A stretch of DNA of 50,625 nt, taken from positions 1-50,625 of the forward strand of contig JAFVTS010000029.1 of the NCBI GenBank assembly GCA_017503105.1. Reading direction: 5' to 3'. This DNA comes from Clostridia bacterium (GTDB lineage: Bacteria > Bacillota > Clostridia > Oscillospirales > CAG-272). Position 1 is the first letter of the stretch, and every line of letters begins with the position of its first letter. A program made the translations under genes and the position numbers. Of the stretch, positions 1-50,625 are shown in pieces. The notes below the pieces were generated by a model that was given only the letters and a program-made list of their open reading frames with translations, made no database searches and was not told the origin of the DNA.

Positions 1-1315
1 CAGAACCGATAGTCGTTACGCTGTCGGGGATCACTACACTCGTAAGACTGTCGCAATCATAGAACGCTTCAGAACCGATTGTCGTTACGCTGTCGGGGAT
101 CACTACACTCGTAAGACTGTCGCAATCATAGAACGCTTCAGAACCGATAGTCGTTACGCTGTTTCCTATCGTCACGCTCGTAAGGTTGAAGCAATTATAG
201 AACGCACTATCACCGATAGTCGTTACGCTGTTTCCTATCGTCACTCTCGTAAGGCTGTCGCAATAAGCGAACGCATAAGAACCGATAGTCGTTACGCTGT
301 TTCCCATCGTCACGCTCGTAAGGCTGGTGCAACCAAAGAACGCATAAGAACCGATAGTCGTTACGCTGTTTCCTATCGTCACGCTCGTAAGGCTGGTGCA
401 ACCAAAGAACACATCTTCACCGATAGTAGTTACGCCCTCGGGAATAGTAAAGCTTGTATCGGTCTTTCCTATAGTATACTGAACTAAAGTTTTTCCGTCC
501 TTTGAGTAAAGGTTTCCGTCTATAGATTTGTATGCTGTATTATTCTCATCTACAGTAATGCTCGTAAGGCTGGAGCAAGAAGAGAACGCACATTCACCGA
601 TAGTCGTTACGCTGTCGGGGATTACCACGCTCGTAAGGCTGGAGCAAGAAGAGAACGCACATTCACCGATAGTCGTTACGCTGTCGGGGATTACCACGCT
701 CGTAAGGCTGGAGCAATACCAGAACGCATAATCACCGATAGTCGTTACGCTCAAACCTTTATAAACACCGATCACTATATCAGTGCTCTCGCACGAGCCT
801 AATCCTGTAACGGTATAGGACTTTCCATCAGAATTTAGTGAAAACTCTAATCCTGCACTACTCTCGGGAAGGTCACAAACAGAGCATTTACCACCAGACA
901 TTGTATGCGATTGGTTGCGCGCTATTTTAATTTTTGACCTTGATAGCTCGTCACCGCAAACCTTGCAATACACCACGCTGTCGTAACTACCGTTTTCCGC
1001 ACAAGTAGCCGCTACTCTATTTTCTTCTACCGCGCTCTTCGGTGTATGTCCGAGAGGGTCGCTGACGGTGAATTTATTTCTTTCAAGCTCCGCACCGCAA
1101 TCAGCACAGTAGACGACGCTGTCGTAATGTGCACCCTCGGTGCAGGTTGCGCTTGTGTAATTTTCTTGAACGGGAGATTTAGGGGCGTGAACGTGGGTAC
1201 TGTTATCCGCGTTTCCCGCGCCGCCGTCGGGCGTTTCACTCTCGCTGCCACAGGCGACAAGGAAAAGAAGCGTCAGAATTGCAAGCAATGCCGAAAATAT
1301 TTTGACCTTTCTCAT
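1..1315 (-). CDS. BspA-type leucine-rich-repeat lipoprotein, C-terminus beyond window edge
   Basis: 438 codons are visible; the frame is still open at base 1, so the C-terminus is missing. The ATG at 1315 follows a good ribosome binding site (AAAGGAGAG). Residues 1-22 form a lipoprotein signal ending in the lipobox LVAC, with Cys22 as lipid anchor. Two copies of a CxxC module follow (VVYCADCGAEL, then VVYCKVCGDEL). The rest is LRR_5/BspA repeats of 23 residues (SLTSVVIPDSVTTIGECAF type), broken once by a segment around SIDGNLYSKDGKTLV. The protein should be exported and membrane-anchored, with the repeats displayed outside. In other bacteria such repeats serve in adhesion or binding; no substrate can be read here. 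The CxxC and repeat modules recur in the lipoprotein at 24545-28822. Confidence 0.9.
   Translation of the reverse strand, partial: MRKVKIFSALLAILTLLFLVACGSESETPDGGAGNADNSTHVHAPKSPVQENYTSATCTEGAHYDSVVYCADCGAELERNKFTVSDPLGHTPKSAVEENRVAATCAENGSYDSVVYCKVCGDELSRSKIKIARNQSHTMSGGKCSVCDLPESSAGLEFSLNSDGKSYTVTGLGSCESTDIVIGVYKGLSVTTIGDYAFWYCSSLTSVVIPDSVTTIGECAFSSCSSLTSVVIPDSVTTIGECAFSSCSSLTSITVDENNTAYKSIDGNLYSKDGKTLVQYTIGKTDTSFTIPEGVTTIGEDVFFGCTSLTSVTIGNSVTTIGSYAFFGCTSLTSVTMGNSVTTIGSYAFAYCDSLTRVTIGNSVTTIGDSAFYNCFNLTSVTIGNSVTTIGSEAFYDCDSLTSVVIPDSVTTIGSEAFYDCDSLTSVVIPDSVTTIGS
5..802. repeat. 69-bp tandem repeats encoding 23-residue leucine-rich repeats
   Basis: Repeat units starting with ACCGAT lie at exactly 69-bp spacing at 5, 74, 143, 212, 281, 350 and 419, and again at 596, 665 and 734 after a 177-bp interruption. 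The first two units differ at a single base. Two sequence classes alternate in blocks: one carries GTCGGGGAT, the other GTTTCCTAT. The 69-bp period equals 23 codons, so unit gain or loss keeps the reading frame. The array may continue beyond base 1. Confidence 0.92.
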
Positions 1316-1355
1316 AAGATCTCTCCTTTATTTTGAAAAATAATTTGATACAAGA

Positions 1356-1384
1356 ATTTTAACATATATTAAAGAAAATGTCAA
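1356..1384 (-). promoter_or_regulatory. Sigma-A-type promoter of the LRR lipoprotein gene
   Basis: On the minus strand TTGACA (1384-1379) is followed after 17 bp by TAAAAT (1361-1356), about 40 bp upstream of the ATG at 1315. Confidence 0.7.
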
Positions 1385-1420
1385 TATTTTCGCGCGATAA
1401 AATTATTTTGTTTACGTTTT

Positions 1421-1460
1421 TTACAAAAGAAACGAGGACCCTGTTTAGAGAGTCCCCGTT
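1421..1460 (-). terminator. Intrinsic terminator of the MarR/ABC operon
   Basis: Read on the minus strand, AACGGGGAC (1460-1452) pairs with GTCCTCGTT (1439-1431), followed by a T-rich run (TTCTTTT). It sits just after the stop codon of the second ABC subunit. Confidence 0.75.
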
Positions 1461-1466
1461 TTGGTT

Positions 1467-3425
1467 TTAATCAAGCTCTTTCATTCCCGTGTAGAGCTCG
1501 TAGTATCTGCCCTTCATTGCAAGAAGGTCGTCGTGGTCGCCGCGCTCGATTATCTCGCCCTTTTCAAGGACCATAATGGCGTTGGCGTTTCTGACTGTTG
1601 AGAGTCTGTGAGCTATGACGAACGTAGTTCTGTTCTTCATAAGTCTGTCCATACCGTGCTCGATATGACGCTCCGTTCTCGTGTCGACCGAGGAGGTGGC
1701 TTCATCAAGGACGAGTATGGGCGCTTTTGAAAGCGCGGCTCTTGCGATATTGAGAAGCTGGCGCTGACCCTGCGAAAGGTTTGCTCCGTCACCTTCAAGG
1801 ACCGTGTTATAGCCGTCCTTCAAGCGCATAATGAAGCTGTGCGCGCTTGCGGTCTTTGCCGCCGCTATTACCTCGTCGTCGGTTGCGTCGAGTCTGCCGT
1901 AACGGATGTTCTCCATAACCGTGCCCGTGAAGAGGTGAGTGTCCTGAAGGACCATTGCGATATTCTCGCGCAAGAATTCGCGCTTATAGGATTTAAGAGG
2001 CTTTCCGTCTATCGTTATCTCGCCCGATTCTATATCGTAGAAGCGGTTCAAGAGGTTTGTGACAGTGGTCTTTCCCGCGCCCGTCGAGCCGACGAAGGCG
2101 ATCTTCTGCCCGGGCTTTGCGTAAAGGGAGATGTTCTTAAGAACCGTTTTCTCCTGAACGTAGCCGAAGGTTACGTCCTTCATTATTACGTGACCTTCTA
2201 TCTTCTCTTCGCTTGCGTCACGGGGATCGGGCTCCTCGGGCGTCTCGTCGATGACCTTAAAGACACGCTCAGCTCCCGCGAGTGCCGCAAAGAGCGCCGA
2301 GAACTGCATTGAGAGCTGGCTTATGGGCATAGAGAATTGCTTCGAATAATTGGCGAAGGCTGTAAGCTCACCAGGCGTGAAGCCCGTCGTTACGATGAGA
2401 ATACCGCCGACACCGAGGGTCACAGCGTAGGAAATAAGGCTGATATTGTGCATTATCGGGCCCGTTACACCGCCCCAGAACTGCGCCTTTTCCTGCTTTT
2501 GGCGAAGGTCCTCGTTGATGAGATGGAACTCCTCTACGCATTCATCCTCGTGATTGAATACCTTTACGACCTTCTGTCCGCTTACCGTTTCCTCGATATA
2601 GCCGTTGACGGCACCGAGGGCGGCCTGCTGTGCTCCGTAATACTTGGATGAATTCTTGGCTATAACACCGACGGCAAATATCAGTATCGGAATAAACACG
2701 ATAGTAACAACGGTGAGCCACACGTTGGTCGTGAGCATAAAGATGAACGTTCCTACAAGGCTGATAACGCCGCTGACGATGGAGGTCAAGGAGTTATTGA
2801 GCATAACGTCGATATTGTCAACGTCGTTCGTAAAACGGCTCATTATCTCGCCCGTGGGATGAGAGTCAAAATACCTTACGGGGAGGGTCTGGAGCTTTTG
2901 GAAGAGGTCGTTTCTTATGCTCTGAATGGAATTTTGCGATATCGACAGCATCAGCCTTGCCTGGATATAGCTTCCAAGGGCGGAGATGAGATACACCGTG
3001 CCGAGGATTATCAAGGCGGCGATAACGTAGACCGTAACTGTGGCGACGGTGTTGCCCGTCAGGGCGTCCATAAGCGCGGAATCCGCAAACGCTCCTATGA
3101 CCTTATCGGCAAGCTTCGCCATAGCGCTCGGCTCAAGGGGTGCCGCAGGATTTATTGCGAGGGTTATTCTGTTGATTATCGGAACGAGCAGATACCCGCC
3201 GAAAAGAGATGAAAGAGTTGTAAGGAGCATACATAAAAGAACGAGCAGAAGTCTGAACTTGTACTTTCCTACGTAAGACAAGAGACGCTTTACGGTCTTG
3301 CCCATTTCCTTGGGCTTGCCCTTTCCTCTTGGACCGGGACCCCTGCCGGGACCGCCGCCTCTTAAAGAAGTGCCGTGAGAGACGCTGTTATACTGTTTTC
3401 TGAGTTCTTCAAGCGATCTTGCCAT
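1467..3425 (-). CDS. ABC exporter, catalytically complete subunit of a heterodimer
   Basis: 652 residues. A Gly/Pro-rich, basic N-terminal tail (about 20-40) precedes a six-helix exporter domain and a C-terminal ATPase. ATPase motifs are Walker A GSTGAGKTT, a non-canonical signature LSQGQRQLL, Walker B ILVLDEAT with the catalytic Glu present, and the switch His in FVIAHRLST. Its partner ends 3 bp upstream and has the opposite pattern of intact and lost motifs. Heterodimeric exporters of the BmrCD/TM287-288 type are built this way, with one working and one degenerate ATP site. AAGGAGG precedes the ATG and overlaps the end of the upstream gene, so the two are translationally coupled. Likely substrates are drugs, lipids or peptides; the sequence does not tell which. 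Confidence 0.93.
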   Translation of the reverse strand: MARSLEELRKQYNSVSHGTSLRGGGPGRGPGPRGKGKPKEMGKTVKRLLSYVGKYKFRLLLVLLCMLLTTLSSLFGGYLLVPIINRITLAINPAAPLEPSAMAKLADKVIGAFADSALMDALTGNTVATVTVYVIAALIILGTVYLISALGSYIQARLMLSISQNSIQSIRNDLFQKLQTLPVRYFDSHPTGEIMSRFTNDVDNIDVMLNNSLTSIVSGVISLVGTFIFMLTTNVWLTVVTIVFIPILIFAVGVIAKNSSKYYGAQQAALGAVNGYIEETVSGQKVVKVFNHEDECVEEFHLINEDLRQKQEKAQFWGGVTGPIMHNISLISYAVTLGVGGILIVTTGFTPGELTAFANYSKQFSMPISQLSMQFSALFAALAGAERVFKVIDETPEEPDPRDASEEKIEGHVIMKDVTFGYVQEKTVLKNISLYAKPGQKIAFVGSTGAGKTTVTNLLNRFYDIESGEITIDGKPLKSYKREFLRENIAMVLQDTHLFTGTVMENIRYGRLDATDDEVIAAAKTASAHSFIMRLKDGYNTVLEGDGANLSQGQRQLLNIARAALSKAPILVLDEATSSVDTRTERHIEHGMDRLMKNRTTFVIAHRLSTVRNANAIMVLEKGEIIERGDHDDLLAMKGRYYELYTGMKELD

Positions 3426-3428
3426 CTC

Positions 3429-5162
3429 TTACGCCTCCTTCTTATCCATTTGAGAATAGTATATCTCGGTGTACTCGGTGTTATTGTCAAGAAGCTCGTC
3501 GTGAGTGCCTATTCCCGTTATCTTTCCGTCGTTCATAACGATTATCTCGTCGGCATCCTTGACGGAGCTTATGCGCTGTGCGATGATGATCTTCGTGCAG
3601 TCGGGAAGATCGTTTCTGAACGCTTCCCTGATCTGCGCCTCGGTCGCGGTGTCGACGGCACTCGTAGAGTCGTCAAGAATAAGTATCTTCGGCTTTTTGA
3701 GAAGCGCTCTTGCGATACAAAGTCTCTGCTTCTGACCGCCCGAGAGGTTAAGACCGCCCTTTTCAAGCTCGGTGTCATATCCATCCGCGAAGGAAGAAAC
3801 GAACTTGTCGGCACAGGAGCTGCGAGCCGCCGAAGCCATATCGTCATCACTTGCGTTCATATCGCCCCAACGGAGGTTGTCGGCAATACTGCCCGAGAAT
3901 AACAGGTTCTTTTGAAGAACTATTCCTATTCCGTCACGCAGATTCGTGAGCGAATAATCCTTGACGTTGACGCCGTCGACGAGCACCTCGCCCTCGTCGG
4001 TATCGTAAAGACGCGGTATCATTGAAATAAGCGTAGTTTTTCCGCAACCCGTCGAGCCTATGATGCCAACGGTAGAGCCTGCTTTTATCTTGAGATCAAT
4101 GTTTTCGAGAACCGCTTCCTCGCTGTTTTTATAATAACGGAAGCTCACGTTTTTGAACTCGATCTCGCCCTTTTCAACACGCTTTTCACGCTCTTTCGCA
4201 AGATGATCCTCGATATCTATCTTTTCGTCGAGCACCTCGCAAATTCTCCTGCCCGAAGCAAGCGCACGCGAGGACGTCATAAGAAGCATCGTCACCATCA
4301 TAAGAGATGAAAGTATCTGCATTGTGTAAGCAACGAACGCACTAAGATCGCCGATTTGCATTCCGCCGTCAAGAACTATACCGTGCCCGAACCAGATGAC
4401 GGCAATGACCGTCGCGTACATAAAGACCGTCATAACGGGTCCCATCCAGATCATAACCTTAACGGCATTCATTCCCGATTCCTTCAGGTCTCTGTTATCC
4501 TCTTCGAACTTATTTATCTCAAAATCCTCACGCACGAAGGACTTTACGACTCTTACGTTCGTTACGTTTTCTCTTACCGTGGAATTGAGCTTATCTATCT
4601 TCTTCTGCATTATTCCGAAGCGCGGGAAACTGATCCTTATAAGCACGAGGATCACTATTATCATAATAGGCATAGTAACCGCGAGCACGACGGAAAGCGA
4701 GGGCTTCAGTGCGACGGCCATTATGATTCCGCCGATAAGCATTCCCGGTGAGCGAAGAGCCATTCTGAGAAGCATATTGACGAAGTTCTGCACCTGCGTC
4801 ACGTCGTTGGTCATTCTCGTCACGAGCGAGCTCGTGGAAAATTTATCTATATTGGCGAACGAATATCCTTGTATCTTTGAATAAACGTCGCATCTTAAGT
4901 CAGCGGCAAAGTTTACCGACGCTTTGGAGCCGAAGTACGCGCCCGCAACGCCGCCCGCCATCATAAGAAGCACTATTCCCGCAAGTATTGCCGCATACCC
5001 GATGCTTGACGAACGCGTAAGAGTCCCCGCCTCGCCCTCGTTAATGATAGCCGCAAGCACAAGCGGCATAAACATCTCACCGATGACCTCCGTTATCATA
5101 CCGAGAGGTCCGAGTATAAACGACAAAAGATACGGTCTTATGTATTTAAACCATCTTTTCAC
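3429..5162 (-). CDS. ABC exporter, degenerate-site subunit of a heterodimer
   Basis: 577 residues: six-helix exporter domain (about 1-310) and ATPase (about 330-577). Walker A (GSTGCGKTT) and the signature (LSGGQKQRL) are intact. The catalytic Glu after Walker B is Asp498 (LILDDSTS), and the switch His is Gln529 (IIIAQRISS). Both changes are the known signature of the non-hydrolysing half in heterodimeric ABC exporters. The consensus ATP site would pair this LSGGQ with the Walker motifs of the downstream subunit. The start is GTG at 5162, inside the last codons of marR (17-bp overlap), with a GGAGGG ribosome binding site about 9 bases upstream. Confidence 0.93.
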   Translation of the reverse strand: MKRWFKYIRPYLLSFILGPLGMITEVIGEMFMPLVLAAIINEGEAGTLTRSSSIGYAAILAGIVLLMMAGGVAGAYFGSKASVNFAADLRCDVYSKIQGYSFANIDKFSTSSLVTRMTNDVTQVQNFVNMLLRMALRSPGMLIGGIIMAVALKPSLSVVLAVTMPIMIIVILVLIRISFPRFGIMQKKIDKLNSTVRENVTNVRVVKSFVREDFEINKFEEDNRDLKESGMNAVKVMIWMGPVMTVFMYATVIAVIWFGHGIVLDGGMQIGDLSAFVAYTMQILSSLMMVTMLLMTSSRALASGRRICEVLDEKIDIEDHLAKEREKRVEKGEIEFKNVSFRYYKNSEEAVLENIDLKIKAGSTVGIIGSTGCGKTTLISMIPRLYDTDEGEVLVDGVNVKDYSLTNLRDGIGIVLQKNLLFSGSIADNLRWGDMNASDDDMASAARSSCADKFVSSFADGYDTELEKGGLNLSGGQKQRLCIARALLKKPKILILDDSTSAVDTATEAQIREAFRNDLPDCTKIIIAQRISSVKDADEIIVMNDGKITGIGTHDELLDNNTEYTEIYYSQMDKKEA

Positions 5163-5616
5163 CTTGTTTAGCCCTCCATTCTGCCTCGCATTTTTCTGCG
5201 TTTTTCTTAATTTTGCTTATAATCTCTATAAACGTATTGATTTCTTCATCTTCAAGTCCATCGAACAGGGATCTGTCGACTTTACGGAACGCCTCACAGG
5301 AAAGCTCGACCGTTTTCCGCCCCTTTTCGGTAATTGATATCTCGTTGAACCTGTTGTCCGCTCCAAGGGTACGCTTGATATACCCCTCGGATTCAAGGCG
5401 CTGAAGCACGCCCGTCACGGCAGCAGGCGTTATCTCAAGGTGCTCCGCAAGCTCCCTTTGCGACGTAAGTCGACCGTTTTTAGCCAGATGCATCAGCGCC
5501 CTGTGCGCAGTACGCGGTATTCCGATCTCGCCAACTCTTGAGTCGATGAGATTACGGTGGATGCGACACGTTCGTATCGTTTTATTTATAGCCGAATAGA
5601 TCATTTCATCACTCAA
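5146..5616 (-). CDS. MarR-family transcriptional regulator
   Basis: 156 residues from the start chosen here. The winged-helix core includes GRLTSQRELAEHLEITPA and the recognition helix AAVTGVLQRLESEGYIKR, followed by a wing with ADNRF. The longest open frame begins at ATG 5637, but it has no ribosome binding site and encodes the AAAGGAG sequence within itself. That AAAGGAG lies 7 bases before TTG 5616, so TTG is preferred; ATG 5604 is a possible alternative. As first gene of the exporter operon it probably represses its own promoter and is released by a small ligand, as in other marR-exporter operons. Strand order is marR, degenerate ABC subunit, complete ABC subunit. Confidence 0.88.
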   Translation of the reverse strand: MSDEMIYSAINKTIRTCRIHRNLIDSRVGEIGIPRTAHRALMHLAKNGRLTSQRELAEHLEITPAAVTGVLQRLESEGYIKRTLGADNRFNEISITEKGRKTVELSCEAFRKVDRSLFDGLEDEEINTFIEIISKIKKNAEKCEAEWRAKQGEKMV

Positions 5617-5644
5617 AGCATTTTCTCCTTTCAACATAAAATTC

Positions 5645-5699
5645 AGTACTTAATCGTTAACTTCTTAAATATTATAATATCCTCCCCGTACAATGTCAA
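5645..5699 (-). promoter_or_regulatory. Promoter of marR-ABC operon with candidate MarR operator
   Basis: On the minus strand TTGACA (5699-5694) is followed after 17 bp by TATAAT (5676-5671). Just downstream, 5645-5665 reads as an imperfect palindrome centred on TTAATCGTTAA, with 7 of 10 outward pairs matching. Its place at the transcription start suits a repressor site; that it binds this MarR is inference. Confidence 0.65.
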
Positions 5700-5718
5700 T
5701 AAGTATTTGTAAATTTTC

Positions 5719-5747
5719 TTGATTTTTTCAAAAAAATATGATAAAAT
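5719..5747 (+). promoter_or_regulatory. Promoter of the Nudix gene
   Basis: TTGATT (5719-5724), 17 bp, TAAAAT (5742-5747), followed by a short leader and an AGAAGGAG ribosome binding site. Confidence 0.6.
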
Positions 5748-5769
5748 ATCAAAAGAAGGAGATTTCGCG

Positions 5770-6231
5770 ATGAAAAATACTACGCTTTGTTATATAGAAA
5801 AAGACGGTAAATATTTGATGCTCCACCGCATAAAGAAGGAAAACGACGAAAACCGCGACAAATGGATAGGCATAGGGGGCAAATTCGAATACGGCGAGAG
5901 CCCTTTCGACTGTGCAAGGCGCGAGATAAGCGAGGAGACCGCTCTTATTCCGACCGCTCTTGAATACCGCGGAATAGTCACCTTCGTTTCCGACGAATAC
6001 GGAACGGAATATATGCATCTTTTCACGTGCCGCGAATTTTCTGGCGAGCTTATAAAGGATTGCGACGAAGGCGCGCTTGAATGGATAGAAAAGGAGAGAT
6101 TAAAAGCTCTCCCTATGTGGGAGGGAGATAAGATCTTTCTTGAGCTGCTTGACAAGGAACCGCGATTTTTCTCACTCAAGCTCTGCTATGGCGGCGACAA
6201 GCTTTTGTCGCATACTCTTGAGTTTAAATAA
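5770..6231 (+). CDS. Nudix hydrolase, 8-oxo-dGTP diphosphatase-like (MutT type)
   Basis: 153 residues. The Nudix box is GKFEYGE then REISEETAL, with A where the consensus has G; the metal-binding REUxEE core is intact. It starts with a short beta-strand (TLCYIEKDGKYLMLHR), as in MutT/YtkD-like enzymes, and later has PMWEGDKIFLELL, also typical of that group. Predicted to hydrolyse oxidised or non-canonical nucleoside triphosphates in the cytosol. ATG 5770 was chosen because AGAAGGAG lies 8 bases upstream; an in-frame TTG at 5719 falls in the promoter. It is a single gene closed by its own terminator. Confidence 0.88.
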   Translation: MKNTTLCYIEKDGKYLMLHRIKKENDENRDKWIGIGGKFEYGESPFDCARREISEETALIPTALEYRGIVTFVSDEYGTEYMHLFTCREFSGELIKDCDEGALEWIEKERLKALPMWEGDKIFLELLDKEPRFFSLKLCYGGDKLLSHTLEFK

Positions 6232-6241
6232 AATACGCACA

Positions 6242-6292
6242 CCTCACTCGGCTCGGTTCTTTTGACCCGACGGCCAAGTGAGGCTTTTTTTC
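6242..6292 (+). terminator. Intrinsic terminator after the Nudix gene
   Basis: CCTCACTCGGC (6242-6252) pairs with GCCAAGTGAGG (6273-6283), one mismatch, followed by CTTTTTTT. Confidence 0.85.
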
Positions 6293-6345
6293 TTTGCAAA
6301 CTTTACTATTTATGGATTTTTAACAAAAACGCGTACGATTTTAAC

Positions 6346-6374
6346 TTGAATTTACATATATTTTATGTTAAAAT
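6346..6374 (+). promoter_or_regulatory. Promoter of the giant heparinase-like gene
   Basis: TTGAAT (6346-6351), 17 bp, TAAAAT (6369-6374), about 50 bp before the ATG. Confidence 0.6.
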
Positions 6375-6422
6375 GAATTAAAAGAAATATTTTATCCGAG
6401 CGATCGGCAGAAAGGATGCTTT

Positions 6423-9400
6423 ATGAAAGCTAAAAGAATTTTTCCGTTATTGACCGTGATACTTACCGCGATCCTTCTAATTTGGGGAATTACGGCAAAA
6501 AATTACGGAGAAAATCCCGTAAGATCAGGCGGGCAAGATTTCCGCGCCAAGCTTCTTGACGACGGCTCCGTAACAATAATAAAGGACGGAAAAACCGACT
6601 TCAGAATAGTCTTTTCGTCAGATACGAGCACGGCGGATCAGGAGTTTGCCTCAGAGCTTCGCTCCGAGTTGCGTACACGCTTCGGTGTTAACGTCCGCAG
6701 CGTGTCGGACGTGACGACCCCGACCGATTACGAGATCCTTATCGGTAATACGAACAGAGCGCTTTCCGCAGAGCTCCTTGATACAATAAACGCGCACCGC
6801 GACGGCGATAACCTCGTTTGGGGTATAATTTATAAGGACGGAAAGCTTGCGTACGCGGCAAGCTCCGACGAAGCCTTTGCCGTCGGGCAAAAGGATTTTC
6901 TCGCGCTTATAGGTGAGAGCGAGTTCACTGTTTCCGACAGTCTCTTCCTTCTCTTCCATATGACTCGGGATGAATACGAACAGCTTTTAAAGGAAGAACA
7001 GGACAGAATAGAAGCCGAAAAAGAAGCTGAGAGGCAAAAAAGAATAGAGGAGCTCAAAAGGCTCAATGCGAGCTTTGACGACGCTCTCTTCGGTGAAAGC
7101 ACCGCGGTATTCAACTCAGCGGGCTACGGAAAACCCGAAGTATATCCCACCGCGGGTGTTCATCCGAGAGTAAACCTCGCAGGGTATATGATAGACGATA
7201 TAAAGCGCACTATGGAAGACCCTGAGATGGCGGCTATGGTTGAGATGTTCTGGAAGTACGCGGAGCTCCGGACGGACGGTAAGCTTCCCGTGCCCAACGT
7301 ACAGATCGAAACGTCTTATAACTGGGACAACGATATCATCACGGCGATAGAGGTCAAGGCGCTCGCATACCTTTTGACAGACAACGAGCTTTACGCTCAA
7401 GAGGCGATATACGCTATTAAAAACTACATACTTGATCTTGTTATGACCACCGACGCGCAGGGCGACCTTTTCTATGCGTACGGCACGGTTATGAGAGTTG
7501 CGGCACAGGTTTACGACTGGTGCTACCCCACCCTTACGGAGAAAGACAAAAATCAAATAATAGCGGGTGTTGAAAACTATCACGCAAGTAAAATGACGAT
7601 AGGCTGCCCGCCTTACGGTATGAACGGAATACAGGGACACGGAACGTCGAGCCAGCTCGCTTGCGATTACGTTGCTTTTTCGCTCGCTATATACGATGAG
7701 CGCCCCGATTGGTGGGAGCTTGTCGGAGCGAGAGTTTATAACGAGTGGTATCCCTTCATCAACTACTATTATCAGACGAATTATTGGAATCAGGGCACGT
7801 CGACTTACGCTGACAACAAGTTTTCATATCACGTAAGAAGCGCGTGGCTCATAAAAGCGCTCACGGGCGAAAATCCGTTACCGAACATAGGAAACGTGCT
7901 TTTCGGTCTTTTGGCAAATCAACTTCCAAACGGCAACTTCTTCCCTACGGGTGACGGCACCGTCGGTATCGGCGGAGCTACCGCGGGTGCATTTACTCTC
8001 GACAAGAGCCTTGCGGTTATTCAAGCGCTTCATCCGACACCCGGTATGCAGCTCATCGTCAAGGATTGGCTGAACGGCTACAAGAAGACGTATATGTCAT
8101 TCTCGGGCTACCCCTATACCTGCGCGATGGTGCTCGTCTGGCGCTCACAGGGCTCGAAAACGACGGCCGCACCCGAAAACAAGTATGACGATGTAGGAAC
8201 CGTTTCTTACGCTCCCTCTCCCCTGAGCCAGGTAATTGCCCGCTCCTCGTGGAATGACGCTGACGCCCCTGCTATATTTATGAGAATAGCGGAGGTAAAC
8301 GTAGGAAACCACGAGCACGAGGATTCGGGCACGTTCCAGATATACTACAAGGGACTTTTAACGGGAAACACGGGCTATTACGGCGGCAGCGAAAACCTGT
8401 ACGACGCGCCTTACGGCTCCACTCATCATAAATACTATCATCAGGCAACCGTTTCTTCTAACGGCTTCTTGGTTTTCAATCCCTCCCTTGCGGGAGAAGA
8501 CCCGTCCGTTCCCGATAAGTATTACTACTCCGGCGGGCAGATCTCCACAAGCGGCGCAGAATCGTTTGAGCAATTTTTAAACGAGCCGACCGCGAAAAAA
8601 GGTGAGACGACGGGCTTTGCCTACGAATACCGCGAAGACGGCGTTACTCCGAAATACGCGTATATCGCAGGTGATATATCTCAGGCGTACGACTCGCGCA
8701 CGGTGGAATTTATAGAAAGGCGTATGCTTGCGATATTCACGGACGACGAGAGCTACCCTATGCTCTTCTACGTCTTCGATAACGTATTCTCGGTCGAAGA
8801 GGACTTCAGAAAGACCTTCCTCCTTCACACGACGTACGAGCCTACGATCGACGGCAACGTAGTTACGTCGGTAGTAGGAGAGGGTAAGCTCGTTCTCACC
8901 TCGCTCTTGGGCGGAGCAGAAATACAAGCCGTCGGCGGTGAGGGAAAATGGTTCTTGGTAAACGGTCACCCCTGCTCTCCTTCCGAGAAAACGAGTAATC
9001 AATGGGGCAGAGTTGAGATCAGCACGAGCGGAAGCGTATACACGGGAATGCTCAACGCTATGTACGTGACCGATGCCGCAAACGACGAGTATCTCAAAAC
9101 GGAGCTCATCGCGGATAACGAGCTTTGCATAGCGGCAAAAACCGACGGTACGATCGTAGTCTTTGCCAAAGGCAAGGAAAAGAACGCCTCAAAGCTTGAA
9201 TTTGAATTTAGCGAAAAAGGACTTTTCGAATATTACGTCAGCGGAATGAGCGTCGGCTCTTGGTCTATACGAGTTGACGGTGTCACGGTAGCCCACCTTT
9301 ATTCCTACGACGACGAGGGATTTTTGAACTTTACCGCACCGTCGGGAAAAATAGAAATAGTTCCCGGGGATAACGTCAAGCCCGCTAACAGCGGCTCTAT

Positions 9401-12400
9401 ACGTTATAATCTGAACGGAGCAACGCTTCCCGAAGGGACACCCGAGTATTACGTTTACGACGAGGTGTTCGTTCTTCCCGATCCCATCCCTCTTCGGGAA
9501 ACCCAGACCTTCGCCGGTTGGTATACCGATACTACGTATGCGAATAAAATAACGGAGATCCCCGTAGGAACGAGAGGACCTGTGAAGGTATACGCAATGT
9601 TCTACGAAAACTACGTGGAGAACTATGAAACGAGCACGGTAGACTTGTCAGAGAAGAACTCATCCGTAGGTATTATGAATTACGTTCTGAAAGACAAAGC
9701 GGGCTCCTCGGTAAAGACGGTAACGGAGGACGGCAACACGTACCTGCTTTGGCAAAAGGGAGAGTTCGACCCGAGAATAGGAATAACCAAATCACTTTCG
9801 AAGTTCCTTCTCGGAAGAAAATTCATAACTTTCTCGTTCGACGTAGCGCTTGACGGAAATAATCCCGCCGCAAAATCGTATCTCAGACTCCGCGGTGAGA
9901 GCAGCAGCTATTCAATAATGGTCTTTGGCATAACGGCTGACGGAAAGGTATTGCTCGGCAACGATTCGGCATATCCCATCACAACGCTTACGAACGAATT
10001 CCAGACGATCACCGTAACGGCGGATCTTGAAAACGAGATGCTGTACGCTTACGACGAGGACGGAAACACCGTAGCGCAAATGGCTATGTCCAAGCCGAGC
10101 ATAATAGAAAACGTATATAACTGGGCCGCGACCAACGAGCATCACGTATTCGATTGGTACGGCAATAAAACGACGGGCGTCACGAACTCGGCTCTCAGAA
10201 TAGATAATATCGAGGTTACGGGTGAATATCACGGCGGTGCGCTCGTGCCTCCAGGCGAGGTCGGAATATTCTACGAGAATATGTCGGGAGGTGCGCTTCC
10301 CGAAGGGGCGCCCACCTCCTTCAAGCCGGGTGTGGGTTTGGACGCACTTCCCACCCCGAGCTCCGAGATATACGACTTCCTCGGATGGTATGCCGACGCG
10401 GAATTTACCTCTCCGATAACGACTATCCCCTCTGACAGGGCAAACGAGATTACCGTTTACGCAAAATGGCAGCTCTCCGATAAGCTACCCGAGGGTAAAG
10501 CGGTGATACTCTATAAGACGCTCGGCGGAAAATACGAGCTTGATTATTCTCTCGTCACCTTGGGTGATACTCTGAAACTCGGAACACCCGAAAAATCCGA
10601 TCTTCTGTTCGGCGGTTGGTACACCGATCCGAGCTTTGACCCCGTGTTCTTCGTCGGAGATGAGATAACGCCCGAAAACGAAGGTACGACCGTACTTTAC
10701 GCTAAATTTTACAGAGTTACGTTCGAGGACTTCGAGAATACGGAGATCGACGTGACGGAGGCACAGGAAGATATAAAGCCGTTCAGATACGTCGGAAGTA
10801 AGCCCGGAGCATCGTTCAAAACCGTGACGGACGGGGACGGCAACACCTATCTTCTCTGGACGCAGGGCACGAACGATCCCGAACTTACGTACAGAACGTC
10901 TTTGCCGCTGTTTCTTGACACGATGAACGCGATAAGCTTTGAGCTTGACGTCGCGAAAAACGGCGAAAGCTCACCGATGTACACGACGTTCCGTCTGCGC
11001 GGAAAGTCAAGCAAATACGGTGCGCATATTTTCGGAACCGGCAATAGCGGCGCCGTGTATCTCGGCTCGAGCCCCGATAACAAGCTCTTTGATATTTCTG
11101 AAGAATTCCAAAAGATAAGGATAACCGTCGATTTTGAAAAGGAAGCGGTATACGCCTTTGACGAAAGCGGTGCGGTGGTGCGCTCCGTTCCCTTCTTATT
11201 CTTCTTCGAAGAGGAAATGACAAAAGAAGAGTTCGTCGACTCCTGTACGGTATTCATCTTCGATTGGTATTCGTATACCTCGGGAAGCGACGACGCACAG
11301 CTCAGGATAGACAACCTGAAGATACAAACGGGTTATCCCGACGGCGTGAGCATCCCTAAGGAAAGCTACGCGATAAGCTACGAGAACCTCACGGTCGGCA
11401 CGCTGCCGTCAGATGCGCCCGCGGTTTATTATAAGGGCGAGGGTCTTGCAACTCTTCCCGTCCCCACGTCCAAGGTTTATAATTTCCTCGGTTGGTATAA
11501 GGATGCCGAATTCACGGAGCAGATAAGCTCCATACCGAGCGATATGCAAGGAAACGTAACCCTCTTTGCAAAATGGGAGCTGCCCGAAAACTTGCCCGAG
11601 GGTATAGCGATAGTGAATTACGAAACCTTCGGCGCGACTTATTCGGAAAGCTTCACCGTCGTGAATACGGGCGAAAGTCTGACGCTCGGTGTACCCACCC
11701 TTGACGGATTTGATTTTGTCGGTTGGTATACGTCCCGAAGCTTCAACGCCGCTTCTTATATAGGTAGCACCTACACACCCGACAAAGATGGAGAAGTAAC
11801 ACTTTACGCCTCGTTCGTAAAGACGCATTCGGAGAACTTTGACGCGCTTGAGCTTGACCTTAGCGGCGAAGATACCACTCATAATTCATTCAAATACGTT
11901 GCAAGTAAGGAAGGTGCGAGCTTCAAGGCACTTGAAGATGAAAGAGGCGGAAAGTATCTCCTTTGGACCAAGGGAACGAAGGACCCATCCTTTGACCTCA
12001 GAAGATCTCTTCCCGAGTTTCTTGACGGAGCAACGAAGCTCTACTTCACCTTCGACGTCGCTCTTGACGGCGATTCCCCTGCTCTTCGCTCCTATTTCAG
12101 AATAAGGGGCACATCGAGCAGCAATTCCGTCGTGCTCTTCTGGATAGGTTACGACGGCACGTTAAATCTCGGCGAGGAAAAGGGACCGAACGTTACTACT
12201 CTTACGGATGAATTCATCACCGTCAGAATTATGCTTGATACGGAGCGTGAGATGATATGCTCGCTTGACTCCGACGGAAACGTTACGGCGGAATACGCAT
12301 TCGTTTATCCCGAGGCGTATTCGTCGATAGGCGAATATCTTGACACCTGCACAAGTTACACGTTTAACTGGTACGGAGCTACTAAGAATAATACTGATGC

Positions 12401-12443
12401 AGCTTTAAGGATAGATAACGTTACCGTTTCTTGCGGATTTTAA
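6423..12443 (+). CDS. Giant multidomain heparinase II/III-like polysaccharide lyase with InlB and lectin-like modules
   Basis: 2006 residues. A hydrophobic N-terminal segment (about 6-24, LLTVILTAILLIWGI) acts as signal or membrane anchor. Next comes a domain with YEILIGNTNR (about 40-175), then a charged coiled stretch (about 182-222). An alpha/alpha-toroid alginate-lyase-like domain (about 235-600) leads into the heparinase II/III beta-sheet domain carrying GNHEHEDSGTF near residue 630. From about 990 the protein alternates InlB/Listeria-Bacteroides repeats (FAGWYTD, FLGWYADAEF, FGGWYTDPSF, FLGWYKDAEF, FVGWYTSRSF) with three related lectin-like beta-sandwich modules of about 200 residues, each ending LRIDN. 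No LPXTG motif, SLH domain or lipobox is visible. Likely role: extracellular cleavage of uronic-acid-containing glycans, with the repeats for binding or display. RBS AGAAAGGA precedes the ATG. Exact substrate unknown. Confidence 0.88.
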   Translation: MKAKRIFPLLTVILTAILLIWGITAKNYGENPVRSGGQDFRAKLLDDGSVTIIKDGKTDFRIVFSSDTSTADQEFASELRSELRTRFGVNVRSVSDVTTPTDYEILIGNTNRALSAELLDTINAHRDGDNLVWGIIYKDGKLAYAASSDEAFAVGQKDFLALIGESEFTVSDSLFLLFHMTRDEYEQLLKEEQDRIEAEKEAERQKRIEELKRLNASFDDALFGESTAVFNSAGYGKPEVYPTAGVHPRVNLAGYMIDDIKRTMEDPEMAAMVEMFWKYAELRTDGKLPVPNVQIETSYNWDNDIITAIEVKALAYLLTDNELYAQEAIYAIKNYILDLVMTTDAQGDLFYAYGTVMRVAAQVYDWCYPTLTEKDKNQIIAGVENYHASKMTIGCPPYGMNGIQGHGTSSQLACDYVAFSLAIYDERPDWWELVGARVYNEWYPFINYYYQTNYWNQGTSTYADNKFSYHVRSAWLIKALTGENPLPNIGNVLFGLLANQLPNGNFFPTGDGTVGIGGATAGAFTLDKSLAVIQALHPTPGMQLIVKDWLNGYKKTYMSFSGYPYTCAMVLVWRSQGSKTTAAPENKYDDVGTVSYAPSPLSQVIARSSWNDADAPAIFMRIAEVNVGNHEHEDSGTFQIYYKGLLTGNTGYYGGSENLYDAPYGSTHHKYYHQATVSSNGFLVFNPSLAGEDPSVPDKYYYSGGQISTSGAESFEQFLNEPTAKKGETTGFAYEYREDGVTPKYAYIAGDISQAYDSRTVEFIERRMLAIFTDDESYPMLFYVFDNVFSVEEDFRKTFLLHTTYEPTIDGNVVTSVVGEGKLVLTSLLGGAEIQAVGGEGKWFLVNGHPCSPSEKTSNQWGRVEISTSGSVYTGMLNAMYVTDAANDEYLKTELIADNELCIAAKTDGTIVVFAKGKEKNASKLEFEFSEKGLFEYYVSGMSVGSWSIRVDGVTVAHLYSYDDEGFLNFTAPSGKIEIVPGDNVKPANSGSIRYNLNGATLPEGTPEYYVYDEVFVLPDPIPLRETQTFAGWYTDTTYANKITEIPVGTRGPVKVYAMFYENYVENYETSTVDLSEKNSSVGIMNYVLKDKAGSSVKTVTEDGNTYLLWQKGEFDPRIGITKSLSKFLLGRKFITFSFDVALDGNNPAAKSYLRLRGESSSYSIMVFGITADGKVLLGNDSAYPITTLTNEFQTITVTADLENEMLYAYDEDGNTVAQMAMSKPSIIENVYNWAATNEHHVFDWYGNKTTGVTNSALRIDNIEVTGEYHGGALVPPGEVGIFYENMSGGALPEGAPTSFKPGVGLDALPTPSSEIYDFLGWYADAEFTSPITTIPSDRANEITVYAKWQLSDKLPEGKAVILYKTLGGKYELDYSLVTLGDTLKLGTPEKSDLLFGGWYTDPSFDPVFFVGDEITPENEGTTVLYAKFYRVTFEDFENTEIDVTEAQEDIKPFRYVGSKPGASFKTVTDGDGNTYLLWTQGTNDPELTYRTSLPLFLDTMNAISFELDVAKNGESSPMYTTFRLRGKSSKYGAHIFGTGNSGAVYLGSSPDNKLFDISEEFQKIRITVDFEKEAVYAFDESGAVVRSVPFLFFFEEEMTKEEFVDSCTVFIFDWYSYTSGSDDAQLRIDNLKIQTGYPDGVSIPKESYAISYENLTVGTLPSDAPAVYYKGEGLATLPVPTSKVYNFLGWYKDAEFTEQISSIPSDMQGNVTLFAKWELPENLPEGIAIVNYETFGATYSESFTVVNTGESLTLGVPTLDGFDFVGWYTSRSFNAASYIGSTYTPDKDGEVTLYASFVKTHSENFDALELDLSGEDTTHNSFKYVASKEGASFKALEDERGGKYLLWTKGTKDPSFDLRRSLPEFLDGATKLYFTFDVALDGDSPALRSYFRIRGTSSSNSVVLFWIGYDGTLNLGEEKGPNVTTLTDEFITVRIMLDTEREMICSLDSDGNVTAEYAFVYPEAYSSIGEYLDTCTSYTFNWYGATKNNTDAALRIDNVTVSCGF

Positions 12444-12453
12444 GCAAAAAAAC

Positions 12454-12479
12454 ACCCGCGCGTCATTCGGCGCGCGGGT
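12454..12479. terminator. GC-rich hairpin with its T-tract on the minus strand
   Basis: ACCCGCGCG (12454-12462) pairs perfectly with CGCGCGGGT (12471-12479), 8-base loop. On the plus strand no T-run follows; on the minus strand the hairpin is followed by GTGTTTTTTT. It lies 10 bp past the stop of the giant gene. It may protect the 3' end of that mRNA and stop antisense transcription into the gene. Confidence 0.7.
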
Positions 12480-12512
12480 ACATCATTCAAAAAGAAAGGA
12501 GAGTTCCCCATC

Positions 12513-13367
12513 CTGAAAAATATTAAAGCAACGGTAGCCAAGGAGTGCGACCTTATGAATATAAAGGATTTTTTAATAAAGACTCTCGGGCTCTCCGTTA
12601 CGCTTGTAAAGCGAGTCAAATACGGTGGTGTTTTCATAAACGGAGAAAACGTCCATATGAGAGCCGCGGTAAAGTGGGGTGATACCGTGGAGGTACGCAT
12701 CTCCGAATCTCCGAACGACTTTATCAAGCCAATGGAGATACCTCTTGAAATAATATACGAGGACGAGTATCTGCTCGCCGTAAACAAGCCGACGAATATG
12801 CCGACGCATCCGTCGAGGGGAAACACGCTTCCCACTCTGGCAAACGCCGTCCTCGCTCATATGGGTGAAGATTTCGTTTTCCGCGCGGTGAACAGACTCG
12901 ACAAAAACACCTCGGGAATAGTCCTGATAGCAAAGGACGCCGTGACCTCGGCCAAGCTCGGCAGTATGATGAAAAAGCACGAATTCGGCAAAAAATACGT
13001 GGCAGTATTAAAAGGCGTGCCGAAATCAAAAAGTGGAACGGTCAGCGCGCCGATAGAAAGAGAGCGCGAAGGAAGCATCAAAAGGTGCGTTCGCGAGGAC
13101 GGAAAGGACGCCGTTACCGAGTACGAGGTATTGCGCTCGCTGGGGGACGAGGCGTCGCTTTGCGAATTCAGACCTAAGACGGGCAGGACTCATCAGATAA
13201 GAGTTCACGCCGCTTACATAGGCCATCCCCTTCTCGGCGATGAGATGTACGGCGGCGGAGAGGGAGAATATATGCTCCACTGCAAGGAAATGACCCTCAC
13301 CCACCCCATCACGGGCGAGGTGCTCGTGCTTCGCTCGGATAAAAATTTCGACTTAGAAAAGGGCTGA
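12513..13367 (+). CDS. RluA-family pseudouridine synthase, probable CTG (or ATC) start
   Basis: Converts uridine to pseudouridine in rRNA or another structured RNA. The catalytic motif is NRLDKNTSG, with Asp in RLD as nucleophile; later KTGRTHQIRVH and HPLLGDEMYGG complete the family signature. An N-terminal S4-like RNA-binding part includes LGLSVTLVKRVKYGGVFINGENV. The first ATG (12555) would cut off IKATVAKECDL, which aligns with the first beta-strand of RluD-like proteins. The frame stays open upstream, and a strong AAAGGAGAG (12495-12503) precedes ATC 12510 and CTG 12513. I therefore place the start at CTG 12513 (284 residues); ATG 12555, with AAGGAG 9 bases upstream, would give 270. The start is uncertain, the function is not. 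Confidence 0.85.
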   Translation: MKNIKATVAKECDLMNIKDFLIKTLGLSVTLVKRVKYGGVFINGENVHMRAAVKWGDTVEVRISESPNDFIKPMEIPLEIIYEDEYLLAVNKPTNMPTHPSRGNTLPTLANAVLAHMGEDFVFRAVNRLDKNTSGIVLIAKDAVTSAKLGSMMKKHEFGKKYVAVLKGVPKSKSGTVSAPIEREREGSIKRCVREDGKDAVTEYEVLRSLGDEASLCEFRPKTGRTHQIRVHAAYIGHPLLGDEMYGGGEGEYMLHCKEMTLTHPITGEVLVLRSDKNFDLEKG

Positions 13368-13393
13368 GCCATTAACTTAACAAAAAAGAAAAA

Positions 13394-13436
13394 AGCGGGT
13401 GCTCTTTACCAAAAGGTATTTAGCATCCGCTTACTT
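13394..13436. terminator. Bidirectional terminator between convergent genes
   Basis: AGCGGGTGCT (13394-13403) pairs with AGCATCCGCT (13422-13431, one G-U pair), with an inner TACC/GGTA pair. ACTTTTTC follows on the plus strand, and an A-rich run before it gives a T-tract on the minus strand. Confidence 0.85.
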
Positions 13437-13534
13437 TTTCGTATATTTTAATTACCGAAAAAACATATAGCAAAATTCTTTTCCTATAAATCCCTGCAAA
13501 TGCACGCGGTACAATAGCCGCCGCGCCTTGAATT

Positions 13535-15334
13535 TTATTCAAATTCTATTTTTACCTTAAACTCGCGTTTCTCACTTCTCACCCGAAGATCGAGTATGTA
13601 AGCAGTAATTATCTCTCCCGACCCGTCGTGACGTCTGAAGGTATCCTTCGAAATTTCGGGAATCAATGCTTTACCGTCATAGCGTAGCGTTATTCCCTCC
13701 TTGACGTCTCCGAAATAAGCAATGCCGTCGTGAATTTTCGGCTCGTAAAGAGAAACGAAGCGTTCCGATACATCAACCGCATCGGACTTCGAAAATTCGT
13801 ATTCATCCGTAAGAATAAGCTTTCCGCTTTTTTTATCGAAAGTAAGATCGCGCACGAGTCTTTGCAAGCTCTCTTCGCCATAAGCGCCGGCTATATCCAT
13901 ACGCATTCCGTCTTCACGGATAACAACGTCCTTTGCCGCAAAATCCCTGCCGTTTTTCTGGAAATTACCGTTTATAACGAGAACGTTATGTGAAGCAGAG
14001 GATGTATTGAAGAAGGAATAGCGTTTCTCTCTGAAATAATCCTTTACGTATTCGCAAGCACCGAAATCGTCAAGCGCGCGGACTCCGTTTTTAAAGAGCG
14101 TAAACGAACCTACATCGTTATGGTTGTGCGCCTCGGCATTATGACCACCCTTCGCGGCTATACTGACTCCGTTTTCCGATGTGGAAATATACCACTGAGA
14201 TATCGGGAAAATAAAGGTTTCCCGAAGCTCTTTTGCAGAAGAAAGAACCCGCTCATCAACCCAAAGAAATTCACGCAGATCTCTTATGAAACGCGCACGG
14301 TAATTTTGAGGATAAGAAAAATCAAGCTTTTTAGGATGCGGCAGATAACTTTCTTCATATATGTTCTTTAAATAGCAAGAAAGTCCCGGGAGTGCTGCAA
14401 AGAGTCTTTCATCCCACATATCGGCAAACGAAACCATATTTCCTTCGGTAAAGAAGCACTTCCCGTAAAACTCTGCGCAAAGGCGCGCCTTCTCGTCATT
14501 GAAAAGATCTATTTGACCGCCCGTACGCTTTTTAAGAATATCGGCAAAATAAGTGAAAAAGCCAAAGCCGTACGTCCAATAACCTACCCCTTCACTGCAA
14601 ACGCCATCATCGGTAAAGCTATCCCAAAAATATTCAAGCGCATTTATGCAAGAGGCGAGTATCTCGGAAAGTCGCACCGTATCGTTTTCGGCATAAATTG
14701 CCGCAATACCGCAATTTCCATTACAGACTGAAACCCAATTGTTGTGCATAGTGCCGTTATTCCAACGAAAATCGGAATCCGCAATGTCGAGTACTCTCAC
14801 CTTGATCTCGTGAAGAATACGTTTTTTTATTATAGGAGAAAGCTTGTCACCGAGAAGAGAGAGTATTTCGGCAAGAGACGCGGCGCATTCGGAGGCAAAA
14901 AGGTCTATTTCATATCCGTCCGACTGAAGCTGTGACAGACCCGTTCCGTGCAGGTGAGCAGGAAGCGCCCAGGTGTACTCATTGCAAATCGCAAAAATTA
15001 CATCCTCAAGCTCCCTTATGTCCTCTTCTTTTTCATAAAGCCACGAAAGTATCGCATAAGTGGTAAGCTTCTTTCGCCTTATAAAATATCCGTACTCCGA
15101 ATACTCAAAATCAGTCCTATTGCCGTCGATCTCAAAGCGCTTGAATGCCGAAAACGGGATCTCCATAGTTCTGTGGCCCCTGAATCTTTCTCCATCTTCG
15201 ACAAGCTGAGCTATGCGCTCCTTCAAAAGAGGATTTTCAAGCACTCTGTCGCGGTCTTTTTTGTCAAATTCATATTTTGCATCAGCGGTGGTCCGAAGGA
15301 TCTCATAAAGCTCTTCGCTTGTATATTTTTTCAT
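13535..15334 (-). CDS. Cytosolic heparinase II/III-like protein
   Basis: 599 residues without signal peptide or membrane segment. The N-terminal half is an alpha/alpha-toroid (NNWVSVCNGNCGIAA, SEGVGYWTYGFGFF); the C-terminal half is the heparinase II/III beta-domain with AHNHNDVGSFTLFKNG and SSASHNVLVINGNFQ. Predicted to eliminate or hydrolyse uronic-acid-containing oligosaccharides inside the cell. It is a clear paralog of 47461-49245, aligning over the full length with the same motifs. It begins 29 bp after the ligA stop on the same strand, so it is probably read from the ligA promoter, an odd pairing with a housekeeping gene. RBS AAAGG lies 8 bases before the ATG. Confidence 0.87.
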   Translation of the reverse strand: MKKYTSEELYEILRTTADAKYEFDKKDRDRVLENPLLKERIAQLVEDGERFRGHRTMEIPFSAFKRFEIDGNRTDFEYSEYGYFIRRKKLTTYAILSWLYEKEEDIRELEDVIFAICNEYTWALPAHLHGTGLSQLQSDGYEIDLFASECAASLAEILSLLGDKLSPIIKKRILHEIKVRVLDIADSDFRWNNGTMHNNWVSVCNGNCGIAAIYAENDTVRLSEILASCINALEYFWDSFTDDGVCSEGVGYWTYGFGFFTYFADILKKRTGGQIDLFNDEKARLCAEFYGKCFFTEGNMVSFADMWDERLFAALPGLSCYLKNIYEESYLPHPKKLDFSYPQNYRARFIRDLREFLWVDERVLSSAKELRETFIFPISQWYISTSENGVSIAAKGGHNAEAHNHNDVGSFTLFKNGVRALDDFGACEYVKDYFREKRYSFFNTSSASHNVLVINGNFQKNGRDFAAKDVVIREDGMRMDIAGAYGEESLQRLVRDLTFDKKSGKLILTDEYEFSKSDAVDVSERFVSLYEPKIHDGIAYFGDVKEGITLRYDGKALIPEISKDTFRRHDGSGEIITAYILDLRVRSEKREFKVKIEFE

Positions 15335-15363
15335 TTCAAAAGCCTTTCAAAATTTTACGAGTT

Positions 15364-17370
<2,007 letters not shown>

Positions 17371-17398
17371 TTATCCGTTTCTTTTATTTTACTATTAT

Positions 17399-17427
17399 AT
17401 TTTATCACTTTCCCGTCTGTTTGTCAA
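17399..17427 (-). promoter_or_regulatory. Promoter of ligA
   Basis: On the minus strand TTGACA (17427-17422), 17 bp, TAAAAT (17404-17399), close to the ligA ATG at 17364. Confidence 0.7.
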
Positions 17428-17454
17428 TTAAAATCGAAAGTTTTAAAAAAAGTA

Positions 17455-17482
17455 TTGACTTTTTCCTTTTTTGGTGTATAAT
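17455..17482 (+). promoter_or_regulatory. Promoter of yitT-family gene
   Basis: TTGACT (17455-17460), 16 bp, TATAAT (17477-17482), diverging from the ligA promoter. Confidence 0.7.
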
Positions 17483-17538
17483 GTTATTGCAAAGCGATTG
17501 TATAAAAAAGTATACACGACTCTGAAAGAGGCATTCTT

Positions 17539-18459
17539 ATGAAAACACGTTCCGAAAAGATACGTTACGTCCTTCTTTTGAATTTCGGCATCCTGCTTAT
17601 GGCAGCGGGAATATATTTCTTCAAAGCGCCAAACGGATTTGCAACGGGCGGCGTCAGCGGTATCTCCATAATACTTGCAAGACTCTTCCCCGCCGTATCC
17701 CAGGCAACGTATATGATGGTCATAAATATCGCTCTTCTCATAGTCGGAGTCCTCGTGCTCGGCAGGGTGTGCGGTTTTCTTACCATTTACTGCGCTATTA
17801 TGATGTCGCTTGAGAATATGCTCTTCGAGTTCTTCTTCCCCTTCGTTCCGAATGCGGCGGAAGCCTCTGCGATGCCGCCGTACAGATTCCCTATTCCGAG
17901 CGGAACGCTGACGGACATTCCCTTAATGGAGCTCGTTTACGCCGTGATGCTGACGGGTATCGGAGCGGCTATAATATTCAGATGCAAGGCGTCCTCGGGC
18001 GGCACGGATATAGTCGCGCTCATCTTGAAAAAGTACACGCATATGAACGTAGGTCACGCCCTTTTAGTTTCGGATTTCGTAATAGCGGCATCGACGTTCT
18101 TCGTTTATCAGAGTGCTGAAAAGGGGCTTTTTGCCCTGCTCGGTCTTTTCGCCAAGGTCTTTATCGTCGACGACGTGCTTGACTCTATCAATATGTGCAA
18201 GTCGTTTATGATAATCACGACGAAGCCGAAGGAGATAGACGAGTTTATAATGACAGATCTTCACCACGGAGCAACGGTGTACGACGCAAAGGGCGCTTAT
18301 TCGGGCGAGGACAAAAGTATTATTATCACCGTATGCAAAAGAAGCGAGGCTTTAAGACTCAGAAAAAGGGTCAAGGAGATCGATCCCACCTCATTCATTA
18401 TTATAACCAAAACGAGTGAGATAATGGGCAAGGGATTCCGCGACAATATAAATAATTGA
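17539..18459 (+). CDS. YitT-family membrane protein (DUF161 + DUF2179)
   Basis: 306 residues. The N-terminal part has about five hydrophobic segments, starting with LLLNFGILLMAAGIYFF, and the family signature GFATGGVSGISIIL plus CKASSGGTDIVALIL. The C-terminal cytosolic DUF2179 domain contains HHGATVYDAKGAYSGEDK. Members are inner-membrane proteins of poorly known transport-like function. ATG 17539 follows an AGAGG site. There is no separate terminator; the only hairpin after the stop codon is the palindrome that also carries the promoter of the next gene. Confidence 0.93.
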   Translation: MKTRSEKIRYVLLLNFGILLMAAGIYFFKAPNGFATGGVSGISIILARLFPAVSQATYMMVINIALLIVGVLVLGRVCGFLTIYCAIMMSLENMLFEFFFPFVPNAAEASAMPPYRFPIPSGTLTDIPLMELVYAVMLTGIGAAIIFRCKASSGGTDIVALILKKYTHMNVGHALLVSDFVIAASTFFVYQSAEKGLFALLGLFAKVFIVDDVLDSINMCKSFMIITTKPKEIDEFIMTDLHHGATVYDAKGAYSGEDKSIIITVCKRSEALRLRKRVKEIDPTSFIIITKTSEIMGKGFRDNINN

Positions 18460-18460
18460 C

Positions 18461-18518
18461 TTGATTTTTCACCGCCTTCGTGCTATAATTAAAGAGCACG
18501 GAAGGCGGTGACGTTTTT
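18461..18518 (+). promoter_or_regulatory. Composite terminator/promoter element, copy 1
   Basis: CACCGCCTTCGTGCT (18470-18484) and AGCACGGAAGGCGGTG (18495-18510) are inverted repeats with one bulged base. A perfect TATAAT (18484-18489) straddles the end of the left arm and the loop; TTGATT (18461-18466) lies 17 bp upstream of it. TTTTT follows the right arm at 18514-18518, right before the ATG. Transcripts entering from yitT would fold into a terminator-like hairpin that also hides the GGAAGG ribosome binding site. Transcripts starting from the internal promoter would begin near 18496, lack the left arm and escape it. A nearly identical copy lies at 19440-19498. Confidence 0.75.
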
Positions 18519-19424
18519 ATGAAAAAAATAGGAATAAGCTCGTATTATCTGCAAAATCTCTTCGGTCCTACAAGGGCGCTTGAAATATTGGCGGCGAGCG
18601 GCTTTGACTCCGTCGACTTCGATCTTGGAGAATACGGTGTCGGAAAAGACGAGATATACAAAAGCGACGAGGCGATGCTTGAGCATTTCACAAGGATAAA
18701 AGAGCGAGCAGACGAGCTCGGACTCATCATAAGTCAGACTCACGGTAGGTGCTGCACCTACACACCCGAAAAAAAGCAGTGCGACTTTGCGAAATGGGTC
18801 AGCGAGCGCGATCTTTTCGCGACGTCGATCCTCGGCGCACCCGCTTGCGTAATACATAATATCTCTACGGGAAAGTGGGGCGTCAGGGATCCCGAATTTA
18901 TGCACGAAAAAAACGCAGAGTTCATTTCGGATATTTCCCCGTTTGCCGAAAAGCACGGCGTTTGTATCGGCTTTGAAACGTTCGGTGACGTTTGGCTCGA
19001 CGGAAAAAGACATCTCGACTTCTTCGGTGACTCCTACGAGTTAAAAAAGCAGTTCGATATGACGAAAACGAAAAACAAGGTGCTTTGTATGGATACGGGA
19101 CACACCAACAAGGCGTGCTCCGTCGGGAAAGAAAAAGGGCTCGACCTTCCGCACGTTGAAGAATCCATCAAGCTTTTCGGCAAAGACCTGAAGCTTTTGC
19201 ATTTGAACGACAACAACGGTTATACGGATCAGCACTTGCCCCCTTACTTCTCGGGTTATCAATTCTCACTCAATTGGGATTCAATAATGGAAGCGCTTGA
19301 GGGCGTAGGATACGACGGAGTTTATAACTTTGAGCTCAATCTTGACTTTTTAAAGCCCGTTATTCTTGATATATTCCCCGTACTCGGAAAATATCTGCGC
19401 GAGTTTATAAACAAATACGAATAA
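18519..19424 (+). CDS. TIM-barrel sugar phosphate isomerase/epimerase, paralog A
   Basis: 301 residues of the AP-endonuclease-2/xylose-isomerase-like fold. Likely metal and substrate positions are in IGFETFGDVW, CMDTGHTN, LLHLNDNNG and VYNFELN, the Glu-Asp/His-His-Glu pattern of this superfamily. It is cytosolic, without signal peptide. Expected to isomerise or epimerise a sugar or sugar acid; the exact substrate is not evident. It is a tandem paralog of 19499-20404 (same length, shared motifs throughout). Translation begins at ATG 18519, with the ribosome binding site inside the right arm of the palindrome. Confidence 0.87.
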   Translation: MKKIGISSYYLQNLFGPTRALEILAASGFDSVDFDLGEYGVGKDEIYKSDEAMLEHFTRIKERADELGLIISQTHGRCCTYTPEKKQCDFAKWVSERDLFATSILGAPACVIHNISTGKWGVRDPEFMHEKNAEFISDISPFAEKHGVCIGFETFGDVWLDGKRHLDFFGDSYELKKQFDMTKTKNKVLCMDTGHTNKACSVGKEKGLDLPHVEESIKLFGKDLKLLHLNDNNGYTDQHLPPYFSGYQFSLNWDSIMEALEGVGYDGVYNFELNLDFLKPVILDIFPVLGKYLREFINKYE

Positions 19425-19439
19425 AGCATTTACATACGC

Positions 19440-19498
19440 TTGATTTTTCACCGCCTTTTGTGCTATAATAAAAGAGCACGGAAGGCGGTGGTGTTTTT
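19440..19498 (+). promoter_or_regulatory. Composite terminator/promoter element, copy 2
   Basis: CACCGCCTTTTGTGCT (19449-19464) pairs with AGCACGGAAGGCGGTG (19475-19490) with G-U pairs at two positions. TTGATT (19440-19445) and TATAAT (19464-19469) are 18 bp apart. TTTTT (19494-19498) precedes the ATG. From -35 to start codon the two copies differ at only about five positions. Confidence 0.75.
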
Positions 19499-20404
19499 AT
19501 GAAAAAAATCGGTATTTCAACAGGAGCCGTACAAAAAGCAAAGGGTCCCTTCGACACCTTGGAGCTTTGCGCGAGGTGCGACTTTGATTCCGTCGACTTC
19601 GACCTTGAACGTTACGGCGGAGGAAGTGACCCGATCTACAAAAGCTTTGATGCTATGACAGAGCATTTTACAAAGCTGAAGGAGCGCGCCGATGAGCTTG
19701 GTCTTATCATCAGCCAGACGCACGGTCGCTGTAAATCGTACACCCCCGACGAAGAGCAATCAAAACGATTTCTCGCCCTTACGGAGCGCGACCTTTACGC
19801 AAGTGCTCTGCTCGGTGCTCCCGCGTGTGTAATACATAACATCAATACAAGCTTCTGGGGAGAGGCAAGCGCTGAATTTATACACGCAAAAAATGCCGAA
19901 ATGATGGCAGACATCGCCCCATTTGCGGAAAAGAACGGTGTGAAGATCGGCTTTGAAACGTTTGGAGGGGCAAAACGCGCCGACGGAAGGTGCGTTCAGT
20001 TTTTCGGCGACTCCTACGAGCTTATGAAGCAGTACAATTTGGTAAAAACGAAGAATAAAGTTATTTGCCTTGATACAGGACATACGAACGAAGCTGTCTA
20101 TACGGCATCGATAGACGGACGGCGTGTCCCCGACGTTGTAGAGTCGGTGCACATATTCGGAAAGGAACTCGGGCTTCTTCACCTTCACGATAACAACAGC
20201 TTCTCAGACCAGCATCTGCTGCCCTTGCAAAGCGGGAAAACGTGCGGTGTTGATTGGGACTCTCTGATGACGGCACTTGACGAGGTGGAATATTCGGGAG
20301 TTTACAACTTCGAGTTGAATTTATCGTTTTTTGTTCCCTATATGGACGAATACCTTCCCATAGTTGCAAAATACCTCAAGGATTTTATGAAAAAGTACGA
20401 ATAA
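19499..20404 (+). CDS. TIM-barrel sugar phosphate isomerase/epimerase, paralog B
   Basis: 301 residues, same fold and motif order as its upstream neighbour: IGFETFGGAK, CLDTGHTN, LLHLHDNNS, VYNFELN. By eye the two proteins share roughly half of their residues, so the duplication is not recent at protein level although the regulatory DNA in front of each is nearly identical. Different residues around the barrel openings (for example GDVWLDGKRH against GGAKRADGRC) suggest related but distinct substrates. A terminator follows 3 bp after the stop. Confidence 0.87.
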   Translation: MKKIGISTGAVQKAKGPFDTLELCARCDFDSVDFDLERYGGGSDPIYKSFDAMTEHFTKLKERADELGLIISQTHGRCKSYTPDEEQSKRFLALTERDLYASALLGAPACVIHNINTSFWGEASAEFIHAKNAEMMADIAPFAEKNGVKIGFETFGGAKRADGRCVQFFGDSYELMKQYNLVKTKNKVICLDTGHTNEAVYTASIDGRRVPDVVESVHIFGKELGLLHLHDNNSFSDQHLLPLQSGKTCGVDWDSLMTALDEVEYSGVYNFELNLSFFVPYMDEYLPIVAKYLKDFMKKYE

Positions 20405-20407
20405 CAA

Positions 20408-20440
20408 AAAGCTCCGTGGAAAAACGGAGCTTTCGTTTTA
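20408..20440. terminator. Bidirectional terminator
   Basis: AAAGCTCCGT (20408-20417) pairs with ACGGAGCTTT (20424-20433), then CGTTTTATT on the plus strand; the minus strand reads into GCTTTTTGTT. Shared by isomerase B and the convergent aminotransferase. Confidence 0.88.
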
Positions 20441-20447
20441 TTAACTA

Positions 20448-21728
20448 TTATGCTTTTTCAAGGAGAGTCTTGACGGCAACGTACTTCAAAACCGTCACGA
20501 GTATTTCAGTCGCGAGGCGAAGCTCGTCATCGGTAGGATAGGTGGGAGCAAGACGAAGGTTTTTGTCGTCTGGGTCTATTCCGTAAGGGAACGTAGCACC
20601 AACGTCGGTGAGAGTCACGCCTGCCCCTTTCATAAGCTCAAATACGCTCTTTGCCGAACCGACCTCAACGTCAAGGGAGATGAAGTAACCGCCGTTCGGC
20701 TTTGTCCACTTTGCAATACCGAGCCCGTCAAGCTCCGAGAGCGCATCGAGGCAGATCTCGAATTTTTTGCCGATGAGCTTTGCAAGCTGCATCATATGAG
20801 CGTGAACGGCGTCCGCGTTCTTAAAATAATTAACGTGACGGAGCTGATTTATTTTGTCATAGCCTATCGTCTGAGCGCCGAGATGAGGCATAATCTGCTT
20901 TTTGTTATCGGGGCTCACAGCCATAAGCGCGACACCGCCACCGGGGAACGTGATCTTCGAGGTCGACGAGAAGTAGAATACGCGGTCAACGTTGCCGCAC
21001 TTCTCTGCTTCGGCAAATATATCAAGCAGCTCGTCACCGTTTTCGCCTAAGTCGTGCACGGCATATGCGTTATCCCACATAATGCGGAAATCGGGCGCGG
21101 CGCACTTCATCGAAGCCAAGCGGCGAACGGTTTCGTCAGAATAGGTATTTCCCGTAGGGTTTGAATACTTGGGAACGCACCAGATTCCCTTCACCGTAGG
21201 ATCTTTAACGAGCTCCTCTACCGCGTCCATATCGGGACCGTCCTCGGTCATAGGAACGGAAATGAGCTTAAAGCCGAAGGTTTCGGTAATTCTGAAATGT
21301 CTGTCGTAACCGGGAGTTACGCATATCCATTTTCTTTCGGGCTCGAAGCACCAAGGACGCTCTGAGCCGCGGACGCCGAATATCATAGCCCTCGCGATAG
21401 AGTCGTACATAAGCTGCAAGGACGAGTTTCCGCCGACGAGGATATACTCCTCTTTTATTCCGTAAAGCTCGGAGAAGAGCTTCTTCATCTCGGGAATACC
21501 GTCAAGAATGCCGTAGTTGCGAAGATCCACGCCCGACGCGGAGAAGCAATCCTCACGGCTCATAGGCGTGCTGAGGATAGCCTGGCTTACGTCAAGCTGA
21601 TCTGCGTTGGGTTTACCGCGCGAAATATCAAGCTTCAGCCCGCTTTTACAATAGTTTTCGTATTTTTCTTTAAGAGGAATATAAAGCTCCTCAAGTTCGT
21701 TTTTTGAAAGTTCCGTGTACTTTTTCAT
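20448..21728 (-). CDS. Aminotransferase of the Aminotran_MocR/aspartate aminotransferase group
   Basis: 426 residues, PLP-dependent fold type I. The N-terminal LDISRGKPNADQLDVSQAIL and the Lys258 in FSSTSKITFPGGG (Schiff-base lysine) match the family described as MocR-like class I aminotransferases without a DNA-binding domain, which includes an actinobacterial aspartate aminotransferase. Likely reaction: aspartate plus 2-oxoglutarate to oxaloacetate plus glutamate. The open frame extends to ATG 21791, but ATG 21728 has an AAAGG site and the conserved start MKKYTELSK, so it is preferred. Confidence 0.9.
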   Translation of the reverse strand: MKKYTELSKNELEELYIPLKEKYENYCKSGLKLDISRGKPNADQLDVSQAILSTPMSREDCFSASGVDLRNYGILDGIPEMKKLFSELYGIKEEYILVGGNSSLQLMYDSIARAMIFGVRGSERPWCFEPERKWICVTPGYDRHFRITETFGFKLISVPMTEDGPDMDAVEELVKDPTVKGIWCVPKYSNPTGNTYSDETVRRLASMKCAAPDFRIMWDNAYAVHDLGENGDELLDIFAEAEKCGNVDRVFYFSSTSKITFPGGGVALMAVSPDNKKQIMPHLGAQTIGYDKINQLRHVNYFKNADAVHAHMMQLAKLIGKKFEICLDALSELDGLGIAKWTKPNGGYFISLDVEVGSAKSVFELMKGAGVTLTDVGATFPYGIDPDDKNLRLAPTYPTDDELRLATEILVTVLKYVAVKTLLEKA

Positions 21729-22125
21729 TATTTTCTGCCTTTTTGAATATTTTTGAAGTTCAAAATTCAATTTTTGACTCAAAACGAGCAATTTTCCCTT
21801 CTATTATAGTATATTTTGAAAGTTTTTTCAAGTGATTTTGCAAAATTCGTCGAAGAAAAGTTAAAAGCAAATGCGACGACTTTCGTGCATATTTCACAAA
21901 AGCTTTTTGTCAGTGCGAAAAAACGCCGCTTATCCCTATATTATCCCGACGTGATCAGCCCTATAAAAAGCGGTTCGACGTATAATAACGCGAGAAGAAT
22001 GCGCTTTTCAAATTAAAAGTCGGTCAAATAATTTTATTTACCGCAAAAACCTTGACAAAAGCTCGGATTTGTTATATAATTTATGCTGATGAATTATATT
22101 TTGAAAGGACGCTTAAGTTTAGAAA
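21729..22125. promoter_or_regulatory. Intergenic region with two divergent promoters
   Basis: For the aminotransferase (minus strand): TTGAAA (21831-21826), 17 bp, TATAAT (21808-21803). For proS (plus strand): TTGACA (22052-22057), 17 bp, TATAAT (22075-22080). Between them, about 21840-22050, I see no gene, no T-box and no strong hairpin. Confidence 0.75.
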
Positions 22126-23568
22126 ATGGCAGCAAACGAAAAGAAGCTTGTTGAGCAGATCACGTCTATGGACGAGGATTTTGCGAAATGGTACACCGAC
22201 ATAGTAAAAAAGGCAGATCTCATTGATTATTCGAGCGTCAAGGGTTGTATGATCATTCGCCCTTACGGTTATGCGATCTGGGAAAACATACAAAAAATAC
22301 TTGACTCAAGATTCAAGGAAACGGGCGTTGAGAACGTCTATATGCCGATGTTCATACCCGAGTCGCTTCTCACGAAGGAGAAGGATCACGTAGAGGGCTT
22401 TGCACCCGAGGTCGCGTGGGTCACACACGGAGGTCACGAAAAGCTTGCGGAAAGACTCTGCGTCCGCCCTACCTCCGAGACTCTCTTCTGCGAGCATTAC
22501 GCAAACATAATCAAGTCATACAGAGATCTTCCGAAGGTATATAACCAGTGGTGCTCGGTCGTTCGTTGGGAAAAGACGACGCGCCCCTTCCTCCGCTCCC
22601 GTGAGTTCCTTTGGCAAGAGGGTCACACTATGCACAGAACTGCGGAGGAGGCTGAGGCAAGAACGGTTCAGATGCTGGGCGTCTATGCCGATTTCTTTGA
22701 AAACGATCTCGGAATACCCGTTGTAAAGGGTCAGAAAACCGACAAGGAAAAGTTTGCCGGTGCCGTTGCTACCTATACCGTTGAGGCTCTTATGCACGAC
22801 GGAAAGGCACTCCAGGGAGGCACCTCTCACAACTTCGGCTGTGAGTTTGCAAAAGCCTTCGGCATACAGTTCCTCGACAGCGATAACAAGCTCAAGGCAC
22901 CCTATCAAACGTCCTGGGGCGTTTCTACCCGTATCATCGGCGGTATCATAATGACTCACGGCGACGATTCAGGTCTTGTTCTCCCCCCTGCCGTTGCTCC
23001 CATACAGGTAGTGATCATCCCCGTTCAGCAGCACAAGGAAGGCGTTCTTGACGCGGCAAGTGCCATTGCGGAAAGACTCAAGGCGATAGGCGTCAGAGTC
23101 AAGCTTGACGACTCTGATAACTCACCCGGTTGGAAATTCTCCGAGTACGAGATGAAGGGCGTTCCGCTCAGAGTTGAGATAGGTCCGCGTGATCTTGCGG
23201 AGAACAAGTGCGTTATCGTAAGACGCGACAACAGAGAAAAGGCGTTCGTGAACCTTGACGAGCTTGAAAGCGCAGTAAAGAGCGGTCTTGAAGCTCTTCG
23301 CAAAGCACTTTACGAAAAAGCTCTCAAGAACAGAGAAAACAGAACGTTCGTTGCAGAAAATCTCGAAGAGCTCAAAAAAATCGCGGCAGAAAACGACGGA
23401 TACATCAAAGCAATGTGGTGCGGCGATCTTGAATGTGAGCTTAAGCTCAAGGAAGATGCTGACGTCACCTCGCGCTGTATGCCCTTCGATATGGAAGCTA
23501 TCGGAACTAAGTGCGTATGTTGCGGAAGAGAAGCGAAGAAGCTCGTTCTTTGGGGAAAAGCGTATTGA
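22126..23568 (+). CDS. proS: Prolyl-tRNA synthetase, archaeal/eukaryal type (ProS type 3)
   Basis: 480 residues, the normal size for the type without the inserted editing domain. Class II motifs: YMPMFIPES region, [16 protein letters not shown] (motif 2) and [11 protein letters not shown] (motif 3). An anticodon-binding domain follows, then the C-terminal zinc-like domain with [12 protein letters not shown] ending in Tyr (WGKAY), characteristic of this type. Charges tRNA-Pro. AAAGGA lies 16 bases before the ATG, longer than usual spacing. The leader is only about 40 nt, so no T-box control is possible here. A biotin-ligase-like gene follows closely. Confidence 0.97.
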
Positions 23569-23604
23569 TAAATATAAACTGATTAAAAGGAGGTGCTGAC
23601 AGTG

Positions 23605-24405
23605 ATGGAAGATAAAGACGTGCAAATATTGAAAATGCGTTCATTTGACGGCGGTATGCTTCAAATCGAGTGTCACGAAACCGTCACCTCCACCGCATCT
23701 CTTGCAAAGCAGTACGCAAACTCGGGATACCCCGACAGATATATGGTTTTTTCAAGAACGCAAACCGAGTCTGACGTTTTTGGAGAAAAAATTGCCGACG
23801 GACAAAAATCACGCGGAATGTTTCTTTCGTGCATATTAAGACCGTCGCTATTCCCCGCTCAGGCAGGTCTTCTACGCGCGATGTCATCCGTCGCTATGAT
23901 AACGGCTCTTGAAGAGCACACGATGAAAAAGCTCGGAATAGGCTGGGTGAGTGATATTTTCTGCGAAAAAAAGAAGATCGGCACCGTTACTCTTGAAGGA
24001 AAACTTGACGATTTCAGATCGTATGAATACATAATCATATCCTTCAGATTAAAAACGCCGAAAGACGTCTTTCCGCCAAGACTTGAAGATATGATACGAA
24101 ACGTGTTTGAGAATGCGAGCGATAACACGGAGCTTATAATAGCACAGAAAATTCTCGCTAAGTTCTTCCCTCTTTATTTCAACTTGAAAAACCATTCGCG
24201 CTTTATGAACGTTTATAAATCAAAATTCATTATGCGCGAGCACAGAGCAAAATACATAGATAAAGATAAACGTTTCCGTTGCAAGATCGTCAACGTCAAC
24301 ACGGATAACTGCTCTTTGATAGTTGAACTCAAGGGCGGTAAAAGGATAAACGTGTCTTCACCTGCGAATATCATTCTTCCCCGAAGGATACGTTTACAAA
24401 AATAA
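23605..24405 (+). CDS. Degenerate biotin-protein-ligase-like protein (BirA fold)
   Basis: 266 residues. Residues about 25-170 follow the BirA/LplA catalytic-domain order: STASLA (in place of STN), VFSRTQTESD (in place of the QTxGRGRxGR loop), SCILRPSL, GWVSDIF (113-119, in place of KWPNDI) and KKIGTVTLEG (in place of KxGGILxE). The glycine-rich biotinyl-AMP loop and the catalytic Lys of KWPND are both lost. An extra C-terminal part (about 175-266) ends in a basic beta-rich segment resembling the BirA C-terminal domain. Probably a pseudo-ligase or a ligase with another substrate. It starts 36 bp after proS. AGGAGG precedes GTG 23602 and ATG 23605; either could be the start. Confidence 0.68.
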   Translation: MEDKDVQILKMRSFDGGMLQIECHETVTSTASLAKQYANSGYPDRYMVFSRTQTESDVFGEKIADGQKSRGMFLSCILRPSLFPAQAGLLRAMSSVAMITALEEHTMKKLGIGWVSDIFCEKKKIGTVTLEGKLDDFRSYEYIIISFRLKTPKDVFPPRLEDMIRNVFENASDNTELIIAQKILAKFFPLYFNLKNHSRFMNVYKSKFIMREHRAKYIDKDKRFRCKIVNVNTDNCSLIVELKGGKRINVSSPANIILPRRIRLQK

Positions 24406-24409
24406 TAAA

Positions 24410-24463
24410 AAAGAAAGCTATAAAAGAGTAAGATCAATTCCCTTTTATAGCTTTCTTTTTGTT
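24410..24463. terminator. Strong bidirectional terminator
   Basis: A perfect 17-bp stem, AAAGAAAGCTATAAAAG (24410-24426) with CTTTTATAGCTTTCTTT (24442-24458), followed by TT. It ends the proS operon. Confidence 0.9.
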
Positions 24464-24488
24464 TTAAAATTCGAATTGCTGTTAAAAT

Positions 24489-24517
24489 GCACGGCTGTCG
24501 TAAAACGGCAGCCGTGC
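24489..24517 (-). terminator. Hairpin after the 1425-residue lipoprotein gene
   Basis: GCACGGCTG (24489-24497) pairs with CAGCCGTGC (24509-24517), extended inward by three pairs. On the minus strand it is followed by ATTTTAAC, a weak T-tract. Confidence 0.65.
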
Positions 24518-24544
24518 AAACCATATTGAATTTATGGATAGATT

Positions 24545-27500
24545 TTATGCGAGTGCGCCGCACTTATCGCAAGTGAAGTCACCGTCTTCGTCAACGTGCT
24601 CAGCGGTAATTTCTCTTGAATCGTATGCGTAATCGCAATTAGGACATCTGAGCTCTTCCAAGCCGGGAGTGGTACAGGTAGGCTCGATAACGACTACCCA
24701 CTCAGCATCCTCGGGAGCTTCGGTGTGATTAGGAATGTAATCAACCCAAATGGTAGGATTGTTAAGGGTCTTCCAATAGTAACCGCATCCGGAAGGTGCA
24801 CGGTTAGAGAAGAAGTAAACCTGAGCTGTCTCGGGAACCGAGATATCCAAACCGTTGTTAGCCCAGTCGGTAGCAATACCGTGGAAGAAGATGGTGGTAA
24901 GCGAATCAAGTCCCTCGTAGGAAAGTGCGGTAGCACCTATAAGAGTCTTGGGCATACGCATCTCAACGATCTGAGAGCATCCTTCAAACGCACCGTCTGC
25001 GATGCAAACGAGAGCGTTATTAAGAAGAACTCTTTCTCCAAGTGCTTCGGGATCAGCCTTGATCAAGCAATTGTTGATAACAAGGAAGCCGTCGTTCCAA
25101 AGAGACTCTTCGGTAAGGAATGCAGCACCGGTAAACGCGGTCTTAGAAATTCTCGTCAAGCCTCTGGGAAGAGTGATCGAGGTTGCTGCGGAAAGTCCTG
25201 CGAACGCATTATCGCCGATTGCGGTAACGCCTGCACGAACTACGATTGAGGTAACTGCCTCGTTGATAGGCTTGAAGCCAAGGCTTTCTTCCTTGCAGAT
25301 CATATCAAACGTTGCAGCCCAAGGAGTCTTTTCGCCGTCAAGAACGTCGGGAATTATTCCCTCGCCGCCGACAGAGAGAACGCCGTCAACGAATTCCCAA
25401 GTAATTCTGGTAGAAACGGTAGCGTCGCCAACAACGACCTCTACGTCCTTCCAATAACGAATGGTAGGAAGAATACCCTTCTCGGTAAGGTAGCTGATAT
25501 CTCTGTCAAGGTGAGTGCAAATGATCTTCTTGCAGGTATCGCACTTGCCGTCGGTATTTTCATCTACGTGTGCGCAGAAATCGCTTCCGCACTCGTCGCA
25601 CTTCTTATCAGAATCAAGGTCAACGTGATCGCAGATGATCTCACCGCAGGTATCACAGATACCGTCGATCTGCATCTCCTTGCAGTAAACTACAAGGTTA
25701 GCAACGTTTTCCTGATTGTTAAGTCCCTTACAGTTAAGAGCCTCAAGCTCGTTACCGTAATAGTAAACGTACTTAAGATTTGCACATCCGTAGAACGCCT
25801 TAGTGCTCATCTCAACGATATTGCTTCTGATCTCAATAGACTGAAGATTGGGGAAGTTACAGAATGCGTAGTCACCGATATAGGTAACGTTCGCACCGAT
25901 AACGACCTCGGTAATAGCAGTATTTTCGAAGCTGGAGCTTTGATACCAAGGAGCGGAGGTAACGGTTCCGAAGTCCCACATCTTTCCGCTTCCGCTGATG
26001 GTAAGAACGTTTCCTGTGATGTTGTGGTCAACACCGTCACCGACCTTACCGCCGCGAACACCGGTATACTTAACGTCGCCGGTAAGGGTAGTTCCCTCCG
26101 CGAATACGGGATTGCCCGTCCAGCCCTCGAACTGATAGCCCTGATACCAGATCGCATCACGGAAAGCGATGTTATCTGCAGAGACCTTGGGATTCTTTAC
26201 AAATACGTAGTCCTTTGCAATAGCGGTCTGAATACCGTCGGAAGGAATGTAATAGATGGAGTAGCACCACTGTGCGGGAGCACCTGCGGCATCACGGTAC
26301 CAATACGGACCTGCCTTCTGGGGCTCGTAAGAGGTGTAGTAGAACATATACGCAAGGTCGAGCTGAATGTTATCGAAACCGATCTCTACTGCTTCGAACT
26401 GACCCTTGTTGCCTGCGAAGTACGCGTGAGTAAACTTACAGAGATAGAATACACCCGCAGAATCTTCAACAGCACCGTTGAATATTACGTAAGTTGCCTT
26501 ATCGCACTCAGCAAACGAATACTCGTTAACCTTCTTAAGGTTCTCACCGCCGATGTCTATGTAAGTAAGACCCTTACAAGCTCTGAACGCGTTTGCTCCG
26601 ATCTGCTCAAGAGATGCGGGGAACTTAACCTCGGTAAGAAGAGACTCGCCGTAGAATGCATAATCGCCGATCTGCTTAAGACCTTCGTTAAAAGTAATAG
26701 AGGTAAGACGCATACCGGTGTTAGCGATAGCCTCTACGTAGAAGGAATAGCTTCCGATAGAAGTAATTCTCTCGTCGATAACGACGTTTTCAACGTCAAG
26801 ACCGTTCCACGGAACGAAGAGAACGCTGGAGAAGTTGAACATTTCGCCCTCACCCGTAAGAGTAAGAGTCTTGGTTGCGGGATCGTGTGCCCAAGTGATA
26901 TTAACACCTGCAAGGTCACCGCGGTCACCGTAGAGAACGATGTCACCGTCGATCACGGCTGTGGGATCGAACTCGTTAGCAAACTCCTCGTCGGTATACC
27001 AAGCCTTGAATCCGTAGCCCTGGAAGCGAACTGCAGCAAGAGCCTTAAGATTCTCTTCGGTCATAGCAGTGTTCTGCTCTACCTTAATAATAATAGGATC
27101 AAAACCGTCTCTGACATCCTGGAAGACTCCGAAAGCAAGAGCCTTGAAGGTTACGTTGTAGTAAAGGATCTCGGGGATCTCTTCGATAACGTACTTACAA
27201 GTATCGCAAATGCCGTCGGTGTTTGCATCAAGGTGAGGGATATGAGCGCTCTCAGCGGAGCATCCCGTACAAACCTTATAGTGCTCTTCCTCGGTGGAAG
27301 TCCAATCTTCGGAATAAGTATGCTTTGAAGGATCTATCTCGGTAGGCGTAGGAGCTACGAGGATCTCACCGCAAACGGAGCACTTCTTTCCCTTGGTTGC
27401 TCCGGGAGTAGAACAGGTCGCATCAACCGCAGGAATCGTTTCCTCGGTGTGAGGAAGAACGTCACCCTCGGTCACACCGCACTTAGAGCAAGTCTTGGGA

Positions 27501-28822
27501 GCGGTACAGGTCGCGGGAGTCCATTCGTGAGCACATTCGCCTTCTTCGAGCTTTCCGCAAACGGAGCAAGCGCCGTCAACGTAGGTGTGCTCACCGGTAG
27601 CGGGATCGTCAACGAGTTCAAATCCAAGCTCCATTCCGCAATCATTACACAAGGTGATAACGAAGTGATCACCAGGTGTAACGCAAGTAGCGGGAGTGCC
27701 GGGACGGGTTTCGGTTATAATGTTGGTGTGCTCGCACGGAGGAGCCGGAGGCTCGGGCTCGGATTCGCCCTTAACGTACGATACAGCCTCTGCGGTACCC
27801 TGAATAACGATAGCGCCGATTGCTTCGACGACCTCGTCTGTAGTCTCAAGACCTTCAACGTAAGCCGTAGCTGCCGCTGCATCGGTGAACTGATATACGA
27901 AAGCGTAAACGGTTCCGAACCTATTAGTGAACTGGAATGCCTTCGTTACGCCCTCGGGAAGATCGTATTCAATAACGAATGCGCCGAAGCCGGACTCAGT
28001 GAATTTGCTTGCCGTTATGAAGTACTTATCAAAAGAGTTAAGCTCGACTTCACAAACGTCGCACACACCGTTTTCATCAGCATCACTGTGACCCGTTGCG
28101 GGAACGATTACAGGCTCGAAGTAAGTAACCGCGCCGCAGATGTTACAGGTGATCGTGAGATCGTAGGAACCTGCCGTGGTACAAGTTGCTTCAACAACGT
28201 TGCTCACCGTTTCGGTGACTTCGCCGTGATAGCATATCTCTTTACCGCAAAGATCGCAAATACCGTTAGAATCTTCGCCATCGACGTGCTCGTTGCCGTT
28301 TACGGGAATAGTCTCCTTAACAACGTCACCGCAGACGGAACAGGACTTCTGCTGCTCGCCGGCGTTAGTACAGTTGGGATATGTAATTACTTCCCAATCA
28401 CCGTAGCTGTGCGCGCCCGTTGCGGGAATGACCTCTTTTACAACGTCACCGCAAACAGAACAAGTCTGCTTTTTCTCACCTGCGGTAGCGCAGGTAGCTT
28501 CGGTAACCACTTCCCACGCACCGTAGCTGTGTCCCGTTGCAGGGAGCTCAGACGTCGCGGTAATGGTAACGCCACATACAGAACACTTAGTTCCTGCCTT
28601 TACACCTGCTTCGGTACAGGTTGCGTCCTTTGCACCGAACGACACAGGCTTGTGTCCTGCGACCGCACCCTCTGTTGCTCCGCAAACCGTGCAGGTCTTA
28701 GGAGCGGTGCAAGTAGCCGCTTTCCACGTGTGCTCTTCGCATTCTTCATCCCCGCACGACGTCATAGCGACGACAGGAATGAGGAGAAGAAGTGCCAACA
28801 GCAAGAGAATAATTTTTTTCAT
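24545..28822 (-). CDS. Large surface lipoprotein with CxxC repeats, InlB-like and leucine-rich repeats
   Basis: 1425 residues. A signal peptide ends at Cys23 (AMTSCG, an acceptable lipobox with Met at -3). The N-terminal third holds many copies of a CxxC module (KCSVCGVTI, TCSVCGDVV, ICDLCGKEI, and ATC preceding them). InlB-like segments follow (GFKAWYTDEEF; later FEGWTGNP), then LRR_5 repeats (ITSIGSYSFYVE, LKQIGDYAFYGE, VTYIGDYAFCN, VTAIGDNAFAG) mixed with further CxxC modules; the protein ends in CPNCDY and CDKCGALA. Paired cysteines could bind metal or form disulfides; which one is unknown. Expected to sit on the cell surface as an adhesin or glycan-binding protein. The protein shares module types with the gene at 1-1315. 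The RBS AAAGGAG precedes the ATG. Confidence 0.88.
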   Translation of the reverse strand: MKKIILLLLALLLLIPVVAMTSCGDEECEEHTWKAATCTAPKTCTVCGATEGAVAGHKPVSFGAKDATCTEAGVKAGTKCSVCGVTITATSELPATGHSYGAWEVVTEATCATAGEKKQTCSVCGDVVKEVIPATGAHSYGDWEVITYPNCTNAGEQQKSCSVCGDVVKETIPVNGNEHVDGEDSNGICDLCGKEICYHGEVTETVSNVVEATCTTAGSYDLTITCNICGAVTYFEPVIVPATGHSDADENGVCDVCEVELNSFDKYFITASKFTESGFGAFVIEYDLPEGVTKAFQFTNRFGTVYAFVYQFTDAAAATAYVEGLETTDEVVEAIGAIVIQGTAEAVSYVKGESEPEPPAPPCEHTNIITETRPGTPATCVTPGDHFVITLCNDCGMELGFELVDDPATGEHTYVDGACSVCGKLEEGECAHEWTPATCTAPKTCSKCGVTEGDVLPHTEETIPAVDATCSTPGATKGKKCSVCGEILVAPTPTEIDPSKHTYSEDWTSTEEEHYKVCTGCSAESAHIPHLDANTDGICDTCKYVIEEIPEILYYNVTFKALAFGVFQDVRDGFDPIIIKVEQNTAMTEENLKALAAVRFQGYGFKAWYTDEEFANEFDPTAVIDGDIVLYGDRGDLAGVNITWAHDPATKTLTLTGEGEMFNFSSVLFVPWNGLDVENVVIDERITSIGSYSFYVEAIANTGMRLTSITFNEGLKQIGDYAFYGESLLTEVKFPASLEQIGANAFRACKGLTYIDIGGENLKKVNEYSFAECDKATYVIFNGAVEDSAGVFYLCKFTHAYFAGNKGQFEAVEIGFDNIQLDLAYMFYYTSYEPQKAGPYWYRDAAGAPAQWCYSIYYIPSDGIQTAIAKDYVFVKNPKVSADNIAFRDAIWYQGYQFEGWTGNPVFAEGTTLTGDVKYTGVRGGKVGDGVDHNITGNVLTISGSGKMWDFGTVTSAPWYQSSSFENTAITEVVIGANVTYIGDYAFCNFPNLQSIEIRSNIVEMSTKAFYGCANLKYVYYYGNELEALNCKGLNNQENVANLVVYCKEMQIDGICDTCGEIICDHVDLDSDKKCDECGSDFCAHVDENTDGKCDTCKKIICTHLDRDISYLTEKGILPTIRYWKDVEVVVGDATVSTRITWEFVDGVLSVGGEGIIPDVLDGEKTPWAATFDMICKEESLGFKPINEAVTSIVVRAGVTAIGDNAFAGLSAATSITLPRGLTRISKTAFTGAAFLTEESLWNDGFLVINNCLIKADPEALGERVLLNNALVCIADGAFEGCSQIVEMRMPKTLIGATALSYEGLDSLTTIFFHGIATDWANNGLDISVPETAQVYFFSNRAPSGCGYYWKTLNNPTIWVDYIPNHTEAPEDAEWVVVIEPTCTTPGLEELRCPNCDYAYDSREITAEHVDEDGDFTCDKCGALA

Positions 28823-28868
28823 ACTCTAACTCCTTTTTTGGGTATAACCCTATTATTTTGGCAATACC

Positions 28869-28897
28869 ATTATAACATAAGCAAAACAAAATTACAA
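28869..28897 (-). promoter_or_regulatory. Promoter of the 1425-residue lipoprotein gene
   Basis: On the minus strand TTGTAA (28897-28892), 17 bp, TATAAT (28874-28869). Confidence 0.62.
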
Positions 28898-28956
28898 GTA
28901 TATTGTTAAATCTTTTTGTTTTTCTACTTTTTATACATTTTTAGGAGCTTTTTTTT

Positions 28957-29589
28957 ATGCATAATCACAAAAAAACGAGTATTTTTGCATATATACGCGG
29001 CATAATCGACTCGGTTTTGACCGTTGCGTTCTGGACGATTCTGATTTTTGCGTTTGACGATGCGTACACAGCCGTGGCTACGCTCACGGCGGCTTTGGCG
29101 CACGAAGCGGGACACAAGCTCGCTTTCTTCTTTTTCGATTCCAAGGCTTCCCTCCCCTTACCGAGGCTCTCGGGCTTCAGGATAAAAAGTCGGGAACGTC
29201 TTTCGTACGGCAAGGATATCATATGTGCCGCCGCTGGTCCGTTTACCAATATTTTCATATGCTTTTTAGGTCTTCCGATCTTATTCAAAAGTCCCGAGGC
29301 GTACTGCGTTTTCGCCGTTGTAAACGTCGCCACCGCCGCGACGAACCTTCTTCCCATCAAAGGATACGACGGGTATAAGCTCTTGCGCTCTCTTGCTTTA
29401 CTTTTCGGCGACGGCAGGTTCTTTATAAATATAATTGAAATTTTTTCATTTCTGTCGATATGCTTGCTTACGTTCATCTCGCTTTACTTTATAAAAAGCT
29501 TTGGCGAGGGATATTGGATATTCGGCGTTTTCTTCTTCTCTATGATTTCGGAGATAGGAAGAAGGCTGAAGCACAAAAGAAGAGAATAA
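28957..29589 (+). CDS. M50-family (site-2-protease-like) membrane metalloprotease
   Basis: 210 residues with several hydrophobic segments. The zinc-binding HEAGH (in LAHEAGHKLAFF) lies in an early transmembrane segment, and NLLPIKGYDGYKLL supplies the conserved Asp that is the third zinc ligand in M50 proteases. Length and layout resemble SpoIVFB-like stripped-down members, without PDZ or CBS domains. Such enzymes cut substrates inside the membrane, for example pro-sigma factors or signal-peptide remnants. The gene is monocistronic by its context. ATG 28957 has AGGAG 10 bases upstream. Confidence 0.85.
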   Translation: MHNHKKTSIFAYIRGIIDSVLTVAFWTILIFAFDDAYTAVATLTAALAHEAGHKLAFFFFDSKASLPLPRLSGFRIKSRERLSYGKDIICAAAGPFTNIFICFLGLPILFKSPEAYCVFAVVNVATAATNLLPIKGYDGYKLLRSLALLFGDGRFFINIIEIFSFLSICLLTFISLYFIKSFGEGYWIFGVFFFSMISEIGRRLKHKRRE

Positions 29590-29716
29590 ACGAGTTTTTA
29601 AGAGTTTTAGCGAGAAAACGAGAGTTTTTTGCGTTTTCAACGTGAAAAAATCACACCTAATTTCATTTAATCGCCGATAATTACGAAAAAAATCAAAAAA
29701 ATATTTCAAAAAACTA

Positions 29717-29745
29717 TTGCAATTGAGAATATTTTTTGATATAAT
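29717..29745 (+). promoter_or_regulatory. Promoter of potABCD
   Basis: TTGCAA (29717-29722), 17 bp, TATAAT (29740-29745), about 95 bp before potA. The rest of the 29590-29839 gap shows no gene. Confidence 0.68.
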
Positions 29746-29839
29746 TGCATTCGTTGAATACTGTGCGCTTTTTTTCGACCTTATTCGGCAATAAAGAACA
29801 CATCCGTGTTTGAATGAAAGGATCTGAGATTTAAAGAAA

Positions 29840-30958
29840 ATGGCAAAGCTCATTGAGTTGAAAGGAATTTCAAAGTCCTACGATTCCGAAAAAGTAATCG
29901 ACTCTATGGATCTCTATATCAGAGACGGCGAATTTATTACTCTGCTCGGTCCGTCCGGATGCGGTAAAACTACAACTTTACGCATCATAGGCGGCTTTGA
30001 GCAAGCGGACGAAGGAGAACTTTATTTTGAAGGTACGGAGATCAGCTCCGTTCCCGCTTATAAAAGGCAAATAAATACCGTATTCCAGAAATACGCCTTA
30101 TTCCCTCATCTTAATGTTTATGAAAACATCGCCTTCCCCTTGAGATTAAAGAAGATCAAGGAAGAAGAGGTTAAAGAAAAAGTCACAGAGATGCTGAAAA
30201 TGGTTGCGCTCTCGGGTTTTGAAAACAAGAGCGTCAGCACCCTTTCGGGCGGTCAGCAGCAAAGAGTCGCCATCGCGAGAGCTTTGATTTCTCACCCGAA
30301 GGTGCTTTTGCTTGACGAGCCGCTCGGAGCGCTCGACTTAAAGCTCAGAAAAGATATGCAGAACGAGCTTAAGAGCATCCAACAAAAGATCGGCATCACT
30401 TTTATATACGTCACTCACGATCAGGAAGAGGCTCTTTCTATGTCAGACACGGTCGTAGTTATGGCAAACGGAAAGATCCAACAGATCGGAACTCCTACGG
30501 ATATATATAACGAACCGAAAAACGCATTCGTCGCCGATTTTATCGGAGAGAGTAATATCATAGACGGTATTATGCTCGAGGATAAGAAGGTAAAGCTTGC
30601 GTCGCACGTTTTCGATTGCGTTGACGGCGGATTTGAAAAAAACGAGCCCGTTGACGTCGTTATACGCCCCGAGGACGTAGACGTAGTCGAGCCTGAGCGC
30701 GGTATGCTCATCGGCACGGTCACGAGCGTCACCTTCAAGGGCGTCCATTACGAGATCATCGTCGACATAAAAGGCTTCAAATGGATGATACAGTCCACGG
30801 ATTACGTCGCTCCCGAAAAAACCATCGGCATTTATATAGAGCCCGATGCTATCCATATTATGAAAAAATCGGAATACTCGGGCAAATTCGGCGATTACTC
30901 CTCCTTCTCCGACGAGATGGATTACATCTCCAACGCGGACACCGCGGAAGAATTTTAA
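29840..30958 (+). CDS. potA: Spermidine/putrescine ABC transporter ATPase PotA
   Basis: 372 residues. ATPase motifs: Walker [10 protein letters not shown], signature [15 protein letters not shown], Walker [13 protein letters not shown], switch [11 protein letters not shown]-terminal TOBE domain (about 285-345, [14 protein letters not shown]) is typical of PotA/CUT1-type subunits. It powers polyamine import with PotB, PotC and PotD encoded next. The only purine-rich site, AAAGGA, is 17 bases from the ATG, and ATTTAAAGAAA precedes the start, much as before proS. Confidence 0.95.
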
Positions 30959-31007
30959 AGAAAGAATACGCTAAAACTTGCGTAATTTCATAGGTAACAA
31001 ACAAAAA

Positions 31008-31826
31008 ATGAAAAAGAAACGCTCATTTATGCACTCAATCGCGGCTGCGCCGCACATCTTTTGGGCTGTGCTCTTTGTCGTTCTGCCTCTGTTTATCGTG
31101 GTGTTTTACGCTTTTACCGACGAATCCGGCAGCTTTTCGCCTTGGAACATAGCAGCTCTTGCGGATTATTTCCCCATATTTCTGATTTCCCTTGAGCTTG
31201 CCGTTATCGCGACCTGCATCTGCCTGCTTCTCGGTTATCCGCTCGCTTACGCGATAGCAAGAGCAAAGCCGCAGCACCAAAAGATATTCATTATGCTTCT
31301 GATGCTTCCGATGTGGACAAACCTTCTTATAAGAACCTATTCAATTATGGCAATTCTTGATGACCGAGGCTTTTTGAACACACTGTTCGACACACATTTT
31401 CACATCATCGGTACTAAGGGTGCCGTAATTTTCGGAATGGTATATGACTTTTTGCCATATATGGTCTTGCCAATCTACACCTGCATCTCAAAGATAGACA
31501 AGCATATGTGGGAGGCGGCAAGCGACCTTGGCTGCAGCCCGATAAAGGTTATGACGAGGGTCATACTTCCCCTCTCCCGTTCCGGCATCATATCAGGCGT
31601 TACGATGGTTCTCGTCCCCTGCATCAGCACGTTCTACATTTCCCAAAAGCTCGGCGGCGGCACCTTCGAGCTTATCGGCGACACCATAGAAAGACAGTTC
31701 CTAAACGGAGCGCGCAACATCGGTGCGGCGATATCCCTCGTTATGATGATACTTATACTGATCTCCCTCGCCGTAATGAACAGATTTACGGATTCCGACG
31801 GAGAGGACGGAGGTATCATAGTATGA
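31008..31826 (+). CDS. potB: Polyamine ABC transporter permease PotB
   Basis: 272 residues with about six membrane helices and the ATPase-coupling EAA loop (EAASDLGCSP). The open frame can be extended to TTG 30978, but ATG 31008 (MKKKRSFMHSIAAAPHIF) gives the usual PotB N-terminus. The ribosome binding site is weak. It is 49 bp after potA and overlaps potC by 4 bp (ATGA). Confidence 0.93.
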   Translation: MKKKRSFMHSIAAAPHIFWAVLFVVLPLFIVVFYAFTDESGSFSPWNIAALADYFPIFLISLELAVIATCICLLLGYPLAYAIARAKPQHQKIFIMLLMLPMWTNLLIRTYSIMAILDDRGFLNTLFDTHFHIIGTKGAVIFGMVYDFLPYMVLPIYTCISKIDKHMWEAASDLGCSPIKVMTRVILPLSRSGIISGVTMVLVPCISTFYISQKLGGGTFELIGDTIERQFLNGARNIGAAISLVMMILILISLAVMNRFTDSDGEDGGIIV

Positions 31827-32641
31827 AAAAGTACGCTTGGAGAATATATCTCTGCCTCATTTTTGCCGTGCTTTATATCCCGATTTTGACACTTATACTG
31901 TTTTCATTCAACGAAACGGCAAGCACCGCAAAATTCGCAGGCTTCAGTCTGCACTGGTATAAGGAGCTCTTCTCGTCCCCCGAGACCTTTACCGCACTCA
32001 GAAACACCTTGATATTAGCCGTGCTCTCATCGCTGATATCCACCGTTATAGGAACGGCGGCGGCGGAAGGCATTTACAAGATGAAGAACAAGCTTGCCAA
32101 AAGCGCGGTTATGTCCGTTACGAACATTCCGATGATGAACCCGGAAATAGTGACGGGATTTTCTATGATGCTTTTATTCGTCGCGGTAGCAGGCATTTTA
32201 AGAATGGAGTATGAAAGCATCGGCTTTGCGGCAATGCTTATAGCACACGTCACCTTCTGCTTGCCGTACGTCATTTTGTCCGTGCTTCCGAGGATCAACG
32301 AGCTCGGAGATTCTCTTTCGGAGGCGGCGCTCGACCTTGGTTGCACACCCGTGCAAGCCTTCTTTAAAGTCAAGCTGCCCAATATTATGCCGGGCGTTAT
32401 CTCGGGTATGGCAATGGCGTTCACACTTTCGCTTGACGACTTCGTTATTTCTTATTTCGTTGGTTCATCAAACTTCCAGACCCTGCCGCTTCTCATCTAT
32501 TCGATGACCAAGAAGAAGGTAACGCCCGATATGTACGCGCTCTCAACTCTCATAGTCGTCGCCGTGTTCGTTCTTCTTTTGTTCTCAAATATGAAAAAGA
32601 GCAAGGGCGAAACGAAAAAAGTCGGAGGTGGAAAGAAATGA
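31823..32641 (+). CDS. potC: Polyamine ABC transporter permease PotC
   Basis: 272 residues, six helices, EAA loop EAALDLGCTPVQAF and the PotC-typical SLDDFVISYFVGSS near the C-terminus. The start ATG 31823 overlaps the potB stop by 4 bp (ATGA), with ACGGAGG upstream. A longer in-frame extension to 31508 lies inside potB and is not real. Confidence 0.94.
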   Translation: MKKYAWRIYLCLIFAVLYIPILTLILFSFNETASTAKFAGFSLHWYKELFSSPETFTALRNTLILAVLSSLISTVIGTAAAEGIYKMKNKLAKSAVMSVTNIPMMNPEIVTGFSMMLLFVAVAGILRMEYESIGFAAMLIAHVTFCLPYVILSVLPRINELGDSLSEAALDLGCTPVQAFFKVKLPNIMPGVISGMAMAFTLSLDDFVISYFVGSSNFQTLPLLIYSMTKKKVTPDMYALSTLIVVAVFVLLLFSNMKKSKGETKKVGGGKK

Positions 32642-33993
32642 AAAAAATTTCTGCCTTGATTTTAATCCTCGTTATTTCGGTTTCTTGCTTCACGTCTTGC
32701 GGAGAACCCGACATATCCAAACGCCGCGCAGGCGACGTTATAACGCTCAACGTTTACAACTGGGGCGAATATATATCCGACGGCTCCGAGGATTCCTACG
32801 ATACCAATAAAGAGTTTGAAAACTACTTCAACACCGTGCTTTCGGAAAAATACGGAGGCATCAAGGTAAAGGTAAACTACACCACCTACCCCACCAACGA
32901 GGATATGTACAGCAAGCTGGAAAGCGGCTCGGGCTCGTACGACGTGATCTTCCCCTCGGACTATATGATAGAAAAGCTCATAGCCGAGGATATGATCCAA
33001 CCCCTCAATTGGAAAGGGCTTAAGAGCGAGAGTAATTTCAACACGATCGATCCCGATTATATCGGAAACCCATACGACCCGAATGACGTTTATTCCGTAG
33101 CCTACACGTACGGCAGGACGGGAATCATTTACAACACCACGATGGTCGACGAAGAGGATCTCGGCAGTTGGGATATTCTCTGGAACGAAAAATACAAGGG
33201 AAAGATACTTCAGTTCAACAACCCGCGCGACGCCTTCGGCTCCGCTATGTATTGGAAGAACATCGACGTAAACTCGACGAACAAAGCGGATTGGGATACG
33301 GCGCTCAAGCTTCTGGAAGAGCAAAAGCCCCTGCTCCAGGCTTACGTAAACGACGAGATCTTCGACAAGATGGTGGGTGGCTCCGCGGCGGTAGCACCGT
33401 ACTTCGCGGGCGACTTCGTTACTATGTATTGGGATAACGAGGATCTTGATTTCTATTATCCCGAAGAGGGCGGAAACATCTTCGTTGACGCGATGTGCAT
33501 TCCGACGAGCTCAAAAAATCCCGATATAGCGATGGAGTATATCAACTTTATGCTGTCTCCCGAGGCTGCGGTGGCAAACGCGCTTTACCTCGGTTACGCA
33601 TCTCCAAGCCTTTACGTATATAATAAATACGGAGAGGACGTTCCCTCGCCCGCGGTGTACAAAGAAGAATACGAGCAATACAACGCGGAGTACAGCGAAG
33701 GAATGGACGACGAATACGTTCTGGACATTCTTTACGGTGTGACGGGCAACGGCACTTACAGCTACGATCCTTACTACAAAAACTTTACCCCCGAGATCCA
33801 AAGGCACGTAAACAGCCTTTGGGAGGAACTCAAGGTCTTTGGAACTGCGGAGCCGTGGGTGCATATAACGAGCGCCGTTTTGGTTGCGGCAATACTCATT
33901 TTAGCGACCTATACGGTAATAATCAAAAAGCGCCGTTCTCGCGATTACAGAATGCGCGACAAAGCTTTGAAGAAGTCAAAAAATACAAAATAA
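32638..33993 (+). CDS. potD: Polyamine-binding lipoprotein PotD with extra C-terminal membrane helix
   Basis: 451 residues. Lipoprotein signal with anchor Cys21 (CFTSCGEPD). The solute-binding fold has LNVYNWGEYI near the start and YDVIFPSDYMIEKL, both characteristic of PotD/PotF. It overlaps potC by 4 bp. Beyond the binding domain, about 50 residues from the end, lies a hydrophobic helix (ITSAVLVAAILILATYTVII) followed by a basic tail (KKRRSRDYRMRDKALKK). PotD proteins normally end with the binding domain, so this one would be tethered at both ends. Captures spermidine or putrescine for PotABC. Confidence 0.93.
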   Translation: MKKISALILILVISVSCFTSCGEPDISKRRAGDVITLNVYNWGEYISDGSEDSYDTNKEFENYFNTVLSEKYGGIKVKVNYTTYPTNEDMYSKLESGSGSYDVIFPSDYMIEKLIAEDMIQPLNWKGLKSESNFNTIDPDYIGNPYDPNDVYSVAYTYGRTGIIYNTTMVDEEDLGSWDILWNEKYKGKILQFNNPRDAFGSAMYWKNIDVNSTNKADWDTALKLLEEQKPLLQAYVNDEIFDKMVGGSAAVAPYFAGDFVTMYWDNEDLDFYYPEEGGNIFVDAMCIPTSSKNPDIAMEYINFMLSPEAAVANALYLGYASPSLYVYNKYGEDVPSPAVYKEEYEQYNAEYSEGMDDEYVLDILYGVTGNGTYSYDPYYKNFTPEIQRHVNSLWEELKVFGTAEPWVHITSAVLVAAILILATYTVIIKKRRSRDYRMRDKALKKSKNTK

Positions 33994-34000
33994 CCAATAA

Positions 34001-34035
34001 AAAAGATGGCAGAATCGGTCTGCCATCTTTTTTAT
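34001..34035. terminator. Bidirectional terminator after potABCD
   Basis: AAAAGATGGCAGA (34001-34013) pairs with TCTGCCATCTTTT (34019-34031), then TTTA; shared with the convergent radical SAM gene. Confidence 0.9.
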
Positions 34036-34922
34036 TTCAACACGCCCGTGTTATCAAAATCGGGAATAAAGCTTTCCTCGGCGCATCCGAAATCTTGCGT
34101 AAAGGCGTTTTTTACCCCCTTTTTCAAGGCGTACTCAACGAGTTCGTCATACTCGGCGTGACTCACGCGTCTGTCAAGCGGAGGCTTTTGCCCGGGCATA
34201 GGCGTATATTGACTCATAAGACTCACGTATATTCCGTCACCGTAGGTTTCGTAAAGATATTTGACCGTAAGCTTCGCCTCGGCAACGTGCTCGGGCAACA
34301 ACAGCACCCTAACGACAACGCCGCTTTTTATAAGACCGTCCTCGATAACGGTCATTCCCCGTTGACGTACCATCTCCGAAATAGCCGCCTTTGCAATATT
34401 CGGATAATCGGAGGCTCTCGAATATTCTTTTGCCGTTTCACCCCTATAATACTTAAAATCGGGAAGATAAACGTCAACGAGCCCGTCGAGCATCTCAAGC
34501 GCTTCGACAGAGTCATACGACCCGGTATTATACACTATCGGAATTTCAAGACCTTTCTCCCTTGCGCGTATTATAGCGTTTCTCACACTCGGTATAAAAT
34601 GCGTGGGAGTAACGAAATTTACGTTATGCGCTCCTTTTTCCTGAAGCTCCAGCATCATATCCGAAATACGCTCATCCGTTACCCGAATTCCCGATTTTCC
34701 TCCCGAAATTAAAGCGTTCTGACAAAAAACGCAGCCGAGCGAGCACCCCGAAAAGAATATCGTTCCCGACCCCGCGCTTCCTGAGATTATCGGCTCTTCC
34801 CATCTGTGAAGAGCCGCGCGTGCGACGACGGGAGCCGAGCTCATTTTGCAATATCCAAGCTCTCCGTTTTCGCGGTTCACGGAGCATCCGCGCGCGCAGA
34901 GATTACATTTTTTATAAGGCAT
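34032..34922 (-). CDS. Radical SAM protein, PflA/PflX-like (COG1313 type)
   Basis: 296 residues. The radical SAM cluster motif CSLGCVFC (CX3CX2C) sits in FFSGCSLGCVFCQN. An extra N-terminal cysteine motif, CNLCARGC plus a Cys in GYCKM, is typical of the pyruvate-formate-lyase-activating-enzyme homologs of unknown function in this group. VYNTGSYDSVEALEML and YLPDFKYY follow. Uses S-adenosylmethionine to generate a radical; the target protein or substrate is unknown. ATG 34922 has AAAGGAG 6 bases upstream; the in-frame TTG at 34943 would include the ribosome binding site and is rejected. Confidence 0.88.
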   Translation of the reverse strand: MPYKKCNLCARGCSVNRENGELGYCKMSSAPVVARAALHRWEEPIISGSAGSGTIFFSGCSLGCVFCQNALISGGKSGIRVTDERISDMMLELQEKGAHNVNFVTPTHFIPSVRNAIIRAREKGLEIPIVYNTGSYDSVEALEMLDGLVDVYLPDFKYYRGETAKEYSRASDYPNIAKAAISEMVRQRGMTVIEDGLIKSGVVVRVLLLPEHVAEAKLTVKYLYETYGDGIYVSLMSQYTPMPGQKPPLDRRVSHAEYDELVEYALKKGVKNAFTQDFGCAEESFIPDFDNTGVLK

Positions 34923-34958
34923 TCGGGACTCCTTTCGAAGCAAGATGATATTTATGTA

Positions 34959-34987
34959 TTGACAGAACGATTTTTATGTGTTAGAAT
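34959..34987 (+). promoter_or_regulatory. Promoter of the dCMP deaminase gene
   Basis: TTGACA (34959-34964), 17 bp, TAGAAT (34982-34987), 31 bp before the ATG. Confidence 0.7.
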
Positions 34988-35018
34988 AAATATAACGATT
35001 ACTTGGAGGGTTTTGACA

Positions 35019-35507
35019 ATGTCCGACAAAAGAAAAGGTTACATAAGCTGGGAAGAATATTTTATGGGAGTTGCGCTCCTTGCGGCGGAAAGGTCAAAGG
35101 ACCCCAACACGCAGGTCGGCGCGTGCATAGTAGACGACCAGAACAGAATACTCGCAACGGGCTATAACGGATTCCCTCAGGGCTGCTCCGATGACGACTT
35201 CCCCTGGAACAGAGACGAGGCTCTCGGCGAAACGAAATATCAATTCGTCGTTCACGCGGAGCTTAACGCTATTTTAAATTCAAGAGGAAAATCTCTCGCA
35301 GGCTCGGTCCTTTACGTCGGGCTATTCCCTTGTAACGAGTGCGCGAAGGCGATAATACAGGCAGGCATCAAAGAGGTCGTTTATCTTTCGGATAAATACG
35401 CAAACACCCCCTCGACCCTCGCCTCGAAAAGAATGCTTTCGGCGGCGGGAATAAAGCTGACTCAGCTTAAGCCCACAAAGGCAAGCATCGTACTTAATTT
35501 TAATTAA
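35019..35507 (+). CDS. Deoxycytidylate (dCMP) deaminase-like protein
   Basis: 162 residues of the ComEB/dCMP deaminase group. The zinc site is His79-Ala-Glu81 and Pro104-Cys105-x-x-Cys108; Glu81 is the proton shuttle. YNGFPQGCSDDDFPW is the nucleotide-binding signature of dCMP deaminases. Converts dCMP to dUMP for thymidylate synthesis. GGAGGG is 8 bases before the ATG; a longer upstream frame to 34806 runs through the promoter and is not used. Confidence 0.93.
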   Translation: MSDKRKGYISWEEYFMGVALLAAERSKDPNTQVGACIVDDQNRILATGYNGFPQGCSDDDFPWNRDEALGETKYQFVVHAELNAILNSRGKSLAGSVLYVGLFPCNECAKAIIQAGIKEVVYLSDKYANTPSTLASKRMLSAAGIKLTQLKPTKASIVLNFN

Positions 35508-35516
35508 AAATTTCTT

Positions 35517-35547
35517 AAAAGACTGCCACGTGGCGGTCTTTTTTTAT
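35517..35547. terminator. Terminator after the dCMP deaminase gene
   Basis: AAGACTGCC (35519-35527) pairs with GGCGGTCTT (35532-35540, one G-U pair) around ACGT, followed by TTTTT. It overlaps the stop of the convergent alaX-like gene. Confidence 0.87.
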
Positions 35548-36686
35548 TTGAAATAGGCTTCTATTTCGGCAAGCGAAGAGGCGAATGAGCCTTGTATCAT
35601 CTCGGGTCTTCCCCCGCCCCTGCCCGCGAGAGCGGCGTTTACCTCCTTAGCTTTTGAGCGAACGTCGCAAGTGCGCGAAGAGATGACGTATCTAAAATCT
35701 CCGTCCGAGCCCGCAAGCGCCACGAGCATACCGCCAACCTTGGAAAGTGCCGCGTTTGAAAAATCTATCAGCTCGGGAACGGTGTAGTCTCCAAGAAGAA
35801 CGACCGCGTTAGAGTCGCTCTGCGGTAAAAGCTCCGCTCTGAGTTCGCTCTCTTTAAGTCTTGCCATCTTCAAGTTCTGCCTCGTATTTTCAAGCGTTTT
35901 TACGAGATTTTCGACAGCGTCGGCAACGGTTTCCTGCGGTTCGGAGGTGAGAGCCGATATCTTCTTTATAACGCCGTAGCGTTTTGCGTAATCGCGCTCG
36001 GCACGCGCTCCTGCAAGCATATGTATACGCGTACCTCCTCTGTGCTTTTCAAAATCAAGAATGGCGATAGTACCGATCTCCCCCGTGAACGAAACGTGCG
36101 GCGCACAGCACGCGCAAGAGTCGTATCCTTCTATATTGACGATCCTCACGTTTTCTTTTAAATCAAGCTTAGAGCGGTACTGAAGAGCCGTTATCTCTTC
36201 GGGACTCGGAAAGTGAGTGCTGACCGCGCGGTTTTCATATACCGCTTTATTAGCAAGAGCGCGAACCTCGTCAAGCTGCTCCCTCGTCAAAACCGTGTCA
36301 ACGTCAAAGACCACGTCATCGTCGCCAAGATGAAAGCCCACGTTCTCTGAGCCGTAAAGTCTATGCATTATTCCGCAAAGAATATGTTCCGCAGTATGGC
36401 ACTGCATTTTTTCAAACCGCTCATCAAAATCAATAACGCAGCGAACGGCGTCACCTTCGACCGAGGATCGACAATAATGATGCACGACGCCCGCCATCTC
36501 CTGCACGTCGGTGACGCGAGAGGCTCCGATATAACCTTTATCGGAGCTCTGCCCTCCTTCCTCGGGGAAGAAAGCGGTTTTATCAAGAACAACGTCGAAG
36601 GTGCCGTCCTCCAGCTCGACCGAAGACAGTACGGCAGCGTCAAATTCCTTTATATATGCGTCTTTGTAATAAAGCTTCTCAGTCAT
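35544..36686 (-). CDS. Alanyl-tRNA editing protein (AlaX-long/DHHA1 type)
   Basis: 380 residues. An AlaRS-like beta-barrel start (FFPEEGGQSSDKGYI) leads to the zinc-dependent editing domain, with ligands in HTAEHILCG and CACCAPH. A helical linker and a DHHA1 domain (GGGRPEMIQGSF) follow. Hydrolyses Ser or Gly wrongly attached to tRNA-Ala, working in trans without an aminoacylation domain. ATG 36686 with ACGAGG 6 bases upstream is preferred; ATG 36701 would overlap the upstream pseudouridine synthase gene by 4 bp and cannot be excluded. Confidence 0.92.
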   Translation of the reverse strand: MTEKLYYKDAYIKEFDAAVLSSVELEDGTFDVVLDKTAFFPEEGGQSSDKGYIGASRVTDVQEMAGVVHHYCRSSVEGDAVRCVIDFDERFEKMQCHTAEHILCGIMHRLYGSENVGFHLGDDDVVFDVDTVLTREQLDEVRALANKAVYENRAVSTHFPSPEEITALQYRSKLDLKENVRIVNIEGYDSCACCAPHVSFTGEIGTIAILDFEKHRGGTRIHMLAGARAERDYAKRYGVIKKISALTSEPQETVADAVENLVKTLENTRQNLKMARLKESELRAELLPQSDSNAVVLLGDYTVPELIDFSNAALSKVGGMLVALAGSDGDFRYVISSRTCDVRSKAKEVNAALAGRGGGRPEMIQGSFASSLAEIEAYFK

Positions 36687-36697
36687 TTCAAACCTCG

Positions 36698-37372
36698 TCA
36701 TACGTATTTTTCTTCGTCAAAAAGCGACCACGGATATATGGAAGTGTCAGGTCTTGCGCTTACCGTTTTCCCGCGCGATATAAGGACGGTTGAAAGCTCA
36801 CAGGAAAAAAGCGCGGGCACTCGCGTGCCCTTATCTCGGCCGCCATACTTTCCGTCGCCGACAAGTGAGAGTCCGCGCGAAGCGAACTGTGCCCTGATCT
36901 GATGAAATCTGCCCGTTTTTAAGTGCACTTTTACAAGAGTTCTCGCACCTTTGTCGGTTTCTTTTACGTCAAGCACGGCGTATTCAAGGACGGCAAGCTT
37001 AGCGCCCTTTCTTTCCCTGTCAACGACGTACGCCTTTGACGTTTTGGAGTCTTTGAAAAGAAGATCTCTCATCTCACCGCCTTCGGCTCTCCCCTCCGTC
37101 ACGGCGTAATAGCTCTTTCCGAGCGTGCCGTCTGCCGCAGCCTCGGAAAGGCGTGCCGCCGCCCGCTTAGTCCTCGCAAACACCATAAGACCGCCAACCG
37201 CGCGGTCAAGTCGGTGAACGAGCCAAAGCTCGCGTCCCTCACCCGCAGCCTCCAGAAGCTCGGACGTCACGCTCATCGCATCGGGGTCCCCCGACGGGTC
37301 GGGCTGTGACGGCATCCCGACGGGTTTGATTATTACTGCGCATTCCGAGTCCTTATAAATAATTTTCGGCAT
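36698..37372 (-). CDS. RluA-family pseudouridine synthase (short form)
   Basis: 224 residues, no S4 domain. The catalytic region reads VHRLDRAVGGLMVFA, with the Asp in RLD as nucleophile and VGG instead of the usual TSG. LKTGRFHQIRAQF and SLVGDGKYGG follow, as is usual for this subgroup. Likely modifies one uridine in rRNA or tRNA. ATG 37372 has AGAGG 6 bases upstream; a longer frame to 37498 runs back into the terminator and ECF gene. It is followed within 11 bp by the AlaX-like gene, so the two form a translation-quality operon. Confidence 0.9.
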   Translation of the reverse strand: MPKIIYKDSECAVIIKPVGMPSQPDPSGDPDAMSVTSELLEAAGEGRELWLVHRLDRAVGGLMVFARTKRAAARLSEAAADGTLGKSYYAVTEGRAEGGEMRDLLFKDSKTSKAYVVDRERKGAKLAVLEYAVLDVKETDKGARTLVKVHLKTGRFHQIRAQFASRGLSLVGDGKYGGRDKGTRVPALFSCELSTVLISRGKTVSARPDTSIYPWSLFDEEKYV

Positions 37373-37388
37373 ATCGACCTCTTTATTT

Positions 37389-37424
37389 AAAAAACGGCGC
37401 ATTGAAACTACGCCGTTTTTTTGT
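37389..37424 (-). terminator. Terminator of the ECF S-component gene
   Basis: AAAAAACGGCG (37389-37399) pairs with CGCCGTTTTTT (37411-37421). On the minus strand the stem is followed by more T after the hairpin. Confidence 0.85.
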
Positions 37425-37991
37425 TTACTGCTTTGTTTTTTTGATGTTAATGATTCTATAAATAATAGGCGCCAGCAGCATATTGACCGCGAGCTCAATC
37501 ACGAAATTCCAGCTTATAAAAACTGAAACCACAAGAGCTACTCCTTGTTGGAAGAAAAGAACCGAACCGAGAAGGAAGATCGAGGTATTCGTTACCGTTG
37601 CAACGATCGCGGAAATAAAGACCGCGAAATATCGGTTAACTTTCTCGCAAAGCTTATATACAAGTGCCGCAAAAACTCCCGCGAGTGCGCCCTTTCCAAA
37701 AACGACGAGAATGGTGCAAAAAGCACTGTACACAAGACTGTCGTCGTAAAACGTAAGATACGCCTGAGTTCCCGGTAAAAACATAACCACAAGTCCGAAA
37801 ACACAGCCGAGCCACGCACCTGCCCCGACTCCGCAAAGAGCCGCACCGATAATTATAACAGGGACGGACAAAGCTATCTCAAACGGTCCTATCTTGACCG
37901 GAAGAAGCTGAAGAACTACTACGAGCGCTGTTAGAATAGCGACATAAGTTAATTTTCTAACGTCTAAAGTGTTTTTCCTTTGAATAGCCAT
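37425..37991 (-). CDS. ECF transporter S component
   Basis: 188 residues, almost entirely hydrophobic, about five to six membrane helices. The N-terminal KLTYVAILTALVVVLQLLP and the short basic tail KKTKQ match substrate-binding subunits of energy-coupling-factor vitamin importers. No EcfA or EcfT gene is in the window, so it would share an ECF module encoded elsewhere. The leader is too short for a vitamin riboswitch, so the substrate cannot be told. GGAGGTG lies about 6 bases before the ATG. Confidence 0.88.
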   Translation of the reverse strand: MAIQRKNTLDVRKLTYVAILTALVVVLQLLPVKIGPFEIALSVPVIIIGAALCGVGAGAWLGCVFGLVVMFLPGTQAYLTFYDDSLVYSAFCTILVVFGKGALAGVFAALVYKLCEKVNRYFAVFISAIVATVTNTSIFLLGSVLFFQQGVALVVSVFISWNFVIELAVNMLLAPIIYRIINIKKTKQ

Positions 37992-38030
37992 ATTAGTGCA
38001 CCTCCGAAAGTAAAATATTTATGATGCTAT

Positions 38031-38059
38031 ATTTTATCACAAACAAAGAAAAAAATCAA
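38031..38059 (-). promoter_or_regulatory. Promoter of the ECF S-component gene
   Basis: On the minus strand TTGATT (38059-38054), 17 bp, TAAAAT (38036-38031). Confidence 0.66.
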
Positions 38060-38086
38060 GTGCTTTGCGCATAAAACGCAGATTTT

Positions 38087-39877
38087 TTACTTTATTTTTC
38101 CCGTTTTCACCCGATACGACTTTCCTCCGCTCAACGCTATCATTTTCAAAGCCGTCGGGCCGAAGTCGTTTGCGTATACGAAAAGAGGCTTATCAACGCT
38201 TCCCCTCGCCAGCACCTTGACGTAAGCAGCGTTTTTCGGAACTATGCCCCGCTCTTTCATCGAATTGACGTCGACACGAGCTCCCGCCTTAAAATTGCGG
38301 CTCAATACGTCTATGCCTACGGCGTATTTCCTGTTTCCCGACGTGTACACGCGCGATTCCGCTTCATAGAGCAAGGCTTTTGCAAGAGAATTACTTATTA
38401 AAGCGTCCGCGTGGGCGGCATCTATCGGTAAGGAAAACGCCGCAAGAGCGGTATAACAACCTCCCGAGTCCAAAAGAACGTCTTTTTCACAAACGAGCAC
38501 GGAGCCTCGGGAAGATACCGACTCCGAGCCTGACATAAAAGCTGTGCGGGTGTGACGTTTCCATAATATCAAGACCAAAAGCAAGGTCAAAGACGCCGCA
38601 AGAGCAACTATACAGATCAAAGGTCGCGCATCGGGATGAGGCAACAAAGAGCGCACGACGTCCCCTTCGTCAACTATAAGCTTATAATTGGGATTTTTAC
38701 TTTCCGCCCCCACCTTGCCGACTGAAAAAACGAGTGAAATATCAAGCTCCTCGGCTGTTACGCCTTCGCTTATTATATTTATTTTCGACTCTCCGTATTT
38801 TCCGCCGAGATAGCGCAAAGTGTCGGAAACCCTCACCTTTACCTCACGCGGCAATATCACAAACGAGCATAAGCAATCGGTCCTGCCGTTTTCAAAAACG
38901 AGGTTTTCTCCGTCGGCGAGCTTTAATGTCAGCTGATACTGACCTGCCTCCCGCATAGCGGCATAGCCGTTTTGCAAAAGTATTCCGTCGGGAAGCTCGG
39001 GCGTGCGATATTCTCCGTTATAAACCAACGGCTCTACCGCGGGAAGCTCGACGACGGCTCGCTCTATACGAAACCCGATCTCGCCGTTCGTTACGACGTA
39101 ATCGGGGTCATCCGACACCGCAAGAGCCGTATAAGATCCCGCACCGACGGCGGCACCGCTAACGGAAACGGAGCACCGCTCAGCACTTGCCGTCGGGATA
39201 TGAGAGCCGCCGTCGTAGACGAAAGACGTTTTCTCCCACTCAACGGTTATCGGCGCGGGAATTATTTTCACAGTCCGAGAAATACTTTCCGGTGGCTCGT
39301 AATCCGTGCTTTGCGTGGAAAATTCCACCGTCACGGAAACCTCACCTTCACTCACGTGTGCCGCGCCGCCCGAAAATTTATATGAAAGAACCGAGCCGTC
39401 AGCGCCTCTCGGCATTTCTCCCGAAATCATAGGATAATGCACGTTACCGTCGAAGGTTGCCACGCAATCGTCAAAGCGAAAAAGCGACACGTCATAATGC
39501 GCTTTATTTACGGTAATCGGAACAAAAGTTCGGGCAGAACCGTATACGACCTCTACGAACTCATCACCGAATCGGAGTGTGTCTCCCGTCCTGTAAGATA
39601 CGGAAAGCGCGTCCTGGAAAAGCGTTTTTTCGGTACCGTCCGAGTATTTTGCAAGCACCGAAAGCCCGTCCTTCGAAAACTCTTCAAAGGCGGCGTATTC
39701 CGTGCGCAGCGGCGGCGTAAGAATCTCCATACTCAAAACGTCATCAAAGGCGACCTCGGCGTCAGATTTCACGGAAGTGACGCGGGTCTGTTCCGCCCCC
39801 ACAGAAAAAGAATCAACAAGAAGAAACACGGAGCAAAAAGTGAGCGAGATAACGAGCAACTTGATTTTTTTACACAT
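38087..39877 (-). CDS. Single-pass membrane protein: extracellular MBG/Ig-like domains and cytosolic L15-like domain
   Basis: 596 residues. Signal peptide (1-28) followed by an Ig-like/Big_3 type region (SMEILTPPLRTEYAAFEEF, YSDGTEKTL) and MBG-like repeats (ITVEWEKTSFVYDGGSHIPTAS cut short here; FDGNVHYPMISGE). A membrane helix at about 419-440 (VALAASLTLLLVLILW) ends in KRHTR, placing the C-terminal 150 residues in the cytosol. Residues about 515-590 follow bacterial ribosomal protein L15 closely: a VDVNSMKERGIV helix, AAYVKVLARGSVDKPLFVYA and FGPTALKMIALSGG correspond to L15's VKxLGxGELxKxLxVxAxxFSxxAxxAIExAGG. Function unknown; anchoring of RNA or ribosomes is a possibility only. AGGGAAG precedes the ATG. 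Confidence 0.75.
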   Translation of the reverse strand: MCKKIKLLVISLTFCSVFLLVDSFSVGAEQTRVTSVKSDAEVAFDDVLSMEILTPPLRTEYAAFEEFSKDGLSVLAKYSDGTEKTLFQDALSVSYRTGDTLRFGDEFVEVVYGSARTFVPITVNKAHYDVSLFRFDDCVATFDGNVHYPMISGEMPRGADGSVLSYKFSGGAAHVSEGEVSVTVEFSTQSTDYEPPESISRTVKIIPAPITVEWEKTSFVYDGGSHIPTASAERCSVSVSGAAVGAGSYTALAVSDDPDYVVTNGEIGFRIERAVVELPAVEPLVYNGEYRTPELPDGILLQNGYAAMREAGQYQLTLKLADGENLVFENGRTDCLCSFVILPREVKVRVSDTLRYLGGKYGESKINIISEGVTAEELDISLVFSVGKVGAESKNPNYKLIVDEGDVVRSLLPHPDARPLICIVALAASLTLLLVLILWKRHTRTAFMSGSESVSSRGSVLVCEKDVLLDSGGCYTALAAFSLPIDAAHADALISNSLAKALLYEAESRVYTSGNRKYAVGIDVLSRNFKAGARVDVNSMKERGIVPKNAAYVKVLARGSVDKPLFVYANDFGPTALKMIALSGGKSYRVKTGKIK

Positions 39878-39960
39878 CTTCCCTTTTCCTTTATATATTT
39901 AATTTTAATTATGCCACTTTAAAGCGCCGTTTATAAAGGAAAGCGAAATATTTTTAAACC

Positions 39961-40005
39961 AAAGAAAAATGACCTCTCTTTTTTTCATTCAAGAGCGGTC
40001 ATTTT
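39961..40005 (-). terminator. Terminator of the thioredoxin/FTR-like pair
   Basis: AAAATGACC (39966-39974) pairs with GGTCATTTT (39997-40005), long loop; on the minus strand it is followed by ATTTTTCTTT. Confidence 0.72.
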
Positions 40006-40012
40006 ATAAACT

Positions 40013-40210
40013 TTATTTTTCCTTATAGTAAAGATAGCAGTGGCAGTAGCCTTCAAAATCCTTATCGGCGATCTGTTCTCTGAACTCACGGCACATACAT
40101 TTGTTGTCTTCTGTGCGCTCACGCCTGCAAGGACAGTAGCCGCCTGTTTTTTCAAGCCCCTCTTTCACAGCCTTTACTATTTCCTCGTCCTCGTTATACC
40201 TTATTTTCAT
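40013..40210 (-). CDS. Small ferredoxin:thioredoxin-reductase catalytic-chain-like protein
   Basis: 65 residues. Three cysteine pairs, Cys26-Pro-Cys28, Cys38-Met-Cys40 and Cys56-His-Cys58, match the CPC/CPC/CHC order of the FTR catalytic subunit, where four Cys hold a 4Fe-4S cluster and two form the redox disulfide. YCPCR, CREFR and GYCHC are all present. From first to last Cys is 32 residues, as in the plant/cyanobacterial enzyme, though the middle pair sits earlier. The ATG is one base after the thioredoxin stop, so the pair is co-translated. Probably passes electrons from ferredoxin to the neighbouring thioredoxin. The length is below that of classical FTR catalytic chains (about 110). Confidence 0.8.
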   Translation of the reverse strand: MKIRYNEDEEIVKAVKEGLEKTGGYCPCRRERTEDNKCMCREFREQIADKDFEGYCHCYLYYKEK

Positions 40211-40211
40211 A

Positions 40212-40523
40212 TCACTTGTGCTCTTCTATCAGCTTTACGATATTAGCCTTCGGAACGTAGCCGACGGAAAGATCGACGAAGGTGTTGTTTTTAACGAAGG
40301 CAAGCATAGGTATGCTCTCGACCTTGAAGGCTCTCGCAAGCTCGGGCTCTTCATCCACGTTTATTTTGCAAAATTTCACATCGGGATACTCCGCGTCGAG
40401 CTCGTCAAGCACGGGCGCAAGCATACGGCAAGGACCGCACCACGCAGCCCAAAGATCTATCACTACAAGCCCCTCGTGCTCCTCTACCTCGGTTTTAAAA
40501 TTATCTTTCGTTACAACAGTCAT
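40212..40523 (-). CDS. trxA: Thioredoxin
   Basis: 103 residues with the active site Trp28-Cys-Gly-Pro-Cys32 and the cis-proline segment ESIPMLAFV. Reduces protein disulfides in the cytosol. ATG 40523 has AAAGGAG 9 bases upstream; a TTG 6 bp earlier is rejected. No thioredoxin reductase gene (trxB) is in the window, and the next gene is an FTR-like protein, suggesting ferredoxin-dependent reduction. Confidence 0.93.
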   Translation of the reverse strand: MTVVTKDNFKTEVEEHEGLVVIDLWAAWCGPCRMLAPVLDELDAEYPDVKFCKINVDEEPELARAFKVESIPMLAFVKNNTFVDLSVGYVPKANIVKLIEEHK

Positions 40524-40697
40524 TATCAAAAACTCCTTTCGACATTTTATCTTTTTATTCTATTTTAACACAAGAGCCGTGTACAATTCTACGTTTTTTT
40601 AAAATATTCACACAATTTTTAAAAAAGCAACGACAAAAAGCGAAAAAATGTGTTATACTATAAAAAAATCACTTGAAAAACCGAAAGGATATACGGT

Positions 40698-41411
40698 ATG
40701 TCTGTATTCAGAAACAAGCTCAGCGTCGACGTACACGACGTTGACTTTAACGGGATCGCGCGTCTTTCATCTCTTATGAGATACATACAAAGCGCGGCAC
40801 AAAGCCAACTCACGGAAAGCGGCTACTCGTACGATGAATTAAAGTCCCAAAAACGCGCTTTTATTTTAAGCCGAATAAAAATGGAGTTTACCGAGCCCGT
40901 GCGCGCGTACGACGAGCTCGAAGCAATATCCTTCCCCTGTCACAGCAGAGGTTACAGCTTTTTAAGGTGCTACAAGCTTGAAAGGCACGGCGTTACGATA
41001 GGAAGAGCCGCTTCCGTATGGGCACTCGTTGATACGGACAAGCACTCTCTCGTCAGGGTAAACGACATTGACCTCGGGCTTACGACGGAGGAGCCTCTTG
41101 ACCTTGCCGTAAATCACTTCGCACTCCCCTCCGAGCTCACGTCAGTCGGAACGTATACGGTAAATTACGGCGATACTGACCAAAACAGGCATATGAACAA
41201 CACGAGATACCCCGATATGTACTCGAACTTTCTGCCTCTTGAAAAGAAAAGGATCCGCTCCGCGTCAATATCGTATCTGAACGAAGCGCCTTTCGGAGAA
41301 AGACTCACGGTTTTTCGCGCAGAATCAAACGGGATTTTCTACTTCAGAACGCTAAGAGAGGACGGAAAGGTCAACACGGAGGCGGAAATAGAGCTTACGG
41401 ACGTAAAGTGA
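40698..41411 (+). CDS. Acyl-[acyl-carrier-protein] thioesterase (FatA/FatB type)
   Basis: 237 residues, two hot-dog domains. The first has VDVHDVDFNGIARLSSLMRY; the second has TDQNRHMNNTRYPDMYSNF with the conserved Asn/His positions of plant-type acyl-ACP thioesterases. Releases fatty acids from ACP in the cytosol. A TATACT box (40655) and GAAAGGA lie upstream. No hairpin follows closely. Confidence 0.92.
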   Translation: MSVFRNKLSVDVHDVDFNGIARLSSLMRYIQSAAQSQLTESGYSYDELKSQKRAFILSRIKMEFTEPVRAYDELEAISFPCHSRGYSFLRCYKLERHGVTIGRAASVWALVDTDKHSLVRVNDIDLGLTTEEPLDLAVNHFALPSELTSVGTYTVNYGDTDQNRHMNNTRYPDMYSNFLPLEKKRIRSASISYLNEAPFGERLTVFRAESNGIFYFRTLREDGKVNTEAEIELTDVK

Positions 41412-41699
41412 TTGCAAATCTTGCTTTTCGCCTGTCAAAACGTCATAAAACATAGTTTTTTTCGTCTTTTTTCTGTCATTTTCGCATCATTTATTCGCCT
41501 TTTTCCTTCATTATTCTTAAACCAAAGAGCTTATCGCCATATCATCTCGGCATAAAATGCTTCAAAAGAGCACTTTTTGCAATAACGGCGACTTAGAGCA
41601 TTTTTCGGCACAAAAAAACGGCGTTTTTCTTAACGACAAATTATTTTCGTTTATGTTAAAATAGAAGAGTAATTTTAACACAGATTGGAGAAAACGTCA
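41412..41699. other. Gap without recognisable gene
   Basis: 288 bp rich in T and A, without a clear hairpin or open frame of note. A TTAAAATAG (-10-like) near 41656 probably starts the small gene that follows. Confidence 0.6.
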
Positions 41700-41999
41700 A
41701 TGTCACTTAACACCGACACATCACCGAGAACAACGGTTCGCGAGGAAACCAGGGAAACGGAGGACGCCCTTTACACCTACACGCTATCATCAAAGTCGGG
41801 CGACAAGGTAGCAAACTACGGGCTCACTCTTTACTCCGTTGAAATTCAAATGACGGACAAAAACGGGATCCATACCGAATCAAGCCTTGAAGATATTTTC
41901 TCGGATTCAGGAACGGCTTTCAGATTCTTCGACAAGCTTTCAAAGAATCTTGCGACTCCCATTGACCTGCCCTACATTTTCGAGGACGAATTAAAATAA
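41700..41999 (+). CDS. Small conserved Clostridia protein (DUF6514-like, tentative)
   Basis: 99 residues. A beta-rich middle (YTYTLSSKSGDKVANYGLTL) and a C-terminal helix plus PIDLPYIFEDEL resemble small Clostridia proteins grouped under DUF6514; this assignment is from memory of the pattern and is tentative. No signal peptide, membrane segment or catalytic motif. ATG 41700 has TTGGAG 10 bases upstream. It is single, with its own terminator. Confidence 0.65.
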   Translation: MSLNTDTSPRTTVREETRETEDALYTYTLSSKSGDKVANYGLTLYSVEIQMTDKNGIHTESSLEDIFSDSGTAFRFFDKLSKNLATPIDLPYIFEDELK

Positions 42000-42009
42000 A
42001 ACATAAAAC

Positions 42010-42047
42010 CGTTTTCGGTCGTCTGCTTTGACCGAAAACGTTTTTTT
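42010..42047 (+). terminator. Terminator of the small conserved gene
   Basis: CGTTTTCGGTC (42010-42020) pairs perfectly with GACCGAAAACG (42030-42040), followed by seven T. Confidence 0.92.
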
Positions 42048-42074
42048 ATTTTCGCTTAAAGTTGCGAGAAGCGA

Positions 42075-42113
42075 AAACGCCGAGTTTTGTATAAAACTCG
42101 GCGTTTATTTTTT
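42075..42113. terminator. Second terminator, next to the GH2 stop
   Basis: AAACGCCGAGTTTT (42075-42088) pairs perfectly with AAAACTCGGCGTTT (42093-42106), then ATTTTTTAA on the plus strand. Convergent with the GH2 gene, so it acts mainly as a back-up for plus-strand transcripts and as 3' hairpin of GH2. Confidence 0.85.
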
Positions 42114-43878
42114 AATCTTCTATTGCGGCTTTTCTCGTGTTCACTTCCCTTACGGCGTCGTAAATATCATCGGAGAACTTACGGCTTCTGTCATAGTAAT
42201 AAAGACCGTTCTGCTCTTGTTCTATGTCGGTAAGCTGAGTGTAACAAAATCCCATCATCTCTTCGCAAGAAATTATAGCCTCCGTGAGTCCTACGTAACG
42301 GTCGCGGAATTCCTCGGGTGTTTTGGGAGCGTTTCCGTAGCCCCAGGAGAGCTTTCTGTCATTCATCGCCTCTTGCGATTCGGGATACCATTTTATTCCG
42401 CCGTACTCGCTTACGAAGAACGGTTTCTTTCCGTCGTAAGTACGGTTGTTCTTATGCGGATTTGCGAAATATATTCCCTCGCGATGCTTTTTCACAAGTT
42501 CACGGAAATATTCGGGGCTCTGACTGTATTCGTGGATATCGTATATATCGGTCCTGTCAGTATGAACGTATCCGCTCGTATCTATTACGGGACGGGTCGG
42601 ATCTACCGCCTTCGTTGCGTCGTATACCGCTGAAACGTTGGTATCCATTTGCACTCTGTCGAAATGCGGCGACGTTTCGTTGTGGGGGCACCAGCCTATT
42701 ATGGCGGGGTGATTTCTGTCACGCGCAACGCATTCAAGCCATTCGGGAAGCATTATGTGCAAGACCTCGGGATCAGACGGATCTACGCCCCAATCGGGAT
42801 ACTCTCCCCATACGAGATAACCGAGTCTGTCCGCGTGATAAAGGAATCTCTCCTCAAACACCTTTTGATGAAGTCTTGCGCCGTTAAATCCGAGCTCCAT
42901 AGAAAGCTCGATATCGCGTGCCAAAGCGGCATCCGTCGGTGCTGTGTAAATACCGTCGGGATAGAATCCTTGATCAAGGATAAGACGCTGAAATACGCTT
43001 CTGCCGTTAATTAACACGCGTTTTCCGTCAATATCCACTCTTCTGATACCAAAATAGCTTGAAACCTCATCGACGGGCTTCCCACCTGCTTCGAGCACGA
43101 ATTTCGTTTCATAAAGCTCGGGAGAGTCGGGATTCCAAAGCTTCGGATCCGCGATTTTAAATGACACCGTGCTCACTATTCCCGAAAGCGAGAACGACTC
43201 TTCGAGCACAGTCTTTTGCTTATATGAAACGAGCACCTTTAAAACGGCATCGCTTACATACTCGTTAAGCTCCACCCCAAGGGTCACAGAGCCGTTAAGA
43301 TCAGTCGCGTTTACGTCGATCTTCTTTACGTACTTATCGGAAACGAATTCAAGCCATACGCTCTGCCATATACCGGTAGTTCTCGTGTAATCGCATCCAA
43401 CCGAATAAAACTTCGACGATTGCTTTCCTCTCGGCTGGCGGCGGCTTCTTACGTCATCAAAGGCGTTGACGACTATGCGGTTTTCGCCAAGCTTCAGAAA
43501 ATCGGTAATATCGAACTCAAAGGACGCGTAACCTCCGATATGCTTACCCACTTCCGCAGAATTAACGTATACGGTCGTTTCATAATCGCAAGCACCGAAA
43601 TGAAGGATAACTCGCCCCGCGAGCTCCTTTTCGGATACCGTAATATTCCTTGCGTACCATACGGACGGCATAAAATCTTTGTATTCAATGCCGGAAAGTC
43701 TGCTTTCAGGGCAAAACGGAACGCTTATGCGCTCGTCAAACGATGCGGATTCAAAAATTCTTCTGTCCTTTCCGGACGCTCCGAAATCACGGTAAAACTC
43801 CCACTCTCCGTTAAGAGAGCACCAGCTTTCACGCATAAATTGAGGGCGTGGGTGTTCAGGTCGAGGAATTACGCTCAT
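42112..43878 (-). CDS. Glycoside hydrolase family 2 (beta-galactosidase/beta-glucuronidase-like)
   Basis: 588 residues, no signal peptide. A sugar-binding jelly roll (GEWEFYRDFG, HFGACDYETTVYVN) is followed by an Ig-like domain and the TIM barrel. The likely acid/base is Glu401 in CPHNETSP, and the likely nucleophile is Glu491 in FFVSEYGG; both are in the GH2 positions. Cleaves a beta-linked sugar, probably in the cytosol; beta-glucuronidase, beta-galactosidase and beta-mannosidase activities occur in the family. It is divergently transcribed from an AraC regulator, which probably controls it. Confidence 0.9.
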   Translation of the reverse strand: MSVIPRPEHPRPQFMRESWCSLNGEWEFYRDFGASGKDRRIFESASFDERISVPFCPESRLSGIEYKDFMPSVWYARNITVSEKELAGRVILHFGACDYETTVYVNSAEVGKHIGGYASFEFDITDFLKLGENRIVVNAFDDVRSRRQPRGKQSSKFYSVGCDYTRTTGIWQSVWLEFVSDKYVKKIDVNATDLNGSVTLGVELNEYVSDAVLKVLVSYKQKTVLEESFSLSGIVSTVSFKIADPKLWNPDSPELYETKFVLEAGGKPVDEVSSYFGIRRVDIDGKRVLINGRSVFQRLILDQGFYPDGIYTAPTDAALARDIELSMELGFNGARLHQKVFEERFLYHADRLGYLVWGEYPDWGVDPSDPEVLHIMLPEWLECVARDRNHPAIIGWCPHNETSPHFDRVQMDTNVSAVYDATKAVDPTRPVIDTSGYVHTDRTDIYDIHEYSQSPEYFRELVKKHREGIYFANPHKNNRTYDGKKPFFVSEYGGIKWYPESQEAMNDRKLSWGYGNAPKTPEEFRDRYVGLTEAIISCEEMMGFCYTQLTDIEQEQNGLYYYDRSRKFSDDIYDAVREVNTRKAAIED

Positions 43879-43928
43879 TTTTTCTTCTCCTTATTTTTAA
43901 AAAAGTATTGTTTTTCTGCTTTAAATAC

Positions 43929-43957
43929 ATTATAATATATTATATTAGTCGCGTCAA
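43929..43957 (-). promoter_or_regulatory. Promoter of the GH2 gene in the GH2/araC intergenic region
   Basis: On the minus strand TTGACG (43957-43952), 17 bp, TATAAT (43934-43929). The AT-rich region 43879-43986 also has to hold the araC promoter, so an AraC-type activator bound here could control both. Confidence 0.7.
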
Positions 43958-43986
43958 TACAAAATATTAGCAAAAAGGTGTGAGAT

Positions 43987-44817
43987 ATGAGCAATTTGAA
44001 ATTAAAGGAGAGCGGCGTTAAGTACCCCAAAAAAGAAAAAGCCTTCGTCATAAACGCTGATAAAAGCGCGCCGTTCACCTCCGCAATAATAGGGATCACC
44101 TACCCTGACCCGAATTATAATATGGACAGACAGGGACTAAAGGATCTGACCGTTTTTGAATACGTCCTTGAAGGCGAGGGGGAAATATTTATAAACGGCT
44201 CTTGGAAAAAGGCCGTAGCCGGTGACACTTATATATTAGCTCCGTCAGAGGCGCATAAATACAGGGCCTCTGCCTCTGATCCTTGGAAAAAGCTATGGAT
44301 AAATTACATATCGGATTATATGGGTGAATATCTTTCTGCGTACGGAATAGGAACGGGAATTTACCGTGCGGGAACTCTGCCCTTCTTCGAGAGGCTTGAG
44401 AGCTTATGCAAGAGCGCGGAGATAGAACACGCGGACCTTTACACCGCAGCCGAATGCGTACACAAAATAATAGCGTCTATATCCGAAGCACGCACGCAGT
44501 GCGATACGGCAGATAAGATAAAAGACGCACTCTGCTCCGCCATATACGGAAAGATAACGCTCGACAGTATTGCCGAGACCCTATGCATCTCAAAATCAGG
44601 TGTTATAAGAACCTTTAAACGCAAGTTCGGTATAACGCCTTACGAATATCTGATAGACGCGAAGATAAGCGTTGCAAAGACCCTGCTCAGAACGACGAGG
44701 CTTTCGGTAAAAGCAATAGCCGAAAAGCTTGAGATCCTTGACGAGCACTATTTCTCAGCGCTCTTTACAAAGCGCGTCGGCACAAGACCGCTCGAATACA
44801 GAAAGCTTGGAAAGTAA
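43987..44817 (+). CDS. AraC-family transcriptional regulator
   Basis: 276 residues. The N-terminal cupin-like ligand domain (about 40-110) has YVLEGEGEIFINGSWK and GDTYILAPSEAHKY. The C-terminal double helix-turn-helix (about 185-276) has IAETLCISKSGVIRTFKRKF and GTRPLEYRK. Probably senses a sugar and activates the divergent GH2 gene, perhaps also the operon at 44895-50042. AAAAAGGTGTGA precedes the ATG. Confidence 0.92.
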   Translation: MSNLKLKESGVKYPKKEKAFVINADKSAPFTSAIIGITYPDPNYNMDRQGLKDLTVFEYVLEGEGEIFINGSWKKAVAGDTYILAPSEAHKYRASASDPWKKLWINYISDYMGEYLSAYGIGTGIYRAGTLPFFERLESLCKSAEIEHADLYTAAECVHKIIASISEARTQCDTADKIKDALCSAIYGKITLDSIAETLCISKSGVIRTFKRKFGITPYEYLIDAKISVAKTLLRTTRLSVKAIAEKLEILDEHYFSALFTKRVGTRPLEYRKLGK

Positions 44818-44840
44818 CGCGTTTTTCCGCATTACGTATA

Positions 44841-44888
44841 AAAAATCACCGACGGTGGCTTTAAAGACACGCCGTCGGTGATTTTTTC
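44841..44888. terminator. Bidirectional terminator
   Basis: AATCACCGACGG (44844-44855) pairs with CCGTCGGTGATT (44872-44883); T-tracts on both strands. Shared by araC and the convergent operon. Confidence 0.9.
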
Positions 44889-44894
44889 CCGTTA

Positions 44895-46325
44895 TTATTT
44901 TTCAGCTCCGTAATTATCAAGCCACCAGGACTTCATCAAGAAGTATCCTTCGTTCTCGCTTTCGTACTTTACGCCCTTCTCGTGACCGAGAGCATAAGAC
45001 ATATATCCGTGCTCACGCTTGTAAAGGTAATCGGTAATTCCGACCCAAGCAAGCTTATATATATCCTCGTTCTCGGGAGCGTCTATATTGTACGCTCCAA
45101 GCTCCTTGAGCGAAAGAAGCATAGCAGCTATAAGCAAAAAGTCGTGCGTGCAATATCCCGTGCAAGAACGGATATCGGAGCCGTCCTTTCCGTTTCCGCC
45201 GTCACCCGAAGCAAGCTCCTTCATCATTCCGACCCTGCCCTCAACGGGAGATTTCGTGTGATCGGCTATGTAAGCCTTCGGACGTCCGTCGGGATACGTG
45301 CCGTACGTGCTTACGACCTCACCGCCCGAGAAATTGTGCACAAGAAGTTTTTCTATTATCTTATCGTATTCGTCAAGAGTACAGCCCATATAAGTATACT
45401 TATGACGTACACCGACGCCCGTTCCGCCCGTGCAACCGGGGGTATAGTGAAGTCTTTCGTCGGTCGTGTTTATGAACGCCTCACCGCCGTTTTCCATAAA
45501 ATCTTTCTGATTTCTTGTCGGAACGCCGTCTACCACCGCGACGGGCGTCGTCCAACGCTTGTGAGCTCTCATAAATCCGTATTTCAAGAAGCGCTCAACC
45601 GTCTTGTCGTAATCAAAGGAAAGCAAAAGCTCATCGACCTTCTCTGCTCCGCCGAAATACCTCGCCACAAATATCATAGGCGGGATATTAGCAAGGCGGT
45701 AGTTGGGATTCCAATTCTTTCCGAAGTTGCCGCAAAGACCGGGACCCGTGCGATAAGTGTTGGGGTCGTTGGTTCCGAGTGCCTGAACGTAAGCGAAGCA
45801 CTCCATTATAAAATCGAATTTCTCTTTTTCAAGCGCGTCAAGCTCATCCCACACCGCGGGAGTTTCGTGTGCGAGCGCTATTGCCGCGGTAAGGGGGCAA
45901 TAGGGCCAGTTGCAAGAAAGATCAAAGGCAGGCGCCGCGTTGTTCTCGGGGCTCACCATATTTTTTAAGTGAGCAACGACTCTGTCGCGGAATATCACGT
46001 TGTAATTATGGCGCAGCTCAAGAAGCATATAGAGTATCGAATTTGACGCGGGAATAATGTCGCTCCGATTTTCTTTCGAATCGGTAGAATAACCGAGAAG
46101 AGGATGTCTTAGCGCCCAGAGAAGATGCTCGGGAACCTCTTTTACCCATATTCCCTCACACTCCGTGTCCGCTTCGACGGGCTTATCGGAGCCGAGCCAC
46201 ATAATGCGGAAGCCATCCTTCATCGGAGCTTTCTCGGGAGGGGTCGGAAGCTCGCCCTCCGTCACCTCAACTACCTCGGAAAAATCATCGATGAAAAATT
46301 TAACCTTTTTCTTTTCGCAAGACAT
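44895..46325 (-). CDS. Uncharacterised 476-residue cytosolic protein in a glycan-use operon
   Basis: I do not recognise the family. There is no signal peptide. Trp- and His-rich, with recurrent helical segments (LLWALRHPLLGYS, ILYMLLELRHNY, NWPYCPLTAAIALAHE, CAYVQALG-like) consistent with an alpha/alpha-toroid such as those of polysaccharide lyases and unsaturated-glucuronyl hydrolases. GPGLCGNFGKNWNPNYR and PGCTGGTGVGVRHKYTY look like conserved active-site loops. It is the last gene of the operon that starts with the isomerase at 50042 and includes heparinase II/III. ATG 46325 has AAAGGATGG about 9 bases upstream. A role in breaking down the same glycan is inferred from context only. Confidence 0.75.
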   Translation of the reverse strand: MSCEKKKVKFFIDDFSEVVEVTEGELPTPPEKAPMKDGFRIMWLGSDKPVEADTECEGIWVKEVPEHLLWALRHPLLGYSTDSKENRSDIIPASNSILYMLLELRHNYNVIFRDRVVAHLKNMVSPENNAAPAFDLSCNWPYCPLTAAIALAHETPAVWDELDALEKEKFDFIMECFAYVQALGTNDPNTYRTGPGLCGNFGKNWNPNYRLANIPPMIFVARYFGGAEKVDELLLSFDYDKTVERFLKYGFMRAHKRWTTPVAVVDGVPTRNQKDFMENGGEAFINTTDERLHYTPGCTGGTGVGVRHKYTYMGCTLDEYDKIIEKLLVHNFSGGEVVSTYGTYPDGRPKAYIADHTKSPVEGRVGMMKELASGDGGNGKDGSDIRSCTGYCTHDFLLIAAMLLSLKELGAYNIDAPENEDIYKLAWVGITDYLYKREHGYMSYALGHEKGVKYESENEGYFLMKSWWLDNYGAEK

Positions 46326-46364
46326 AATCAAAAGCCATCCTTTCAGTTTTTTTAAAACAAATTT

Positions 46365-46835
46365 TTACCAATCGAATTTAAAGCTGCCCGTGTGATTCTG
46401 ACCGACTACGTTTATTATAAACTCATCATCCTCGCCCATTATGGCGACAGTCTCTTCGTAAAGAGTGTTAGAGTTTAAAGGGATCTGCTTTTTCTCTCCT
46501 GCGTAGTTTACGTCGGCTACCAGAACGCCGCTTTCGTTTTTATGAATAGCCAAAGTGTAAACGGGATTATTCTGCGTTTTTACATTATATATCCTCGCAT
46601 AAAAAGCATCGCCTGAAATAGTTTCGACCTTGATATTCATACTGATCTTTCCGTCGACGTCTATTTCGTAATTCTTTTCATCGCTGAAGCTCTTATAAGT
46701 AGCAGCTCGGCGAGTGCTCTCGTTATCCTCATACCATTCCGCGGAATTGAACTCTCCGCAAGACGCGACGAATACAAGCGTCGCTCCAATACACAAAAGC
46801 GCAAGAAAAAGCGCGATAAATCTCGTAAATCTCAT
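46365..46835 (-). CDS. Small lipoprotein of unknown function
   Basis: 156 residues with a lipoprotein signal ending at Cys26 (VFVASCGEF). The mature part is beta-rich (NYEIDVDGKISMNIKVETI, VYTLAIHKNESG). No known domain recognised. It lies between the HD-domain gene (17 bp upstream) and the unknown 476-residue protein (39 bp downstream) in one operon. It could bind a ligand at the surface, but nothing shows which. AGGAGG precedes the ATG by 7 bases. Confidence 0.8.
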   Translation of the reverse strand: MRFTRFIALFLALLCIGATLVFVASCGEFNSAEWYEDNESTRRAATYKSFSDEKNYEIDVDGKISMNIKVETISGDAFYARIYNVKTQNNPVYTLAIHKNESGVLVADVNYAGEKKQIPLNSNTLYEETVAIMGEDDEFIINVVGQNHTGSFKFDW

Positions 46836-46852
46836 TTTTTCCTCCTAAAAAA

Positions 46853-47452
46853 TCATCCTTTGTTTTTGTATTTATCACATTCGAGATAATATGTCGCCTC
46901 GCTGTCCGCTGTTGAAAGTGCAAACGCAAGAGGAAACATCTCAAACGCTCCCGACACGTTACGGGGATCCTCCGTTGAAGAATACCCCATATGGTAGCGT
47001 ATCGCGAAAGCCTCTTCTCTTGTAAGCTTCATATATCCGGAGATAATATAAACGCTTTTTTCTCCGTGCCCGTAAGGAAGCCTGTCGTCGTATTCGAAGG
47101 TGTCGACTCGCTGCCAGGTGCCCTTTTCGTCTTTGACGTTTCGGAAGCCTTTTTTGTATACTCCGACCTTGCAAAGGTCGTGAAGAAGAGAAACGATGGC
47201 GATGCTTTCCTCGGAATACTCGAAGCCGAAGGTCTCCTTTGCTCTCGGACTCTCAAGATAGCTCTTCAGGCAATCGTATACGTTAAGCGAGTGATCGAGA
47301 AGTCCGCCCTCGTAGGAGGAATGGAAGCGCGCACTCGCAGGTGCCGTAAAGAAATCCGACGACGGAGAGAGGAGATATTCAAGAAGCTTATCTGCCCCCT
47401 CGCGCTTTATAGATTCCGTGTAAATTTTTACAAATCGCTCTTTGTTCGTCAC
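46853..47452 (-). CDS. HD-domain phosphohydrolase-like protein
   Basis: 199 residues. Metal-binding residues of the HD superfamily are visible: HSSYEGGLLDHSLNVYD near the start, LLHDLCKVG (the His-Asp pair), GHGEKSVYI and IRYHMG. The layout resembles YhaM-like hydrolases without the OB domain. Acts on a nucleotide or RNA end in related proteins; substrate here unknown. GTG 47452 with AGGTG upstream is chosen; GTG 47464 overlapping the heparinase stop by 4 bp (GTGA) is an alternative. It sits in the glycan operon. Confidence 0.83.
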   Translation of the reverse strand: MTNKERFVKIYTESIKREGADKLLEYLLSPSSDFFTAPASARFHSSYEGGLLDHSLNVYDCLKSYLESPRAKETFGFEYSEESIAIVSLLHDLCKVGVYKKGFRNVKDEKGTWQRVDTFEYDDRLPYGHGEKSVYIISGYMKLTREEAFAIRYHMGYSSTEDPRNVSGAFEMFPLAFALSTADSEATYYLECDKYKNKG

Positions 47453-47460
47453 GTCACACC

Positions 47461-49245
47461 TCACTTGATTTCAAACAAAGCATCGAAGCTCACGCTCGGA
47501 TCCTTGAGCTCAAAATCTATAACGTAGGTCTCTCTGTCCTCACCGTGATGAGCCTTATCCATCACAAGCTCGTATTTCGCAATGCACTTATCTGCCTCAA
47601 AATATATACTCATTTTTTCGTTTTTCGACTTTATATCAACCCTATCGGAAAGAATTTCGGGCTTGCAAGGAGAAACGAATCTTTCAACGACCGAGCTCGG
47701 CTTTGAGTCAAATTCAAAGGAATCCTTGAGCGCCACAGCGCCGCTGTTTGCGTCGAAGCTCAAGCTTCTTCTCAGCGACTTGAGCGACTTTACGTCATAC
47801 GCTCCCGCTATATCGGAAACTATGCCACCCTCGGTCATTGTCGTATCTTTGGCGGCATAAGAAGCTCCCGCCTTCTGGTACTCCCCGTTGATTATCGGAA
47901 CGGAGTGGCTCGCGGACGAGTTGCAGAATATCGTGTATCTCGTATCGGGAGTGAAGTACTGACGCGTATATTCGCCTGCACCTATGTCCGCTATCAGAGA
48001 TTCACCGTTCTTATAGATAAGGAAAGAACCTACGTCGTTGTGATTGTGGGGCTCGCCGTTATTTCCCGCCTTTGCGGCTATTCCGACACCGCAAGCGGAA
48101 GATGATATATACCACTCGGCATCCTCAAGGAGATACGTTCCTATAATTTCGTTAGTGTTCGTTTTAAGATCCTCGCGAGCCAAGACCGTGTTTCTGACAG
48201 CGAGTGCGAAGCGAGCACAATAATCGTCCGAGAAATCGAAGTTTATATACTCTGCACTCGGTATTCTGTAATCGGGATAATACTTCGCAAGTATCGAAAG
48301 AGCGCCAATCGAGCACTTTCCGTGGCTTCCGCCGTCGGAGAAGCTGACGGTCCTCGACCCCTTAAAGAACACCTTGGTATAGAAGAATGCTATATTCTTT
48401 ATGTGCGGATCGTCGAAGAGGTTTATCTCCCCCTCGGTCCTTCTGTAAAGCATATCGGCAAAATACATAAAGTAGCCGAAGCCGTAGTTCCAATACGAAA
48501 GCCCCTCAAGGCACGCGCCGTCCGACGAGAAGCCTTTATAGAAGTTCTCAAGCATTGAAAGCGAGCGCTCAATGAAATGAGCAAGGCGCTCCTCGTCCCC
48601 AATCTCATAAATAGCGGTCATTCCGACGGAGCCCGCGCAAACGGCAGACCAGTTGTTCGTCACGTTATGCCAGAAGAATTCGCCTTGATTTTCATAGGCC
48701 CTTGAAAGTACTCTGCGCTCTATCTCAAAATGAATTCTGTCCTTGATTATCGGATGAAGATCGTCACCGACGAGCGTTAGCATCTCAGAGAGCGCGTGAG
48801 CAGTTTCCGACGCGAAAAGGTCAACGACGTAAGTCTTATCATCTTGCACCTTCTTTAGCCCTTTGCGCATAAGATGCGCGGGCACAGACCACGTATATTC
48901 CTCAAGCATTGCCCAGGTTATATCCTGGAGGTGTACGAGCGTGTCGGCATCCTTATGAAGCCAATACTCAAGAGCATAAGCAAGAAGCTTCTGCCGTCTG
49001 TTAAAATAGCGGTCCTCAAATTGCTTTCTGTCTCCGTCCTCCTCGAAGCGCCTGAAAAGCGCGAAGCTCAGTTGCTCGTTTGGAGTGGATTTCAAATACT
49101 CGACCTTCTTTTTAAGTCCCGCTCTGAATTCATCAAGAGACGGATTTACAAGAGCTCTTTGTTTATCCTCGTCGGTATAACTCACCGAAACGTCTTTATG
49201 CCTTTTGAGTATTTCGAGTATCTCTTCTTCTGTGTAATGCTTCAT
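47461..49245 (-). CDS. Cytosolic heparinase II/III-like protein (paralog of 13535-15334)
   Basis: 594 residues, no signal peptide. Toroid half with NNWSAVCAGSVGMTAI and LEGLSYWNYGFGYF; beta-domain with PHNHNDVGSFLIYKNG and SSASHSVPIINGEYQ. Same domain order and motifs as the copy next to ligA, nearly the same length. Likely degrades uronic-acid-containing oligosaccharides. Its ATG overlaps the stop of the upstream isomerase gene by 4 bp (ATGA), so the two are translationally coupled and probably act on the same sugar. Confidence 0.88.
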   Translation of the reverse strand: MKHYTEEEILEILKRHKDVSVSYTDEDKQRALVNPSLDEFRAGLKKKVEYLKSTPNEQLSFALFRRFEEDGDRKQFEDRYFNRRQKLLAYALEYWLHKDADTLVHLQDITWAMLEEYTWSVPAHLMRKGLKKVQDDKTYVVDLFASETAHALSEMLTLVGDDLHPIIKDRIHFEIERRVLSRAYENQGEFFWHNVTNNWSAVCAGSVGMTAIYEIGDEERLAHFIERSLSMLENFYKGFSSDGACLEGLSYWNYGFGYFMYFADMLYRRTEGEINLFDDPHIKNIAFFYTKVFFKGSRTVSFSDGGSHGKCSIGALSILAKYYPDYRIPSAEYINFDFSDDYCARFALAVRNTVLAREDLKTNTNEIIGTYLLEDAEWYISSSACGVGIAAKAGNNGEPHNHNDVGSFLIYKNGESLIADIGAGEYTRQYFTPDTRYTIFCNSSASHSVPIINGEYQKAGASYAAKDTTMTEGGIVSDIAGAYDVKSLKSLRRSLSFDANSGAVALKDSFEFDSKPSSVVERFVSPCKPEILSDRVDIKSKNEKMSIYFEADKCIAKYELVMDKAHHGEDRETYVIDFELKDPSVSFDALFEIK

Positions 49246-50042
49246 TTCTTTTCATCCTTATCAAAAATATTTTTCAGGTACTTAACGCTTTCACGAAGGC
49301 CGTCCGAGGTCTTTACCTCTATTAAGCACGTTCTCTCTTCGGGAAGGCGCGCAAGCTTTTCCTCTATCTTCACCTCGGCTGTTCCGAGCGGAAGGTGAGC
49401 GGACTTCCCTTTTGCATCGTGAAGGTGCAGGTGCAAGAGCTTGTCGGGATATTTATCAAAAACGAAAGAGTCTTTGAAATCAAGGCACAGCTCGTGACCT
49501 GTGTCAAGCGTAAGAGCAAACTTCTCGCTTTTCATAAACAAATCAAGCGCCGTGAGCTGACTCTTTGTGAAGGGATTGGAATCAACGTTCTCAATACATA
49601 TCTTGAGATCAGCCTCACCTATCTCGCTCTCACACATTGCGATAAATTCACGGACGCGAGTGAGATATTCCTCTTCGTAAACGTCGGTGAGCAATATCAC
49701 CTCTCCCGGGAGCGTCACGTACACACCCTTCAGAAGATGCATATTGATGACGGGGATCCCAAGCTCCACCGCAAATCGGATGGTGTCACGCATAACGCCG
49801 AAATAGCACTCCGAAACCTTGGGATTAAAGTCAAAAGGATTCAGCTGCTCATCAGCGTGGACGGTGTAAAACAAATTCTTTTCGGTCTTTATTTCCCGAA
49901 GGCGCGAAACGTCAAGCGCTGACGGAAGATACTGTGGGAAACTCATATTTATCTCTATAAAATCAAGTCCGCATTCATAAGCCAGATCGGCGCAGTCTTC
50001 AACGTCACGGCACTCAACGAGCGTAGGCATTCCAAATTTCAT
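49242..50042 (-). CDS. TIM-barrel sugar phosphate isomerase/epimerase
   Basis: 266 residues, xylose-isomerase-like fold. Likely metal-site segments: ICIENVDSNP, LTLDTGHELC, LLHLHLHDAKG and CLIEVKTSDG. It is shorter than and distinct from the pair at 18519-20404. First gene of the five-gene operon and coupled to the heparinase II/III gene, so it probably converts the uronate or sugar released by that enzyme. Confidence 0.87.
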   Translation of the reverse strand: MKFGMPTLVECRDVEDCADLAYECGLDFIEINMSFPQYLPSALDVSRLREIKTEKNLFYTVHADEQLNPFDFNPKVSECYFGVMRDTIRFAVELGIPVINMHLLKGVYVTLPGEVILLTDVYEEEYLTRVREFIAMCESEIGEADLKICIENVDSNPFTKSQLTALDLFMKSEKFALTLDTGHELCLDFKDSFVFDKYPDKLLHLHLHDAKGKSAHLPLGTAEVKIEEKLARLPEERTCLIEVKTSDGLRESVKYLKNIFDKDEKK

Positions 50043-50078
50043 ATATTCAAACCTTTCATAAGTTCTGTTATAGGATAT

Positions 50079-50107
50079 ATTATACTATAAAAAATAAGAA
50101 AAATCAA
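50079..50107 (-). promoter_or_regulatory. Promoter of the five-gene glycan operon
   Basis: On the minus strand TTGATT (50107-50102), 17 bp, TATAAT (50084-50079), 37 bp before the isomerase ATG. Confidence 0.7.
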
Positions 50108-50229
50108 CCGTATTTTTTCACTTTAACAAAAATTATAGTCCAAGTTCTTTATTGCGACCGCCTTGTTTTCAAGAGATGAGATTATTTTCCGCTTTAAAAA
50201 ATATTTATCAAAAAAGATCGTTTTACCCC

Positions 50230-50258
50230 TTGACAAACGCAGAATTTTAGTGTATAAT
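50230..50258 (+). promoter_or_regulatory. Consensus promoter of tRNA-Leu
   Basis: TTGACA (50230-50235), 17 bp, TATAAT (50253-50258): a perfect consensus, 12 bp before the tRNA. Confidence 0.85.
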
Positions 50259-50270
50259 ATTAACTGTTCT

Positions 50271-50354
50271 GCGGGAGTGGCGGAACTGGCAGACGCGCAC
50301 GTTTGAGGGGCGTGTGGTTTTACCGTACGGGTTCAATTCCCGTTTCCCGCACCA
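50271..50354 (+). tRNA. tRNA-Leu (anticodon GAG)
   Basis: Acceptor GCGGGAG (50271-50277) pairs with TTCCCGC before the encoded A-CCA (50351-50354). The anticodon stem CACGT/GCGTG encloses TTGAGGG, anticodon GAG at 50305-50307. A variable arm of class II length (GGTTTTACC) and the T-arm ACGGG-TTCAATT-CCCGT follow. Reads CUC and CUU leucine codons. Confidence 0.96.
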
Positions 50355-50363
50355 GACAGGAAT

Positions 50364-50399
50364 AATACGAACCTTTCAGACGAGGGGTTCGTATTTTTC
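50364..50399 (+). terminator. Terminator after tRNA-Leu
   Basis: AATACGAACC (50364-50373) pairs with GGTTCGTATT (50386-50395), followed by TTTCTTT. Confidence 0.85.
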
Positions 50400-50471
50400 T
50401 TTACAAGAGATTTCTTCGGAGTAAAGATTGGGCGAGATTGCTGACTATCATATATGCCACATATATTATTA

Positions 50472-50510
50472 ACACGCAAGGTTACGAAAAGCCTTGCGTG
50501 TTTTTCTTTA
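50472..50510 (+). terminator. Second terminator downstream of the tRNA
   Basis: ACACGCAAGG (50472-50481) pairs perfectly with CCTTGCGTGT (50492-50501), followed by TTTTCTTTA. No gene is recognised between the two terminators (50400-50470) or after it (50511-50625). Confidence 0.82.
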
Positions 50511-50625
50511 TTCAAATTCTCCTAAACGGACTACCTTCGAAATTTATATTTGATTGCCTTTCGGGTGGAGATCGTAGCATAGTTCTCGTATATGTAAACG
50601 GTCACTCGGAGCTGAAATTTTGCTG

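What the first reader, a model, noticed from the sequence alone, without database searches (positions are those of the whole stretch)
18461..19501. Duplicated terminator-with-embedded-promoter ahead of two paralogous isomerase genes
Seen: the two isomerase genes are each preceded by a 15-16 bp inverted repeat whose loop holds a TATAAT box (-35 TTGATT 17-18 bp upstream), followed by TTTTT directly before the ATG. The right arm contains the ribosome binding site. Inference: incoming read-through RNA would terminate or hide the RBS, whereas RNA begun at the internal promoter lacks the left arm and is translated. Each gene would thus be insulated from its upstream neighbour by one compact element; neither yitT nor isomerase A has another terminator. 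The elements differ at about five of 62 positions while the proteins have diverged to roughly half identity, suggesting selection or gene conversion on the element.
Basis: partly seen in the sequence, partly recalled or inferred. Interest (0 to 1): 0.8.

Follow-up and report, generated by a model that had tools for sequence, protein, structure and literature searches.

The report
Promoter hidden inside terminator-like RNA hairpin
Two neighbouring bacterial genes each start from a promoter placed inside a hairpin that can form only in RNA arriving from the gene before, so stray transcripts are probably stopped or left untranslated while the gene's own transcript is free; related bacteria appear to use the same design at other, unrelated genes.

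Summary
Each isomerase gene is preceded by a 15-16 bp inverted repeat (-24 to -28 kcal/mol) with an extended -10 box in its loop, a -35 just before the left arm, the Shine-Dalgarno (SD) in the right arm and TTTTT before ATG. In read-through RNA the SD costs 17-19 kcal/mol to open, against 0.6-6 from the internal start. The two copies are 54/59 identical although four-fold sites are only 36% identical.

The full element was found only here, but the design recurs. In 394 genomes of the order, a hairpin-SD-T-run-ATG pattern occurs 110 times (87 genomes), against 5 with ATG scrambled and 21 with the left arm reversed. Two of 50 protein families are known THF riboswitch platforms. Of the other 48, 13 have a promoter whose -10 lies inside the hairpin (0 of 300 shuffles reach this).

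Upstream of ksgA-like genes in one genus the promoter-in-hairpin is present in 23 of 30 genes examined. In 20 aligned rows 7 of 16 pairs show compensatory change, with 32 G.U and 0 A.C cells: selection on the sense RNA, which only read-through transcripts can fold.

The logic matches T4 gene e and I-TevI. Termination at copy 1 is doubtful. Nothing was tested at the bench.

The parts
17455..17482 (+). strong promoter-like site before yitT (TTGACT-16-TATAAT), likely source of read-through into copy 1
   Evidence: 11 of 12 consensus matches
17539..18459 (+). yitT-family gene (PF02588 + PF10035), upstream neighbour of copy 1
18461..18489 (+). copy 1 promoter: TTGATT-17-TATAAT with TG before the -10
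18470..18510 (+). copy 1 hairpin: left arm 18470-18484 lies in the promoter spacer, loop holds the -10, right arm 18495-18510 = start of leader and SD
18502..18510 (+). copy 1 Shine-Dalgarno AAGGCGGTG inside right arm
18514..18518 (+). copy 1 T-run abutting the start codon
18519..19424 (+). isomerase A (xylose-isomerase-like TIM barrel, PF01261); exact function unknown
19440..19469 (+). copy 2 promoter: TTGATT-18-TATAAT with TG before the -10
19449..19490 (+). copy 2 hairpin, arms 19449-19464 and 19475-19490 with two G.U pairs
19482..19490 (+). copy 2 Shine-Dalgarno AAGGCGGTG inside right arm
19494..19498 (+). copy 2 T-run abutting the start codon
19499..20404 (+). isomerase B (PF01261), tandem paralogue, 58% identical to A
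20408..20433 (+). ordinary terminator after isomerase B
   Evidence: score +9.8

Best explanation
Each element is a compact one-way junction. The promoter's spacer holds the left arm of a hairpin, its -10 is in the loop, and its transcript starts at about the first base of the right arm. RNA coming from the upstream gene carries both arms, folds, and is either terminated at the T-run or continues with its SD locked. RNA from the internal promoter has only the right arm, cannot fold the hairpin, keeps the SD free and is translated. Each isomerase is therefore expressed from its own promoter, insulated from yitT and from isomerase A. Shown: sequence anatomy, predicted folding, conservation between the copies, recurrence in the order, RNA-level covariation at ksgA-like genes. 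Inferred: that the promoter fires, that read-through RNA occurs, terminates or is untranslated, and that insulation is the benefit. For the window pair RBS locking is the safer half, because the terminator score is poor for copy 1.
For: SD opening cost 17.0-19.0 kcal/mol in read-through RNA against 0.6-6.0 from assumed starts at 18493/19473 and 2 nt either side. Element 54/59 identical while four-fold sites are 36% (18 of 50 codons) and the best 59-nt coding window is 78%; the promoter spacer, free to drift in an ordinary promoter, is 16/18 identical (one search gives the binomial). The differences in the arms keep RNA pairing (G.U) apart from one bulge. Recurrence in the order: 110 pattern matches in 87 of 394 genomes against 5 matches with ATG scrambled and 36 with the left arm reversed, 15 of which are the same places. 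Of 111 fetched instances 86 open an ORF, and in 82 of those the SD is paired (no control for the ORF rate was run). In one representative of each of 48 non-THF protein families, 13 have a promoter of score 9 or more with the -10 inside the hairpin (300 shuffles: mean 3.5, maximum 11) and 8 have score 10 or more (mean 0.65, maximum 3). ksgA-like genes: 28 of 30 have a promoter of score 10 or more, all 28 with 17 bp spacing and TTG in the -35; 23 of 30 have spacer/leader pairing of -19.7 kcal/mol or stronger; 20 of 30 score as terminators. Covariation in 20 aligned rows: 7 of 16 pairs changed on both sides, 0 of 500 shuffles, slid controls 1-3; 32 G.U and 0 A.C cells.
Against: Terminator score of copy 1 is -28.5. 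Of the closest isomerase homologues in other genomes, 0 of 11 genes examined carries the element. In two genome samples the spacer/leader pairing of other short-leader genes is close to the permuted null: at -12 kcal/mol or below 14 observed (the two copies included) against 8.0 expected in the own genome, and 12 against 10.9 in five relatives; so the design is rare per genome. 35 of the 48 non-THF families show no clear internal promoter, so the wider hairpin-SD-ATG class is mixed. Of the 13 with one, 4 are not strongly locked (read-through cost 1.4-8.3) and only 6 score as terminators (which misses loops over 15). In at least 3 of 30 ksgA-like genes (L354, L362, L364, by eye) the SD lies outside the hairpin. 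7 of 30 lack the spacer/leader pairing. The 30 were mostly the best-scoring loci of 56 matches, a sample biased towards close relatives of the query. No expression data.
Confidence: 0.72

Rival explanations
1. Plain signal packing: a compact genome places a terminator, a promoter and an RBS on the same 60 bases to save space; insulation is a by-product and nothing beyond ordinary termination is selected.
For: Upstream stop codons lie close: 72 of 86 recurring instances have a same-strand upstream gene, median 28 nt; in some ksgA-like genes the SD has moved out of the hairpin while the T-run stays (by eye).
Against: The promoter stays inside the hairpin with 17 bp spacing through turnover of arm sequence; copy 1 in the window scores poorly as a terminator yet keeps its arms.
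Confidence: 0.15
2. Gene conversion or recent copying explains the similarity of the two window copies; the hairpin itself is a chance or template-switch palindrome without function.
For: Exactly two full copies in the genome and none before the 11 closest homologues examined; the right arms are identical.
Against: Similarity runs from the -35 to the first codons and stops there; the same architecture recurs before unrelated genes with controls.
Confidence: 0.08
3. DNA operator: the palindrome over the -10 is bound by a repressor.
For: A long dyad centred near a -10 is a common operator position (general knowledge); a MarR-family gene lies about 13 kb away at 5146-5637.
Against: Copy 2 is only 14/16 as DNA, and the outer arms span 41 and 42 bp in the two copies; no further full copy in the genome (I viewed 6 of its 21 partial hits); at ksgA-like genes all 32 wobble cells are G.U in the sense RNA and none is A.C.
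Confidence: 0.04
4. Regulated attenuator: read-through RNA is the regulated product and a ligand, protein or ribosome melts the hairpin, as in riboswitch expression platforms.
For: The same pattern search returns THF riboswitch platforms.
Against: No Rfam match in the window apart from one tRNA; only 1 and 15 nt lie between the stop codons and the -35, leaving little room for an aptamer; a good promoter sits in the loop.
Confidence: 0.05

Closest known systems
Bacteriophage T4 gene e (lysozyme), soc, 49 and intron endonuclease I-TevI: RBS-sequestering hairpin bypassed by an internal late promoter
   Same: Upstream transcripts fold a hairpin over the SD; transcripts from a promoter just before the RBS lack the 5' arm and are translated (described for gene e and I-TevI in PMC3014915 and PMC2988022, passages seen).
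   Different: T4 uses phage late or middle promoters to time expression; here a sigma-70-type extended -10 promoter in a bacterial chromosome, usually with a T-run, at cellular genes, duplicated in tandem, and recurring in one bacterial order.
Protection of IS10/IS50 transposase genes from impinging transcription (recalled; no paper on it was read)
   Same: Outside transcripts form a structure that hides the transposase start (recalled).
   Different: There the purpose is transposition control. A mobile-element example of the present architecture was found before an IS605 OrfB-type gene (L123).
THF riboswitch (RF01831) expression platform
   Same: Terminator-like hairpin with SD in the right arm, T-run, then ATG; found by the same pattern.
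   Different: Has a ligand aptamer upstream; no aptamer was found in the window.
Intrinsic terminator
   Same: GC-rich stem followed by a T-run at the end of the upstream gene.
   Different: The left arm is in a promoter spacer, the loop is a -10 box, the right arm holds an SD; copy 1 scores poorly as a terminator.

Membership tests
T4 gene e / I-TevI type internal-promoter bypass of an RBS hairpin | SD sequestered in RNA started upstream | tested here: met
   (17-19 kcal/mol to open, by prediction)
T4 gene e / I-TevI type internal-promoter bypass of an RBS hairpin | promoter placed so that its transcript lacks the 5' arm | tested here: met
   by sequence, start expected at or next to the first base of the right arm (not mapped)
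T4 gene e / I-TevI type internal-promoter bypass of an RBS hairpin | measured repression of translation from the long transcript | not testable with these tools
   needs reporter or ribosome profiling
T4 gene e / I-TevI type internal-promoter bypass of an RBS hairpin | phage late or middle promoter giving temporal control | tested here: not met
   sigma-70-type extended -10 promoter beside cellular genes
Intrinsic terminator | stable stem plus proximal T-run, score above 0 | tested here: inconclusive
   copy 1 -28.5, copy 2 +6.8; 79 of 678 gene ends and 0 of 556 intragenic windows score above 0 (scoring formula recalled)
Known cis-regulatory RNA (Rfam) | match at gathering score | tested here: not met
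   only a tRNA at 50271-50351
DNA operator | conserved DNA dyad with fixed half-site spacing | tested here: not met
   14/16 in copy 2 and 41 against 42 bp span
IS10/IS50 impinging-transcription protection | located at the start of a transposase gene of a mobile element | tested here: not met
   genes are PF01261 TIM barrels; only the two tandem full copies in the genome

The most novel reading that the evidence does not exclude
A general one-way transcription valve exists as a gene-junction design in this bacterial order: the promoter of the downstream gene is written into the left arm and loop of a terminator/RBS-lock hairpin, so polymerases arriving from upstream are stopped or silenced and polymerases starting inside are not. 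It has arisen repeatedly before unrelated genes, and before ksgA-like genes it is maintained across the species of a genus by selection on an RNA structure that the gene's own mRNA never contains.
Probability: 0.55. Interest if true: 0.82.

Novelty: new variant of a known kind. Interest (0 to 1): 0.7.

Why it matters
It would explain how tightly packed genes stay independent without room for separate terminator, promoter and leader, and it shows selection acting on a hairpin that is absent from the gene's own mRNA. It gives a roughly 60-base natural insulator that could be used as a part. It also warns that predicted terminators directly before start codons may be promoters, and that operon predictions based on short intergenic distance may fail here. 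I found no description of it as a chromosomal module; that rests on searches and 96 of an open-access library only.

Tried and rejected
Copies of the exact element elsewhere: BLAST of the own genome and 58 others and a pattern in 394 genomes found no full copy beyond the pair. One search did give partial hits at E up to 0.1 in 32 of 59 genomes (own included); the best outside is 78% over 49 query bases in G020. I viewed 18 of its 29 outside loci and 6 of 21 partial own-genome hits. One of them (L060, G004) led to the wider class: a hairpin with SD, T-run and ATG but no -10 box recognised in the loop. A mobile promoter repeat was rejected.

A scan of named genomes and viral contigs for CACCNCCTT-TATAAT-AAGGNGGTG: 43 instances in 31 + 9 stretches, many of them divergent SDs or weak stems. 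Two have a TTGACA-17-TATAAT promoter, 18 pairs and a start codon with an ORF directly after (L088, L123). A shorter viral pattern gave 4 stretches against 1 for a scrambled arm, too few to weigh. The Peribacillus relative of L123 lacks the hairpin.

General pairing of promoter spacer with leader in the own genome and in five genus relatives: close to the permuted null apart from the window pair. This made the module look unique until searched with the T-run and ATG.

Closest homologous isomerases: 11 genes from 9 genomes, no element by eye and RNA folding; spacer/leader pairing could be computed for 8 of the 11. In G028 and G434 a palindrome there reads by eye as a pair of divergent promoters. 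A scan of named genomes with the isomerase A protein found no relative.

The first tree used wrong translations for G429 and G434 because two minus-strand loci were not turned; one search repeats it correctly (A and B sister, 100/99). One search failed to find the genes and was replaced. The terminator scan allows loops up to 15, up to 11; longer loops are missed by both. The terminator score is a recalled formula.

Paper searches gave nothing relevant; 41 and 42 were seen as listings only; one returned one paper, seen in passages.

Full report
What is there. Both isomerase genes begin with a nearly identical 59-column element. It consists of TTGATT, a spacer that holds the left arm of a 15-16 bp inverted repeat, an extended -10 box (TGC-TATAAT) in the loop, a right arm that is the first transcribed sequence and contains the SD AAGGCGGTG, three bases, TTTTT and the ATG. 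The hairpins fold at -24 to -28 kcal/mol; the regions have z-scores of -3.9 and -4.4. One base separates the yitT stop codon from the -35 of copy 1, and 15 bases separate the isomerase A stop codon from that of copy 2. yitT has a strong promoter-like site of its own, so read-through is expected.

How it should behave. Predicted cost of opening the SD is 17-19 kcal/mol in RNA that started upstream and 0.6-6.0 kcal/mol in RNA started near the first base of the right arm (starts assumed, not mapped). As terminators the two copies differ: copy 1 scores -28.5 and copy 2 +6.8, on a scale where 79 of 678 gene ends and 0 of 556 intragenic windows exceed 0 (formula recalled). So RBS locking is predicted for both copies, and termination only for copy 2.

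Conservation of the pair. A and B are 58% identical proteins, sister to each other in the tree (100/99). Four-fold sites are 36% identical (18 of 50) and the best 59-nt coding window is 78%, while the element is 54/59. The promoter spacer, which need not be conserved in an ordinary promoter, is 16/18. The changes in the left arm keep RNA pairing through two G.U pairs or leave one bulge, whereas the DNA dyad is degraded (14/16; arm span 41 against 42 bp). Selection fits best; conversion is not excluded.

Is it unique? No other full copy was found, and of the closest isomerase homologues in other genomes 0 of 11 genes has it (by eye and folding, pairing computed for 8). Pairing between spacer and leader in the 149 other promoter-like short-leader genes of this genome sample and in 146 of five relatives is close to the permuted null: at -12 kcal/mol or below 14 (the two copies included) against 8.0 expected, and 12 against 10.9.

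The design recurs. Searching for any hairpin CCNCCTT...AAGGNGG followed by a T-run and ATG gave 10 matches in 8 of 69 genomes of the genus, with 2 for the reversed pattern, and 110 matches, counted by hand from the listing, in 87 of 394 genomes of the order. Both counts include the two window copies and a third place in the own genome. Controls on the same 394 genomes: ATG changed to AGT, 5 matches in 5 genomes; left arm reversed, 36 matches in 28 genomes, of which 15 are the same places as true matches, leaving 21, a few of which also look like hairpins; whole pattern reversed, 13. I fetched 111 distinct instances (from; the window copies were left out, and four further identical copies in genome G415 were not fetched). 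Of these, 86 open an ORF of at least 60 codons (or at least 40 running off the end), and in 82 of the 86 at least 5 of 7 SD bases are paired upstream (no control for the ORF rate). 72 of 86 have a same-strand upstream gene, median 28 nt away.

Known and unknown members. The 86 genes form 50 protein families. One representative of each was scanned against Rfam. Two families (19 instances) I set aside as THF riboswitch platforms: RF01831 matched five of six scanned members (L253, L261, L279, L322, L324; not L273), and the rest were assigned by family. This shows that the pattern finds real SD-locking hairpins. In the representatives of the other 48 families, a promoter with its -10 inside the hairpin reaches score 8 in 20, score 9 in 13 and score 10 in 8; 300 shuffles give means of 11.3, 3.5 and 0.65 with maxima 19, 11 and 3, and same-sized windows elsewhere give 0-3 at score 9 and 0-1 at score 10. 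Ten of the 13 proteins were scanned with Pfam: rRNA adenine dimethylase (here called ksgA-like by inference), pseudouridine synthase, MFS transporter, LigT-like enzyme, another PF01261 TIM barrel and, in the window's own genome, a Coat F protein are above the curated cut-off; PHP, DUF3792 and zinc-ribbon matches are below it; one has no match. In 9 of 13 the SD costs over 15 kcal/mol to open in read-through RNA and at most 5.2 from the internal start; in the other 4 it costs 1.4-8.3. 6 of 13 score as terminators. The other 35 families show no clear internal promoter and remain unexplained.

The ksgA test. In the genus of G303, 54 of 61 genomes have a ksgA-like match, 56 matches in all; the 30 loci returned, mostly the best-scoring, were all examined. 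28 of 30 have a promoter of score 10 or more, all 28 with 17 bp spacing and TTG in the -35. 23 of 30 have spacer/leader pairing of -19.7 kcal/mol or stronger. In 22 of 30 the upstream stop codon is within 30 nt of the spacer start. 20 of 30 score as terminators. Three without that pairing (L340, L341, L347) keep promoter and T-run but use, by eye, a shifted hairpin whose left arm contains the -10 itself. In L354, L362 and L364 the SD lies, by eye, beyond the T-run. Twenty rows with the same geometry (of the 23 with strong pairing; three with a long loop left out) were aligned without structure. Of 16 pairs 7 show changes on both sides, 12 cells, 95.8% paired; no shuffle of 500 reaches any of the five measures, and slid controls give 1-3 such pairs; a consensus fold of the same alignment finds 14 of these pairs. 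In the 15 inner pairs there are 255 Watson-Crick, 32 G.U, 6 other mismatches and no A.C. Rows are related, so cells are not independent events, but the asymmetry points to the sense RNA and away from a DNA operator.

Mechanism. A hairpin of the sense strand can form only in RNA that started upstream of the left arm. Its maintenance around an intact promoter means that selection acts on what happens to read-through RNA. Stopping it and hiding its RBS are the two available outcomes; the T-run is prominent at the ksgA-like genes, the SD overlap is prominent in the window. That the benefit is insulation of neighbours is inference.

Compared with what is known. Phage T4 gene e and I-TevI use the same bypass, and soc and 49 are listed with them as RBS-sequestering cases (PMC3014915 and PMC2988022, passages seen). 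Protection of transposase genes from outside transcription is similar (recalled). The same architecture stands before an IS605 OrfB-type gene on a viral contig (L123) and in weaker form before a possible LAGLIDADG gene (L219, match below the Pfam cut-off). What seems new is its use as a chromosomal gene-junction element with a housekeeping-type promoter and T-run, recurring across protein families of one order.

Noticed in passing
L338-L367 (upstream of ksgA-like genes, genus of G303): Promoter-in-hairpin conserved with covariation; in L340, L341 and L347 the hairpin is shifted so that the -10 itself is in the left arm.
   Followed up: yes
L123 770-830: TTGACA-17-TATAAT with the -10 in an 18-pair SD-locking hairpin directly before an IS605 OrfB-type gene on a viral contig.
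   Followed up: partly
L088 6865-6925: Same architecture in a Veillonellaceae MAG before a GTG-start ORF of 197 aa without Pfam match.
   Followed up: partly
L219 5857-6320 (minus strand): Weaker version before a short phage ORF with a sub-threshold LAGLIDADG match.
   Followed up: partly
35 of 48 non-THF families (e.g. L224/L225, L286, L244): Hairpin-SD-T-run-ATG without a clear internal promoter and without an Rfam match at the element; some are conserved between genomes. Possible undescribed leaders or regulators.
   Followed up: no
L240 (G415:C7:134858-134891) and four other places in G415: Five identical copies of a short hairpin-SD-ATG element in one genome; maybe a mobile or multicopy gene.
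   Followed up: no
L031 and L132 upstream regions: Homologous isomerase genes in G028 and G434 are preceded by a long palindrome that reads by eye as two divergent promoters.
   Followed up: partly
L157 near 17377 and L170 near 15772: Promoter-overlapping palindromes in the window's own genome: one with the -35 in the loop, one with the -10 in the loop but the SD outside.
   Followed up: no
L321 1831-1899: Pistol ribozyme match (RF02679) about 800 nt downstream of a pattern instance.
   Followed up: no
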